DNA of 64,000 nt from Rhodoblastus sphagnicola. GTDB taxonomy: Bacteria; Pseudomonadota; Alphaproteobacteria; Rhizobiales; Beijerinckiaceae. Under the pieces are notes generated by a model. That model was given only the letters and a program-made list of their open reading frames with translations. It had not been told where the DNA came from and ran no database searches. The stretch's first letter is position 1. Each line of letters opens with the position of its first letter. The stretch covers positions 1 to 64,000 of the forward strand of contig NZ_NHSJ01000123.1 of assembly GCF_002937075.1 (NCBI RefSeq), read 5' to 3'. The position numbers and the translations under genes are program-made. Shown here in pieces: positions 1 to 64,000 of the stretch.

Positions 1-136
1 TTTTGCGCCGGTTGGATAATCCTGGCGCGCCGCGAACAGACAAACCGCCACCCTCACTCGGGCTGCTTCTCTCGGTCAATCGCCGCGAGAGTTACCGGTA
101 GCGCGGGCGCGCCAGGATTATCCAACCGGCGCAAAA
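1..136. repeat. Perfect 31-bp inverted repeat with 74-bp spacer
   Basis: Positions 1-31 are the exact reverse complement of 106-136. The spacer holds a smaller hairpin, CTCTCG at 69-74 against CGAGAG at 86-91. The element lies just beyond the rpoC terminator and contains no plausible gene. The left arm begins at the window edge, so it may extend further. It could be a MITE-like remnant, an invertible segment or a large transcript hairpin; nothing here decides between these. Confidence 0.85.
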
Positions 137-160
137 CAAAGGCCGCTTTCGCGGCCTTTG
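131..160 (-). terminator. Intrinsic terminator of rpoC
   Basis: A 10-bp stem (137-146 with 151-160) closes a TTTC loop. On the minus strand it is followed by TTTTGCG. It lies about 10 bases past the rpoC stop codon, so it most likely ends the ribosomal protein/RNA polymerase transcript. Confidence 0.8.
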
Positions 161-170
161 CATTGTCTGC

Positions 171-4352
<4,182 letters not shown>

Positions 4353-4457
4353 GCTTGGCTCCTGCGATCCCGACCGGGATGTTCGCTCGAAAATCTGTGA
4401 TACGCGGACGGCGCCCGCGCGTGCAGCGGGGCAGGGGAGGCGCGAGGCCTCCCCAAA

Positions 4458-8591
<4,134 letters not shown>

Positions 8592-8827
8592 GTCGCTCCT
8601 CGCACCTCATTTCAGGCGGGCCCGAATTGGCCTGCGCCTCTCCCCCGGCCTGAACCGGGGCCACGCGGCAACCCGGTCGAAACCCTGGGCCGCGTAAAAT
8701 CCTGGAAGTTTTCGGTCTTTCGAGGTCTTCCCCCTCGAACCCGGCGTTTCAGCCCTCCGGGACAGCTAGACGGCCCCGGGGGAAAACCCCGAGACCGTCA
8801 TATGCAACAACGGGAAAGAACCCGAAA

Positions 8828-9202
<375 letters not shown>

Positions 9203-9259
9203 TTTTCAGTTCCACTTTTTAGGTTTGGTTCGATGGTTCAAGCTTTAAAGCCAGCCAGA

Positions 9260-9787
9260 TCAGGCCGCGGCCTCTTGTTCGTCCTTGGCGGCGTAAGCCC
9301 CGAACACGCGCGCGAGTTTCGCGGCGGGAGCGGTCGACAGTTGCGCGATCTTGGTGGCCGGAGCGACCAGAAGGCCGACCAGCTTGCCACGCAGTTCGTC
9401 GAGAGACGGCAGGGTCGCAAGCGACTTCACGCCATCCACGCTCAGGGCTGTTGTCCCCATGGCGCCGCCGAGGATGACGAACTTGTCGTTGTCCTTGGCG
9501 AAAGCCGCGGCGACCTTGGGAGCCGCCACCGGATCGGCCGAATAGGCGATCAGGGTCGGACCCTTGAGAAGGGCGCCGATGGAGGCGACGTCCGTGCCGT
9601 CGAGGGCGATCTTGGCGAGGCGGTTCTTGGCGACCTGTACGCTCGCGCCAGCGTCACGAGCCTGCTTGCGCAGCCTCTGCAACTGGGCGACGGTCAGGCC
9701 GGAATATTTCGCCACCACGACCACGCCCGTCTTCGCAAAGACGTCATGGAGCGTGGCGACGGCTTGTTTTTTTTCCGCTCTGTCCAC
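9260..9787 (-). CDS. rplJ: 50S ribosomal protein L10
   Basis: Stalk base protein that anchors L7/L12 dimers to 23S rRNA, 175 residues. The family start [16 protein letters not shown] and the RNA-binding segment [18 protein letters not shown] are visible. Translation begins at GTG (minus-strand GTGGACAGAG). The long 5' region, 639 bp to rplA, suggests a separate promoter or leader. L10 with L12 normally represses its own message by binding this leader. Confidence 0.97.
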
Positions 9788-10010
9788 AGTGCTCTCACTT
9801 CAAATGACGCAATCATTGCTGATCACGCCGGTTGCCGACATGCCGCGAAAAGCCTGGGCTTGAACTTCGCGGCGCCGATGCGCCTGTCCCCACTTGGAAC
9901 GCGCTTGCGGCGCATCCCGTGGATCAGAGGGTTCGAACCAAACTCGTGTCCGGCGGTTGAAACCGCCGGGAAATCCGGTCTTTCCCCGTCTATGCTGGCC
10001 GTGGACGAAA
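9788..10010 (-). promoter_or_regulatory. Probable L10 leader (autoregulatory mRNA structure)
   Basis: The 5' untranslated region of rplJ has a strong hairpin at 9950-9969 (8-bp stem with a TTCA loop on the minus strand), preceded by AGACGGGGAAAGACCGGA, and a further stem at about 10026-10047. L10 leaders are known in this position across bacteria and bind the L10-L12 complex. The boundaries and the kink-turn are inferred; a covariance-model search would decide. Confidence 0.5.
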
Positions 10011-10426
10011 CCCGTCGCACCGATTAAGCTTCCCCGCAAAGGGAAGCGCCGGCAGTCTCGGACAGGACAGGACCGAAGCGCTTTAACCAAGGCTAAAGTT
10101 TTCCGGCCCATCCACCGCCGCAAGCGCCTTGCGGCGCCCCCAGCGGAAGCTTGCATTTTCCCGTCAGAACCCAAAGCAAACGGACAAAAACTTAGGCGCC
10201 AATCCAGACCCTTCGGTCCGGGGCGCTTCAGTAGTCTTGTTCGCGGCTATCATCCGACCAAAGCGGAATGGCCCTTTGCGACCTGTGCGGGAAAACGGGG
10301 ATGGGTGACACCCCCGAAACTCGTCTTTTAAACATGTTCGTTCCGCCTGCCAAGAGGGGCGGAACGATTTTTTGCAAATTGTCAAGCGGCTCAATGCAAA
10401 TTCGCGTCAAGCGCTTTCTGCACTAT
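10010..10426. other. Upstream part of rplA-rplJ gap
   Basis: About 400 bp with no plausible gene on either strand. It should hold the rplJ promoter on the minus strand, but I cannot pick a convincing -35/-10 pair. A plus-facing intrinsic terminator lies at 10339-10374. A small palindrome, GCACTATTTAGTGC at 10420-10433, spans the rplA stop codon. Confidence 0.5.
10339..10374 (+). terminator. Intrinsic terminator facing away from the operon
   Basis: Perfect 9-bp stem, CGTTCCGCC (10339-10347) with GGCGGAACG (10358-10366), followed on the plus strand by ATTTTTTGC. The U-run is only on the plus strand, whereas all surrounding genes are minus-strand. It would therefore end an antisense transcript across the rplJ leader, or block read-in. 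Confidence 0.65.
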
Positions 10427-11125
10427 TTAGTGCTGCGCCACCGAAATGGAAGAGGGGTCAACCTTCACGCCCGGGCCCATGGTCGAGGAAATCGCCACGC
10501 GCTGGAGGTAAGTGCCCTTGGCGCCGGCCGGCTTGGCCTTGACCACGGCGTCGACGAAGGCGGCGATGTTTTCCGCCAGCTTGTCCTCGCCGAACGAGGA
10601 CTTGCCCACAGAACCCTGCACAATGCCGGCCTTTTCGACGCGGAATTCCACGGCGCCGCCCTTGGAGGCCGCGACGGCCGCCACGACATCCATGGTCACC
10701 GTGCCGACCTTCGGGTTCGGCATCAGGCCGCGCGGACCCAAAACCTTGCCGAGACGGCCGACCAGCGGCATCATGTCGGGAGTGGCGATGCAGCGGTCGA
10801 AATCGATCGTGCCGCCCTGGACGGCTGCGACGAGGTCTTCCGCGCCAACCACGTCGGCGCCGGCGGCCTTGGCTTCGTCAGCCTTGGCGCCGCGCGCGAA
10901 CACGGCGACGCGCAACACGCGGCCGGTGCCGTTGGGCAGGTTGACCACGCCGCGCACCATCTGGTCGGCGTGCTTGGGATCGACGCCGAGATTGAGCGCG
11001 ATTTCGACGGTTTCGTCGAACTTGGCCGAGGCGCGCTCGCGCACCAGCTTGATGGCCTCGGCGACGGGATAGAGCTTGGTGCGCTCAACGCCCTCGCGGG
11101 CTTTTGTAATCCGCTTACCGCTCAT
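10427..11125 (-). CDS. rplA: 50S ribosomal protein L1
   Basis: Large-subunit protein of the L1 stalk, 232 residues, full length. It acts in E-site tRNA release and commonly represses the L11 operon through its own mRNA. Motifs include the RNA-binding segment [10 protein letters not shown] and [11 protein letters not shown] near the C-terminus. It starts three bases after the rplK stop, so the two are translated together. Confidence 0.98.
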
Positions 11126-11128
11126 GGC

Positions 11129-11557
11129 TTACCCCACAACTTCCAGGCCGATGGACTTGGCGGATCCCTCGATCATCGCCATGGCGGCTTCGATCGAATG
11201 GGAATTCAAATCCGCCGCCTTCTTTTCCGCGATCTCGCGGATCTGGTCGCGGGTCACCTTGCCCACGAAGCCGCGTCCCGTGGTCTTGGAGCCGGATTTG
11301 ATATTCGCCGCCTTCTTGAGGAAGAAGGTGACCGGCGGTTGCTTCATCTCGAAGGTGAAGCTGCGGTCGCCGTAAGCGGTGATGACGACGGGGATCGGGG
11401 TCCCCTTTTCCATCTGCGCGGTCTTGGCGTTGAACGCCTTGCAGAATTCCATGATGTTCAGGCCGCGCTGACCGAGCGCGGGTCCGATCGGCGGCGACGG
11501 ATTGGCCGCGCCGGCCGGAACCTGAAGCTTCACGTAGCCCGTGATCTTCTTTGCCAT
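11129..11557 (-). CDS. rplK: 50S ribosomal protein L11
   Basis: Component of the GTPase-associated centre that binds 23S rRNA helix 43/44, 142 residues. The N-terminal domain carries [19 protein letters not shown] and the C-terminal RNA-binding domain ends KSIGLEVVG. The start at MAKK is chosen because GGGAG precedes it and the length matches the family exactly; a longer reading frame upstream lacks L11 similarity. The usual upstream neighbours secE and nusG are absent. Confidence 0.98.
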
Positions 11558-11733
11558 GATGGCTGCTCCCAAGGGATGTTTCGTCAAGCCGCCGGCTGGC
11601 GTCCAGACGAAAATGCGCGGCGACGGGATGGTCCCGGTCCGCGCGGGTTGCAGGTTGCGGTGCGGTTCTCGACCCGGTTGGCGACCGGAGAACCTCCCGC
11701 ATTGGTGCGCCTCCACAAGGGAGGTTAGGCGTC

Positions 11734-11760
11734 TCTATAGGGGAAATCGGCGCTTGACAA
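11734..11760 (-). promoter_or_regulatory. Candidate promoter of the rplK operon
   Basis: On the minus strand TTGTCA (11755-11760) is separated by 15 bases from TATAGA (11734-11739), about 180 bases before rplK. The spacer is short for a sigma-70 promoter, so this is tentative. Position after the upstream cupin and just before the operon makes a promoter here likely. Confidence 0.35.
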
Positions 11761-11794
11761 GAAAAAAGCGCAGAATTCGGGGAATTGAAAGAAT

Positions 11795-12229
11795 TCAGAG
11801 CGGAATCGCGATGGGTTGGCCCTTTTCGAGAATATAAGTCGAGATGATTCGGGTCGGCTTGTCGCCGTTCCTGAGAAGATGGGGACGCCGGGCCGCGATC
11901 AAGACTCCGTCGCCGGCCCGCATCGGCAGCGGTTGCGCGCCGTCCAACTCCAGGATCGCCGCGCCCTCGACGATATAGCCGGATTCGATGCCCGGATGAA
12001 TGTGGCGGGGCACGAGGGCATTGGGTTCGACCAGAGCCTCCGCGAGTACGGTTTCGGTGTCTGGACTTGGGCCTTCGCCGCGGCGAAGGATGGCGCGCCG
12101 GATGCCCGAGGGCGCGCCGGGCGCTTCCGCGCGCGCCGGGAGAATCAAGCCCGAGGTCGCGGAAAAGCCCGCCGCGAAGCTGGCGGATGCGCACAGCGCG
12201 CATTGCGTCAGTCCGCGACGGGTCAGCAT
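11795..12229 (-). CDS. Secreted cupin-domain protein
   Basis: About 144 residues. The N-terminus begins MLTRRGLTQCALCASASFAA and ends near ARAEA, a likely Tat-type signal peptide with twin arginine. The mature part is a single cupin: RHIHPGIESGYIVEGAAILEL supplies metal-binding His and Glu residues and the second motif is near RRPHLLRNGD. Ligand and reaction are unknown. It lies between a small hypothetical gene and rplK on the same strand, where secE-nusG are usually found. The start is set at the signal peptide; a start 12 codons upstream is possible. Confidence 0.8.
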   Translation of the reverse strand: MLTRRGLTQCALCASASFAAGFSATSGLILPARAEAPGAPSGIRRAILRRGEGPSPDTETVLAEALVEPNALVPRHIHPGIESGYIVEGAAILELDGAQPLPMRAGDGVLIAARRPHLLRNGDKPTRIISTYILEKGQPIAIPL

Positions 12230-12278
12230 GGTTGTTCTTTCCCCATGGTCACGCCTCAAGGTCAAGATGCGCGGGCGA

Positions 12279-12554
12279 TCAGTGCCTGTCGCGCGATTTC
12301 AAGACGCTGAGCGAGGGGGGCTCGAAACATTCGCCGCCCGCGAGTTGCGCCCATTCGGTCAAGGCCGACGCCAACAATTCCGTGGCTTCGCTGCCAGTGA
12401 ACCGTCGCGCCTTGACGAGCATGCGCATTTGCAGGGCGAGATAATGCGCGTTGACCACGGTTTCCAGCAGCGAAGCGCCTTCTTCGGCATTGTCTGGACT
12501 ATCCAATGCCTCCAATCCCTTGGTTTGGTCGTTCCAGTCCTCGCCGACCTTCAT
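12279..12554 (-). CDS. Small hypothetical protein
   Basis: 91 residues starting MKVGEDWNDQTKGLEAL, chosen because GGGGAG lies eight bases upstream of this ATG. Predicted soluble and helical (ETVVNAHYLALQMRMLVKAR), with no signal peptide or recognised motif. It is divergent from the Crp-like regulator at 12687. I do not recognise the family. Confidence 0.6.
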   Translation of the reverse strand: MKVGEDWNDQTKGLEALDSPDNAEEGASLLETVVNAHYLALQMRMLVKARRFTGSEATELLASALTEWAQLAGGECFEPPSLSVLKSRDRH

Positions 12555-12686
12555 GCGTAACTCCCCAAAAAAGTGCCAGATGCCCCAGACCATGCTATGG
12601 CGGATTGGTCTGATTAAATGTTAAGTTTCCACCAATTAGAGAAACGGTGGAGAATTTCGGCGGCATGCCGTTGGGCAACTTGATGT

Positions 12687-13415
12687 GTGGACTCCATGAA
12701 CGCAAAGTCGATTGACGTCCCTGCTATAATAAAAATGTGCAGGGTCTTTGGGCGCCTGACGGAACAGGAGCGTCGGGAACTCTGCGGAAAAGCGCGTGTC
12801 GAGCATTATCATGAGCGCACGTTGTTGACAGATCGCGAGGATCGCCCCGAGTATTTACGCTATGTTGTCTCGGGCAGCATCGATTATGCCCTCTCCACTG
12901 CCGAGGGCGGTTTCTCGTTCTTGCCAATTCTTCCTGGAAAATGGATGAGCTGGATCGGCGTTTTCGGCACGGCGCCGATGATGTGCGACCTGTGGAGTTC
13001 GGCCAACGCCACTTTCGTGGCGATTCCCGCCCGCGACCTTCAGCGCCTGGTCGGCGCCAATCCGGCGGCCTTGCTCGAGGTCATCGATATGGTCGGCGAA
13101 TGGACGCGCCTTCTCACCGGCTGGGCGCTGTCCTTCGCCGCCTATGGGCCGGAAAAGCGCCTGGTCTATCTCTTGCTGCTGGCCTCGTCCGACGCGGTGG
13201 CGCTGGCGAAGGAAGGCTTCGCGGCGCCCGTCACCCAGACCCATATTTCGCAATTCGGCTTCGGTTCGCGTCAACGCGTCAGTCGGCTGCTGCGCAGTCT
13301 CGCCGACAAGGGGTTGATTGAAATGACCTATGGCGGGGTGAAGATTCCTTCGCGCGCCCGCCTTGAAGCCTATCTGTCGGAAGAAAAGCCGCCCGGCAAG
13401 GCGCAGCGCGGCTGA
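12687..13415 (+). CDS. Crp/Fnr family transcriptional regulator
   Basis: 242 residues. Residues 1-125 form a cyclic-nucleotide-binding-like beta barrel, and the C-terminus has a Crp-type helix-turn-helix, THISQFGFGSRQRVSRLLRS, followed by the wing. The four-cysteine cluster of Fnr oxygen sensors is missing, so it is not a classical Fnr. The effector is unknown. Start is GTG 12687 or ATG 12696; neither has a strong ribosome binding site. It is divergent from the small hypothetical gene and convergent with the EF-G paralogue. Confidence 0.88.
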   Translation: MDSMNAKSIDVPAIIKMCRVFGRLTEQERRELCGKARVEHYHERTLLTDREDRPEYLRYVVSGSIDYALSTAEGGFSFLPILPGKWMSWIGVFGTAPMMCDLWSSANATFVAIPARDLQRLVGANPAALLEVIDMVGEWTRLLTGWALSFAAYGPEKRLVYLLLLASSDAVALAKEGFAAPVTQTHISQFGFGSRQRVSRLLRSLADKGLIEMTYGGVKIPSRARLEAYLSEEKPPGKAQRG

Positions 13416-13419
13416 AAGC

Positions 13420-13448
13420 GGAGGGCGGCGGTCGCGCCCCCCCTCCGT
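13420..13448. terminator. Hairpin between convergent genes
   Basis: CGGAGGG (13420-13426) pairs with CCCTCCG (13442-13448) in the short gap between the Crp-like gene and the EF-G paralogue. No clear U-run follows, so it is a weak terminator candidate. Confidence 0.35.
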
Positions 13449-13462
13449 CCAATCGCCGACGC

Positions 13463-15535
13463 TCAGTGCGCCGGGGTTTTGGCCGCCGCGCGGTTCGCGA
13501 CAATGGCGTCCGCCGACTTGCCGGCGATTTCGGCCCAATGGTCGAATTTCTGCGTGAACGACCCGACGCCGGCCGTGGCGGAGCGCAGTTCGACGATGAG
13601 ACCCTCCATTTCCGCTTCGGGAATCAGGGCGTTCAGGACGTCCCAGCCCTCCCAGTCCGGTCGGGCGTCATAGCCGAGAATCTGTCCGCGCCGGCCGGAG
13701 ACGATCGCGGTGATCTTCGACAGAGAGTCGCTCGGCGTGGTGATTTCCACGGACTGGATCGGCTCCAGCAGCACGGGGCCGGCCTTGGCCAGCGCTTCGG
13801 CCACGCCGAGGCGCGCCGCCGTGCGGAAGGCCATGTCCGAGGAATCCACCGTATGGTAGGAGCCGTCCGTCAGTGTCACCTTGACGTCCACCACCGGGAA
13901 CCCGAGCGGCCCGCGCTCCAGCGCGTCCACGCAGCCCTCCTCGATCGCGCCAAAATAGTTCCGGGGCACCGCGCCGCCATGCACGGTCTCGTTGAAGGCG
14001 AAGCCCTCGCCGCGGGTCAGGGGGGCGACATCGAGTGCGACGTCGCCGAACTGGCCATGGCCGCCGGACTGTTTCTTGTGGCGTCCCCGCACATTGACGG
14101 TTTGGCGAATGGTCTCCTTGTAGCCGACCGCCGGCTTGTGGGTTTCCACCAGCACGCCGAACCGCGCCGCGAGACGCTCCAGCGCCACGCGCACATGCAT
14201 CTCGCCCTGGCCGAGCAGGCGCATCTCGGCGGCCTCCTGGTCCTGCGCGAACACCAGCGACGGATCCTCCTCGCACAGCTTGGCGATGGCGGTGGCGAGG
14301 CGCGCCTCGTCCTTGCGGTCCTTCACCGTCACGGCCAGCCCATAGGCCGGCGCCGGCGGCGCGATCGCAGCCACGACCGGCGCGGGAACGCCGCCCTTGG
14401 CGTCGCCGAGACTGTCGCCGGTGGCGACATGGTCGAGGCGGCCGAAGGCGACGCAATCGCCTTCCTCGACCCTGGCCTGCTTGCTGCTCGCCACGCCCAT
14501 CAGGCGCGAAAGCCCGGAGATGCGGTCCTCGCCGCGCGCGCTCTTCACCGTCGCGCCATCGACGAAGGCGCCGCGCAGCACGCGCGCGAAGCTGAGCTTG
14601 CCGCCATGCGCGGTATGGATGGTCTTGATGACATGGGCGAGCGGCGCGCCTTCATCGGCGATCCCCAGCCGCGCGCGCGTCCGGGCGATCGCCGGCGCTT
14701 CGTGGCGCAGCGCCTTCAACAGGCGGGTGACGCCGTGGCCTTCCGAGGCCGAGCCGATCAAAACCGGGGCGACCCGGCCGTCGCGCAGGTCGCGCCTCAG
14801 ATCGTCGAAAATCTGGTCGCGCGGCGGCTCGATATCGGAGAGCAGTTCCTCCATCAGGCCGTCGTCATAGTCCGCCAGCTTCTCCAGCATGGTGTAGCGG
14901 GCTTCCTTCTCGGTCGGCAATTCGCCGGCGGGCACGTCCACCACCACCGACGGCGCGTGTTCGCGATAGACAAAGGCGCGTTCGAGCGCGAGATCGATGA
15001 AGCCGGTGACGATGCCGTTCTGCCAGATCGGAATCTGCCGCAACAGCAGCGGCGTGCGCGAGGCCGGCTGCAACAGCGCGAGGGCGTCGCGGATTCGCAC
15101 ATTGGCGGCGTCGATCTTGTTGATGAACAGGACGCGCGGCAGGCCGAGATCCTCGAGTTCGCGCAGGATCACGCGCAGCGCCGGCAGTTTGCGCTCGTCC
15201 GCCTCGCACACCACCACGGCGGCGTCGCACAGCGGCAGCACGTTGCGGGCCTCGTAGGCGAATTCGACGGAGCCGGGCAGATCAACGAAGGTGAAACGGT
15301 CGCCGAGATAATCGACGGAAGCGATGTTGACCTCGACGCTGGCGGCGTGGGCGCGGGCCTCGGGACTGGAATCGCCGACGGAGGAGCCGTCGCGCACGGA
15401 TCCCTGGCGCGCCAGCGCGCCGCCGCGGGTCAGAATGGATTCGAGCAGGCTGGTCTTGCCGCTCTGGAACGGGCCAACCAACGCAATCAAGCGCGGGCCC
15501 GCTACGCGTCTGTCGCCGGGCAGAACTTCGCTCAT
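13463..15535 (-). CDS. Elongation factor G-like GTPase (EF-G paralogue)
   Basis: 690 residues with EF-G domain order: P-loop GPFQSGKTS (21-29), DLPGS switch motif and NKID guanine-specificity motif in the G domain, then EF-G domains II-V ending near residue 670. It is about as long as EF-G but diverged: the usual DTPGH is DLPGS, so the catalytic His of switch II is replaced by Ser. This type is an alphaproteobacterial EF-G paralogue of uncertain role, not the main translocase, which is normally in the rpsL-rpsG-fusA-tuf cluster. It is a single gene, divergent from the TauE-like transporter. Confidence 0.88.
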   Translation of the reverse strand: MSEVLPGDRRVAGPRLIALVGPFQSGKTSLLESILTRGGALARQGSVRDGSSVGDSSPEARAHAASVEVNIASVDYLGDRFTFVDLPGSVEFAYEARNVLPLCDAAVVVCEADERKLPALRVILRELEDLGLPRVLFINKIDAANVRIRDALALLQPASRTPLLLRQIPIWQNGIVTGFIDLALERAFVYREHAPSVVVDVPAGELPTEKEARYTMLEKLADYDDGLMEELLSDIEPPRDQIFDDLRRDLRDGRVAPVLIGSASEGHGVTRLLKALRHEAPAIARTRARLGIADEGAPLAHVIKTIHTAHGGKLSFARVLRGAFVDGATVKSARGEDRISGLSRLMGVASSKQARVEEGDCVAFGRLDHVATGDSLGDAKGGVPAPVVAAIAPPAPAYGLAVTVKDRKDEARLATAIAKLCEEDPSLVFAQDQEAAEMRLLGQGEMHVRVALERLAARFGVLVETHKPAVGYKETIRQTVNVRGRHKKQSGGHGQFGDVALDVAPLTRGEGFAFNETVHGGAVPRNYFGAIEEGCVDALERGPLGFPVVDVKVTLTDGSYHTVDSSDMAFRTAARLGVAEALAKAGPVLLEPIQSVEITTPSDSLSKITAIVSGRRGQILGYDARPDWEGWDVLNALIPEAEMEGLIVELRSATAGVGSFTQKFDHWAEIAGKSADAIVANRAAAKTPAH

Positions 15536-15702
15536 CTCAAGCCTCCTTGGGCTTTATAAAGGCCCGGATGACCACGGGACTTGTCGCAAATATTTCACTT
15601 CCGTCGCTTCTTGCCAATGATCAAGATCATGGCCTCCGCGTAACTTGCTGACGAAACGTAAAAATCGGCGCGCACTGGTTGCGTGCTGCGGTTGGAAAAT
15701 AT

Positions 15703-15730
15703 TTGACTATTTCACTAGAATATATATTTT
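15703..15730 (+). promoter_or_regulatory. Candidate promoter of the TauE/SafE gene
   Basis: TTGACT (15703-15708), 16-base spacer, TATTTT (15725-15730), in an unusually AT-rich stretch 27 bases before the gene. AGGAGAG at 15743-15749 is the ribosome binding site. Confidence 0.5.
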
Positions 15731-15756
15731 CACTCTCTCGTTAGGAGAGACGACCC

Positions 15757-16548
15757 ATGGCGTGGACCGGTTTGGTGGAGTGGCCCTTTGTTTTCTCGGG
15801 CCTTTTGGTCGGCGGTATGGTCGGCCTGACCGGCGTCGGCGGCGGCTCGCTGATGACTCCGCTGCTCGTCCTGCTGTTCGGCATCCATCCGGCGACGGCG
15901 GTCGGCACGGATCTGTTCTACGCCGGCCTCACCAAGATCGCGGGCTCGACCGTCCACGGCGCCAACAAGTCGATCGAGTGGAAAGTGGTGCTGCGCCTCG
16001 CCTCCGGCAGCGTCCCGGCGGCCCTGCTCACGCTGCTCGGCCTGTCGCGTCTCGGCTTAGAGTCGGGCCAGGCCGGCTCCGCGATCACCTTCGCCCTCGG
16101 CATCGCGCTGCTGCTCACCTCGATCTCGCTGGTGTTCCGTCCCTGGCTGGTGGCGCGCATGGCGCCCCGGTTCGACGCGATGTCCGAACGCGCCATCGCC
16201 GCGCTCACGGTGGCGCTCGGGGCCTTGCTCGGCGTGCTCGTCACCATTTCCTCGGTGGGCGCCGGCGCCATCGGCGTGACGGTGCTGCTCATGCTCTATC
16301 CGCGGATGCCGACCCTGCGCATCATCGCCTCCGACATCGTCCACGCCGCGCCGCTGACGCTGATCGCCGGCTCAGGCCACTGGGCGATGGGCTCGGTGGA
16401 CTGGTCCATGCTGGTCTGGCTGCTTGCCGGCTCCATACCGGGCGTGGCGCTGGCCAGCGCTTTCGCCTCGCGCGCCCCGGACAAGCTTTTGCGCGGCTTG
16501 CTCGCGGGCGTCCTCGCGCTGGTTGGCGCCAAACTGGCTTTTCAGTAA
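15757..16548 (+). CDS. TauE/SafE family transporter (sulfite/anion exporter-like)
   Basis: 263 residues, eight or so hydrophobic segments, inner membrane. The two-fold repeat signature is visible: GGMVGLTGVGGGSLMTPLL near the N-terminus and TISSVGAGAIGVTVLLMLYP in the second half. Family members move sulfite, sulfonates or organic acids; the substrate here is not determined. AGGAGAG seven bases upstream fixes the start. The gene ends 11 bases before the convergent FUSC gene. Confidence 0.9.
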   Translation: MAWTGLVEWPFVFSGLLVGGMVGLTGVGGGSLMTPLLVLLFGIHPATAVGTDLFYAGLTKIAGSTVHGANKSIEWKVVLRLASGSVPAALLTLLGLSRLGLESGQAGSAITFALGIALLLTSISLVFRPWLVARMAPRFDAMSERAIAALTVALGALLGVLVTISSVGAGAIGVTVLLMLYPRMPTLRIIASDIVHAAPLTLIAGSGHWAMGSVDWSMLVWLLAGSIPGVALASAFASRAPDKLLRGLLAGVLALVGAKLAFQ

Positions 16549-16559
16549 CGCGCGCGCTT

Positions 16560-18626
16560 TCAAGCCGCGCCCAATTGCGTGGCGCGCCGCCGCAATCTTT
16601 CGGCCTCGACCGCCGCCTCGGCGCAGCGCAACCGCAGGGCGGCGAAGGCGTCGCTCTCGTCGGGCGCGGACGCGCAGCTCGGCGGCGGCTGCGCGCAATC
16701 CGGGCGTAATTGCGCCAGCACGGCGGCGCGGGTGTCGTCCAGAAGCGCGGCGCAGGCGCGCGCGTCGAGTTCGGCGATGCGGTTGCGGATCAGCAGCCGG
16801 ATGGTGACGATCTGCGCGGCGGTGAAATAGGCTTGCGCGATCAGCTTGCTGTAGCTCGGCCAGAAATTTTCCGCCCCGGGATTTTTGCGCGCCAGCCTGG
16901 ACGATTCGCCAAGGGCGGAAAGACTCTCGATCAGGGCTTTCCGCGCCAGGCGGTAATCCTGCACCGCCACGTCCCAGCGCAGCGCCTTGTCCGCGTAGGT
17001 CGCGAGCCGGCGCAAAAAGGCGCTCGCCAGCGCGCCCGCGCTGTAGCGCTCGTAATTGGGCAGCAGGAAATTGAACAGGAAGGCGACGCCGGCGCCGATG
17101 ACGGTGTCGATCAGGCGCGACGCCACCGGCGCGGTCTCGCCGGGATCGAGCAGGTGCAGGCCGAGCAGCGCCATCACCGAGGCCGCGACCGAGGTGAGGC
17201 GATAATCGACGCGGCCGAAGGAATGGGCGATTCCCACCGCCGAGAGTTGCGCGAACAGCAGCAGCGGTTTCGAACCGAACCACAGCAGCGCGCCGGCGAT
17301 GGCGCAGCCCACCACCGAGCCGAACAGCCGCTGGTCGCGGCGCTGCGTGGTGGCGCTGTAGCTCGCGCGCATGATCACGGCGATGGTGAGCAGAATCCAG
17401 TTGCCGTTACGCAGCATGGGCGAAATCGTGATCAGCGCATAGCCGCAGGCCAGCGCCGCCGACAGCCGCAGCGCGTGGCGGAACACCGGCGAGTCCCAGC
17501 GCAGTTCGGCGATCACCGGCGCCAGCGACACCCGCAGCGGCGGCGCGAATTTGCGCAGATCGAGGCCGGCCACCGCCTTTTCCGCTTCGGCAAAGCTGGA
17601 GACCACCGAGGGGATGCGGGCGAGATGGTTGAGCACGAAGGCGAGGCGGGCGCGGGTCATGCGCGCGGCGCGCAGCAGGCGGGGATCGCCGGGGTCGAGC
17701 CGGGCGATCGCCTCGGCCAGCTTGTCCAGCGCGGCGGCGTGATCGGGAAAGCTCGGCTCGCGCCCGGCGATCAGCAGGTCGAGCGAAAGCGCGTCCAGAT
17801 CCTCGGCGACGCCGCGCAAAAAACCTTCCACGCGGGCGGCGATGTCCGATTGCGCCGCCGCCAGCCGCAGCGGCGCGTGGTCGGCCATGGTCGAGATCAT
17901 GCCGTCGAAAGCTTCGAGCAGGACCGCGAGCGCCGCGATCAGCCGCGCGCCGGATTCGGGATTTGCGGCTTGGACGCTGAGGCTGCGCGCGGTCTGGAGA
18001 TGGTCGGAAAAGCTGGCCTGCTGCTCCACCACCTTCAAACAGGCCGCGCCTTCGTCGGCGCCCGGCCGGTAAAAGTCGGCCATGCGGCGCAGGAACGTGG
18101 CGAATTCCCGGATCAGCTCCGCCAGCATCACCCGCCGGCCGGAGGCGTCGAGCAGCCGGGTCAGGCCGAGCGCGATGGGGATGTAGAGCGCGCCGCCCAG
18201 CGCGATCATGCCGCAGAACGCCAGCTTGTCGCCGGGCGCGCCCAGCGTGAACACCATGGCGAGCAGGGTCAGGATCGACAGCGGAATGGCCCAGCGGCCC
18301 CAGGCGATTTGCAGGCCGGCGACAAAACCGATGACGATCACGGCCGAAGCCTCCAGCGCCACGCTGCCGTCGGCCAGCGCCGTGAGCAGCGCGCTCGCGA
18401 CGGCGCTGCACCAGCACACCGGCAGGATGCGGATTTTTGCCGAAAGCGGGGAGGGCGTGTCGCCGACCGAGACGCAGAGCGCGCCGGAAGCGGCGGCCAG
18501 GGCGGCGTCGAAACCCGCCAGCAGGCCGAAGGCGAGTCCGACCAGCAGCACGCCGAGCGCGACCGCATAGCCGTTGAGGATATGCTGGCCGAGCAGATAT
18601 TTGAACAGGGACGGCGGGATGCGCAT
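16560..18626 (-). CDS. FUSC family membrane protein (aromatic acid/efflux type)
   Basis: 688 residues. Two clusters of membrane helices (about residues 15-175 and 385-530) are separated by a cytoplasmic helical region, the arrangement of YccS/AaeB-like FUSC proteins. It probably exports organic acids; the substrate is unknown. The start [13 protein letters not shown] overlaps the aroQ stop by one base (TGATG), so translation is coupled to aroQ. An upstream start would run far into aroQ and is less likely. Confidence 0.87.
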   Translation of the reverse strand: MRIPPSLFKYLLGQHILNGYAVALGVLLVGLAFGLLAGFDAALAAASGALCVSVGDTPSPLSAKIRILPVCWCSAVASALLTALADGSVALEASAVIVIGFVAGLQIAWGRWAIPLSILTLLAMVFTLGAPGDKLAFCGMIALGGALYIPIALGLTRLLDASGRRVMLAELIREFATFLRRMADFYRPGADEGAACLKVVEQQASFSDHLQTARSLSVQAANPESGARLIAALAVLLEAFDGMISTMADHAPLRLAAAQSDIAARVEGFLRGVAEDLDALSLDLLIAGREPSFPDHAAALDKLAEAIARLDPGDPRLLRAARMTRARLAFVLNHLARIPSVVSSFAEAEKAVAGLDLRKFAPPLRVSLAPVIAELRWDSPVFRHALRLSAALACGYALITISPMLRNGNWILLTIAVIMRASYSATTQRRDQRLFGSVVGCAIAGALLWFGSKPLLLFAQLSAVGIAHSFGRVDYRLTSVAASVMALLGLHLLDPGETAPVASRLIDTVIGAGVAFLFNFLLPNYERYSAGALASAFLRRLATYADKALRWDVAVQDYRLARKALIESLSALGESSRLARKNPGAENFWPSYSKLIAQAYFTAAQIVTIRLLIRNRIAELDARACAALLDDTRAAVLAQLRPDCAQPPPSCASAPDESDAFAALRLRCAEAAVEAERLRRRATQLGAA

Positions 18627-19063
18627 CAGGCCAGCAGGCTCGCGAGCCGGCGCAGCGCCAGCAGGTAGCCCTGCGTGCCGCAACCGGCGATCACGCCGTC
18701 GGCGCGGCGCGAGACATAGGAGTGATGGCGGAACTCCTCGCGCTTGTGGATGTTGGAAATGTGAACCTCGATCACCGGGCCTTCGTAGGCGCAGAGCGCG
18801 TCGAGCAGGGCCACGGACGTATGGCTGTAGCCGGCGGGGTTGATGACGACGCCTCCCGCCTTGCCGCGCGCCTCATGGATCCAGTCGATCAGCTCATATT
18901 CGCGATTGGTCTGGCGGAAGTCGAGTTCGAGGCCGAGATCCCGCGCCAAATCCGAGCAGGCGCGCTTCACATCGTCGAGCGTTTCCGCTCCGTAGATATG
19001 GGGCTCGCGCTGGCCGAGCAGGTTCAGGTTCGGGCCGTTCAGCAGGAAAACGAGGCGGCTCAT
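18626..19063 (-). CDS. aroQ: 3-dehydroquinate dehydratase, type II
   Basis: Third step of the shikimate pathway (3-dehydroquinate to 3-dehydroshikimate), cytosolic dodecamer. 145 residues, normal length. Motifs: [19 protein letters not shown] with the catalytic Tyr, [16 protein letters not shown], and [20 protein letters not shown]. The start MSRLVFLL fits the family; upstream in-frame codons lack homology and no strong Shine-Dalgarno is visible. In many Rhizobiales aroQ precedes accB-accC; here it is coupled to a FUSC gene instead. Confidence 0.97.
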
Positions 19064-19496
19064 GGGGGAGGGTTCCGGAGCAAGATGCGGGCAAGGACAA
19101 GGCCAAACGAAGCCAAGCCCTTGCGAAGGCGAAGAAAAAACATCGATTGCGGTCATTGCCGAATTGCAATCGCACCGCAAGCGTGACAGAGCTTATTGCA
19201 CTGATTATCAACGGCAGGATAGGCGCGCCCGGGAGCATGGAGCAAGAGCGTCGATTCTGCTGGCCCAAGCCGCGTTAAAACCCAAGTCGCGTTAAAATCC
19301 AAAACGCGTTAAAATCAAAAGCGCGGCAAAATCAAGGTGCGAGTGTTCGGAGCGAGTCAGATTCGCGTCGTAAGGTTGACGATGCAATCCTGTCAGTCGC
19401 CCTTGCACGTCACGGCGAATTTGTGCAGGTTCTGTCATTAAAGAGACGTTTACCTCAATGAATCAGGGCGCGACCCCGGCGCCGAGGGCGAAAGCA
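19064..19496. other. Intergenic region between aroQ and XRE regulator
   Basis: About 430 bp between divergent genes. It holds the tandem 17-bp repeats at 19271-19338 and must contain promoters for both genes, although I cannot define them. No gene is supported. Confidence 0.6.
19271..19338. repeat. Four tandem 17-bp direct repeats
   Basis: Four head-to-tail units at 19271, 19288, 19305 and 19322, consensus CGCGTTAAAATCMAAAN. The first three share CGCGTTAAAA exactly; the fourth is CGCGGCAAAA. They lie about 160 bp before the XRE regulator. Exact 17-bp spacing could place protein-binding sites at regular helical phase, or could be simple slippage. Confidence 0.85.
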
Positions 19497-19967
19497 ATGG
19501 CGAATCAAATCGATCAGGAAATCGGCGTGCGTTTACGCCGCAGGCGTGAGGCGCTTGGCCTGAGTTGCGCCACCGTCGCAACGGCTCTGAACCTCGACAT
19601 GGAGGCGATCGAGGCCTTCGAATCCGGCGAGCGGCGCATGAGCGCCCGGCAATTGCAACAATTGTGCGGCGTGCTCGACGCGCCGCCGTCCTGCTTCCTG
19701 GTGGCGGACGACGACTTCACGGCGCCGGGAGGCCGTCCCGGCGAACGCGACGCGCTGCTCAGCGACGCGCATCGGCTCTATCGGGCGTTCTTCCAGATCC
19801 AGAGTCCGGAACTGCGCGGCGTGCTCGCCGATCTCGCCGAATCCTTCGCCAAGGGCGGACGTTCGCCGGAACTGGTCGAGGCGGCGCAATTGCTGCGTCC
19901 CGCCAACGACCTCGACAGCAATATCGCGCAGCTCCGCGCCTTCCGGAACGGCCCCTGGTCGAACTAA
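19497..19967 (+). CDS. XRE-family helix-turn-helix regulator
   Basis: 156 residues. An XRE-type DNA-binding domain spans residues 10-62 (VRLRRRREALGL, then TVATALNLDMEAIEAFESGE). The C-terminal helical region, LYRAFFQIQSPELRGVLADL, resembles that of SinR-like alphaproteobacterial regulators. The start is chosen at MANQIDQE, with GAGG nine bases upstream; ATG 19458 is an alternative. Its likely binding region contains the 17-bp repeats, though that link is inference. Confidence 0.85.
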   Translation: MANQIDQEIGVRLRRRREALGLSCATVATALNLDMEAIEAFESGERRMSARQLQQLCGVLDAPPSCFLVADDDFTAPGGRPGERDALLSDAHRLYRAFFQIQSPELRGVLADLAESFAKGGRSPELVEAAQLLRPANDLDSNIAQLRAFRNGPWSN

Positions 19968-19971
19968 GGGC

Positions 19972-20014
19972 GCATCCCGCAAAAGTGGACGCCGGTTTTG
20001 CGAAAAGGATACGC
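19972..20014. repeat. Rhizobial intergenic palindrome, AAAAGTGG/CCGGTTTT type
   Basis: Imperfect palindrome with core AAAAGTGGACGCCGGTTTT directly after the XRE stop codon. Related copies in this window lie at 28074-28120, 42021-42068 and 61544-61590. Such elements are widespread in Rhizobiales genomes. Confidence 0.75.
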
Positions 20015-20025
20015 GTTTTCAAAGG

Positions 20026-20073
20026 ACTCGAGAGCCTTCCCCGCTTCAAGCGACGCGGGGAAGGCTCTCGAGT
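20026..20073. terminator. Strong hairpin between convergent XRE gene and cobU
   Basis: Perfect 19-bp stem (20026-20044 with 20055-20073) and 10-base loop, followed by TTTC on the plus strand and by CCTTTG on the minus strand. It can act as a bidirectional terminator. The core TTCCCCGCTTCA recurs in the palindrome before nupC at 62962-62997. Confidence 0.7.
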
Positions 20074-20084
20074 TTCAGGCGGCG

Positions 20085-20588
20085 TTATTTTAACTGTAGC
20101 GGCAGTCCGGCGGCGACGAAGAAGACTCTTCCGCAGGCGGCCGCGATCCTCTGGTTGACGAGACCCTGGGCGTCGCGGAAATCGTTGCCGAGTCGGGTCT
20201 CCGGCGCCACGCCGAGGCCCAGTTCGTTGGAAATGGCCACGATTTCGCCCGGCGCCGCCGCAACCGCCTCGCCGAGGCGCCCGGTTTCCAGCGCAAAATC
20301 CCGGTTCCGAAAGAACAGATTGGACAGCCACAGCGTCAGGCAGTCGATCACCACGATCCGGTCCGGCGCGGCGATGCGCCGCAGCAGGCGGGCGAGATCA
20401 GTCTCCTCCTCGAACACGGTCCAGTCGTCGCCGCGCTCGGCGCGGTGGCGGGCGATGCGTTGCGCCATCGAGCCGTCGAGCGCCGGCGCCGTGACGATCA
20501 TGAATTTCTTGAGGCCGGACCTGTGCGCGAGGCCCAGCGCATGGCCGGTCTTGCCGGAGCGCGCCCCGCCGAGAACGAGCGTCGCCAT
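20085..20588 (-). CDS. cobU: Adenosylcobinamide kinase/adenosylcobinamide-phosphate guanylyltransferase
   Basis: Bifunctional enzyme that phosphorylates adenosylcobinamide and then attaches GMP to give AdoCbi-GDP, late in cobalamin assembly. 167 residues. P-loop GGARSGKT (7-14), the guanylylated His region RIARHRAERGDDW, and DCLTLWLSNL are present. No other cobalamin gene is in the window. Its ATG overlaps the mipZ stop by one base (TGATG). Often named cobP in alphaproteobacteria. Confidence 0.95.
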   Translation of the reverse strand: MATLVLGGARSGKTGHALGLAHRSGLKKFMIVTAPALDGSMAQRIARHRAERGDDWTVFEEETDLARLLRRIAAPDRIVVIDCLTLWLSNLFFRNRDFALETGRLGEAVAAAPGEIVAISNELGLGVAPETRLGNDFRDAQGLVNQRIAAACGRVFFVAAGLPLQLK

Positions 20589-21502
20589 CAGCCGCCGCTC
20601 TTCAATTCGCGATAATAAGACGAGATCGACTCAAACCAGACGTGGCGCGCCTCAAGATAATCCGCGCCGGCGACGCGGGCGGGCAGCCTGAGGTCGCTGA
20701 CCAGCATCTCGATTTCCCGCCGCGCCGTCTGTTGCGATGGCGTCAGCTGGTGGTTGGCCTCCTCGATGGCGTCCAGCGCGGTCAGGCCGATCGGGAACAG
20801 TTCGCGGAAGATCACCCGGTCGCGCAGTCCGTCGGCGACGCGGAACTGCAATTCCACCGCGAGCTTGCGCAGGGCCTGATCGACCTGGCGCGCATTGTTG
20901 GAGTGCAGCGCCGCGATGCGGTTGCGCACCAGCACCCAGTCGATCAGGCCATTGTCGACGAGTCGGCGTTTCCGACGCGCCTCCAGCACGATTTCGGCAT
21001 ATTGCGCCACCTGGCCGCGATGGGCGCGGTCGTGATGCACGCGCGACAGCACATCCATGTCGATGAAGCTGTCGTTCATCGGAGAAATCAGCGTGTCGGC
21101 CAGCGAATGGGCCAGCCGCATCAGATAGGTGTCGCTGGCCGGGGTGTCGATCACCACGAATTCGAAGGCATGCTCGACCTCGCCGATGGCTTCGGCGAAG
21201 GCGGCGAACTCAGCCGATTCATTGTCATTGGCGTTGTCGCCGCGGACATGGTCGAGGGCGAAATGGCGCGGCAGTTCCACGTCATAGGGCGCGCCGCGGG
21301 CGAAGGAGGCGCGATTCTCGAAGAATCGCGTCAGGCTGCGCTGGCGCGTGTCGAGGTCGATGGTCGCCAGACGATAGCCGGCCTTGAGCAGCGCCACCGA
21401 CAGGTGGATCGACAAGGTGGACTTGCCAACGCCGCCCTTTTCATTGGCGACGACGATGACGTGGGCTGGGCGCAGGTCCGGCGCTTCGGCGTCAAAACTC
21501 AT
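20588..21502 (-). CDS. mipZ: Cell-division positioning ATPase MipZ
   Basis: ParA/MinD-family ATPase that binds ParB near the origin and inhibits FtsZ assembly, placing the division site at midcell in alphaproteobacteria lacking MinCD. 304 residues. The deviant Walker A KGGVGKST lies at 22-29; the MipZ-type DLDTRQRSLTRFFENR and VIDTPASDTYLMRLAHS are present. Translation is coupled to cobU downstream, an odd functional pairing that may only reflect compact gene order. Confidence 0.95.
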   Translation of the reverse strand: MSFDAEAPDLRPAHVIVVANEKGGVGKSTLSIHLSVALLKAGYRLATIDLDTRQRSLTRFFENRASFARGAPYDVELPRHFALDHVRGDNANDNESAEFAAFAEAIGEVEHAFEFVVIDTPASDTYLMRLAHSLADTLISPMNDSFIDMDVLSRVHHDRAHRGQVAQYAEIVLEARRKRRLVDNGLIDWVLVRNRIAALHSNNARQVDQALRKLAVELQFRVADGLRDRVIFRELFPIGLTALDAIEEANHQLTPSQQTARREIEMLVSDLRLPARVAGADYLEARHVWFESISSYYRELKSGG

Positions 21503-21586
21503 AAGGCGCTCATAAGGGGCGGAGTCTGGGCCGACTCAACGCACGGTAAAGGAGTTAACGTTGATTAACCTTTATGCGCGCGCCCC

Positions 21587-22837
21587 TCAAGCCGAATATA
21601 TCCAGTTCTGGCGCGCCATCAGGCCTCTGGAGGGCGTCAGGCGCAGCGCGAGATCGCGGGCGAAGGCCGGCGCGCCGGCCATGTGGTAGATTTTTCCCTG
21701 GGCGCGCGAGGCCTGCTGGATCGCGCTGGCGCGGGGCAGGCGCGCGGCCGAATATTGCGCGAGCGCCTTGCCGGGATCCTTGCCGAATTCGAGAAAGGCC
21801 AGCGTCAGCGCCGCCGAATCCTCGACCGCCTGGGCCGCGCCCTGCGCCAGATAGGGCAGCATGGGATGGGCGGCGTCGCCGAGCAAACCCGTGCGCCCGC
21901 GCGCGTAAGACTCGAGCGGCGGGCGGTCGAACAGCGGCCAGCGCAGCCAGTGCTCCGGCGCGGACAAAAGCTCTCGCGCCTCGCCACACCAGTCCTTGAA
22001 CCGTTCGAGCAGGAAGCGGCGGTCGCCGGACTGGTCCCAGAACTGGCCGCTTTCGCCCGATGGCGCCTCGGAGCCGCCGCCGCGCCACTCGTCCTCGACC
22101 AGGGCGACGATATTGACGATGGCGCAGCCGCGCAGCGGGTAATGCACGATATGGGCCTTTTCCCCGAGCCAGAGGTTCGACGCCGGCGCGCTGAAGGCCG
22201 GCGGCAGGTCGGTGGCGGGGATCAAGGCCCGCCAGGCGGTGTGGCCGGTGAAATTGGCCTTGTCGATGCGCGGGTCGTGCAGCCGCGACCGCACCACCGA
22301 GCGCACCCCGTCGGCGCCGATCAGGGCCGCGCCCGAGGCGCGATGGGTTTCGTCCTGGCTGCGGTAGGTGACGGCCACCCCCTGCTCGTCCTGGACGAAT
22401 CCCGTCAGGGTCGCGTCATTGCGGATCTCGATCAGGCTGTTTTGCCGCGCCAGCTCCACCAGGGCGGAGAGCAGGTCGGCGCGATGGACGTTGAGATAGG
22501 GCGCTTCCCAGCGTTTTTCGGCGTCGTCGAGGCGCAGGCGGGCGAGACCGGCGCCGTCGCGGCCCCGGCGGATGCGGATCTCGGTCGGCGCCACCGCCAG
22601 TCCGTCGAGAAACTCCAGCGCGCCATAGTCGCGCAGGATGCGGGTGGCGTTGGGGGCGAGTTGCAATCCGGCGCCGACCTCGCGGAAGGCGGGCGCGCGC
22701 TCCAGCACCAGCGAGCGCCGGCCGACCCGAGCCAGCCCCAGCGCGGCGCACAGGCCGCCGACGCCGCCGCCGGCGATGACAATGGGCGAGGAGTCCACGC
22801 GCTGGCCGTTCAGGCGGCCTTGGGCGTCACTTCGCAT
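21587..22837 (-). CDS. FAD-dependent monooxygenase (salicylate hydroxylase-like)
   Basis: 416 residues, PHBH/UbiH superfamily. Rossmann FAD motif GGGVGGLCAALGLARVG near residue 23, second FAD motif GLLGDAAHPMLPYLAQGAAQ around 300. Such proteins hydroxylate aromatic rings with NAD(P)H and oxygen; the substrate is not determined. The chosen ATG overlaps the zinc-finger gene by 28 bp. A GTG at 22798 would avoid the overlap and still include the FAD motif. Confidence 0.88.
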   Translation of the reverse strand: MRSDAQGRLNGQRVDSSPIVIAGGGVGGLCAALGLARVGRRSLVLERAPAFREVGAGLQLAPNATRILRDYGALEFLDGLAVAPTEIRIRRGRDGAGLARLRLDDAEKRWEAPYLNVHRADLLSALVELARQNSLIEIRNDATLTGFVQDEQGVAVTYRSQDETHRASGAALIGADGVRSVVRSRLHDPRIDKANFTGHTAWRALIPATDLPPAFSAPASNLWLGEKAHIVHYPLRGCAIVNIVALVEDEWRGGGSEAPSGESGQFWDQSGDRRFLLERFKDWCGEARELLSAPEHWLRWPLFDRPPLESYARGRTGLLGDAAHPMLPYLAQGAAQAVEDSAALTLAFLEFGKDPGKALAQYSAARLPRASAIQQASRAQGKIYHMAGAPAFARDLALRLTPSRGLMARQNWIYSA

Positions 22838-23052
22838 TCCGCCGGCTCGGAATGGCCGTGGAGCGCCGCGTCATAAACGTAACGGGTCGAGCAATAGGGG
22901 CACAAAGCCTCGGTATCGCCGCCCATGTCGATATAGATATGGGGATGGTCGAACGGCGGCAGCGCGCCGATGCACATGAATTCCCTGGCGCCGACCCGGA
23001 TGGTCGCCAGGCCCGGCTGGTTGTGGAAATGCGGAATGGCGTGGTCGGACAT
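22810..23052 (-). CDS. Zinc-finger domain protein (zf-CHCC, NDUFS6-like)
   Basis: 80 residues. The metal site is formed by Cys27, His36/His38, and CPYCSTRYVYD, matching the zf-CHCC family related to mitochondrial complex I subunit NDUFS6. In alphaproteobacteria this small protein is common and often next to an FAD monooxygenase, as here. A role in complex I is by family analogy only. AAGGA before the ATG is the ribosome binding site. Confidence 0.88.
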   Translation of the reverse strand: MSDHAIPHFHNQPGLATIRVGAREFMCIGALPPFDHPHIYIDMGGDTEALCPYCSTRYVYDAALHGHSEPAECEVTPKAA

Positions 23053-23060
23053 GTGGCGAT

Positions 23061-23092
23061 CCTTGGAGGGGCGATACCTTGGAGGGGCGATC
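23061..23092. repeat. Tandem 16-bp duplication before zinc-finger gene
   Basis: CCTTGGAGGGGCGATA and CCTTGGAGGGGCGATC lie head to tail. On the minus strand each carries CCAAGG, so the segment just before the zinc-finger start has been duplicated, including Shine-Dalgarno-like bases. Confidence 0.8.
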
Positions 23093-23186
23093 CCTGATTC
23101 CGGGGTGCGGCGTCGCGCCGCACAGGGCGCGCACCATAATCAACACGTCGCGCCTTGGGTAGAGGGGCGGGCGACGGAACGCCTCG

Positions 23187-23819
23187 TCATAACGGCTCGT
23201 GCGCTTCCCGCTTGCGCCGCAAATGATTGACAAGGCCGATGGTGACATTGGCCACCGCGGAAATGGACGGCCCCTGCACGCGCTTGGCGTATTTGACGAC
23301 GAGGTCGCGAACGCCGCGTCCCTCGCCCGGTTGCTTGTCGCCGTACCAGACCCGGGTCTGAAGCTCGCGCAACTCGATTCCGAGTCGTTCGGGCGACGAC
23401 ACCGGGACGTTCACGGTCGCCGTCAGATAGGCGTACTCATCCTCGGTCAGGCTCTGGGCGCCGATCCGATGCCCGATCTCCCGCTTGATCACATAGAAGA
23501 ACTCGTCCTTGTCGGTGTTGTAGATGGCGCAAATGTTCGCCGCCACGACCTCGTGGCGGAAAGGCTTGCGCACTTCGTCCACCAGGAACAGCACATCCAC
23601 GATATGCTGGGACAGATCGTTGCGGACGATCTCGCGTTTGCGGCTCTTGAAGGCGATGGCGTAATCCAGATATTTCAATCTGTTGTTTGATAATTCTTCC
23701 CTAAGGGCGTCCATGTGCGCGTTGCACTTGTCCTGGATGTCCGGCGCGACCGCGCGTCCCGTGGTAAAAGTCTGGAATATGCCGGACAGTTTTTGGGCTT
23801 CGGCTATTTCTGATGTCAT
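23187..23819 (-). CDS. Conserved-looking hypothetical protein
   Basis: 210 residues, predicted soluble and alpha-helical, without signal peptide or membrane segment. GAGGATC about nine bases before the ATG supports the start. Visible stretches such as VVAANICAIYNTDKDEFFYV and ending NHLRRKREAHEPL match no family I recognise. It is flanked by the zinc-finger gene and a divergent alpha/beta hydrolase. Confidence 0.65.
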   Translation of the reverse strand: MTSEIAEAQKLSGIFQTFTTGRAVAPDIQDKCNAHMDALREELSNNRLKYLDYAIAFKSRKREIVRNDLSQHIVDVLFLVDEVRKPFRHEVVAANICAIYNTDKDEFFYVIKREIGHRIGAQSLTEDEYAYLTATVNVPVSSPERLGIELRELQTRVWYGDKQPGEGRGVRDLVVKYAKRVQGPSISAVANVTIGLVNHLRRKREAHEPL

Positions 23820-24019
23820 TTGGCGTGATCCTCAACCAAATAATGCTACGCCATTTCTCGCGATTGCGCGCCTGCGCGGCGCCCCATGTTACTCCGAAAT
23901 TCCGTCGGCAAAAACCGCTAGCGCCTGCGACAGCAGCGCGCGGCCCAAGACGCCGCGCTCTGGCGTTCCGGCGCCGCCGTCTGTATCGTTCCGCGCGCGG
24001 GCTGATCGGGAGCCGGTCG

Positions 24020-24826
24020 ATGAAAGTGTTGGGAATGCTGGAATTTCTGTCCGATGGCGTGCGGATCGCCTATCTCGATTTCCCGCCGGAGGGGGCGGCG
24101 GGCCAGACAGACCGTCACAAGACGCCGGTGCTGCTGATCCACGGCTTCGCCTCCAATCACGGCGTCAACTGGCTGTTTCCGCAATGGGTCAAGACGCTGA
24201 CGCAAGCGGGCCGGCGCGTGATCGTGTTCGACAATCGCGGCCATGGCCGCAGCGAAAAGCTTTACGAGCCGGAGGCCTACCGGCCCCAGACCATGGCCGG
24301 CGACGCCGCCCGGTTGCTGGATCATCTGGGAATCGCCCGCGCCGATGTGATGGGCTATTCGATGGGGGGGCGCATCGCCGCGCATCTGGCGCTGGCCGCG
24401 CCGGAAAAAATTCGCGGCCTGATTCTGGCCGGGATCGGCATCCATCTCATCGACGACGACGGCCCGCCGTCGGGCGTCGCCGAGGCCATGGAGGCCTCGT
24501 CGCTGGAGGATCTGACCGATCCCAAGCAGCGCATGTTCCGCGCCTTCGCCGATTCGACGCGCAGCGACCGGCGCGCGCTCGCCGCCTGCATTCGCGGCTC
24601 GCGCCGCGCCATGACGGTCGAGGAGATCGGCGCCGTCGCGCAGCCGACCCTGATCTGCGTCGGATCGGAGGACGATATCGCCGGCGATCCGCTGGCGCTG
24701 GCCGCGCTGATGCGCGACGCCCGCGCGCTGGTCATTCCCGGGCGCGACCACAACCGCGCCGTGGGCGACAAACTGTTCAAGGAGGGCGTGCTGGCCTTCC
24801 TGGAGAGTTTGCAACCCGCCGTTTAG
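24020..24826 (+). CDS. Alpha/beta hydrolase
   Basis: 268 residues. Catalytic elements: oxyanion HGFASN, nucleophile elbow GYSMGG, acid in CVGSEDDIAGD and His in IPGRDHNRAVGD. The substrate is unknown. The start at MKVLGMLEF is preferred because GGGAG lies just upstream and the preceding in-frame codons look non-coding. In Rhizobiales this hydrolase is often just upstream of cysE, as here, with only 55 bp between. Confidence 0.9.
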   Translation: MKVLGMLEFLSDGVRIAYLDFPPEGAAGQTDRHKTPVLLIHGFASNHGVNWLFPQWVKTLTQAGRRVIVFDNRGHGRSEKLYEPEAYRPQTMAGDAARLLDHLGIARADVMGYSMGGRIAAHLALAAPEKIRGLILAGIGIHLIDDDGPPSGVAEAMEASSLEDLTDPKQRMFRAFADSTRSDRRALAACIRGSRRAMTVEEIGAVAQPTLICVGSEDDIAGDPLALAALMRDARALVIPGRDHNRAVGDKLFKEGVLAFLESLQPAV

Positions 24827-24881
24827 CTCCTATGTGTTAAGCCAGACCGTCGCCGGCCTCCGGGCCATCGAGGAGAAACAG

Positions 24882-25706
24882 ATGATCGCCGCCAACGTGT
24901 TGGCCCTGAACAAATCCGCCGATCCGGTGTTCGCGCAGATTCGCGCGGAAGCCGAGGAGGCCGCGCGCCGCGAGCCGGATCTGGGCGGGTTCCTCGCCGT
25001 TTCGGTCCTCAACGCGCCCAATGTCGAACACGCCGTGGCGCACCGCATCGCCGCGCGGCTGGCGCATCTGGATTTTCCCGGCGACCTGATCGAACAGAAT
25101 TTTCTGGAGCTCGCCGGCCGCGATCCGTCGATAGGGGAGGCGATCCGCGCCGATCTGCTCGCCGTGGCCGACCGCGACCCCGCCTGCACCCGGTTGATAG
25201 AGCCGCTGCTGTATTTCAAGGGGTTCCACGCCTTGCAGACCCACCGTCTCGCGCATGCGCTGTGGAACGCGGGGCGCAAGGATTTCGCGCTCTATCTGCA
25301 AAGCCGGGCGTCGGCCGTGTTCCAGACCGACATCAATCCGGCGGCGCGGATCGGCAAGGGGGTGTTCCTCGACCACGCCACCGGCCTTGTGGTGGGCGCC
25401 ACCGCCGTGATCGAGGACGAAGTCTCGATCCTGCACAGCGTGACGCTCGGCGGCACCGGCCATGAGCGCGGCGACCGCCATCCCAAGATCCGCAAGGGGG
25501 TCCTGATCGGCGCCGGGGCGAAGATCATCGGCAATATCGAGGTCGGCGCCTGCTCGCGCGTCGCGGCGGGCTCGGTGGTGCTGAAAACCGTGCCGCCGGG
25601 GGTCACGGTGGCCGGCGTGCCGGCGCGCATCGTCGGCGCCTCCGGCTGCAAGGAGCCGGCGCGGGAAATGGACCAGATTCTTTCCGGAAAAACCGAAGAC
25701 GAATAG
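24882..25706 (+). CDS. cysE: Serine O-acetyltransferase
   Basis: First step of cysteine synthesis: serine plus acetyl-CoA to O-acetylserine. 274 residues. The N-terminal helical domain is followed by a left-handed beta helix with the catalytic region FLDHATGLVVGATAVIEDEV and the loop GGTGHERGDRHPKI. The start MIAANVLALN has GAGGAG seven bases upstream and is preferred to GTG 24834. The C-terminal tail may bind cysteine synthase. Confidence 0.95.
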   Translation: MIAANVLALNKSADPVFAQIRAEAEEAARREPDLGGFLAVSVLNAPNVEHAVAHRIAARLAHLDFPGDLIEQNFLELAGRDPSIGEAIRADLLAVADRDPACTRLIEPLLYFKGFHALQTHRLAHALWNAGRKDFALYLQSRASAVFQTDINPAARIGKGVFLDHATGLVVGATAVIEDEVSILHSVTLGGTGHERGDRHPKIRKGVLIGAGAKIIGNIEVGACSRVAAGSVVLKTVPPGVTVAGVPARIVGASGCKEPAREMDQILSGKTEDE

Positions 25707-25794
25707 TCTTGAGTTAAGCTTCCCTCCATCTTGTTGTGGCGCCATGATGAGGCAAGCGAATCCACAAGAATTCGCTTCAACCAGGGAGGCAGCG

Positions 25795-25953
25795 ATGGTC
25801 GTGGCGTTCTCTCGCATTCTCAGACGGCAGGCCGGGGCGACGGTCAAGGAACTCGCGGTGATGGCCGGCTTGATCGGATTTTCGCTGGCGTCGATGGTCG
25901 GCGTGGTCGGCTATGGCGTCTATGCGACCAGCATGGCGGTGAGCCAGCGTTAA
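25795..25953 (+). CDS. Mini-pilin-like membrane peptide, copy 1
   Basis: 52 residues, strong AGGGAGG ribosome binding site. It starts MVVAFSRILRRQAGATVKEL, followed by one hydrophobic helix. The charged leader ending in Gly14, with Glu at +5 (A-T-V-K-E), fits prepilin peptidase processing of Flp-type pilins, though the Tyr usually at +6 is Leu. The next gene is a paralogue. No tad/cpa assembly gene is nearby. It could also be a single-pass membrane peptide with no pilus role. Confidence 0.65.
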   Translation: MVVAFSRILRRQAGATVKELAVMAGLIGFSLASMVGVVGYGVYATSMAVSQR

Positions 25954-26026
25954 CGCGCGTTGAATATTTGCAACCTAAGGTTGTCTGACGCCGGGGCGGA
26001 GGTCTCCGGCGCGTCAGGAACTTTTC

Positions 26027-26182
26027 ATGCTCGCAATTGCCCGCATTTTCAAGCGTCAGGCCGGCGCTTCGCTGAAGGAGGTGGCGTTCATCGCCCTTCT
26101 GCTCGGCTTTTCGGTCGTCACCGTCGTGACGGCGGTCACCGCCGAGGTCAGGACCACCGCCGAGTCGGCGCCCGTTCGCTGA
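26027..26182 (+). CDS. Mini-pilin-like membrane peptide, copy 2
   Basis: 51 residues with AGGAA six bases upstream of ATG. It starts MLAIARIFKRQAGASLKEVA. It shares RQAGA[ST]xKE and one hydrophobic helix with the gene 74 bp upstream, and ends TTAESAPVR. Gly13 followed by Glu at +5 again fits a Flp-type processing site, with Val at +6 in place of Tyr. It is followed at once by a strong terminator, so the pair probably forms one small transcript. Confidence 0.62.
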   Translation: MLAIARIFKRQAGASLKEVAFIALLLGFSVVTVVTAVTAEVRTTAESAPVR

Positions 26183-26196
26183 ACCTGCTTCAACGG

Positions 26197-26235
26197 GCGC
26201 CGCGCGGGGTTTTTTCGCGCGGCGCTTCTCTTTTG
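26197..26235 (+). terminator. Intrinsic terminator after mini-pilin pair
   Basis: 10-bp stem, GCGCCGCGCG (26197-26206) with CGCGCGGCGC (26216-26225), then TTCTCTTTTGCGTTTT. It separates the mini-pilin pair from the DUF3126 gene. Confidence 0.8.
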
Positions 26236-26320
26236 CGTTTTCTCTCTTTTGCGTCTCCCCTTGCGCGGCGCCCTGTATTTTGGCAAGCCTTCGCGGACGA
26301 AACCGCCAGGGAGTCGCGCG

Positions 26321-26716
26321 TTGGACAAGAGTGAATTGCGGAAATTGCAGGAGTTTCTGCGCCAAGCCTTCGGCGCGCCCGGCATCAAGGTCGGTCTCGA
26401 TCCCAAGAACGAGGACGCGGCGGTCGCCTCTTTCGGCGAGCGCGCGCTCGGGCCGATCGTCGTCGATGACGAGGACGGCGACCGCTCGTTCTCTTTCGCC
26501 ATGAAGCTCCCGGTCGAGCGCCCGGTGCTGCAAGAGTACCTGCGCCGCCTGTTCGACAATGACGATCTGACCATCGTCGCGCGCGGCCGGAAAACCGATT
26601 CCGTCGAACTGAACCGGGGCGACGATTTCCTGGCGGTGATTTCCGCCGACGATCCCAAGTGCAAGACCTTCACCCTGCAAATGGCGATCCTCGACATCGA
26701 TCTCGAAGATATCTGA
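26321..26716 (+). CDS. DUF3126 family protein with duplicated domain
   Basis: 131 residues from TTG, which has AGGGAG seven bases upstream; no ATG fits. The C-terminal half ends FTLQMAILDIDLEDI, the DUF3126 signature. The N-terminal half looks like a second copy: KSELRKLQEFLRQAFGAPGI, then DDEDGDRSFSFAMKL, matching LQEYLRRLFDNDDLTIV and the later strands. A typical DUF3126 protein is about 70 residues, so this looks like an internal duplication. Function of the family is unknown. Its position after cysE is common in Rhizobiales. Confidence 0.78.
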   Translation: MDKSELRKLQEFLRQAFGAPGIKVGLDPKNEDAAVASFGERALGPIVVDDEDGDRSFSFAMKLPVERPVLQEYLRRLFDNDDLTIVARGRKTDSVELNRGDDFLAVISADDPKCKTFTLQMAILDIDLEDI

Positions 26717-26822
26717 TCGACGCTTTCGTCGGTCTCTGACCGACGCCTGGTCAGTCTCCGATCGACACTTCGTCTATCTCCGCTCGACGCGCCCAGGGCG
26801 ATCGCAAGCGACAAACCTCGGT

Positions 26823-26852
26823 GGCGGAAACATTTTTTGTGTTTCCGCCTTT
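26823..26852 (+). terminator. Intrinsic terminator of DUF3126 gene
   Basis: Perfect 10-bp stem, GGCGGAAACA (26823-26832) with TGTTTCCGCC (26840-26849), T-rich loop, followed by TTTCGG. Confidence 0.75.
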
Positions 26853-26922
26853 CGGTTCGAGCGGCCCGACGCGGGCGGGAGCTTAAGGCTTCCGCAAGTT
26901 TCCGCGCGCAGGCTGTGACAAA

Positions 26923-26946
26923 ATGACGCAACCGTAATAGCGTCAT
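26923..26946. promoter_or_regulatory. Inverted repeat before patatin gene, possible operator
   Basis: ATGACGC (26923-26929) and GCGTCAT (26940-26946) are separated by 10 bases, about 30 bp before the patatin start. Size and place fit a dimeric repressor site, but no binding protein is known. Confidence 0.4.
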
Positions 26947-26976
26947 CCCGGGGAGTTTGCGCAGTGGAGTCGAGCC

Positions 26977-27981
26977 ATGTTCGGATTGAACTGGAAGAAT
27001 TACGACCGCCCGGAATCCGCCGCCGGCGGGGGCGGGGCTGTTGTCAAAACCGAGCGCCGCCCGCGCATCGGCCTCGCCCTCGGCGCCGGCGCCGCGCGCG
27101 GCTGGTCGCATATCGGGGTGCTGCAGGAGCTTGACGCGCGCAAAATCCCGATCGACGTCATCGCCGGCTCCTCCATCGGCGCCGTGGTGGGCGGCTGCTA
27201 TGCCGGCGGCAAGCTCGCTGAGCTCGAAACCTTCGCGCGCTCGCTGACCAAGCGCCGCATGATCTCGCTGATGGACCTGTCCTTTTCCGGGGCGGGCATG
27301 CTCGCCGGCTCCAAATTGCGCGACGAACTCCACCGCACATTGGCGGGCCGCCGCATCGAGGATTTGCCGATCCGTTTCGGCGCGGTGGCCACCGAGATCG
27401 GCCTCGGCCACGAAGTCTGGCTGCGGCGCGGCGATCTGGTGCAGGCGATCCGCGCCTCCTACGCCCTGCCGGGCATTTTCGAGCCGGTGCGGTTCGACGA
27501 CCGCTGGCTGTTCGACGGCGCGCTGGTCAATCCGGTGCCGGTCACTCTGTGCCGGGCGATGGGCGCGGAAATCGTGGTCGCGGTCAATCTGATCGGCGAC
27601 GCCGCCTATCGCGGCGCGCTGATTTCGGATCTGGGCGGCAATGGCGACGCGCCCCCGACCGCGAAAAAGGAGGAGCCGCCGCCGCCGTCCAGCGAGGCGC
27701 GCCGGCTGCGCCGGCAATTCCTGCCGGGCGCCAATGGCGCGCCGGGGATCGCCACCGCGCTGCTCGAAGCCTTCAACATCACCCAGGACCGCATCGCGCG
27801 CTCGCGGCTCGCGGGCGACCCGCCGGACGTCCTGATCAACACCAGGCTGGCCAAGATCGGCTTTTTCGAATTCCATCGCGCCGACGAACTGATCGCGCTC
27901 GGCCGCGAGGCGGCGCGGCGCGCGCTCGACGACATCGCCGAAATGGCCGCGCTGGAGCGCAAGCTGCACGAAACGGCTTAG
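26977..27981 (+). CDS. Patatin-like phospholipase family protein (RssA-like)
   Basis: 334 residues. The oxyanion loop GAGAARGWSH begins at residue 36, the nucleophile elbow is GSSIG with Ser66, and the catalytic Asp lies in DGALVNPVP. This is the Ser-Asp dyad of patatin-like acyl hydrolases. Substrate is probably phospholipid or lysophospholipid, by family only. No signal peptide is visible. It has its own upstream region with a possible operator. Confidence 0.9.
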   Translation: MFGLNWKNYDRPESAAGGGGAVVKTERRPRIGLALGAGAARGWSHIGVLQELDARKIPIDVIAGSSIGAVVGGCYAGGKLAELETFARSLTKRRMISLMDLSFSGAGMLAGSKLRDELHRTLAGRRIEDLPIRFGAVATEIGLGHEVWLRRGDLVQAIRASYALPGIFEPVRFDDRWLFDGALVNPVPVTLCRAMGAEIVVAVNLIGDAAYRGALISDLGGNGDAPPTAKKEEPPPPSSEARRLRRQFLPGANGAPGIATALLEAFNITQDRIARSRLAGDPPDVLINTRLAKIGFFEFHRADELIALGREAARRALDDIAEMAALERKLHETA

Positions 27982-28017
27982 CAGGGCCGGGAGCGCCGGT
28001 CCTGAAGGTCATATGCG

Positions 28018-28059
28018 CTAAGCAAACATTCTTTGGCTCGCCAACGAATGTTTGCTTAG
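28018..28059. repeat. Perfect 14-bp hairpin
   Basis: CTAAGCAAACATTC (28018-28031) pairs with GAATGTTTGCTTAG (28046-28059); the loop can extend pairing by TTGGC with GCCAA. There is no U-run, so it is not a standard terminator. It is part of the composite element. Confidence 0.75.
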
Positions 28060-28073
28060 ACTCCTTGGTTTGG

Positions 28074-28120
28074 GCAGGATTTTTGTCCGAAAACCGGGGG
28101 CCACTTTTCGGAAATCCTGC
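28074..28120. repeat. Rhizobial intergenic palindrome, AAAACCGG/CCACTTTT type
   Basis: Outer arms GCAGGATT (28074-28081) and AATCCTGC (28113-28120), inner arms TCCGAAAA and TTTTCGGA. It belongs to the same family as 19972, 42021 and 61544. Confidence 0.75.
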
Positions 28121-28162
28121 TTAGATTAAGCGCTGGCGGGCTGCGGCAAGAGCCGTGGACCG

Positions 28163-28281
28163 CCCTCGTGCTTCGAGACGGCTCCTTCGGAGCCTCCTCA
28201 GCATGAGGGCTACTCGATTGATTCCATTGATCCCCTCATGCTGAGGAGGCGAGCAAGGCTCGCCGTCTCGAAGCACGAGGG
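28163..28281. repeat. Long rhizobial palindromic repeat, CCTCATGCTGAGGAGG type
   Basis: Imperfect inverted repeat, arms 28163-28209 and 28233-28281. The arms contain CCTCGTGCTTCGAGACGG and CCGTCTCGAAGCACGAGG, with CCTCATGCTGAGGAGG inside. A diverged half copy lies at 39470-39512. The family is common between genes in Bradyrhizobium-like genomes. Confidence 0.8.
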
Positions 28282-28343
28282 GATCAACTCACGCTGTTCT
28301 CGGCAGCCACCAAGCTTAACCTAGCGCATATGGCCCTGAAAAC

Positions 28344-28775
28344 TCACGCGGTGGTGATATAGTCGCGCATGGCGCGTTGGTCGGATTCCATCGCTTCCAG
28401 GCGATATTTGACGATATCGCCGATGGAGACCACGCCGACCAACCGGCTGTTGTCGATGACGGGCAAGTGGCGGAACCGCCCGTTTGTCATGATTTCCATC
28501 ACGGCGTCCACCGCTTCGCCCGGCTCCGTGGTGGCGATCTTGCTGGTCATGTGCGCGGACACGGCGGTGTTCAGGACGGCCCCGCCGACGAGCCCGACCG
28601 CGCGGACGATGTCCCGTTCCGAAACGATCCCCATGATTTCGCCGGCGCTGTTGGAGACGATCGCCGCGCCTATGCCTCTTTCGACGAGCAGGGCGGCCAC
28701 CTCCTGAAGCGTGCGGTGGGGCGGTATGGTGACGACCTCGGAGCCCTTGGCCGCGAGGATCCGTGCAACGCTCAT
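28344..28775 (-). CDS. Tandem CBS-domain protein
   Basis: 143 residues, two CBS motifs (a Bateman module) forming nearly the whole protein: domain 1 about residues 8-65, with GIVSERDIVRAV, and domain 2 about 72-130, with VVSIGDIVKYRL. Such proteins bind adenosine nucleotides and sense energy state; the partner is unknown. AGGAGG before the ATG gives a strong start. It is a free-standing gene. Confidence 0.93.
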   Translation of the reverse strand: MSVARILAAKGSEVVTIPPHRTLQEVAALLVERGIGAAIVSNSAGEIMGIVSERDIVRAVGLVGGAVLNTAVSAHMTSKIATTEPGEAVDAVMEIMTNGRFRHLPVIDNSRLVGVVSIGDIVKYRLEAMESDQRAMRDYITTA

Positions 28776-28922
28776 GCGATTTCCTCCTGTGGGAACAGCG
28801 GGTTGTTTTCATTCGGTCAAACGCGGCGGCTTTGTTCGAGTTCCCGCCGCGCGACCGCGCTCCGCTCATTAACCAAAAGGATGCGCCCTATTTTTCGCGC
28901 GCGCAATCGAGAGTTGCCGAAA

Positions 28923-29690
28923 TCAGGCCTTGTGTCGCTGGTCGAACAGCGGCGCCGCCAGCAGGCCGAACAGGAAGCCGCCGATATGGGCCTCCCAGGC
29001 GATGGGCGCGTCGGAGAAGCCGCCGGCTTGCCCGGCGAGGCCGGTGAACAGGTTCAAGGCGAACCAGAACCCGACAAAGGCGAGAACCTGGCGGTTGCGG
29101 ATCATCTCCGCGTAACCGGCGAGCGGCGGCGCTTCGTCGCGCGCGCGCGCATCGCGCGCGAAGGCGCCGGGCAGGAACACGAAGCGCGCCGCCGCCCCGA
29201 AACAGGCGGATATGCCCGCCGAGGCGCCGACCATCGGGCCGAGTTCGAACGGATGAACGGCGAATTGCGCCGCCGCCCCGGCCACGGCCCCGAGCAGGGT
29301 GAGCGCCAGGAAGCGCGCCGAACCGAACCGCCGCGCCACCGGCGCGCCGAACGCCGCCAGCCACACCCCATTGAGCGCGAGATGGGTCCAGGAGCCGTGC
29401 AGGAAGGCGTAGGAAATCGGCGTGAGCCAGAGCAGGGACGGGGAGGCGTAGGTGAGGAAGAATTGCGCGAGCTGCGCCTGGTCGTCGGAGACGCGGGCCA
29501 GCGCGTTCAAATGCGCGATCACGCCCGAGGAGTCCAGCAACAGGCCGAACCGTCCGGGAACGAAGGCGAAGGTCGCCAGCAACTGGAGGTCGATGGCGTC
29601 GGGCAGGAAGACGCGGGCGAGATGAGCCAGCGCAAGCGTCAGCAACAGGGCGGTGACGACGCCGGGGAGATTGAAAATTCTTTCGCGCAT
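28923..29690 (-). CDS. Rhomboid family intramembrane serine protease
   Basis: 255 residues with about six membrane helices. The catalytic Ser158 lies in GASAGIS and His235 in AHIGGFLFG; HLALN places an Asn (about 107) at the oxyanion position. It cleaves single-pass membrane substrates within the bilayer. No substrate is obvious, although mini-pilin-like peptides are encoded nearby. Standalone gene. Confidence 0.92.
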   Translation of the reverse strand: MRERIFNLPGVVTALLLTLALAHLARVFLPDAIDLQLLATFAFVPGRFGLLLDSSGVIAHLNALARVSDDQAQLAQFFLTYASPSLLWLTPISYAFLHGSWTHLALNGVWLAAFGAPVARRFGSARFLALTLLGAVAGAAAQFAVHPFELGPMVGASAGISACFGAAARFVFLPGAFARDARARDEAPPLAGYAEMIRNRQVLAFVGFWFALNLFTGLAGQAGGFSDAPIAWEAHIGGFLFGLLAAPLFDQRHKA

Positions 29691-30208
29691 GGGCCTGACT
29701 TAAGGATGCGGAACGGAATAAGCAAACGCGGAACCAAACAGTCAAACGAAGGGGGAGAGCGACAGGCTCTCCCCCTTTGGCGACGTTGCGGGGGCGTTAA
29801 CCAAGCCAAACCCCGCGCGGACAGGATGCGTGTGGCGCTTCAGGCGCGCGCCCCGACGATTTCTCGACCCCTTCATCTTCCCGAGCAGAGATTTTGAAGG
29901 AAAAATCGTCTAAATTCCGCATCTTGCGTTTTAGAGTGAACGTTGCGTCATCCGGGTCGCTGTCCGTTTCGGCTCCGTTCGGTCTATGGAGAGTGCCAAA
30001 GTCCTAACATTTTGACAACGTCAACGAGATATTAACGTTAACCCGCCGCGCCCCGAAATTTCGGACCCGCCGCCCGACGGGGCGCGGTCGCCAGAACCCC
30101 AAGGGCAACTGGCCCGACCTTCGCTCCTTCCTCCTTGAAACTAAAAATAAGGGGCTGTCCGTTTCGCACCGGCACGGAAACGCCCCGGAACAGGTCAAGG
30201 GCAAGAAA
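29691..30208. other. Divergent intergenic region, rhomboid/PAS
   Basis: 518 bp without a supported gene. A 12-bp stem, AAGGGGGAGAGC (29749-29760) with GCTCTCCCCCTT (29766-29777), lies close before the rhomboid start. TTGACA at 30012-30017 and the palindrome TTAACGTTAA at 30033-30042 may belong to the PAS gene's promoter, but spacing is not canonical. Confidence 0.5.
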
Positions 30209-30835
30209 ATGAGACAGGCGGCGACGCAGGAACTCTATTCCTACTGGAACCGGTTGCGCGGCGCGCGGCTTTCGCCCGAGCGCGAGGAGATCGATCCCTC
30301 CGCCATCCGCCACATCCTTGCCGACACCATGATCCTGGAGGTGGATGACGAACGGCAATTGCCGATCCGCATTTCCGGGACGCGGCTCAACGCCCTGTTT
30401 CTCGACGAGCAGAAGGGGCGAAACCTGGTCTCTCTGTTCGCGCCGGAAGACCGCGCCGGAATCAGCGCCATGGCGCAAGCGGTGCTCGACGGCCAGCGCC
30501 CGGCCGTAGCCGGACTCACGGCGCAAGCGGAATACGGCGAGGAGATCGCGCTCGAACTGCTGTTGCTGCCGCTGCGCCATCGCGGCAGGACCCATGCGCG
30601 ACTGCTGGCGTCGCTGACGCCGCAGACGCTGCCGAGTTGGTTCGGTCTGCGCGCGGCGCTGTGCCTGCGGCTGATCGCGATCCGGTTTCTCGACAGCGAA
30701 CAGTCCGTGCCGGTGGCGTCGTTCATCAAGCCGCCCGAGCCGGCGAAAAAACCCGGCGACCTTGCGTCGCGTGGTAAATTCCGGCGCTTTTCCTTCTTCG
30801 TCATCCCCGGCGGGCGCGACAAGTCCGACGCGTAA
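30209..30835 (+). CDS. PAS_5 domain protein
   Basis: 208 residues. The N-terminal 140 match the alphaproteobacterial PAS_5 family: LYSYWNRLRGARLSPEREEI, then IRHILADTMILEVD and RISGTRLNALF. The C-terminus is basic with no effector domain, so it probably signals by protein contact. Members are often found among cell-cycle or c-di-GMP genes; the next gene encodes a tandem PilZ protein 85 bp downstream on the same strand. Confidence 0.87.
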   Translation: MRQAATQELYSYWNRLRGARLSPEREEIDPSAIRHILADTMILEVDDERQLPIRISGTRLNALFLDEQKGRNLVSLFAPEDRAGISAMAQAVLDGQRPAVAGLTAQAEYGEEIALELLLLPLRHRGRTHARLLASLTPQTLPSWFGLRAALCLRLIAIRFLDSEQSVPVASFIKPPEPAKKPGDLASRGKFRRFSFFVIPGGRDKSDA

Positions 30836-30920
30836 TTCTGGAGCGCCCGCCCCTCGTAACATCGGGTTAACCGCACAGGCGCTATAGTTTCGTCAATAGT
30901 TTGGACATATTGGCGGCGAC

Positions 30921-31526
30921 ATGAATCTCCAGCCCAAGATCAGTGCGAGGCCTGTGGAGCGCCGGCGGCACGCCCGCGTAAAACTGGCGTTGCTGGGGCG
31001 CTACATGCTTGAAGACCGCCGTGAGTTTCCCTGCCAGACCATCGATGTCTCGGTGGGCGGGCTCGCCGTGACCGCGCCGGTGCGCGGCGCCCTGGGCGAG
31101 CGCGTCATCGCCTATTTCGATTCGCTCGGCCGCATTGAGGGAACCATCGTCCGCCACATCGATTTCGGCTTCGCGATGACCGCGAACATGCCGCCGGCCA
31201 AGCGCGAGAAGCTGGTGAACCAACTGACCTGGCTGGTCAATCGCAAGACCCTTGGCTTGCCCGAGGACCGCCGCCACGAGCGCATCATCCCGAACTGTCT
31301 CCAGACCACGCTGCGCTTCCCCGACGGGACCCTGGCGCCGGCGAAAATCGTGGACATTTCGGTGTCCGGCGCGGCGATCGCCTGCATGGCGCGGGCGCCG
31401 ATGGGGTCGATGCTCCACATCGGCCGCCGCCCGGCGCGGGTGGTGCGCATGTTCGAGCACGGCATGGCGCTGGAATTCGCCCTGCCGCTGTCGTTCGACG
31501 TTTTTGATGAGAACGTCGTGCTATAA
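30921..31526 (+). CDS. Tandem PilZ domain protein (c-di-GMP binding)
   Basis: 201 residues with two PilZ domains. Domain 1 has RRHAR (15-19) and DVSVGG (42-47). Domain 2, from about residue 110, has RRHER and DISVSG. Both keep the RxxxR and DxSxxG ligands for cyclic di-GMP, so both could bind. No output domain is present. With the PAS_5 neighbour it suggests a small signalling unit, possibly envelope or motility related. Confidence 0.9.
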   Translation: MNLQPKISARPVERRRHARVKLALLGRYMLEDRREFPCQTIDVSVGGLAVTAPVRGALGERVIAYFDSLGRIEGTIVRHIDFGFAMTANMPPAKREKLVNQLTWLVNRKTLGLPEDRRHERIIPNCLQTTLRFPDGTLAPAKIVDISVSGAAIACMARAPMGSMLHIGRRPARVVRMFEHGMALEFALPLSFDVFDENVVL

Positions 31527-31530
31527 GCCC

Positions 31531-32061
31531 TCAATCGATCCGTTTCAGCCCCGCGAGATAGCGCCGCCCGTTTTCGGCATAGTGGCGGGCGCTGGTCAGC
31601 AGTTTTTCCGCCACCGAGGGATCGAGCGTCTTCTTCAGCTTGGCCGGCGCGCCGACGATCAGGGAATAATCGGGAAATTCCGCGCCTTCGGTGACGAGGG
31701 CGTTGGCGCCGACAATGCAGAACTTGCCGATTTTCGCATTGTTCATCACGGTCGCGCCCATGCCGATCAGGCTGCCTTCGCCGATCAAGCAGCCATGCAG
31801 GATCACGCCATGGCCGACAGTGACGTCGTCGCCTATGGTCAGCGGCGAGCCCATGTCAGTGTGCAGCACGCAACCGTCCTGGATGTTGGCGCGCGCGCCG
31901 ACCTCGATCCATTCGTTATCGCCGCGCAGCGTCGCGCCGAACCAGATGTTGGCGTCCTCGCGCAGCCGCACCCGGCCGATCACATTGGCGTCGGGCGCCA
32001 CGAAATAGCGACTGTTTGCGGGCAGTTCCGGGGCCTCGCCGTCGAGCGAATAGAAACTCAT
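31531..32061 (-). CDS. Gamma-carbonic anhydrase family protein
   Basis: 176 residues forming a left-handed beta helix trimer subunit. His ligands for the metal lie in CVLHTD and VGHGVILHG. ANIWFGATLRGDN is the family signature. It is related to YrdA/PaaY; catalytic activity is likely but not proven for many members. GGGAGA six bases upstream fixes MSFYSLDGE as the start. It is convergent with the PilZ gene (4 bp between). Confidence 0.92.
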   Translation of the reverse strand: MSFYSLDGEAPELPANSRYFVAPDANVIGRVRLREDANIWFGATLRGDNEWIEVGARANIQDGCVLHTDMGSPLTIGDDVTVGHGVILHGCLIGEGSLIGMGATVMNNAKIGKFCIVGANALVTEGAEFPDYSLIVGAPAKLKKTLDPSVAEKLLTSARHYAENGRRYLAGLKRID

Positions 32062-32129
32062 GCTGTTCTCCCTTGCGAAGCCGATCATAATCGGATCAAA
32101 GCGAGGCCGCCGAAAAATTTGAGATTTCC

Positions 32130-32768
32130 ATGCGCCGGTTCCTGCTGCTGCTCGGTTTTGCGCCCGCCCTGCTGGTTTTGGCGGGCGTCGCTTTGTGGCG
32201 GCTGTGGCCGTCGCCGCCGCCGCCGGGAACGGTGGAAGTGACCATCGGCGCGAAGCGGCTGCATTTCACCTCGGCCTATCTGCGCGAGGTCACCGAGCCG
32301 GATCGCGCCGATCTCGTGGTGCTCGCGCCGGATTTCGCGCCGGCCGCCGCCGATCCGCGCCGCCTGCCGGGGGCCGGCGAGGCCGACAAGGCCGGCGCGG
32401 CGCAGATTTTCATCACGCTGACCCCGGCCTCCGGCGAAGCGGGCCGGCTCGCGCCCGCCGACCGCTACGCGCCGCACCTGACCCCGGACGTGCAGGTTGG
32501 CGAAGGCGGGCTGTTGCGGCGCCGGTTCGAGGACAAGTCGCCTTTCCCCGGCGAGGATTTCTATTACAGCGCGCCCGACGGCGAGGAGTTTTCCGCGCGC
32601 TGCCAGCGCCCAAAAATTCCGGACGACGGCCTGCCGGAGGTCTGTCTCGCCCATTTCGCGGTCGAGGGCGTTGATGTCGCGCTGCGGTTCGACCCGCGCT
32701 GGCTGCCGCAATGGGCTGTCATGCGCGCCAATGCGCTGCTGCTGACGCGCGGCGCGCTCGCGCCCTGA
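32130..32768 (+). CDS. Membrane-anchored hypothetical protein
   Basis: 212 residues. One N-terminal membrane segment (FLLLLGFAPALLVLAGVALW) is followed by a periplasmic domain with two cysteines, SARCQRP and PEVCLAHF, that could form a disulfide. The region FTSAYLREVTEPDRADLVVL is unfamiliar. Divergent from the gamma-carbonic anhydrase gene. Function unknown. Confidence 0.7.
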   Translation: MRRFLLLLGFAPALLVLAGVALWRLWPSPPPPGTVEVTIGAKRLHFTSAYLREVTEPDRADLVVLAPDFAPAAADPRRLPGAGEADKAGAAQIFITLTPASGEAGRLAPADRYAPHLTPDVQVGEGGLLRRRFEDKSPFPGEDFYYSAPDGEEFSARCQRPKIPDDGLPEVCLAHFAVEGVDVALRFDPRWLPQWAVMRANALLLTRGALAP

Positions 32769-32855
32769 AGTTAGAAATTAAACAGATCGCAGCAACTCAA
32801 CCTTAGATTGCATTCGCGCGCGCCTCGCGGGGAGGGGCGTCTGGCGGAACGCGAC

Positions 32856-33020
32856 ATGAAGAGATCCTGGCTTCACTTCCTGAAGGCGAGCGAGGGCATG
32901 GCCGTCGTGGAATACGCCTTGCTCGCGGCGCTGCTGGCGGTGGCGGCGATCAGCGGTCTCAACATGCTGGGCGCCAAGGTCAACAGCCATTACCAGGCCA
33001 TCAGCAACGCCATGAATTGA
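32856..33020 (+). CDS. Flp-family type IVb pilin
   Basis: 54 residues. MKRSWLHFLKASEG forms the leader, cleaved after Gly14 before MAVVEYALLAALLAV, the Flp motif with Glu +5 and Tyr +6. It is the structural pilin type of tad systems, involved in adhesion and biofilm. No cpa/tad assembly or prepilin peptidase gene is in the window, so this is an orphan copy. Confidence 0.88.
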   Translation: MKRSWLHFLKASEGMAVVEYALLAALLAVAAISGLNMLGAKVNSHYQAISNAMN

Positions 33021-33032
33021 GTTTTCAGGTTT

Positions 33033-34109
33033 TCAGGCGCGCGCGAAAACCCCGCGTCCGAAACGCATCTGGCGCAACACCGCCTTCAGCCGCTCGCAGG
33101 CCGGCGTCAGCGCCGCCGCCGCGCCAAGGGCGACGACCGCCGCGAGCAGGGCGCGGCGCGGGTCGTTGGCGCCAAACGGGCTTTCCGCGCAAACGAAGCA
33201 AAGAATCGGATAGTGCAGGCAATAGAGCGGAAAGGTCAGCGCGCCGGCCTTGCGGATCAGACGCTCCACCGCCGGGTTGAGCGCGGGGCCGGTCCCGAGC
33301 AGGCCGCGCAGGGCCAGAACCAAGGCGGCAAAGCCGAGCGCGACGCCGTAATCCTGCGCGAGATTGCGGTTGAAGGCGCCGCAGCCCCAGGGGAATTTCA
33401 CCCCGAAATTATCGAAAGCCCCGAACAATTCGGGCGCGAACAGGATGACCGCGAAGCCGCCGAGGGCGGCGGCGGCGAGCAGGATGGGCGTCTTGGGCGG
33501 CGCGACGCGGTAGAGCGCGAAGCCCAAAGCCCAGATCGGCGCGAGAATGGCGACGGTCGGCCCGGCGCACAGCAGCAAGGCGGGGATAGCCAGGGTTTGC
33601 GCCCGCCGCGACCCGAACAGGACCAGACCGGCCAACACATAATAGGCGGCTTCAAAGCTCAGGCTCCAGAACGGCGCGTTGCTGCCGGGGGCGATGCCGC
33701 CAAAACCGAAAATCTGGAATTCGTTGACGAAAAAAGCCGAGGAGGCGTAGCCCGCCGCGCTGACCGGCTTCCACAGCACTTTTTGCGCCGCATAGAAGTC
33801 GGGGCTGAGCCAGGCGCCCAGCGAATCCGCGAGCAGGGTCACGAGCAGGGCCGGCAGAACCACCGAATAGAGCCGCGACAGCCGCGACAGCGCGTAATCT
33901 CTGGCGTTGCCCTCGCGAGTCGCCACCACATGGGCGATGACGAAGCCCGACAGCACAAAAAATATGGTCACGGCGATGTCGCCATAGGCGCCCAGGCGCG
34001 GCGGAATCACATTTTCCGTGAAGGGCGCGGAAGACAAATGGTCGAGAAACACGCAGAGGGCGGCGAGGAAGCGCAGGGCGTCGAGGGCGAGGGAAAAATT
34101 TTTGGTCAT
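33033..34109 (-). CDS. Acyltransferase 3 family membrane protein
   Basis: 358 residues, about ten membrane helices. The N-terminal motif [16 protein letters not shown] contains Arg and the conserved catalytic His, and [11 protein letters not shown] follows. Family members acetylate or succinylate extracellular polysaccharides or lipids; the acceptor is unknown. It is divergent from argS and convergent with the Flp gene. Confidence 0.9.
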
Positions 34110-34204
34110 CTGACGCTCTGCTTCAGGCGCGCGATCATGGAAGCGCGGCCCTGTCCGAGGCTTGCGTCTTTACGGGGCGGCGGATTTGTCCTAACCGAGC
34201 AATC

Positions 34205-35983
34205 ATGAACATTTTCGCTGACTTTCACGCCCGAATCGCCGATCTGCTCAAGACCATGGGTGAACAGGGGCGCCTGCCGCAGGCCCTTGATCCCGCGCGC
34301 TTCGTGGTCGAACCGCCGCGCGACGCCAGCATGGGCGATCTCGCCTGCAACGCCGCCATGGTGTTCGCCAAGGATGCGAAGGCGTTCTTCCACAATCCGC
34401 GCCAGCTCGCGACCGAACTCGCCGCCGCTCTGGTCGATTGCGACGATGTGGACCAGGCCGAGGTCGCCGGTCCCGGCTTTCTCAACATCCGGCTCAAGCC
34501 GGCCGTTTACGGCAAGGTTCTGGGCGCCGTGCTGGCGCAAGGGGCGGAGTTCGGCCGCGGCGCCGCCGGCCGCGCCAAGGCGCGTAGGGTCAATGTCGAA
34601 TATGTCTCCGCCAATCCCACCGGCCCGATGCATGTCGGCCACGGTCGCGGCGCCGTGTTCGGCGACGCCCTGGCCAGCCTGATCGATTTCGCCGGCTCGA
34701 AGGTGACGCGCGAATATTACATCAACGACGCCGGCGCGCAGGTGGACGTTCTGGCGCGCTCGGCTTTTTTGCGCTACCGCGAGGCGCTGGGCGAGACGGT
34801 GACGATTCCCGAGGGCCTCTATCCCGGCGATTATCTGAAGCCGGTCGGCGTCGCGCTGGCGGACAAGCATGGCGAGAGCCTCAAGGACAAGCCCGAGGCG
34901 GACTGGTTGCCGCAGGTGCGCGACGCCGCCATCGACGCCATGATGGCGCTGATCCGCGACGACCTCGCCGCGCTCAACATCACCCATGAGGTGTTCTTCT
35001 CCGAACGCAGCCTGCACGTGAAGAAAAACGGCGTCTCCGATGTTGAGGCGGCGCTTGAGGAACTACGTTCCAAGGGCTTGATCTACGAAGGAAGATTACC
35101 TCCGCCAAAGGGTCAGCTTCCCGACGATTGGGAGGACCGCGAGCAGACCCTGTTCCGCTCGACGCAGTTCGGCGACGACGTCGATCGCGCGCTGAAAAAA
35201 TCCGACGGGGCCTTCACCTATTTCGCCTCGGACATTGCCTATCATCGCAAGAAGATAGAGGCGGGATACGATGTGCTGGTGGACGTCTGGGGCGCCGACC
35301 ACGGCGGCTATGTCAAGCGCATGAGCGCGGCGGTCGAGGCCCTGTCCGGGGGAACCTGCGCGCTCGACGTCAAACTGTGCCAGATGGTCAAGCTGATGCG
35401 CGACGGCGAGCCGGTGAAAATGTCCAAGCGCTCGGGCGACTTCGTCACGCTGCGCGAGGTGGTGGACGAGGTCGGCGTGGACGCGGTGCGCTTCATCATG
35501 CTGATGCGCAAGAACGACGCGCCGCTCGACTTCGATCTCGCCAAAGTGATCGAACAGAGCAAGGACAATCCGGTCTTTTACGTGCAATATGCCCATGCCC
35601 GCGCCCATTCGGTGCTGCGGCAGGCGCTGGCGACTTTCCCGGCGATCGACCTGTCGCCGGCGGCGCTGGCGCGGGCGGACCTAGCCTTGCTGGACGACGA
35701 GGGCGAGCAAGCTTTGATCAAACATCTGGCGCAATATCCACGTGTCATCGAGGCGGCCGCCAGCGCCCACGAACCGCATCGACTGGCGTTTTACCTGCAC
35801 GACCTCGCGTCATTGTTCCATTCTCATTGGAACCGTGGCAAGGATCAGCCTCAATTACGCTTTGTTAATCAAGATAGTGGAGAGTTGAGCTGCGCCAGGC
35901 TGGCTCTTGTGACAGGGTTAATGATCGTCCTGGCCTCTGGTCTATCTGTTCTGGGTGTGAACGCGCCGGACGAGATGCGCTGA
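34205..35983 (+). CDS. argS: Arginyl-tRNA synthetase
   Basis: Class I aminoacyl-tRNA synthetase charging tRNA-Arg, 592 residues. The N-terminal Arg-tRNA additional domain (1-100) is followed by [14 protein letters not shown] (HIGH motif), KMSKRSGDF (KMSKS motif) and a C-terminal DALR anticodon-binding domain with [20 protein letters not shown]. The run argS-SPOR-nagZ-scpA-scpB is the standard Rhizobiales order. Confidence 0.98.
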
Positions 35984-36034
35984 CGTAAAGCGTCGCCTCT
36001 CCTCCCGCCTTCTACCTTTTTGCGAGGGTTGGTC

Positions 36035-37324
36035 ATGGGTGAGTCCGCCGCCAAATATCGTCCCGAACTCGATCTCGACGAGTTCGAACGCCGTCTGCGC
36101 GCCGCCGCGCCGATGCCCCAGTCGCGCCAGCCTGCGGCGAGCGCGCCCGATCCCCTCGCCGAACTGGCCCGCCTCGTCGGCGGCGCCGGCGAGGGCCGCC
36201 AGGATCCGTTCGAGGCTCTGTTTCGCGCCCAGAAGGCCGTGTCCGAAGGGGCGCCGCCGGTGCAGGCGCCGCACGAGCCTTATTTCGGACAGGCCGAACC
36301 GGCGCGGCGCGCGGACCATTTCGCCGCCGAATCCGACCCGCATTGGGTCGAGGAGCCGCCTCGCGTCGATGCGCCCTGGGCGTCGCAGGCGCCGGAATTC
36401 GCGCCCGACACCCATGCCTTCGCGCAACAGGCGCCGCGTCCGGGCATCGGCCGCCGCAAGGTGATGTACGCCATGGCGGCGGTGCTGGTCGGCGGCGTCG
36501 CGCTGTTCGCGGGCGGGCTGGCGCTCAAGAAGGGCTCGTCCTCCGGCGAGGTCGTCACGATCCAGGCCGACAGCGATCCCGCCAAGGTCAAGCCGGCCGT
36601 CCAGGAAAGCGCCGCCAACGGTTCGGGCCAAGCCCTGTTCGACCGCAAGGACGACAATGCGCCGGCCAAGGTGGTGAGCAAGAGCGAGCAGGCCGCCGAC
36701 CTCACGGTCGCCGCCAAACAGGCCCAGGCCACGTCCGCCGCCGCCATCGCCACGCCCGCGCCGCCCGCGCCAGGTTCCGCCGCGCCAAGTTCTGCTACGT
36801 CCGGTTCGGCTGGGCCGCAGCAGGGGGGCGAGGCGCCGCCGATGGCGCCCAAGAAGGTCAAGACCGTCTCCATCCGCGCCGACGGCAGCCTGCTCAACGC
36901 GGCCGACGCCAAGCCGCGCAGCACCCTGCCCACGCTGGCCGCTGGCGGTCCGGGCGCCGCTCCGCCCATTCCCGTGGCGCGGCCGGCGCCGCCGCGCGCG
37001 CCCTCGACCACCGAGGCCGCCTTGCAGGCCAAGCCCAAGGCCAAGCCGGAACCCGCCGCCGCCGCGGCGCCTGCCGCTTCGGGCGACTGGGCGGTGCAAC
37101 TCGCCGGCGCCCCGACGGAAGAGGAGGCCCGCGCCGCCGCCAGCCGCTACGCCGAAAAATATGCCGCCGCGTTGCAGGGCCGTCATCCGACCTTCGTCTC
37201 GGCGCAAGTCGGCGCCAAAACCATCTATCGTGTCCGCGTCGGCCACATGAGCAAGGAAGCGGCCAACAGCATGTGCAACGCCATCAAGGGGCAGGGCGGC
37301 GCCTGCTTCACCGCCAAGAACTGA
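36035..37324 (+). CDS. SPOR-domain cell envelope protein
   Basis: 429 residues. The cytoplasmic N-terminus is followed by one membrane helix (VMYAMAAVLVGGVALFAGGL, near residues 145-165), a long Ala/Pro-rich periplasmic linker, and a C-terminal SPOR domain from about residue 350 (GDWAVQLAGAPTEEEA, then YRVRVGHMS). SPOR domains bind denuded peptidoglycan at the division septum. GAGGG before ATG 36035 sets the start; TTG 36020 is an alternative. The nagZ gene follows in 14 bp. Confidence 0.9.
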   Translation: MGESAAKYRPELDLDEFERRLRAAAPMPQSRQPAASAPDPLAELARLVGGAGEGRQDPFEALFRAQKAVSEGAPPVQAPHEPYFGQAEPARRADHFAAESDPHWVEEPPRVDAPWASQAPEFAPDTHAFAQQAPRPGIGRRKVMYAMAAVLVGGVALFAGGLALKKGSSSGEVVTIQADSDPAKVKPAVQESAANGSGQALFDRKDDNAPAKVVSKSEQAADLTVAAKQAQATSAAAIATPAPPAPGSAAPSSATSGSAGPQQGGEAPPMAPKKVKTVSIRADGSLLNAADAKPRSTLPTLAAGGPGAAPPIPVARPAPPRAPSTTEAALQAKPKAKPEPAAAAAPAASGDWAVQLAGAPTEEEARAAASRYAEKYAAALQGRHPTFVSAQVGAKTIYRVRVGHMSKEAANSMCNAIKGQGGACFTAKN

Positions 37325-37338
37325 GGTTGCGGAAACTG

Positions 37339-38343
37339 ATGTTCAAGGCCTTCATCGCCGGCTGCGCCGGTCTGGCCCTCTCCGGGGAGGAGAGGGCTTT
37401 TTTCGCGGAAGCGCGGCCTTGGGGGCTGATCCTGTTTCGCCGCAATGTCGAAAGCCCGGCGCAGGTCGCGGCCCTGACGGCGGATTTCCGCTCCATCGTG
37501 GGCGCGGAGGCGGCGGTTCTGGTCGATCAGGAGGGCGGGCGCGTGCAGCGGTTGCGGGAGCCGCATTGGCCTGTTTATCCCGCCGCCGCGCGGTTCGGCC
37601 TTGCGCCCGACGGCGAGGCGCTGGCCGAACTGTCCGCCCGGCTGATGGCGGCGGATCTGCTGGCGCTCGGCATCGACGTCGATTGCCTGCCGGTGCTCGA
37701 CACGCCGATTGAAGGCGCGCACGACGTGATCGGCGACCGCGCCTATGCCCGCGATCCCCACGATGTCGCCCGCCTCGGCGCGGCGGCCGCGCGCGGTTTG
37801 ATGCGCGGCGGGGTGATGCCGGTGATGAAGCACATTCCCGGTCACGGCCGCGCTTTTTCCGATTCCCATCTGGAATTGCCGGTCGTCTCGGCCGACAGCG
37901 CCGAGTTGGAGCGCGATTTCGCGCCGTTCACGGCCAATGCCGGCCTGCCGGCGGCCATGACCGCCCATGTGGTCTATCAGGCGCTCGATCCCGACGCGCC
38001 TGCGACGCAGTCGCGCAAGGTCATCCAGCATGTCGTGCGCGAAAAAATCGTTTTCGATGGGCTGTTGATGAGCGACGACCTGTCGATGAAGGCGCTGACG
38101 GGCGATTTCCGTGAGCGGACAAAGAGATGCTTTGAAGCGGGCCTCGATCTGGCGCTGCATTGCAACGGCGATCTCGCCGAGGCGCGGGCGGTGGCCGAGG
38201 CGGCGCCGGAGCTTGCCGGCAAGGCGCTGGCGCGGGTTTTGGAGGCGCGGGCGCTCGTTGCGCGCGAGCGGGTGCGCGGTTTGCAGCATTTTGATGCGGC
38301 CGAGGCCCGGCGAAAACTCGCCGCGCTGGCGCTCATTACATAG
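37339..38343 (+). CDS. nagZ: Beta-N-acetylhexosaminidase
   Basis: GH3 enzyme removing N-acetylglucosamine from anhydromuropeptides in peptidoglycan recycling, cytosolic. 334 residues. The active-site loop KHIPGHGRAFSDSH carries the catalytic His, and LMSDDLSMKAL carries the Asp nucleophile. The start ATG at 37339 fits the family N-terminus (MFKAFIAGCAG). It is probably co-transcribed with the SPOR gene. Confidence 0.95.
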   Translation: MFKAFIAGCAGLALSGEERAFFAEARPWGLILFRRNVESPAQVAALTADFRSIVGAEAAVLVDQEGGRVQRLREPHWPVYPAAARFGLAPDGEALAELSARLMAADLLALGIDVDCLPVLDTPIEGAHDVIGDRAYARDPHDVARLGAAAARGLMRGGVMPVMKHIPGHGRAFSDSHLELPVVSADSAELERDFAPFTANAGLPAAMTAHVVYQALDPDAPATQSRKVIQHVVREKIVFDGLLMSDDLSMKALTGDFRERTKRCFEAGLDLALHCNGDLAEARAVAEAAPELAGKALARVLEARALVARERVRGLQHFDAAEARRKLAALALIT

Positions 38344-38364
38344 AGCGTCCGTCACACCCCACCT

Positions 38365-38477
38365 CCGTCATGCCCGGGCTTGTCCCGGGCATCCACGCCG
38401 TGCCGCGAGACCAAGTCTCCGGAGAGTTTTGCGCTTTATCGCCGCGTGGATGGCCGGGACAAGCCCGGCCATGACGG
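38365..38477. repeat. Rhizobial long inverted repeat, CCGGGCTTGTCCCGG type
   Basis: Arms 38365-38398 and 38444-38477 are near-perfect inverted copies; each also contains its own palindrome, CCCGGGCTTGTCCCGGG and GGCCGGGACAAGCCCGGCC. A related element is at 43920-44040. It fills most of the nagZ-scpA gap. Confidence 0.85.
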
Positions 38478-38630
38478 CCCCAAGGTTGAAGGGGTCTCGG
38501 AAATTTCGCTTTTAGCGGGGCGTTGTGTCCGCTCTCTCCTGTGGACTCTTCTTAACAAATCCTTTCCGCGCTTGCGGCTTGCGCCAGCTTCGCACACCCT
38601 TCAACTGCATGATTCGCTTCAGGGAGCGCG

Positions 38631-39440
38631 ATGGGGTTGGAGAAGGACGGGCGGCAAAATTTCGAGGACGATCGGCGGGAAGACCCGGATGAGGCTTTCC
38701 ACGTCGATCTCGACGGCTATGAAGGTCCGCTCGACCTGCTGCTCGATCTCGCCCGCCGCCAGAAAGTCGATCTCGCGCGCATTTCCGTGCTGGCGCTGGC
38801 CGATCAATATCTGCGTTTCATCGAGGCGGCCCGGAAGGTGCGGCTCGAACTCGCCGCCGATTATCTGGTGATGGCGGCCTGGCTGGCCTATTTGAAATCG
38901 CGCCTGCTGCTGCCGGCGCCGCCCAAGGCGGAAGAACCCGACGCCGCCTCATTGGCCGCCAACCTCGCCCAAAGGCTGAAGCGCCTGCAAAAAATCCGCG
39001 CCGCCGCCGCGCTGCTGGGCGAGCGCCCGCAAATGGGCCGCGACCTGTTTGCGCGCGGCGCGCCGGAAGGGCTGGATGTCGTCAACGCGCCGCTTTACCA
39101 GGCCAGCCTCTACGACCTGCTCTCGGCCTACGCCCGGCAGCGGCAGAAGCAGGCCCTTTCCCATGTCTCGTTCAAGACGCGCGTCGTCTGGTCGCTGGCG
39201 GAAGCGCGCGAGGCGCTGGAGCGCATTCTCGGCATGGCGCTGGAATGGACCGTGCTCGACGATTTCCTGATTCAATGGGTGACCAGCCCGACCCAGGCCC
39301 GCACCGTGCGCGCCTCGACCTTTTCCGCGACGCTGGAGCTGGTCAAGGAGGGGCGGATCGACCTGCGTCAGGACAGGACGTTCGGGCCGCTGTGGCTGCG
39401 GCGCAAGGAGGAGCCGCCGCCCGCGCTGGCGGCCGAATGA
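38631..39440 (+). CDS. scpA: Segregation and condensation protein A
   Basis: Kleisin subunit of the SMC condensin, bridging the Smc heads, 269 residues. The N-terminal signature YEGPLDLLLDLARRQKVDLA and the C-terminal winged-helix region are present. GGGAG before the ATG fixes the start. scpB follows after a 128-bp gap that contains a repeat remnant. Confidence 0.96.
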   Translation: MGLEKDGRQNFEDDRREDPDEAFHVDLDGYEGPLDLLLDLARRQKVDLARISVLALADQYLRFIEAARKVRLELAADYLVMAAWLAYLKSRLLLPAPPKAEEPDAASLAANLAQRLKRLQKIRAAAALLGERPQMGRDLFARGAPEGLDVVNAPLYQASLYDLLSAYARQRQKQALSHVSFKTRVVWSLAEAREALERILGMALEWTVLDDFLIQWVTSPTQARTVRASTFSATLELVKEGRIDLRQDRTFGPLWLRRKEEPPPALAAE

Positions 39441-39469
39441 GGCGATAGAGACCATCAATGGATTAGCGC

Positions 39470-39512
39470 TCATCCCGAGGAGGGCCCGAAGGGCTGTCTC
39501 GAAGGACGAGGG
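39470..39512. repeat. Remnant of rhizobial palindrome
   Basis: CTCATCCCGAGGAGGGCCCG and GTCTCGAAGGACGAGGG match half of the element at 28163-28281, with divergence. It sits between scpA and scpB. Confidence 0.6.
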
Positions 39513-39568
39513 CGCTGGGCGCCTTTTCGGCGGCCTGTTATAGGTTACGACCGTCGAGACGACTTGAG

Positions 39569-40303
39569 ATGCCCGACCAGGACCACCTTTTCGACCTACG
39601 CGCGGCCGACGCCGCCTCGCTCCTTGCCCGGGAAACGCCGAGCGAGACGCAGCGCGCGCATATGCGGCTGTGCGAGGCGCTGGTTTTCGCGGCGGAGGAA
39701 CCGCTCGGCGAAGAGGAAATGGCCAAGCGCCTGCCAGAGGGCGCCGATGTCGCCAAGGCGCTGGCCTATCTGAAAGCCGAATATTTCGGGCGCGGCGTAA
39801 ACCTCGTCCGGGTCGGGAAGAAATGGTTTTTCCGCACCGCGCCGGACCTCGCCTGGGCGTTGCAGCGCGAGCAGGTCGAGCCGAAGAAACTGTCGCGCGC
39901 CGCCATGGAGACCCTGGCGATCATCGCCTATCACCAGCCCGCCACCCGCGCGGAAATCGAGGATATCCGCGGCGTCGCGCTGTCCAAGGGCACGATGGAC
40001 GTGCTGCTGGAGACCGGCTGGGTGCGGTTGCGCGGCCGCCGCCGCGCGCCCGGCCGTCCCGTGACCTTTGGCACGACCGACAAGTTCCTGCTGCATTTCG
40101 GCCTGGAGCAGATCGCCGACCTGCCGGGCCTCGATGACTTGAAGGCGGCCGGCCTGTTCGACGGGCGCCTGCCAAAGGGGTTCGGCGTGCCGCAACCGCG
40201 CGACGATTCCGCCCTGATGGACGACGAGGAGCCGCTCGGCGACGAACCGCTCGGCGAGGCTTTCGCCCCCGATCCGTCGGAAGGCGAAGCGGAGGAAAGT
40301 TAG
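39569..40303 (+). CDS. scpB: Segregation and condensation protein B
   Basis: Winged-helix regulator of the Smc-ScpA condensin, 244 residues. Two winged helix domains lie in residues 30-190, with the family motif AIIAYHQPATRAEIEDIRGV and GWVRLRGRRRAPGRPVTFGT. The C-terminal tail is acidic. tatA-tatB-tatC usually follow in Rhizobiales but are absent here. Confidence 0.95.
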   Translation: MPDQDHLFDLRAADAASLLARETPSETQRAHMRLCEALVFAAEEPLGEEEMAKRLPEGADVAKALAYLKAEYFGRGVNLVRVGKKWFFRTAPDLAWALQREQVEPKKLSRAAMETLAIIAYHQPATRAEIEDIRGVALSKGTMDVLLETGWVRLRGRRRAPGRPVTFGTTDKFLLHFGLEQIADLPGLDDLKAAGLFDGRLPKGFGVPQPRDDSALMDDEEPLGDEPLGEAFAPDPSEGEAEES

Positions 40304-40650
40304 CCTGTCCCTACCGGAGGCTGCCAACGGAGAGAGTCGCGAATGGGCGTCATGTCCAAGTAAGCATATAGAATTGCCTTGGGTTCTTCGCAATCTTTGC
40401 GCGCCCGTTTCGAATGAATTCCCTTTGAGCGTTCGTTGTGCTTGGTGGCCCATTGTGGGAAAAGATTCCATGCCGGTTCCTCAAGAACGTCAAATATGCG
40501 ATTCCGCCTCGGCGTAGCAGGGGGAGAGACTCGGCTTATGAAGAAGTCGGCTAAAGCCGCCCCGAGCGCGGGGTCATTTCAGAGGCCATGGCTGAGGCGG
40601 GGCCGCCGCCGAAGTCCCCAAATGAAATCGACAGCATTGGAGAAGAATTC
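40304..40650. other. Intergenic region before the radical SAM gene
   Basis: 347 bp without a credible gene. Composition drops from GC-rich toward AT-rich across it. The left boundary of the presumed insertion is probably here, but no integrase, direct repeat or tRNA end is visible. Confidence 0.5.
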
Positions 40651-41772
40651 ATGCGTAGCGGGTATTGGAAGCGAATCCTGAAGCAGAACCTGCCCCTCGT
40701 TTCTCGGCTTTATAGAGAGCGAGATGGCGCGAGATTTAAATTAAATACGACAAAGGACGAGCTGGCGACGACAATAGATGAGCTAAATGTTACAAAAAAT
40801 GAGTTAACGGCAACAAGCAACAATTTACATACTGCGCATAATGACCTGATAAACGCAAAGAATGAGCTGGCCGGTGCGCAAGTCGAAATAACGACAATAA
40901 AGAACGAGTTAAACACAACAAGAGCGCATATTGATCAGCGAATGCAATCGGAAGCTGTGCAAATGCGGAGACTAACGAAGTTAACACCACGTAATATAGG
41001 CCGGTTTCAAACGCATATCGTCGATCACTGTAACCTGAACTGCGCAGGATGCGCTCACTTTTCAAATCTTCATAGTGAAAAATTTCTTAGTGTTGAAGAA
41101 TATAGGCGCGATTATGAACGGCTCTCGCATTTGTTTCGTGGCGAGGCTGAGCTAATCGAAATTTTAGGTGGCGAGCCGTTGCTGCACAAAGAAATCAATT
41201 CATTTATGGAAATTGCCAGAGCCTGTTTTCCAAACGCGCCGGTCCACATATTGACCAACGGGCTGTTGCTATCGAAGATGGACGACGCGTTCTGGGAGTC
41301 CATGAAAAAATTCAAGATTTCTCTTCGCATGTCAAGATATCCGATCAAGGTAGATTATGATAAATTTGCTCGGATTTGTCGGGATAAAGGCATTGCTGTC
41401 CTTTTATCCGATGAGAACGTCCAGTGGATTTCCCAAAATATTGACTTGCACGTGGCGCCTAACGGACATAGTCCTGAAAGGAATCTGAATAACTTTATTA
41501 ATTGTTATGGCGCCAATTTAGATTTTACCCTCCGAAATGGGCGTATTTATACCTGTCCGCAGGCCGCTTACGCATATACATTGAAAGATTACTTTAATGC
41601 TCCGATTTCTATTTCGGACCGCAACAGCATAAATATCCATGACAACATAAGCGCCGACGAAATTATGGCGTTTTTAGCTCGCCCGATCCCGTTTTGTCAC
41701 TACTGTCGCGTGGAGGAACGCCATCCAATACCTTGGAAAGTCTCGAAAAGGGAGATCGAGGAGTGGGCGTGA
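40651..41772 (+). CDS. Radical SAM protein with N-terminal leucine-heptad coiled coil
   Basis: 373 residues. The start ATG 40651 has GGAGAAG eight bases upstream; ATG 40588 is an alternative with a poor site. Leu/Ile recur every seven residues at 31, 38, 45, 52, 59, 66, 73, 80, 87 and 94, a long coiled coil. The radical SAM cluster site is DHCNLNCAGC (Cys127, Cys131, Cys134), with GGEPLLH downstream. The C-terminal FINCYGANL, TCPQ and FCHYC suggest an auxiliary iron-sulfur site. DNA is markedly AT-rich relative to all neighbours, indicating transfer. Similar enzymes occur in surface polysaccharide loci; substrate unknown. Confidence 0.85.
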   Translation: MRSGYWKRILKQNLPLVSRLYRERDGARFKLNTTKDELATTIDELNVTKNELTATSNNLHTAHNDLINAKNELAGAQVEITTIKNELNTTRAHIDQRMQSEAVQMRRLTKLTPRNIGRFQTHIVDHCNLNCAGCAHFSNLHSEKFLSVEEYRRDYERLSHLFRGEAELIEILGGEPLLHKEINSFMEIARACFPNAPVHILTNGLLLSKMDDAFWESMKKFKISLRMSRYPIKVDYDKFARICRDKGIAVLLSDENVQWISQNIDLHVAPNGHSPERNLNNFINCYGANLDFTLRNGRIYTCPQAAYAYTLKDYFNAPISISDRNSINIHDNISADEIMAFLARPIPFCHYCRVEERHPIPWKVSKREIEEWA

Positions 41773-42116
41773 TGTGGGTTACTGGGACATGATGCGAATC
41801 GCATAATTTCGCAATCTTCTTTGTTGTCGCCCAGCTTTCTAGTTGCGGGCAAGAGGGCGTGCGTGAGAATGGATGGGATTTCCCTCAATTTTCAGGCGCT
41901 TCCGAACGCCGACGATGAAGACTCTTGTGCTCTCGCTTGCCGCGAGACTTGTCATAAGAAATCCGAATGATCCATTCGGATTTCTTATTCCGTTCGCGCG
42001 GAATTTCGCCGTCGCGATCTAGAGCATGATCCCAAAAAGTGGACACCGGTTTTTGGAAAAAATCATGCGAAAACAAAGTGTCTAGAGCACGATGCGCGCG
42101 GCGGCATGATGTTCGG
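41773..42116. other. Intergenic region after the radical SAM gene
   Basis: 344 bp without a gene. It returns gradually to GC-rich composition and contains the palindromic repeat at 42021-42068. CGAAAACAAAGTGTCTAGAGC just beyond the repeat is the tail usually attached to this repeat family. Confidence 0.55.
42021..42068. repeat. Rhizobial intergenic palindrome, AAAAGTGG/CCGGTTTT type
   Basis: Outer arms GCATGAT and ATCATGC, with core AAAAAGTGGACACCGGTTTT. It is the best-preserved of four copies in the window. Confidence 0.8.
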
Positions 42117-43919
42117 TCAGACCTTGCCGGTTTTCTTCCTGCTGTCGCCCGCGCTCTTTTCGTCGTGAGGTTTCTTGTCGCTGTAGGGCTTTCTGTCGCC
42201 GTCGGGTTTCTTGGCGAAGCGGGATTTCGCGCGGGCCTGAAGCTCCTGATCGCTGGGCGCGCTGGCCAGATCCACCGGGATATTGTCCGGGCCGGGCCGG
42301 CGCATCGCCTTCAGGAAAGCTTCCGCCTTGGCGCTGGCGATCTCGACCTTGGTCTCGTCCTGGAAAATGCGGATCGCGCCGATTTCCTCGCGGTTCAGGC
42401 CGCCCTTCCGGCACAGCATGGGCAGGATCCATTTCGGCTCGGCGCGCTGGCCGCGGCCGACGCCGAGCCGCACCCACACCGAATCGGTCATGTCGACGCG
42501 CGCGCGCGGCTCGCGGCGCTCCTTGTCCCGCGGCGGCGGCGCGGAGCCGGGGTCCTTGAGTTCCTCGGCGGCCGGCCAGCGCGCCGACAGGAAACGGGCG
42601 AGCGCCGCCGCGCATTTTTCGGCGCCATGCTGCGCGAGCAGGCTGTTGGCCAACTCCACCTCTTCCTCGTCGCCAGCGTGGGAAAATACCGGGTCTTCGG
42701 CGATGCGGACGCGGTCGAGTTTCGCGATATCCTCCGGTCCCGGCGCGATCTGCCAGACCGGAAACACTTGCGCGTCGGAGAACAGGTTTTCCGCGCGACG
42801 GTTCATCTTCGGCGGGATCAGCAGGGCGGACACGCCCTTTCGCCCCGCGCGGCCGGTGCGGCCGGAGCGGTGTTTCAGCGCCTCGACATCGTGGGGGAAG
42901 TCGGCGTGAACCACCAGCCCGACGCTGGGCAGGTCGATGCCGCGCGCGGCGACATCGGTGGCGACGCAAACCTTCGCCCGGCCGTCGCGCAAGGCCTGCA
43001 TCGAGAGATTGCGCTCGTGCTGGCCGAGTTCGCCGGACAGCAGCACGGCGGAAAAGCCGCGTTCCAGCAGGGTCGCCTGCAAATGGCGCGAGGCGTCGCG
43101 GGTGTTGCAGAACACGATGGTGGTCGGCGGATCAAAATAGCGCAGCAGATTGACCACGGCCTTTTCGATCTCGCGCGGATCGACGCGCACGGCGCGGTAT
43201 TCGATGTCGGCATGGGCGCGCGCCGCGCCGACCACCTCAAGGCGCAGGGCGTCGCGCTGGAATTTCTTGGCCAGCGCCGCGACGCCCTTGGGCATGGTGG
43301 CGGAAAACAATACGGTGCGGCGACCTTCCGGGGCGGAGCCGAGAATGAATTCGAGATCCTCGCGAAAACCCATGTCGAGCATTTCGTCGGCCTCGTCGAG
43401 GGCGATCGCGGCGATATGCGACAGGTCGAGCGCGTGGCGTTCGATATGGTCGCGCAACCGTCCGGGCGTGCCGACCACGATATCGGCGCCGCCCGCCAGC
43501 GCGCGGCGCTCGAAATGCGGGTTCATGCCGCCGACGCAGGACACGATGCGCGCCCCGGCATAGGCGTAGAGCCAGGTCAGTTCGTGGGCCACCTGCAACG
43601 CCAGTTCGCGGGTCGGCGCGACCACCAGGGCGGCGGGCGCCGTGCGCTCCGGCAATTTGCCGGACTCTCCGAGCAGGTTGGCCGCCATGGCGAGGCCGAA
43701 GGCGACGGTCTTGCCGGAGCCGGTCTGGGCGGACACCAGCAGGTCGCGGCCCTCCGCGTCGGGCCGCAGCACGGCTTCCTGCACCGGCGTGAGGCTCTTG
43801 TAATCGCGTTCGTCGAGCGCGCGGGCGAGGGCGGGGGGAATCGTGGACAGGGTCAAGGAATAGCCGATCTGGATTTGTCTGTTCCCGGGAAGGGAGATTA
43901 CAGCACAAGGTGACGTCAT
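42117..43919 (-). CDS. DEAD-box RNA helicase with DbpA-like RNA-binding domain
   Basis: 600 residues. Helicase motifs: AQTGSGKT, PTREL, DEADEMLDMGF, FSATMP, and HRSGRTGRAGRKG. A DbpA-type RNA-binding domain is near residues 460-530 (VWVRLGVGRGQRAEPKWIL), followed by a lysine-rich tail. It probably acts in 50S ribosome assembly or RNA decay. The start at MTSPCAVISL abuts a repeat; TTG 43856 is another possibility. Confidence 0.93.
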   Translation of the reverse strand: MTSPCAVISLPGNRQIQIGYSLTLSTIPPALARALDERDYKSLTPVQEAVLRPDAEGRDLLVSAQTGSGKTVAFGLAMAANLLGESGKLPERTAPAALVVAPTRELALQVAHELTWLYAYAGARIVSCVGGMNPHFERRALAGGADIVVGTPGRLRDHIERHALDLSHIAAIALDEADEMLDMGFREDLEFILGSAPEGRRTVLFSATMPKGVAALAKKFQRDALRLEVVGAARAHADIEYRAVRVDPREIEKAVVNLLRYFDPPTTIVFCNTRDASRHLQATLLERGFSAVLLSGELGQHERNLSMQALRDGRAKVCVATDVAARGIDLPSVGLVVHADFPHDVEALKHRSGRTGRAGRKGVSALLIPPKMNRRAENLFSDAQVFPVWQIAPGPEDIAKLDRVRIAEDPVFSHAGDEEEVELANSLLAQHGAEKCAAALARFLSARWPAAEELKDPGSAPPPRDKERREPRARVDMTDSVWVRLGVGRGQRAEPKWILPMLCRKGGLNREEIGAIRIFQDETKVEIASAKAEAFLKAMRRPGPDNIPVDLASAPSDQELQARAKSRFAKKPDGDRKPYSDKKPHDEKSAGDSRKKTGKV

Positions 43920-44040
43920 GCGCGCCCCGGACTTGATCCGGGGGATTGCGCCGGGCCTACGCCAATTCACGAGGCAGGACCTTCCAGGGGATTCCTCTGA
44001 CCTAACCGCATGGCGGACCGGGACAAGCCCGGTCCTGACG
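43920..44040. repeat. Rhizobial inverted repeat, diverged copy
   Basis: Contains CCCCGGACTTGATCCGGGG and GACCGGGACAAGCCCGGTC, related to 38365-38477. It fills the trpE-helicase gap together with about 50 further bases that show nothing. Confidence 0.7.
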
Positions 44041-44090
44041 GCTCGTGTTCGTGGCGTCGTTTGCTTCTATACGGGAGGAAAGCCTTCCCG

Positions 44091-45611
44091 TCACTGCCCG
44101 CGTTTAATGCTCGACGCGAAGCGCAGCGCCTCTTCGGCCGCGCGGAACAGCGCGCGGGACTTGTTGATGCATTCCTGCTGTTCGCTTTTCGGGTCGGAAT
44201 CGTAGACGATGCCGGCGCCCGCCTGCACGTGCATGAACCCGTCCTTCACCACGGAGGTGCGCAGCACGATGCAGGTGTCCATCTCGCCGCTGGCGCCGAA
44301 ATAGCCGATGCAGCCGGCGTAAATGCCGCGCTTGTCCGCCTCCAGTTCGTCGATGATCTCCATCGCCCGCACTTTCGGCGCGCCCGACACAGTCCCGGCG
44401 GGGAAGCCGCCGCAAAGCGCGTCGATCACGTCCTTGGACGGATCGAGCGCGCCGATCACGTTGGAGACGATGTGCATGACATGGCTGTAACGCTCGATGA
44501 CGAATTTTTCCGTCACCTCGACCGTGCCGGTCGCCGCCACGCGGCCGACATCGTTGCGGCCGAGATCGAGCAGCATCAGATGTTCGGCGCGCTCCTTGGG
44601 GTCGGCCAGCAATTCCTCGGCCAGCGCGTTGTCCTCTTCCGGCGTCGCGCCGCGCGGACGGGTGCCGGCGATCGGGCGGATGGTGACCTTGCCGTCGCGC
44701 GCCCGCACCAGAATCTCCGGGCTGGAGCAGACGATCTGGAAATCGGTGAAATCGAGATAGCACAGGAAAGGCGCGGGATTGACGCGGCGCAGCGCGCGAT
44801 AGAGCGCGAAGGCCGGCAGTTGGAACGACGAGGTGAAGCGCTGCGACAGCACGACCTGGAAAATGTCGCCGGCGCGGATATAGCTTTTCGCCTGCTCGAC
44901 CATGGCGAGATAGCGCGCTTCGGTCGTGTTGGAGACCGGCGCGTGCGACTGCAACAGCAGCGCGTCCTCGGCCTGCGTCTCGTGGCGCATGGGGCTTTCC
45001 AGCGCCGCCACCGCCTGCTCCAGCCGCTCCAGCGCGCTCTCGTAAGCTGCGCGGGCGGCGCCGCCCGCGCTGGGGCGCACTGGCGTCACCAGCCAGACTT
45101 CGTCGCGCACCGTATCGAACACGGCCATCACGGTCGGGCGCACCAGCAGCGCGTCGGGCGTGCCGATCGGATCGGGCTTGGGCGAGGCCAGCCGCTCCAT
45201 CTCGCGCACCATGTCATAGCCGAGATAGCCGAACACGCCGGCCGCCATCGGCGGCAGGCCCGGCGCGGCGGGGATGGCCGATTCGGTGAGCAGGGCGCGC
45301 AGCGCGTCGAGCGGCTTTTCCGGACAGGGGACGAAAGAGTCGCGGTTGCGCAACGCGTCGCGATTGATCTCGGCCGTGCCGTCCTTGACGCGAAAGATCA
45401 CGTCGGGATCGAGGCCGATCATGGAATAGCGGCCGCGCGCGGCGCCGCCTTCCACCGATTCCAGCAGGAACACATCGCCGGCGCGGCCCGCCGACAGTTT
45501 GAGAAAGGCGGAAACCGGGGTTTCCAGATCGGCGACCAGTTTCAGGCTGACCAGCGACGGTTCGCCACTCTCATAGGTCTTGGCGAAAACGTCGAATTCC
45601 GGGCTGAACAT
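44091..45611 (-). CDS. trpE: Anthranilate synthase component I
   Basis: Converts chorismate to anthranilate with ammonia from TrpG, first step of tryptophan synthesis. 506 residues. The feedback-binding motif LLESVEGG, IAGTRPRG, LDLGRNDVGRVA and GFPAGTVSGAPKVRAMEII are intact. It begins six bases after the ppiD stop, so the two are one operon. trpG and trpD do not follow. Confidence 0.97.
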   Translation of the reverse strand: MFSPEFDVFAKTYESGEPSLVSLKLVADLETPVSAFLKLSAGRAGDVFLLESVEGGAARGRYSMIGLDPDVIFRVKDGTAEINRDALRNRDSFVPCPEKPLDALRALLTESAIPAAPGLPPMAAGVFGYLGYDMVREMERLASPKPDPIGTPDALLVRPTVMAVFDTVRDEVWLVTPVRPSAGGAARAAYESALERLEQAVAALESPMRHETQAEDALLLQSHAPVSNTTEARYLAMVEQAKSYIRAGDIFQVVLSQRFTSSFQLPAFALYRALRRVNPAPFLCYLDFTDFQIVCSSPEILVRARDGKVTIRPIAGTRPRGATPEEDNALAEELLADPKERAEHLMLLDLGRNDVGRVAATGTVEVTEKFVIERYSHVMHIVSNVIGALDPSKDVIDALCGGFPAGTVSGAPKVRAMEIIDELEADKRGIYAGCIGYFGASGEMDTCIVLRTSVVKDGFMHVQAGAGIVYDSDPKSEQQECINKSRALFRAAEEALRFASSIKRGQ

Positions 45612-45617
45612 GAAACC

Positions 45618-47507
45618 TCACTGGTCCGAGCCGAGCGCCGCGCGCAGCGCCGTCTGATTGATTTTTACGCCCAGTTGCGATTCCAGGCCGCCGACATATT
45701 GCACCAGCAGATCGTCGGCCATGGCGGCTTCGAGCTGGGGCAGGGCGCGGGCGAGGCCGAGATCCCGGGTGTCCAGCGGCGGCGTGGTGGAATCCGTCAC
45801 CTTCAGCACATAGCGCCCGCCCTGATCGGCCAGCGCCACCCCGGCCGCGCCCACCGGCAGGGCGAAGATCTGCGCCACGGCGGCTTCGGTCAGCCCCTCG
45901 CCGCCGGCGCGGCGTACGTTGGCGGCCTGTCGCGGCGCGACGCCATTGGCCTTGGCGAGGTCGGCGATGTCAGAGCCGCCGTCGATTTTCCTGGCGAGTT
46001 CGTTGGCCTTGGCCGCGAGCGCCTTCTGCGCGTCGGAGTCTTTCAGCGCCTTGGCCACCTGATCCTTGACCTCATCCAGCGGCTGCTGGCGCGACGGCTC
46101 GATGGCGGCGATCTCGAACCACGAGAAGCCGCCGTCCTTGCGCGACACCGAATCATTGTCCACGCCGACGTCGGAGGCGAAGATCGCCTTGACCAGTTCG
46201 GGCGCGACGCCGAGGGGGGCGCCGTCCTTGCCGGCGCCGGAGGCGTCGGTGACGAGGGTGTCCGCGCTCAGCCCGGTCTCCTGCGCGGCCTGGGTCAAGG
46301 TCTTGCCCGAAGAGCGCAAATCCTCGATGCGGTCGTGCTTGTTCTGCACGTCGCCCTTGACCTGCGTCTTGGCCAGTTCGGCCTTGATTCCGTCCTTGAC
46401 CGAGTCGAAGCTCTGCGTCGTCCCGGGCGTGATGCTGGCGACCTTGACGATGACGTAACCGAACTTGCCCTGCACCGGACCGACCACGTCCGGCTCGGTC
46501 GGCTTGAAGGCGGCGTCGGCCACGGCCGGATCGAACACGCCTGACTTGGCCACCTCGCCGAGATCGACGGGCACGCCGCCGGACTGCGGGTCCTGCGACA
46601 CGGTCTTGAACAGCACGCCGTCATCGATGCGGGCGCGGGCCTTGTCCGCCGCTTCCTTGCTGGAAAAGGTCAATTGCGACAGCGCGCGTTTTTCCGGCGT
46701 GCTGTATTTTTGCGCGACGTCGCGGTCATAGACGGCTTTGGCCGCCGCGTCGGACACGGTCAGGCTCTTGGCCAGCGTTTCGGCGGAGACGGTCAGCGTC
46801 GTCACCTTGCGATATTCCGGCTTGCGAAAGGCGTCCCTGCGCAGCTCGTAGAACTCCTTGATCGCCTGCTCGGCCGGCGCGGGCAGGGCGCTGGCGTCGG
46901 CGGGCGGCAGGATGAAGTAATCGGCCTTGCGCGTCTCGGCGTTGAAGCGGTTGATCGCCTCCAGCATCGCGTGGGGGACCTTGAAACCGCCGGCGATGGC
47001 CGCGCCGAGTTGCCGGCGCACGGCGGTGGCGCGCTCCTCGCGCAGGTAGCTGGCTTCATTGTAGCCATTGTCGCGCAGAATCATGTCGAATCGCGACTGG
47101 TCGAACTTGCCATCGGGGCCGGCGAACATTTTTTCGGCCTTGATCGCCTTGGCGACTTCGGCGTCCGCCAGGCTCAGGCCGAGACGGGCGGCGTCCTGGT
47201 CGAGCGCGGAATCGGTGAGGAGCCGCGCCAGCACCTGCCGGTCGAGGCCGAGCGCCCGCGCCTCGTCATTGGTGACGGCGCGCCGGGCCTGCCGTTGCAG
47301 GCGCTGCAATTCGTTCTGGTATTCGGCGCGGTATTGCGTCGCCCCGATGGTGGTCGCGCCGATGCTCGCGAGCTGGTCGGCGCGGAAATTGGTGAATACG
47401 TCGCGAATGCCGAAAAACCCGAAGCCGATGACGATCAGGGTGGCGAAGGCCGCGAGGATCGTCCGCCCCAACCAGTTTTTCGACATGATCCGCAGGCCGT
47501 CGAGCAT
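45618..47507 (-). CDS. ppiD: Periplasmic peptidyl-prolyl cis-trans isomerase/chaperone (PpiD type)
   Basis: 629 residues. One N-terminal membrane anchor (TILAAFATLIVIGFGFFGI), a SurA-like chaperone domain, and a parvulin domain around residues 270-360 (LTFSSKEAADKARARI). It assists folding of exported proteins at the inner membrane. AGAGAGAAG before the ATG at 47507 sets the start; the long in-frame upstream region is repeat DNA. The ppiD-trpE pairing, divergent from tpiA, is usual in Rhizobiales. Confidence 0.92.
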   Translation of the reverse strand: MLDGLRIMSKNWLGRTILAAFATLIVIGFGFFGIRDVFTNFRADQLASIGATTIGATQYRAEYQNELQRLQRQARRAVTNDEARALGLDRQVLARLLTDSALDQDAARLGLSLADAEVAKAIKAEKMFAGPDGKFDQSRFDMILRDNGYNEASYLREERATAVRRQLGAAIAGGFKVPHAMLEAINRFNAETRKADYFILPPADASALPAPAEQAIKEFYELRRDAFRKPEYRKVTTLTVSAETLAKSLTVSDAAAKAVYDRDVAQKYSTPEKRALSQLTFSSKEAADKARARIDDGVLFKTVSQDPQSGGVPVDLGEVAKSGVFDPAVADAAFKPTEPDVVGPVQGKFGYVIVKVASITPGTTQSFDSVKDGIKAELAKTQVKGDVQNKHDRIEDLRSSGKTLTQAAQETGLSADTLVTDASGAGKDGAPLGVAPELVKAIFASDVGVDNDSVSRKDGGFSWFEIAAIEPSRQQPLDEVKDQVAKALKDSDAQKALAAKANELARKIDGGSDIADLAKANGVAPRQAANVRRAGGEGLTEAAVAQIFALPVGAAGVALADQGGRYVLKVTDSTTPPLDTRDLGLARALPQLEAAMADDLLVQYVGGLESQLGVKINQTALRAALGSDQ

Positions 47508-47600
47508 TGCTTCTCTCTTGTTCGGCGCCGGGGGTGGCGCAAGGCGCCGGACTATAGAAACGCGCCGCGTCCCGCGCAATCCATTTGCGACGGCGGGACA

Positions 47601-47837
47601 GGGCAATCGGGTGAATAATGAAAGGGGCGCGCACGGTCGTGTTTCCTTCTCCCCTTGCGGGAGAAGGTGGCCCCGAAGGGAGCGGATGAGGGGGCAAACG
47701 CAAGAACAAAGGCGTTTTTCTCCGGCTGGCGCCCCCTCATCCGTCTCGCCGCCTGGCGGCCGGCGATCCACCTTCTCCCGCAAGGGGAGAAGGGATCGCC
47801 AGCTTGGCCGCCGCTATACGCGTTTACCCGATTGCCC
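47601..47837. repeat. Composite intergenic element, outer 12-bp inverted repeat
   Basis: GGGCAATCGGGT (47601-47612) and ACCCGATTGCCC (47826-47837) bound a second inverted repeat, 47645-47783, whose arms contain CCTTCTCCCCTTGCGGGAG and CTCCCGCAAGGGGAGAAGG. The latter is a widespread Rhizobiales repeat. The 393-bp ppiD-hypothetical gap holds nothing else recognisable. Confidence 0.75.
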
Positions 47838-47900
47838 CGGATGGCGGGACGCAGGTTTGCGAAGGCGACCGGGTTGCCGAGCGAACCCGGTCGCGCGTGT

Positions 47901-48419
47901 TCAGAGCCGGGCGAGGCCTTCCTCGTAGGTCAGTTTGGGAAAACTCTCGTCATATTTGGCGGCGCCGTCGGCCAGGGCGTCGATCTTGGCGGCGGTGTCG
48001 AACTTCTTCAGCTTGGTCTTGTCGAGATAAAAGAAGTCGATCAACTCGTTATAGACGGAGACGTCGTCATAGGGCAGCACGTAGATCGAAGCCTCGCCAA
48101 AGGCGATCTGGTAGCGGTCGCCGCGCTTCACGTCGGCGACATAGATGAAATATTTGCCGCCCGCGACCAGGGCGCCGTTGAAAGCCTCGACCAGAACCGG
48201 CAACAGGCTGAATTTCTCCAATTGGCCCGCGAGAAAGGACAGGCCGGGGCCGCTTTCGGCCGCGGCGATGGCCGCCGTCAGCGCCGGCGATTCGGCGTCG
48301 GTCAGCAGGATGTCGCCGCGAAAGGCGGTGCGCCCGGCGACATGGGTCGGCCCCTTGTGGGTGGGCTTGACCAGTCGCGCGTCGAGGTCTTGCAACGCGG
48401 AGGTTTCGGTGACGGTCAT
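47901..48419 (-). CDS. Hypothetical protein
   Basis: 172 residues from [10 protein letters not shown]; upstream in-frame codons look non-coding. Soluble, with no signal peptide. Visible stretches [20 protein letters not shown] and [18 protein letters not shown] suggest a compact alpha/beta fold. I do not recognise the family. Divergent from tpiA. Confidence 0.65.
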
Positions 48420-48752
48420 GGAAGGACTTTCGAAGACCCGCTCCTTCCTGAACCATCCAGGAGTGTAGCGGAATTTTGTCGCTTGGCGCGCGCGAATTCT
48501 GGCGCGCGCGCGAAATTGACACGCGAACATTGGGCGATGTCGAAGATGGAGCTTTCCCGACAAACGGGCGCGATCAGTGGCGCGGATGACGGGGACGCGC
48601 CAATATGGCGGGCCGGTTTCGCATCCGGAAAACTCCTGGGGACGACGAAGCAAGTTCCGAGCCAGCGGCCTTTTGTCGCGGCGCGTTTTGCCGCCTCTGG
48701 GCAAGAAGCCGCGCCTCTGCTATCGCAACCGCAGAATTTGGGAGTCCCGACC
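48420..48752. other. Divergent intergenic region, hypothetical/tpiA
   Basis: 333 bp with no gene. TTGACA at 48516-48521 is a possible -35 box for tpiA but no matching -10 is clear. Nothing else is seen. Confidence 0.4.
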
Positions 48753-49502
48753 ATGACAGACATTCGTCCGCTCGCCGCCGGAAACTGGAAAATGAACGGT
48801 CTCGCCGCATCGCTGGCGGAGTTGACCGCGATCGCGCGCGCCGCTCAGGCGGGCGAGGCCGGTCGCGCGGAAGTGCTGATCTGCCCGCCGGCGACGCTGG
48901 TCGCCGCCGCCGTTCAAGCGGCGGGCGGCATGCCCGTTGGCGGACAGGATTGTCACGCCGCCGCTTCCGGCGCCCACACCGGCGATATTTCGGCTGAAAT
49001 GCTCAAGGACGCCGGCGCGACTTATGTGATTGTCGGCCATTCCGAACGCCGCGCCGATCATGGCGAGAGCGACGAAACCGTCCGCGCCAAGGCCGAAGCC
49101 GCCCTGCGCGCCGGCCTGATTGCGATTGTCTGCGTCGGCGAAACCCGCGACCAGCGCGAAGCCGGCCAGACGCTCGCCGTGGTCGGCGCCCAGATCTCCG
49201 GCTCGCTGCCCCACGGCGCCACCGCCGCGACCCTGGTGGTGGCCTATGAGCCGGTCTGGGCCATCGGCACCGGCCTTACCCCCACGATCGAGGATGTCGC
49301 CGAAGTCCACGCCTTCATCCGCCATGAACTGATCGACCTGCTGCCGGGCGAGGGCGAAAAGGTCCGCATTCTCTATGGCGGCTCGGTCAAGCCGTCCAAC
49401 GCGGCCGAATTGATGGGCGTCGAAAACGTCAATGGCGCGCTGGTCGGCGGCGCCAGCCTGACGGCCAAGGACTTTTTGGCGATCGCCGGCGTCTACAAAT
49501 AA
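48753..49502 (+). CDS. tpiA: Triosephosphate isomerase
   Basis: Interconverts dihydroxyacetone phosphate and glyceraldehyde 3-phosphate. 249 residues. Catalytic Lys13 in GNWKMN, His in VGHSERR, Glu in [10 protein letters not shown], and phosphate loop LYGGSVK. GGGAG upstream of the ATG fixes the start. It begins the usual tpiA-secG-pyrG run. Confidence 0.98.
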
Positions 49503-49683
49503 GCCGAGAGCCGGGCCGTGACGTGCTTGCGCATGATGCCGGCTCCGGCGAGCGGCGCAAGATGACGTTCGAGCATTTCCTTTTGAGGGGTTCCCCTTCC
49601 TTTGTCCGGAATTTTGGTCTAAGACGCCACAAATTCCGCCGCCGGGTCCGAGTCTCCGGCGGCTTGCCTCGTTGGGATGTACC

Positions 49684-50082
49684 ATGCAGACGGTTCTTAT
49701 CGTCATTCACATGCTGATTGTCGTGGCCATGATCGTGACGGTGCTGTTGCAGCGTTCCGAGGGTGGCGCGCTGGGAATCGGCGGCGGCGGCGGGGCTGGC
49801 TCGTTCTTTTCCGGGCGCGGCAAGGCCAATCTGCTGACCCGAGCCACCGCCATTCTCGCGACCCTGTTCTTCGCGACCAGTCTCGGCCTCACCATTCTCG
49901 CCAGCTACACCCGGACGCAGAAATCGGTGTTCGAGCAGCCTGCGGCCTCGGCGCCGGCGGGAGAAGCGCCGAAGGATGCGCCGCAATCCGGCAATCTGAT
50001 CGACCAGTTGAAGAAACTGGACCAGACGCCGCCCGCGCCCCCGGCTCCGGAACCCGCGCAGGCGCCGCCACGCACGCAGTAA
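49684..50082 (+). CDS. secG: Protein translocase subunit SecG
   Basis: Small SecYEG subunit, 132 residues. Two membrane helices flank GGALGIGGGGGAGSFFSGRG, the family motif. The C-terminal tail is Pro/Ala-rich and its last codons (APPRTQ) and TAA stop form the first unit of a tandem repeat. The start MQTVLIVIH is preferred to the upstream codons. Confidence 0.95.
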   Translation: MQTVLIVIHMLIVVAMIVTVLLQRSEGGALGIGGGGGAGSFFSGRGKANLLTRATAILATLFFATSLGLTILASYTRTQKSVFEQPAASAPAGEAPKDAPQSGNLIDQLKKLDQTPPAPPAPEPAQAPPRTQ

Positions 50083-52036
<1,954 letters not shown>

Positions 52037-52050
52037 GCGGGATCGCTTGC

Positions 52051-52090
52051 TTGAGGCGCGGTGTAGACAATGCTATCTCCTTGTGTAGAC
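52051..52090 (+). promoter_or_regulatory. Candidate vapBC promoter with direct repeat operator
   Basis: TTGAGG (52051-52056), 17-base spacer, TATCTC (52074-52079). TGTAGAC occurs at 52062-52068 and 52084-52090, on both sides of the -10 box. This placement suits autoregulation by VapBC, but is inference. Confidence 0.5.
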
Positions 52091-52100
52091 GGGGCGAGCC

Positions 52101-52337
52101 ATGCCGCTGCACATCAGGGGTTCCGAAACCACGGAGGCGGTGCGCCGGTTGGCGCAAGCGCGCAAACTTACCTTGACCGAGGCGGTGAAAACCGCTTGCG
52201 AGGAGGCGTTGGCGCGCGATGAGGCGAAGCAGCCCGTGTCCGAGCGTCTGGCCGCAGTCCATGCGCGCTTGCGCGCGGCGCGCAAGACGGGCGAGAGCGC
52301 GGACAAGGCCTTCTTCGACCGGGAATGGGGCGAGTGA
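52101..52337 (+). CDS. vapB: VapB-family antitoxin (Rv0623-like)
   Basis: 78 residues. The N-terminal DNA-binding part (MPLHIRGSETTEAVRRLAQ) is followed by a toxin-binding tail ending ADKAFFDREWGE. It should neutralise the adjacent PIN toxin and repress the operon. It overlaps the toxin gene. Confidence 0.87.
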   Translation: MPLHIRGSETTEAVRRLAQARKLTLTEAVKTACEEALARDEAKQPVSERLAAVHARLRAARKTGESADKAFFDREWGE

Positions 52338-52726
52338 AGCTCTTGGTCGAGACCAGCGCGCTGGTCGCCATCGGCCTGGAAGAGCCGGGCTGGGAAAAGC
52401 TGGCCGACACCATCGCTTCCGCTGATGCCCCGATGACGACTTGCGTCAATGTGTTCGAAGCCGCGCTGGCGCTCGTGCGCGTTCGCGAGGTGACGCCGAG
52501 CGAAGCGCATCGCCTCATCCAGGAGCTTGTCGAGGTTCTCGGCGCGCAGGTCGCCGCCATCGTTCCGGAGATGACGCCCATCGCGATTTCAGCGCGCGAA
52601 AAATTTGGCGCCGGCCGACACGGCCTGAATTTCGGCGACTGCCTCTCCTACGCCGCCGCGCGTTTTTTTCAGGCCAAGCTGATTTACGTTGGCGATGATT
52701 TCGCGGCGACGGATGTGAACGATTGA
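52325..52726 (+). CDS. vapC: VapC-family PIN-domain toxin ribonuclease
   Basis: 133 residues from ATG; GTG 52334 would give a GTGA overlap with the antitoxin stop and may be the true start. The PIN acidic residues are in VETSAL (Glu where many have Asp), FGDCLSYAAA and YVGDDFAATDV. Members cleave tRNA or rRNA; target unknown. The Asp-to-Glu change is tolerated in many VapC proteins, so activity is likely. Confidence 0.87.
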   Translation: MGRVKLLVETSALVAIGLEEPGWEKLADTIASADAPMTTCVNVFEAALALVRVREVTPSEAHRLIQELVEVLGAQVAAIVPEMTPIAISAREKFGAGRHGLNFGDCLSYAAARFFQAKLIYVGDDFAATDVND

Positions 52727-52733
52727 ACCTCGA

Positions 52734-53201
52734 TCAAAACCCCAGGCGCTCCACCAGCGTCGCCCCCCAAAGCAGCGCCGCCAGCACAAGCGCGCAAAAA
52801 ACCGCCGCCGAGCCCATGTCCTTGATGACTTCGATTCGGTCGTTGCGCTCGGGGGTGACGTGGTCGCACAGTTTTTCGATCGCCGTGTTGAGCAGTTCCA
52901 CGCTCATCAGGCCGAAAATGCTGGCGATCAGCGCGGCGCGGCGGAAGGGATCGCCGGTAAGGACCAGCGCCAAGGGAACGGCGGCCACAAGCAGGACCAG
53001 TTCCTGCCGGAAGGCGCGCTCGCTGCGCAGGGCGGCGCGCAGGCCGGCGAGGGAGTGCAGCAAGGCTTGAAACACGGGCGGAGGCGAGGACAATGGGCGC
53101 TCGTCGGGAAAGGGATGCAGGTTCAACCCGCGATAGAGCCGGCAAGTCTCGGTTTTATGACAAAGTGTTTGCGGCTGGACGCGCGGCCCCGCCTGGATCA
53201 T
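52734..53201 (-). CDS. dgkA: Diacylglycerol kinase
   Basis: Integral membrane enzyme phosphorylating diacylglycerol from phospholipid recycling. 155 residues as drawn, about 30 longer than usual; TTG 53093 or GTG 53075 would match the family better. SERAFRQE, ELLNTAIEKLCDHVTPERND and IKDMGSAAVF are the family signatures. Three membrane helices. Convergent with vapC (seven bp). Confidence 0.92.
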   Translation of the reverse strand: MIQAGPRVQPQTLCHKTETCRLYRGLNLHPFPDERPLSSPPPVFQALLHSLAGLRAALRSERAFRQELVLLVAAVPLALVLTGDPFRRAALIASIFGLMSVELLNTAIEKLCDHVTPERNDRIEVIKDMGSAAVFCALVLAALLWGATLVERLGF

Positions 53202-53233
53202 AAAGCGGCGACCGCAGCCCGACGGACGCCTGA

Positions 53234-53830
53234 ATGCCGAAATACCTGAATTCCGTGGTGATCATGAGCCAGAACCCGGACGCGGCGCGCGAGTCCTGGG
53301 CGCGGCTCGGATTTGTCGTCGCGGCTGGGGACGGCCGCATCGCCCTGGGTTCCGCCGCGATTTACCTGCGGGGCGCCGAAACAGCGCCGCCGCCGCGCGT
53401 GTCGCACATCGTGTTCGCCGACAGCAACTCGCCGGCGGCCGAATGCGCCGCGCACGGCAATGGCGCGCGCGGCCTTGCGGCTTTGGTCAAGGTGAGCGAA
53501 AATCCCGCCGCTCTGGCCGAATTTTGCGCCCGCGACGCCGGCCAGCGCGAAATCCGCGCGACCTCCGCCGGAATCGAAATCAAGCTCGAAAACGCCCGTC
53601 AGGACATACTGACGCCCACCGCCTTCACCCAGTTCTACGGCGACCCGGACACCCAAGATCCCCAAAATCCAAAGGATCCGGGCCTGACCGCCGACGCCCT
53701 CGTCTTCGCCGCCGATCTCGACGCTGTCCGCGCCTTTTTCGGCGCCGCCGGCCTCGCCTTCGAGGAAAAATTCGGCCGCCTCGTCCTTGCCGAGCGCCTC
53801 GCCGGCCTCATTCTCGCCTTCGAGGCGTAA
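53234..53830 (+). CDS. VOC superfamily (glyoxalase-like) protein
   Basis: 198 residues with two betaalphabetabetabeta modules: module 1 begins [19 protein letters not shown] and contains VSHIVFAD, and module 2 has [18 protein letters not shown]. Metal ligands are incomplete, so the reaction cannot be stated. It sits 16 bases before kdsA on the same strand and is probably co-transcribed. Confidence 0.8.
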
Positions 53831-53846
53831 CCCTCCCGGAGTCCCC

Positions 53847-54695
53847 ATGTCCGAAGCCGCCCCTATCGTCACCATCGGCGCCGGCCCGCGCGCCGCGCGT
53901 TTCGGCAACGATCTGCCCTTCGCCCTGATCGCCGGTCCCTGCGCGCTGGAAAGCCGCGACCACGCCCTGTTCATGGCGGAAAAACTCAGCGCGATCGCCG
54001 AGCGCCTCAAACTCGGTCTGGTGTTCAAGTCGTCGTTCGACAAGGCCAACCGCACCTCGGCTTCCGGCCGGCGCGGCATAGGGTTGGACGCGGCGCTCAA
54101 GGTTTTTGTGGAGATCAAGCAGACCTTCGGCCTGCCCGTCGTCACCGACGTGCATGAGAAGGAGCAATGCGCCGCCGTGGCCGAGGTGGCGGACCTCCTG
54201 CAAATCCCCGCCTTCCTGTGCCGCCAGACCGATCTGCTGCTGGCCGCCGCCGCCACCGGCAAGCCGGTCAATGTCAAGAAGGGCCAGTTCCTCGCGCCCT
54301 GGGACATGAAGAATGTCGCGGCGAAAATCACCGATGCCGGCAATGCAAATGTGCTCGTCACCGAACGCGGCGTCAGCTTCGGCTACAACACGCTGGTGAC
54401 GGACTTTCGCGGCCTGCCGATCATGGCGCAACAGATCGGCGCGCCGGTGATCTTCGACGCCACCCACAGCGTGCAGCAACCGGGCGGGCAGGGAAGCTCG
54501 TCCGGCGGCCAGCGCGAATTCGTGCCGGTGCTGGCGCGCGCGGCGGTGGCGGTCGGGGTCGCCGGCCTGTTCATCGAGACCCACGACCGCCCCGACGAGG
54601 CCTTTTCCGACGGGCCGAACATGATCCCGCTCCACGAACTGGAGCCGCTGCTGGCGAAATTGCAGGCCTTCGACCTGATCGCCAAGGGCTTTTAG
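53847..54695 (+). CDS. kdsA: 3-deoxy-8-phosphooctulonate synthase
   Basis: Condenses phosphoenolpyruvate with arabinose 5-phosphate to Kdo-8-phosphate, for lipopolysaccharide core. 282 residues. [40 protein letters not shown] and [13 protein letters not shown] are present. GGAG before the ATG fixes the start [11 protein letters not shown]. eno often follows in relatives; here the next gene is a convergent carbonic anhydrase. Confidence 0.97.
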
Positions 54696-54696
54696 C

Positions 54697-55452
54697 TCAG
54701 ATCCCGCCCTTGAGCAGGAAGCGCCGGCCGACGGCTTGCAACGGACGGGCGTTCATCGGGAACAGGCCCACGAACGTCCTGATGTCTTTTTCGGCGACTT
54801 CGATGGGCTGTTCAAACACGTTCCAATCGACGATTTCCGAACAGGGCGGGGTGGTCAGCGAGCCTTCATAGCGGAAGCGGGCCTTGCCCTTGGGCAGAAA
54901 ACTTTTTGGGTCGATGGCGGCGGTGAGCGCAGCCTCGCCTTCCGCCTTCGGGGCGGCGGCCATGATCGCCGCAAAACCCTTGTGCGCCGCGCCGGCCTTC
55001 ATGAGCACGCCGACCACCGCGAGCTTGCCGGCGGCGTTGGCGTGGACGAAATGCGCCTCCATGTCGGTGCGGGCGCCCTCCAGCGCATGTTCGCTGGGCG
55101 TGTGGAAATGATATTGTTTCAGAACGAAATTTTCGCCATCGAGCTTGGCCGAACTGGCGCCGGCGACATTAAGCTGGATGGTGTGGCCGTTGTTGAGGAT
55201 CTTGTTGGCTTCCGGAACCCAGTCGATCTTCAGCGCGCCGACATCGGCTTTGGTCGCCTTTTTCAGATCGATCGGCGATTGCTCGGACCCGACGGCGCAG
55301 GCCTGGAATTTTGAATCGAGTTTGCCCCAGTCGTCGGCCCCGCCGTGGCCCTCATAGGCCCAGTGCGGCGCGGCGCCCTCGGCGCGGGCGAGGCCGGCGC
55401 AGACGGGGCAGGCGAGCAGTCCGGTGAGCATGGCGCGTCGATTGAGATGCAT
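54697..55452 (-). CDS. Alpha-type carbonic anhydrase, exported
   Basis: 251 residues. A Tat-like signal, NRRAMLTGLLACPVCAGLARA, is followed by HWAYEGHGG, QSPIDL, zinc ligands in QYHFHTPSEH and EAHFVHAN, and SLTTPPCSE. It hydrates CO2 in the periplasm. It is unrelated to the gamma-type gene at 31531. Single gene with an AT-rich upstream stretch. Confidence 0.95.
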   Translation of the reverse strand: MHLNRRAMLTGLLACPVCAGLARAEGAAPHWAYEGHGGADDWGKLDSKFQACAVGSEQSPIDLKKATKADVGALKIDWVPEANKILNNGHTIQLNVAGASSAKLDGENFVLKQYHFHTPSEHALEGARTDMEAHFVHANAAGKLAVVGVLMKAGAAHKGFAAIMAAAPKAEGEAALTAAIDPKSFLPKGKARFRYEGSLTTPPCSEIVDWNVFEQPIEVAEKDIRTFVGLFPMNARPLQAVGRRFLLKGGI

Positions 55453-55572
55453 GAACGTTCTCCCGTTTTAGTTGTGTTATGCTAGCATGGTTCGCGCGCG
55501 CGACATACCGCCGCGCGCGCTTGGGTTAATCTCGGGTTCATGCTAGAAGGCTTAATCGCTGGAAGGGCTTGG

Positions 55573-56793
55573 ATGATTTTTTATCGTGCGCTCGCGCTCA
55601 TGTGCCTGACTTTGGCCGGCTGCGCCGGACGGCTCGACGGCGGCCTTTTGCCCGTGAGCGGCACGGTTCCCGGCGCCAGCCAAGTCAACGTCCTCGTCGC
55701 GACCACGCGCAGACCCGCGCCCGAGCCGGAAAAGATGTTTTCCGGCGAGCGCGACAACAATTACAATTTCGCCGACATTCTGGTGTCGATCCCGCCCGAC
55801 GCCAATCGCGTCATCGGCGAAGTGCAATCGCCCGACGACCTTTCGGGCGATCCCGCCCGCCAGTTTGTCGCCTTGCGCGCCGAAAAGCTCGACGAGGCGC
55901 AGGCGAAAAGCCGCTTCCACCAGCGCCTCGCCGCGACCGGCAACCGCCGCGTTCTCGTCTTCATCCACGGCTACAACACCCGTTTTCCCGAGGCCGTGTT
56001 CCGCCTCGCACAGTTCGCCCACGATTCCGACCTCCAGGCGACGCCGATCCTGTTCACCTGGCCCTCGCGCGGCAATCTGCTCGGCTATACCTACGACCAC
56101 GAGAGCGCGAACTATTCCCGCGACGCGCTGGAAGCCCTGCTCGCCACGCTGCAACGCGACCCCGCCGTGGGCGAGATCGACATTCTCGCCCATTCCATGG
56201 GCAATTGGGTGACGCTGGAAGCCCTGCGCCAGATGGCGATCCGCGACAGAAAAATCGCGCCAAAAATCAAGCAGGTGATGCTGGCCGCGCCCGATGTGGA
56301 CGTGGACGTGTTCCGCCGCCAGATCGTGGAGATCGGCGAGAACCGGCCGCCCTTCACCTTGTTCGTCTCCAGCGACGATCAGGCGCTGCGCGCCTCGCGC
56401 AAGGTGTGGGGCGACAAGCCGCGCGTCGGCGCGGTCAACCCCCATGTCGAGCCTTACGCGACCCTGTTCCACCAGGAGCGCATCACGCCGATCGACCTCA
56501 CCGACATCAAGACGCCGGACAGCCTGGGCCACGCCAAATTCGCCGAAAGCCCGGAAGTGGTGCGCGCCATCGGCGCGCGTCTGGCCGGCGGCCAGAGTTT
56601 TTCGGAGCAGGCGGGGCTTGGCGGCGTGCTGGCGAACACGGCAAGCGGCGCCGTCGCCACGGTCGGTTCGGCGGCGGGCCTGGCGATTTCCGCGCCGTTC
56701 TCGATCATCGACGGCCGCACCCGCGACGAATTGGGCGACCGCTTCGACCAGGTCGGCGGCAACCTCGGTTCGACGCTGGGCGGGACCTATTGA
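55573..56793 (+). CDS. Lipoprotein alpha/beta hydrolase (DUF900-type esterase)
   Basis: 406 residues. A lipobox, LTLAGC, follows a short signal, so it is probably anchored to a membrane outside the cytoplasm. Catalytic motifs: FIHGYNT, the nucleophile in AHSMGN, and an acid in the SSDDQALRASR region. This matches the COG4782 esterase group. Start ATG 55573 has GGAAGGG six bases upstream; 55540 is an alternative. Divergent from the alpha-carbonic anhydrase. Confidence 0.88.
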   Translation: MIFYRALALMCLTLAGCAGRLDGGLLPVSGTVPGASQVNVLVATTRRPAPEPEKMFSGERDNNYNFADILVSIPPDANRVIGEVQSPDDLSGDPARQFVALRAEKLDEAQAKSRFHQRLAATGNRRVLVFIHGYNTRFPEAVFRLAQFAHDSDLQATPILFTWPSRGNLLGYTYDHESANYSRDALEALLATLQRDPAVGEIDILAHSMGNWVTLEALRQMAIRDRKIAPKIKQVMLAAPDVDVDVFRRQIVEIGENRPPFTLFVSSDDQALRASRKVWGDKPRVGAVNPHVEPYATLFHQERITPIDLTDIKTPDSLGHAKFAESPEVVRAIGARLAGGQSFSEQAGLGGVLANTASGAVATVGSAAGLAISAPFSIIDGRTRDELGDRFDQVGGNLGSTLGGTY

Positions 56794-56831
56794 GCGCGGC
56801 GTGAACCGTCGCGCTCGTCCTGGGGTGCGGT

Positions 56832-56987
56832 TCACCAATGGCGGTGATGACGCCAATGACGATGCGGGCGCACAGCGTGATGATGGCCCCAATGGCGATG
56901 ATGGCTCCAGCCTGCTTCGGCCGGCGCGGCGGTGACGAAGCCGAGCGACGTAACAACGAGGGCGGCCGCCAAAAGTTTCTTCAGCAT
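56832..56987 (-). CDS. Secreted His/Trp/Arg-rich mini-peptide
   Basis: 51 residues. GGAGG lies before the ATG. The signal peptide MLKKLLAAALVVTSLGFVTA ends at APAEA, leaving a mature peptide of about 26 residues with 11 His, 5 Arg and 4 Trp, including repeated RHW and HHRHW. It may bind metal in the periplasm. No similar family is confidently recognised. It lies between purB and the lipoprotein esterase, on the purB strand. Confidence 0.72.
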   Translation of the reverse strand: MLKKLLAAALVVTSLGFVTAAPAEAGWSHHRHWGHHHAVRPHRHWRHHRHW

Positions 56988-57061
56988 TTCTACCTCCGGA
57001 TCATGTATTGACCGGGGGCATATTCGCCCCCGCAACATGAACCCGGATTGAACCGTTTGGT

Positions 57062-58369
57062 TCAGGCGCGACCGAACACGCGCTTGAAGATCGTATCGAC
57101 GTGTTTCAGGTGATAGCCGAGATCGAATTTCTCTTCGAGTTCGGAATCGCTCATCAGTTTTGACACGTCGGGGTCTTGCTTGAGCAGGGTGAGGAAATCG
57201 CCCTCGCCGCGCCAGACCGGCATGGCGTTGCGCTGCACGAATTTATAGGCGTCCTCGCGCGAGGCGCCCTTTTGGGTCAGCGCCAGCAGCACGCGCTGCG
57301 AATGCACGAGACCGCCGAGCAGATCGAGATTCCGCTGCATGTTCTTGGGGTAAACCAGCAGCTTGTCGATCACGTTGGTCAGACGCGCCAGCGCGAAATC
57401 CAGCGTCACCGTGGCGTCCGGCCCGATCATGCGCTCGACCGACGAATGCGAAATGTCGCGCTCGTGCCAAAGCGCCACATTCTCCATGGCCGGCAGCGCC
57501 ATGCCGCGCACGAGGCGCGCAAGGCCGGTGAGGTTTTCGGTCAGGACCGGATTGCGCTTGTGCGGCATGGCCGACGAGCCTTTCTGGCCCTCCGAGAAAA
57601 ATTCCTCGGCCTCCAACACTTCGGTGCGCTGCAAATGGCGGATTTCAATGGCCAGACGCTCGACCGAGGAGGCGATCACGCCGAGCGTGACGAAGAACAT
57701 GGCGTGGCGGTCGCGCGGAATCACCTGGGTCGAAACCGGCTCCGGCTTCAGGCCCATTTTCGCCGCGACATGCTCCTCCACGCGCGGATCGATATTGGCG
57801 AAGGTGCCGACGGCGCCAGAAATGGCGCAGGTCGCGATCTCTTCACGCGCCGCGATGAGCCGTTTGCGGGCGCGGGAAAATTCCGCGTAAGCCTCGGCCA
57901 TTTTCAGGCCAAACGTCACCGGCTCGGCGTGAATGCCATGCGAGCGGCCGATGCACGGCGTGAGCTTGTATTCAAAGGCGCGGCGCTCGATGGCGGCGAG
58001 CAGGCCGTCGATGTCTTTTATGAGAATGTCGGCGGCGCGGGTGAGCTGCACGTTGAGGCAGGTGTCGAGCACGTCGGACGAGGTCATGCCCTGATGCACG
58101 AAGCGCGAGTCAGCCCCGATGAATTCGCCGAGATGGGTCAGGAAGGCGATGACGTCATGCTTGGTGACGCGCTCGATCTCGTCGATGCGATCGACGTCGA
58201 AGGTGACGTTGGCGGCCTTGTCCCAGATGTTTTTCGCGCTCTCCTTGGGGATGACGCCGATTTCGGCCAGCGCGTCGCAGGCGTGCGCCTCGATCTCGAA
58301 CCAGATCTTGAACCGGGTCTGCGGCTCCCAGATGGAAACCATTTCGGGGCGGGAATAGCGGGGGATCAT
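57062..58369 (-). CDS. purB: Adenylosuccinate lyase
   Basis: Two steps of purine synthesis: SAICAR to AICAR and adenylosuccinate to AMP. 435 residues, full length. TSSDVLDTCLN, the acid/base His in GRSHGIHAEP, and the catalytic loop EGQKGSSAMPHKRNP are intact. The start matches the family (MIPRYSRPEM). Confidence 0.97.
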   Translation of the reverse strand: MIPRYSRPEMVSIWEPQTRFKIWFEIEAHACDALAEIGVIPKESAKNIWDKAANVTFDVDRIDEIERVTKHDVIAFLTHLGEFIGADSRFVHQGMTSSDVLDTCLNVQLTRAADILIKDIDGLLAAIERRAFEYKLTPCIGRSHGIHAEPVTFGLKMAEAYAEFSRARKRLIAAREEIATCAISGAVGTFANIDPRVEEHVAAKMGLKPEPVSTQVIPRDRHAMFFVTLGVIASSVERLAIEIRHLQRTEVLEAEEFFSEGQKGSSAMPHKRNPVLTENLTGLARLVRGMALPAMENVALWHERDISHSSVERMIGPDATVTLDFALARLTNVIDKLLVYPKNMQRNLDLLGGLVHSQRVLLALTQKGASREDAYKFVQRNAMPVWRGEGDFLTLLKQDPDVSKLMSDSELEEKFDLGYHLKHVDTIFKRVFGRA

Positions 58370-58620
58370 GGGCGCGCCTTTGTTTTGCCTGTTGGGCTTC
58401 CCCCTAGCCCCAAAGGCGTTTGCGTTGCAAGCCCTGCCGTCGCCGTGGCGCGCTGCGGCCGGCGTTCAGGAAAAGCGGCCCTCCGTGAGCAAAGGTTGAA
58501 GCGCCGAATGGACGGTGCGATTCTTGACGGGCGCATGATGTCGCCCTGCTGACGTGATCGCCGCCTAGATGTGCATAAATGCGCCGTTCGCTCTGGCGCC
58601 GGTATTGCAGGCTCAAGACC

Positions 58621-59859
58621 ATGATGAAAGCAGATGTCGCCGTGCTCGGGGCCGGCATAGTTGGCGTCGCCGCCGCCTTGCACTTGCAGACGCGCGGGCG
58701 CGATGTGGTGTTGATCGACCGGCGCGGGGCGGGGGAGGAGACTTCGTTCGGCAATGCCGGCCTCATCGAGCGCGCCTCGATCTTCCCCTATCTGTTCCCG
58801 CGCGATGTGAAAAAGCTCGCGGTTTACGCCGTCAACGGTTTGAACGAGGCGCGCTACAATTGGCGCGATCTGCCTGCTTTCGCGCCATTCCTGTTGCGTT
58901 ATTTCATCGAGAGCGCGCCGCGCCGCGCGCTCGACCACGCTTTGTCGGTCCGTCCGCTGATCGAGGCCTGTCTTGACGAGCACGAGAAGCTCATGGCGCA
59001 GGCTGGCGCATCAAACCTGCTGCGCAAGACCGGTTGGCTCAAACTGTTTCGCGGCGAGCAAAGTTTTGCGCAGGGCAGGGCGGCGGCGGAGGCCATAAGA
59101 CCGTTTGGCCTGAATGTGGCGATCCTCGACGCGCCGGCGCTTCGACAGGTCGAGCCGTCGCTGCGCGAGGGTTTCGGCGCGGTGCATTATCTCGACCCCG
59201 CCTCGATTTCCGACCCGCAGGCGCTGACGCTCGCCTATCTGAAACTGTTCGAGGCCCGTGGCGGGCGTTTCTTGCGGGGCGACGCGGCCAGTTTGCGTCC
59301 GGCCTCCGATGGTTATGGCGTCGCGACCGTGGAGGGGCCGCTGCTTGCTCGGGAAATGGTGTTATGTCTCGGCCCCTGGTCCGATCTCGCGCTGGCGCCG
59401 CTCGGCTATCAAATTCCGTTCGCGGTGAAGCGCGGCTACCATCGCCATTTCCACGCCGGGGATTCCAGCCTGTCGCGGCCGGCGCTCGACGCCGATCGCG
59501 GCTATCTGCTCGCGCCGATGGCGCAAGGCATAAGGCTCACCACCGGCGCGGAATTCGCCCGCCGCGACTCGGCTCCCGATTTCACCCAGATCGAAACCAG
59601 CGAAGTTTTTGCGCGAAAACTCACGCCTCTGGGCGAGCGCATCGAGCAAACGCCCTGGATGGGCTGTCGCCCCTGCCTGCCGGACATGCTGCCGGTGCTC
59701 GGTCCGGCGCCGCGCCACAAGGGATTGTGGTTCAACTTTGGCCACCAGCACCATGGACTCACGCTCGCGGCGGTGTGCGGCCGGCTGCTGGCGGAGATGA
59801 TGACCGGCGAAACACCTTTCGCCGATCCGACGCCCTTTGCCATCGAGCGGTTCGGTTGA
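58621..59859 (+). CDS. FAD-dependent oxidoreductase, DadA-like
   Basis: 412 residues. N-terminal Rossmann motif DVAVLGAGIVGVAAALHLQ; C-terminal FAD-binding NFGHQHHGLTLA. It is closest in form to D-amino acid dehydrogenases of the DAO family, but substrate is not assured. Starts at 58621 or 58624 are equivalent; 58579 would add a non-family tail. Divergent from purB, with 251 bp between. Confidence 0.88.
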   Translation: MMKADVAVLGAGIVGVAAALHLQTRGRDVVLIDRRGAGEETSFGNAGLIERASIFPYLFPRDVKKLAVYAVNGLNEARYNWRDLPAFAPFLLRYFIESAPRRALDHALSVRPLIEACLDEHEKLMAQAGASNLLRKTGWLKLFRGEQSFAQGRAAAEAIRPFGLNVAILDAPALRQVEPSLREGFGAVHYLDPASISDPQALTLAYLKLFEARGGRFLRGDAASLRPASDGYGVATVEGPLLAREMVLCLGPWSDLALAPLGYQIPFAVKRGYHRHFHAGDSSLSRPALDADRGYLLAPMAQGIRLTTGAEFARRDSAPDFTQIETSEVFARKLTPLGERIEQTPWMGCRPCLPDMLPVLGPAPRHKGLWFNFGHQHHGLTLAAVCGRLLAEMMTGETPFADPTPFAIERFG

Positions 59860-59872
59860 CGGGCCGGCGCAA

Positions 59873-59896
59873 GGCCGTCCGCGATCGCGGACGGCC
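59873..59896. terminator. Perfect palindrome between convergent genes
   Basis: GGCCGTCCGC and GCGGACGGCC flank GATC: a 24-base perfect palindrome just after the DadA-like gene and before the GCG_CRPN gene end. A likely bidirectional terminator, though U-runs are weak. Confidence 0.6.
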
Positions 59897-59933
59897 CTCA
59901 TATTCGCGGCAACTCTCAGCCCGTCGCGTCGCG

Positions 59934-60266
59934 TCACCAGCCGCGATAGTGACGGTGGCCCCACGGGCCGGGGCCGCCGTAATAGGGACGCGGGCCATAG
60001 AAGGGACGCGGGCCATAGAAGGGGCGTGGACCATAGAAGGGACGTGGGCCATATGGTCCGCCGCCCCAATAGCGGCGGTTGGGCACGCAGCGGCCCCAGG
60101 GATTGGGATGCCAGCCCGGGCCGCAGCCCCAGGCGACCTGCTCGACCGGCGCGCTCGCGCTCGGGGCCGCGCCGGCAAGCGGCATGGCGCTGGCTTGCGA
60201 CGCGCCCGCTATGCCCGCGCCGGCCAAAACGGCGGCGAAAACGACGGTTCTGAAACTCGGCTTCAT
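59934..60266 (-). CDS. GCG_CRPN family secreted repeat protein
   Basis: 110 residues. The signal peptide ends near ASQASA. The family prefix WGCGPGWHPNPWGRCVPN contains two cysteines. Then follow four GPRP[FY]Y hexapeptides and a Gly/Pro/Trp tail. GAGGAGG precedes the ATG. GCG_CRPN proteins occur in Rhizobiales; function is unknown, probably in the envelope. Confidence 0.85.
   Translation of the reverse strand: MKPSFRTVVFAAVLAGAGIAGASQASAMPLAGAAPSASAPVEQVAWGCGPGWHPNPWGRCVPNRRYWGGGPYGPRPFYGPRPFYGPRPFYGPRPYYGGPGPWGHRHYRGW
59979..60050. repeat. Four tandem 18-bp coding repeats
   Basis: Units at 59979, 59997, 60015 and 60033, with ATAGAAGGGACGCGGGCC as typical plus-strand sequence. They encode the GPRPFY repeats of the GCG_CRPN protein, so changes in number keep the frame. 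Confidence 0.9.
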
Positions 60267-60436
60267 CAGGTTCCTCCTCGTTGGCGGCCCGCTCGGGCGA
60301 CCGTGGAACGCTATCAATATGACCCCGTGGCGCTGAACAGGTTCTGAACCAAAAAAGGCAAAATTGCGTCGGGTTCGCCAAGACAGCGATTCTGCTAACT
60401 TGAAGCGCGAAACCTTGAGTCGAAACGGGAGCGGAT

Positions 60437-61309
60437 TTGCGTCGAAGCGTCCTTATTTTTCTCGCATGGACCACGTTCTGCGCCTCGCCAGCGCGCGCGC
60501 AAGAATTCGAGACCAAAGACGACTTCGACACCAAGCATATTTTCGGCTTCACCGAAGGGACGGCCATCAACGCGCCGGACGAGCGCGAGGCGGAATTCGT
60601 CACCACCGCGCATTTTTTGAAGCGCGGCGGCGGACTCTATCGCGCCGCCGAGCAGGAGGCGACCGCCGAAGGCGCGCTGACGCAAGGGCTTGGCTATGAA
60701 CTGACCCTTCACGGCGCGGCGGTTCAGACGCGCGGCGCGGCGGGCCTCGACCCGCTGCGACAGGTCAATTTTTCCGGCCTGTCGGTGGAGCCGAAATTCA
60801 TTGTGCTGTCGCGCGATTCGGCGCCGATCGGCCTCGCTGTGTCGCTGCAACCGGAATGGGAGCGCATCGACGCCGTGAGCGGTCGCGGCGCGCGAAGTTT
60901 TGCGCTGCCGGCGCGGCTGATGGCGGATGCGGCGTGGGGCGGGCGGTTTTACGCCGGCGCCAATCTGCTCTATGCGCCCGAATGGGATCGGGAGGCGGGC
61001 GCCCCGGCCGCGCGGGGGGCGCTGTTCGGCGCGACAGGGGCGCTGGCCTGGCGGCTGGCGCCGCAAATTTCGCTCGGCGGCGCGGTCGAGGCCTATGCCG
61101 CCACGCGCTCGCTGGGTCTTGGCGCGCCGGCGGGGACGGCGGTCTATCTTGGTCCGACCTTTTTCGCCCGGCTTGCGCCGAATCTGTTCATCGCCGGCGC
61201 CTGGTCGATTCAGGTCGGCGGACGCCCCGTTGCCGGCGGGCTGGAGGATTACAACCAGACCGAATTCAGCCGCCACAAGGCGCGGCTGACGCTCGGCTTC
61301 GCGCTGTGA
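60437..61309 (+). CDS. Putative outer-membrane beta-barrel protein
   Basis: 290 residues from TTG with GGGAGCGG upstream. Signal peptide to about residue 21 (FCASPARAQE), then alternating hydrophobic strands and the C-terminus ARLTLGFAL, ending in a hydrophobic residue, as in porin-type barrels. No family named. Divergent from the GCG_CRPN gene. Confidence 0.72.
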   Translation: MRRSVLIFLAWTTFCASPARAQEFETKDDFDTKHIFGFTEGTAINAPDEREAEFVTTAHFLKRGGGLYRAAEQEATAEGALTQGLGYELTLHGAAVQTRGAAGLDPLRQVNFSGLSVEPKFIVLSRDSAPIGLAVSLQPEWERIDAVSGRGARSFALPARLMADAAWGGRFYAGANLLYAPEWDREAGAPAARGALFGATGALAWRLAPQISLGGAVEAYAATRSLGLGAPAGTAVYLGPTFFARLAPNLFIAGAWSIQVGGRPVAGGLEDYNQTEFSRHKARLTLGFAL

Positions 61310-61513
61310 TCACGGGCGCGGCCACAGGCTGACCGGTTCGCGCTTCTTGATCAGGAGGGCGCCGCGAGACCGGACGAATTTCTCGGCTTCGTCGCGGCTG
61401 ACAAACAAGCCGCCCTCGCGGCCGTCGGCGCTGCGCGCCATCCAGAACCCGTTGGCGTCGCGGCCGACTTCAAAACGGGGGGATTCGGATTGTATGAGTT
61501 CAAACGAGGTCAT
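61310..61513 (-). CDS. Small hypothetical protein
   Basis: 67 residues, GAAGG upstream of the ATG. VGRDANGFWMARSADGREGG and SRDEAEKFVRSRG suggest a compact alpha/beta fold. It abuts the beta-barrel gene end to end. Unrecognised. Confidence 0.55.
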   Translation of the reverse strand: MTSFELIQSESPRFEVGRDANGFWMARSADGREGGLFVSRDEAEKFVRSRGALLIKKREPVSLWPRP

Positions 61514-61543
61514 GACGAACCTTCAGCATCACTGTGACGCCAA

Positions 61544-61590
61544 GCGGGATTCCCGAAAAGGGGTCACCGTTTTTTGGACTAAAATCCTGC
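61544..61590. repeat. Rhizobial intergenic palindrome, diverged copy
   Basis: Arms GCGGGATT and AATCCTGC with core CCGAAAAGGGGTCACCG. Fourth member of the AAAAGTGG family. Beyond it a 10-bp hairpin, CATGACTTCG with CGAAGTCATG, lies at 61610-61641. Confidence 0.65.
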
Positions 61591-61708
61591 TAAAACAACG
61601 GAGCCCGAACATGACTTCGATGGCTCGCCCCCGAAGTCATGCTTGGGCTTATCGCGGATAAAAATGGCGAGATCGCGCCGGAAACATAAAATCGTCCTTA
61701 CGCTTTGT

Positions 61709-62959
61709 TCAGGTCAGGGCGCCGATCAGCGCGCCGTCCATCAGCGAGGCCAGCGTGCCCGCGATCATCGCGCGAAAACCCATGGCGATAACGTCGCGCT
61801 TGCGCTCCGGGGCCATCGCGCTCAGGCCGCCGACCATGATGCCGAGCGAGCCGAAATTGGCGAAGCCGCACAAGGCATAGGTCAGGATCAGCCGAGAACG
61901 CGGGCTCAGCGCGGATTCGCGCGCGAGGTCGAGGAAGGCGACGAATTCGTTCAGCACCGTCTTCTCGCCCAGAAGTTTGGCGCTGGTGGCGAGGTCGGCG
62001 GGTTCGATCCCGATCAGCCAGGCGAAGGGCAGGAACAGCCAGGACAACAACCGTTGCAACGACAGCGGCGCGCCCAAAAAGTCGGGCAGGGCGCCAAGCG
62101 CGCTGTTGGCCAGCGCGACCAGCGACAGCAGCACGACGATGGACGCCAGCACATTGGCGAGGATCACGATGCCGTCGCTGGTTCCGCGCGAAATCGCTTC
62201 CAGCGCGTTGCGCGGCGGGTCGGCGACGACCAGCGGCGTGTCCGGCTCCGTTTTCGCCGGAAACGGAACCATGATCGCGGCCACCGCGATCGCCGCCGGC
62301 GCCGAGATCAGGGCTGCCGTGAGAATATGGGCGAAGGAGTCGGGAACGACGGGGCTGAGGATATGGCCGTAAATCGCCATGACCGTGCCGGCTATGCCCG
62401 CCATGCCCACGCTCATCAGCGAGAACAATTCGCCGCGATGCATGTTGGCCAGATAGGGCCGCACCAGGATCGGCGATTCGATCATGCCGACGAAGACATT
62501 GACCGCCGCGCCGGTTCCCAGCGCCCCGCCGACGCCGAGCGCGCGGCGCAGCACCAGGGCCATGCCGGCGACCACGCGTTGCAGCACGCCCCAATGAAAC
62601 AGCAGCGACGCCAGCGCGCAGACCACCAGGATCATGGGAAAGACGCGGAAGGCCAGCACCAGGGTCGAGCCCTTGCCGTTGAGGTCGAAGGGCAGGGGCG
62701 CGCCGCCGACATAGCCGAACACGAAACCGGTCCCGGCTTCGGTGGCGCGGTCGAGCGCGCCGACGCCGCCCGCGAGCCAGGCCATCGCGGCGGACGCGGC
62801 GGGGACTTTCAGCAACAGGATGGCCAGCCCCACCTGAAGCGCGACGCCGGCGACAACGATTCGCGGCGAGATGGCGCGGCGGTTCTCGGAGAGGAGGCCG
62901 GCGACGCCGAGCAGGACGACAAGGGCGAAACAGCCGTGAATCAGTGACATGCGCCACAC
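61709..62959 (-). CDS. nupC: Concentrative nucleoside transporter (NupC family)
   Basis: 416 residues, many membrane helices, inner membrane. The CNT core NVFVGMIESPILVRPYL (substrate and cation contacts) and VLNEFVAFLDL are present. It imports nucleosides by cation symport. The start is GTG 62959 or ATG 62950. With the GTG start, GGGGAAAG is well placed but lies inside a perfect hairpin, suggesting translational control. Confidence 0.9.
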   Translation of the reverse strand: MWRMSLIHGCFALVVLLGVAGLLSENRRAISPRIVVAGVALQVGLAILLLKVPAASAAMAWLAGGVGALDRATEAGTGFVFGYVGGAPLPFDLNGKGSTLVLAFRVFPMILVVCALASLLFHWGVLQRVVAGMALVLRRALGVGGALGTGAAVNVFVGMIESPILVRPYLANMHRGELFSLMSVGMAGIAGTVMAIYGHILSPVVPDSFAHILTAALISAPAAIAVAAIMVPFPAKTEPDTPLVVADPPRNALEAISRGTSDGIVILANVLASIVVLLSLVALANSALGALPDFLGAPLSLQRLLSWLFLPFAWLIGIEPADLATSAKLLGEKTVLNEFVAFLDLARESALSPRSRLILTYALCGFANFGSLGIMVGGLSAMAPERKRDVIAMGFRAMIAGTLASLMDGALIGALT

Positions 62960-62961
62960 TA

Positions 62962-62997
62962 AAGCTTTCCCCGCTTCACTTGAAGCGGGGAAAGCTT
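62962..62997 (-). promoter_or_regulatory. Hairpin sequestering nupC ribosome binding site
   Basis: A 17-bp perfect stem (62962-62978 with 62981-62997) and two-base centre immediately before nupC. The Shine-Dalgarno GGGGAAAG is in the stem, five bases before GTG 62959. Core TTCCCCGCTTCA is shared with 20026-20073, so it may instead be a dispersed repeat that landed here. Confidence 0.6.
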
Positions 62998-63024
62998 GTC
63001 TTATGACATTCCGCGCCGTTGAAG

Positions 63025-63066
63025 CAAAAAAGGACCGCTGGGAGAGGGGCGGCCCTCTCCCAGCGG
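63025..63066 (-). terminator. Intrinsic terminator or attenuator upstream of nupC
   Basis: A perfect 14-bp stem (63035-63048 with 63053-63066) and a four-base loop, followed on the minus strand by TCCTTTTTTGC. There is no minus-strand gene to its right that it would naturally end, so it may be an attenuator in the nupC leader. It lies 76 bases before the start. Confidence 0.65.
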
Positions 63067-63164
63067 CGACGGCCGGCCTACGGCGACTACGTAGAACTAC
63101 GCATTGTGTTCGGCGCAGCTTACGCTCATCTTCGTCCGAAGATTAATTGAATCCGGCGCGAGCT

Positions 63165-63285
63165 GGACATCGGGCTTGGAATACAAGGGGAGAGAAAAAA
63201 AGAAGATAAAGCCCGATATAGCCTGGGTTCACGGACGATGCCCTCGTGGGAATCCAGGATAGCCGCCGCGAGGCGGCTTTTTTCG
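63165..63285 (+). ncRNA. Candidate structured small RNA with intrinsic terminator
   Basis: Stem I, ATCGGGCTT (63169-63177) with AAGCCCGAT (63209-63217), has a purine-rich 31-base loop containing AAGGGGAG. Stem II is CCTGGGTTC (63222-63230) with GAATCCAGG (63250-63258) and includes a G-U pair only on the plus strand. A terminator, AGCCGCC with GGCGGCT and TTTTTT (63261-63283), follows. No coding capacity. The 5' end and promoter are not known; the family is not identified. Confidence 0.5.
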
Positions 63286-63513
63286 TTTTGAGACTGGCGG
63301 CGCGCGCGGCCGAGTCAGCCCGTTGGCGTTGCGCGGAAAAAGCGACGCTTTGGTGTTGGCGGTGCAACCTTTTGCCGTGTCGCGGGTTTGGTGTGGCAAA
63401 GGCCCCGCCTCCACGCCTCGTCCAGGCGAGACGGCCGAACCAATGCGCGAGACGCGCGGCCCTGACGGGGCGCGCGTTGGACGGACGGGGCGACGCCAAC
63501 CCTGGAGCTGCAC

Positions 63514-63942
63514 ATGTGCGATTATTCGCTTGAATTCTATGCGACCCGCCAGGCGCGGGAAAACGAGGTCTATGTCACGACGCGCTTTCCCAGCGGTTCG
63601 ATGGGTTTCGCCGCGCCGGGCGACTGCGACACGGCCGTCTGCGTGAGCTATGGAACCAGACTGACCCTCGAAAACCTGCCTCCGGACCTGCAACAGGATC
63701 TCGGAATCGGGCCGGTCGAAAGCGTGGTGTTCGCCCGCATCGAAGAGGGCCTGCACCATGACGGCGTGCGCTTCGCCAACGGCCGGACCGTGCTGTTGCA
63801 TCGTCTCGGCGTCGGCGTGCTCGGCGCCATGGCGAGCGACACGACGCTGGCGCGCAACGAAGCCGCCGAGGTCGAGAAGCCGATCCCAGTCGAAACGGCC
63901 ATCCCAGTCGAAGCGGCCATCCTGGTCGAAGCGGCGGAGTGA
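63514..63942 (+). CDS. Hypothetical protein with C-terminal hexapeptide repeats
   Basis: 142 residues starting MCDYSLEFYATRQARENEVY. The main domain has conserved-looking Cys and His (DCDTAVCVSYG, EEGLHHDGVRF). The C-terminus is three 6-residue repeats, PIPVET, AIPVEA and AILVEA, encoded by 18-bp tandem units at 63880-63933. Unrecognised. A strong terminator follows. Confidence 0.75.
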   Translation: MCDYSLEFYATRQARENEVYVTTRFPSGSMGFAAPGDCDTAVCVSYGTRLTLENLPPDLQQDLGIGPVESVVFARIEEGLHHDGVRFANGRTVLLHRLGVGVLGAMASDTTLARNEAAEVEKPIPVETAIPVEAAILVEAAE

Positions 63943-63960
63943 CGTCGCGCGCAAAACATG

Positions 63961-63986
63961 AAAGCCGCCGAAAGGCGGCTTTTTTG
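63961..63986 (+). terminator. Intrinsic terminator
   Basis: AAAGCCGCC (63961-63969), GAAA loop, GGCGGCTTT (63974-63982) followed by TTTG, 18 bases after the hypothetical gene. Confidence 0.9.
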
Positions 63987-64000
63987 TCGTTGGGGGTGGG

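Follow-up and report, generated by a model that had tools for sequence, protein, structure and literature searches.

The 64,000-nucleotide stretch of Rhodoblastus sphagnicola DNA analysed here, referred to below as the window, carries between scpB and a helicase gene a coding sequence of foreign origin, whose product shows the motifs and predicted fold of a radical SAM protein. Our preferred reading, which we hold to be about as probable as its opposite, is that the gene, laterally acquired and standing alone, encodes a twitch radical SAM enzyme of an unnamed SpeY-like family that acts on surface-glycan sugars.

The gene and its surroundings

The twitch radical SAM frame is real and comprises 394 aa. 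Its features, with those of its immediate flanks, are as follows (window coordinates):

40304-40587 (+): leader between scpB and the radical SAM frame, GC 0.56 (composition; promoter search)
40347-40363 (+): left arm of an inverted repeat, 17 nt, 15/17 matching (repeat search; shuffles)
40588-41772 (+): twitch radical SAM open reading frame, 394 aa, with a likelier start at 40651 (373 aa)
40639-40645 (+): GGAGAAG, likely ribosome-binding site for the start at 40651 (read from the sequence)
40741-40932 (+): ten Leu/Ile in a seven-residue register, codons 52-115 (residue count; helix in the model)
41029-41052 (+): CNLNCAGC, radical SAM cluster motif, codons 148-155 (Pfam; alignment)
41503-41556 (+): auxiliary-cluster cysteines 1-2, D312 and GX4C, codons 306-323 (alignment; family profile)
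41695-41706 (+): CxxC, last two auxiliary-cluster cysteines, codons 370-373 (alignment)
41779-41795 (-): right arm of the inverted repeat, 17 nt (repeat search; shuffles)

The start at 40651 appears more likely than that at 40588, because GGAGAAG sits five bases ahead of its ATG. The earlier note had assigned the span 40304-41772 to the gene; the gene is present there, but 40304-40587 is leader and the frame opens at 40588 or 40651. Two promoter-like sites were detected in 40250-42200, versus 2.2 in shuffled sequences, none of them ahead of the radical SAM gene, and neither Rfam families nor tRNAs were found within the window. At a distance from this region, 13463-15535 (-) resembles a divergent elongation-factor-G-type GTPase, as judged by reading its translation.

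Evidence for lateral acquisition

Counted from 40651, the radical SAM gene has a GC of 0.444 and a GC3 of 0.483, whereas its seven neighbours (argS, a SPOR-type protein gene, scpA, scpB, the DEAD-box helicase gene, trpE and tpiA) range from 0.634 to 0.730 in GC and from 0.796 to 0.862 in GC3. The codon check agrees, with nine TTA and nine ATA codons in this gene versus three and one in the seven neighbours combined, and the deviating composition remarked on in the earlier note is confirmed. Computed per 100 bases, GC stays at 0.37-0.55 throughout 40601-42100, and the leader is mixed (0.51-0.64).

Searches with the family profile at an E-value of 1e-30 retrieved the window copy only, among 298 family and 397 order genomes (overlapping sets), as did single-sequence searches among 100 relatives and, at 1e-15, among 385 class genomes; at 1e-9, two further weak matches were detected among 398 phylum genomes. 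Lateral acquisition is thus well supported by the occurrence of a single copy across the family and order genomes. Composition, absence from the remaining genomes searched (297 of the family, 396 of the order), phylogeny and a differing slot in genus mates all agree with the transfer proposed earlier, and neither vertical inheritance across the family nor the same location in relatives was found. In the tree, the window protein groups with two Clostridia, with a support (94/71) that is not strong and a bootstrap that is unsettled, and three proteobacterial members lie apart from it, with Eggerthellaceae at 100/100. Contamination is an unlikely source of the gene, since resident housekeeping genes surround it over the 64-kb stretch.

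A variable slot beyond scpB

The gene had been described as standing in the usual place of tatABC, a view that holds only outside the genus. There, tatA lies beyond scpB in 9 of 19 loci (L016-L018 and L020-L035, each covering about 1.5 kb beyond scpB), versus 0 of the 9 genus mates with readable DNA (a further one, G010, ends at scpB). The tatA-tatB-tatC genes of the window genome, which the earlier note had proposed to look for elsewhere, were located on contig C83; tatABC is therefore not expected after scpB in this genus, and its displacement by the radical SAM gene was rejected.

A convergent helicase gene was found beyond scpB in the eight genus mates whose contigs are long enough. As read from translations, the scpB-helicase interval (40304-42116 in the window; L036-L044) contains a chemotaxis-receptor-type gene in G001, and in G005 up to the contig end, a carrier-type gene in G002 and G004, and a small membrane-type gene in G003; it is near-empty in G006, G007, G008 and G009 among the translations listed. 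Since single genes differ among genus mates, this comparison of sequences indicates that the interval is a variable single-gene slot. The leader had no blastn match in the genus-mate loci at an E-value of 1, so that nothing left over from the G001/G005 receptor-type gene was seen. On the other side, resident sequence probably resumes at about 41951-42010, which matches G001 at 78%, close to the helicase gene of that genome. This region also includes a perfect 16-nt hairpin (41954-41988), and TCTAGAGCAYGAT is repeated at 42018 and 42081.

The inverted repeat was equalled in 3 of 1500 shuffles, but it was picked from 25 pairs. Also flanking the segment is a direct repeat (40341-40355 and 41761-41775), 15 nt long and matching at 13 positions. 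Across 13 genomes, no other copy of the inverted-repeat pattern was found at 0-1 mismatch; with two mismatches, there were 27 matches versus 5 for the reversed control, several of them representing the same string in genus mates. Against plasmids, the leader gave no match and the trailer a single 34-base match at an E-value of 0.9. These flanking repeats are a hint of a one-gene mobile unit, similar to a mobile insertion cassette.

Catalytic part of the protein

The CxxxCxxC core recognized in the earlier note corresponds to C148, C152 and C155 (Pfam Radical_SAM, 45.6 bits for a cut-off of 29.5), and its Cys-rich C-terminus to C306, C323, C370 and C373, which are conserved in the family. In an alignment of 75 rows (74 loci and the window, six of 80 loci having been dropped for frames shorter than 240 aa), C148, C152, C155, C306, C323 and a GGEPLL motif occur in all 75, C370 in 73 and C373 in 74; alignment A4 comprised 48 of the 80 loci.

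The predicted model displays a radical SAM fold (pLDDT 86), and its leading structural matches are all radical SAM proteins. Twitch proteins are characterized by four auxiliary cysteines, arranged as C-x(n)-G-x4-C ... CxxC, without the further cysteines of SPASM, a C-terminal motif of seven cysteines. The window sequence fits this pattern (C306, G318, C323, C370 and C373, with no Cys past 373), and the protein is, from cysteine pattern and predicted fold, a twitch-type radical SAM protein. The SPASM subgroup was ruled out, with only four cysteines from residue 306 onward. For model residues 134-394, SpeY is the top structural match (VIA Z 25.7, 2.2 A, 247 residues), followed by BtrN (Z 14.9) and by entries at 14.2 or below; Foldseek ranks SpeY and BtrN in the same order. 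The family profile matches SpeY at 4.5e-26, and the next match stands at 2.8e-13. NCBIfam model NF033640 (twitch domain-containing radical SAM protein) scored 31.9 bits, below its cut-off of 170, and the window protein reached the cut-off of no model among those listed (25 of 49); cut-offs were compared for this protein only, the scan of 49 family members being run without them.

An N-terminal heptad tail

Ahead of the catalytic part, the ten Leu/Ile in strict seven-residue steps noticed earlier are indeed present (L52, L59, L66, L73, L80, L87, L94, I101, L108 and I115), and the longest Leu/Ile heptad run obtained by shuffling residues 45-124 20,000 times was 6. AlphaFold2 predicts a single helix at residues 56-132, in which residues 61-130 reach block means of 74-94. 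If Leu occupies one of the two core positions, the second is filled by T,T,T,T,A,A,A,I,T,R, and those flanking the core are mostly Lys/Arg and mostly Glu; flanking charges around a Leu core would suit a coil with salt bridges along its edges. The heptad was also considered as a recent 21-bp tandem array, a candidate that was rejected with 0 rows in Tandem Repeats Finder; weak 21-spaced copies do exist. The same heptad was not found elsewhere in the window genome at an E-value of 0.1.

In none of the 51 homologues with an N-terminal part longer than 45 residues does a strict Leu/Ile run exceed 4, and L079 has a run of 7 once L, I, V or M are counted. Elsewhere in the family, the N-terminus is a Rossmann-type domain (L091), a family 2 glycosyltransferase (L068) or a short stretch. 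Because these N-termini differ and strict runs do not exceed 4 in the 51 homologues, the tail is, on sequence grounds, the odd part of the window copy. In the place of the Rossmann-type domain of its nearest kin, the heptad helix might join subunits, as in the oligomeric enzyme suggested in the earlier note, or dock the enzyme. The glycosyltransferase fusion (L068:4909-6942, 678 aa), assigned to L068 by length and sequence, combines this N-terminal domain and the radical SAM part in one chain and is the one such case in 49 members.

Family distribution and gene neighbourhoods

A scan of GTDB species contigs yielded at least 306 relatives, 80 of which were kept; a closer relative may exist. The kept sequences, mostly from phyla other than that of the window, are distributed among Clostridia, Selenomonadales, Spirochaetes, Bacteroidales, Gastranaerophilales, Synergistaceae, Eggerthellaceae, Campylobacter, Helicobacter and others, and the top identity to the window protein is 43% among the relatives listed. 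A same-strand gene lies within 100 bases in 48 of the 80 loci, with none in 23 and nine undecided at contig ends. Neighbours were defined as same-strand genes within 350 bases and of at most 1000 aa, 48 of 52 being scanned upstream (four near-duplicates dropped) and 33 of 33 downstream. Of these, 5/48 upstream and 8/33 downstream neighbours are family 2 glycosyltransferases, while 7/48 and 2/33, respectively, carry a radical SAM domain. Most scanned neighbours are not glycosyltransferases; some are housekeeping genes (secA, adk, argG-type), and some Gastranaerophilales copies share ribosomal-type genes, as read from the neighbours.

Glycan genes were found around the chosen loci L051, L054, L056, L064, L091 and L106, including those for UDP-GlcNAc 2-epimerase, glycosyltransferases, CDP-glycerol transferase, DegT aminotransferase and carbamoyltransferase, together with a methyltransferase near the cut-off. 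A distant relative in Streptomyces SAT1 has a glycosyltransferase gene on one side and an NAD-dependent epimerase/dehydratase gene on the other. No glycan gene is adjacent to the radical SAM gene in the window. The surface-glycan role put forward in the earlier note finds support in part of the family, through its neighbours and one fusion, but none for the window copy, which stands alone. That a broad SpeY-like family occurs in many gut anaerobes, in part next to glycosyltransferase genes, suggests a role for radical chemistry in the building of surface glycans.

Several observations accompany this distribution. A second protein family lies near family loci in 11/80 cases, its representative (L091:4406-5650) carrying a Radical_SAM domain. 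The Brachyspira member L100 has a weak match (28%) to a radical SAM gene on the B. hyodysenteriae plasmid NZ_CP046931.1; passages of a published report describe radical SAM and glycan genes on a B. hyodysenteriae plasmid (PMC4267127). Apart from these, titles and abstract openings in one literature collection revealed no paper on the window protein's family. Plasmids and phages each gave one weak match to the window protein. Viral contigs gave no match with the single protein, and searches by alignment found 447 relatives, of which 80 were retained, with identities of 31-33% for the best that are full-length. Distant relatives on viral contigs are L131-L140, and another lies within a run of glycosyltransferase genes in Synechococcus phage S-SCSM2R (L050:5998-6798).

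Predicted reaction and alternative readings

One alignment position, column 312, six residues ahead of the GX4C glycine, may bear on the reaction. It is Cys in 69 of the 75 rows, Ser in 3, Tyr in 1, His in 1 and Asp only in the window; SpeY has a Ser at this column in the profile alignment, and the Streptomyces SAT1 protein a Cys in a five-sequence alignment. HygY is reported to be a twitch epimerase that displays dehydrogenase activity upon mutation of one cysteine, and Cys249 of NeoN is described as the residue that supplies a hydrogen atom. With the family Cys replaced by Asp in the window and Ser in SpeY, dehydrogenation would therefore be expected over epimerisation; judged from column 312, most family members may be epimerases and the window copy a dehydrogenase. 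At the [4Fe-4S] cluster ligated by C148, C152 and C155, SAM would be cleaved to generate a 5'-deoxyadenosyl radical, which would abstract hydrogen from a carbinol carbon of the sugar. The second electron would then pass to the auxiliary cluster of C306/C323/C370/C373, yielding a keto sugar. The Cys/Asp/Ser difference at this column offers a direct test of the divide between epimerases and dehydrogenases.

The same class of sugar enzyme might instead catalyse a redox-neutral epimerisation, D312 or another residue supplying or relaying the hydrogen, a reading that we regard as unlikely but worth keeping in view. A cysteine at column 312 in 69 of 75 members is what would be expected were epimerisation the family reaction, and hydrogen-donor cysteines have been described for NeoN and HygY; the window copy, however, has lost this Cys, the dehydrogenase SpeY has a Ser at the aligned place, and epimerisation as the family reaction is itself hypothetical. 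Somewhat less probable still is a transient foreign passenger without function in its host: as a lone gene lacking partners and absent from genus mates, with unadapted codons and no promoter-like site upstream, it has the looks of one, but the frame is full-length, all cluster ligands are retained and the start has a good ribosome-binding site. The modification of a peptide or protein is the least probable of these alternatives and, in our view, quite improbable; SuiB, SkfB, EpeE and anSME do occur in the fold list (Z about 12-14), but SpeY is ahead by more than 10 Z units, the SPASM seven-cysteine pattern is absent, and glycosyltransferases are the commonest named neighbours of the family other than radical SAM genes.

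Our preferred reading of a laterally acquired twitch enzyme acting on surface-glycan sugars could be extended to the way in which the gene arrived. A one-gene mobile unit would then have brought into this genus an epimerase-to-dehydrogenase variant of an undescribed glycan-acting twitch family, with the donor Cys changed to Asp and the Rossmann-type module exchanged for a ten-heptad coil, a combination that is improbable as a whole and should be ranked just above peptide modification.

Comparison with known systems

SpeY (PDB 7wzv, 7wzx, 7x0b), a twitch radical SAM dehydrogenase, shares its fold with the window protein over residues 134-394, as well as the CxxxCxxC motif, the auxiliary-cluster C...GX4C and a residue other than Cys at column 312. 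In contrast, identity between the two proteins is 24%, and the SpeY chains have no matching heptad tail, the aligned part beginning at SpeY residue 3. The twitch radical SAM fold is also shared by BtrN (4m7t), a 2-deoxy-scyllo-inosamine dehydrogenase (Z 14.9), but with 17% identity and an rmsd of 3.7 A, this match is far weaker than that of SpeY. To our knowledge, those twitch radical SAM enzymes whose sugar chemistry has been proven stem from antibiotic pathways.

Among the relatives listed, the clostridial L091 is the nearest, with 43% identity over 256 columns and identical cluster ligands. It differs by a predicted Rossmann-type N-terminal domain instead of the heptad (model pLDDT 85), which matches WbaP, Rex and succinyl-CoA synthetase at Z about 8.5-9, and by a Cys at column 312; its gene adjoins a second radical SAM gene, with a carbamoyltransferase gene nearby. 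HygY and NeoN are described as radical SAM enzymes that epimerise sugars, with one cysteine determining the outcome or donating the hydrogen.
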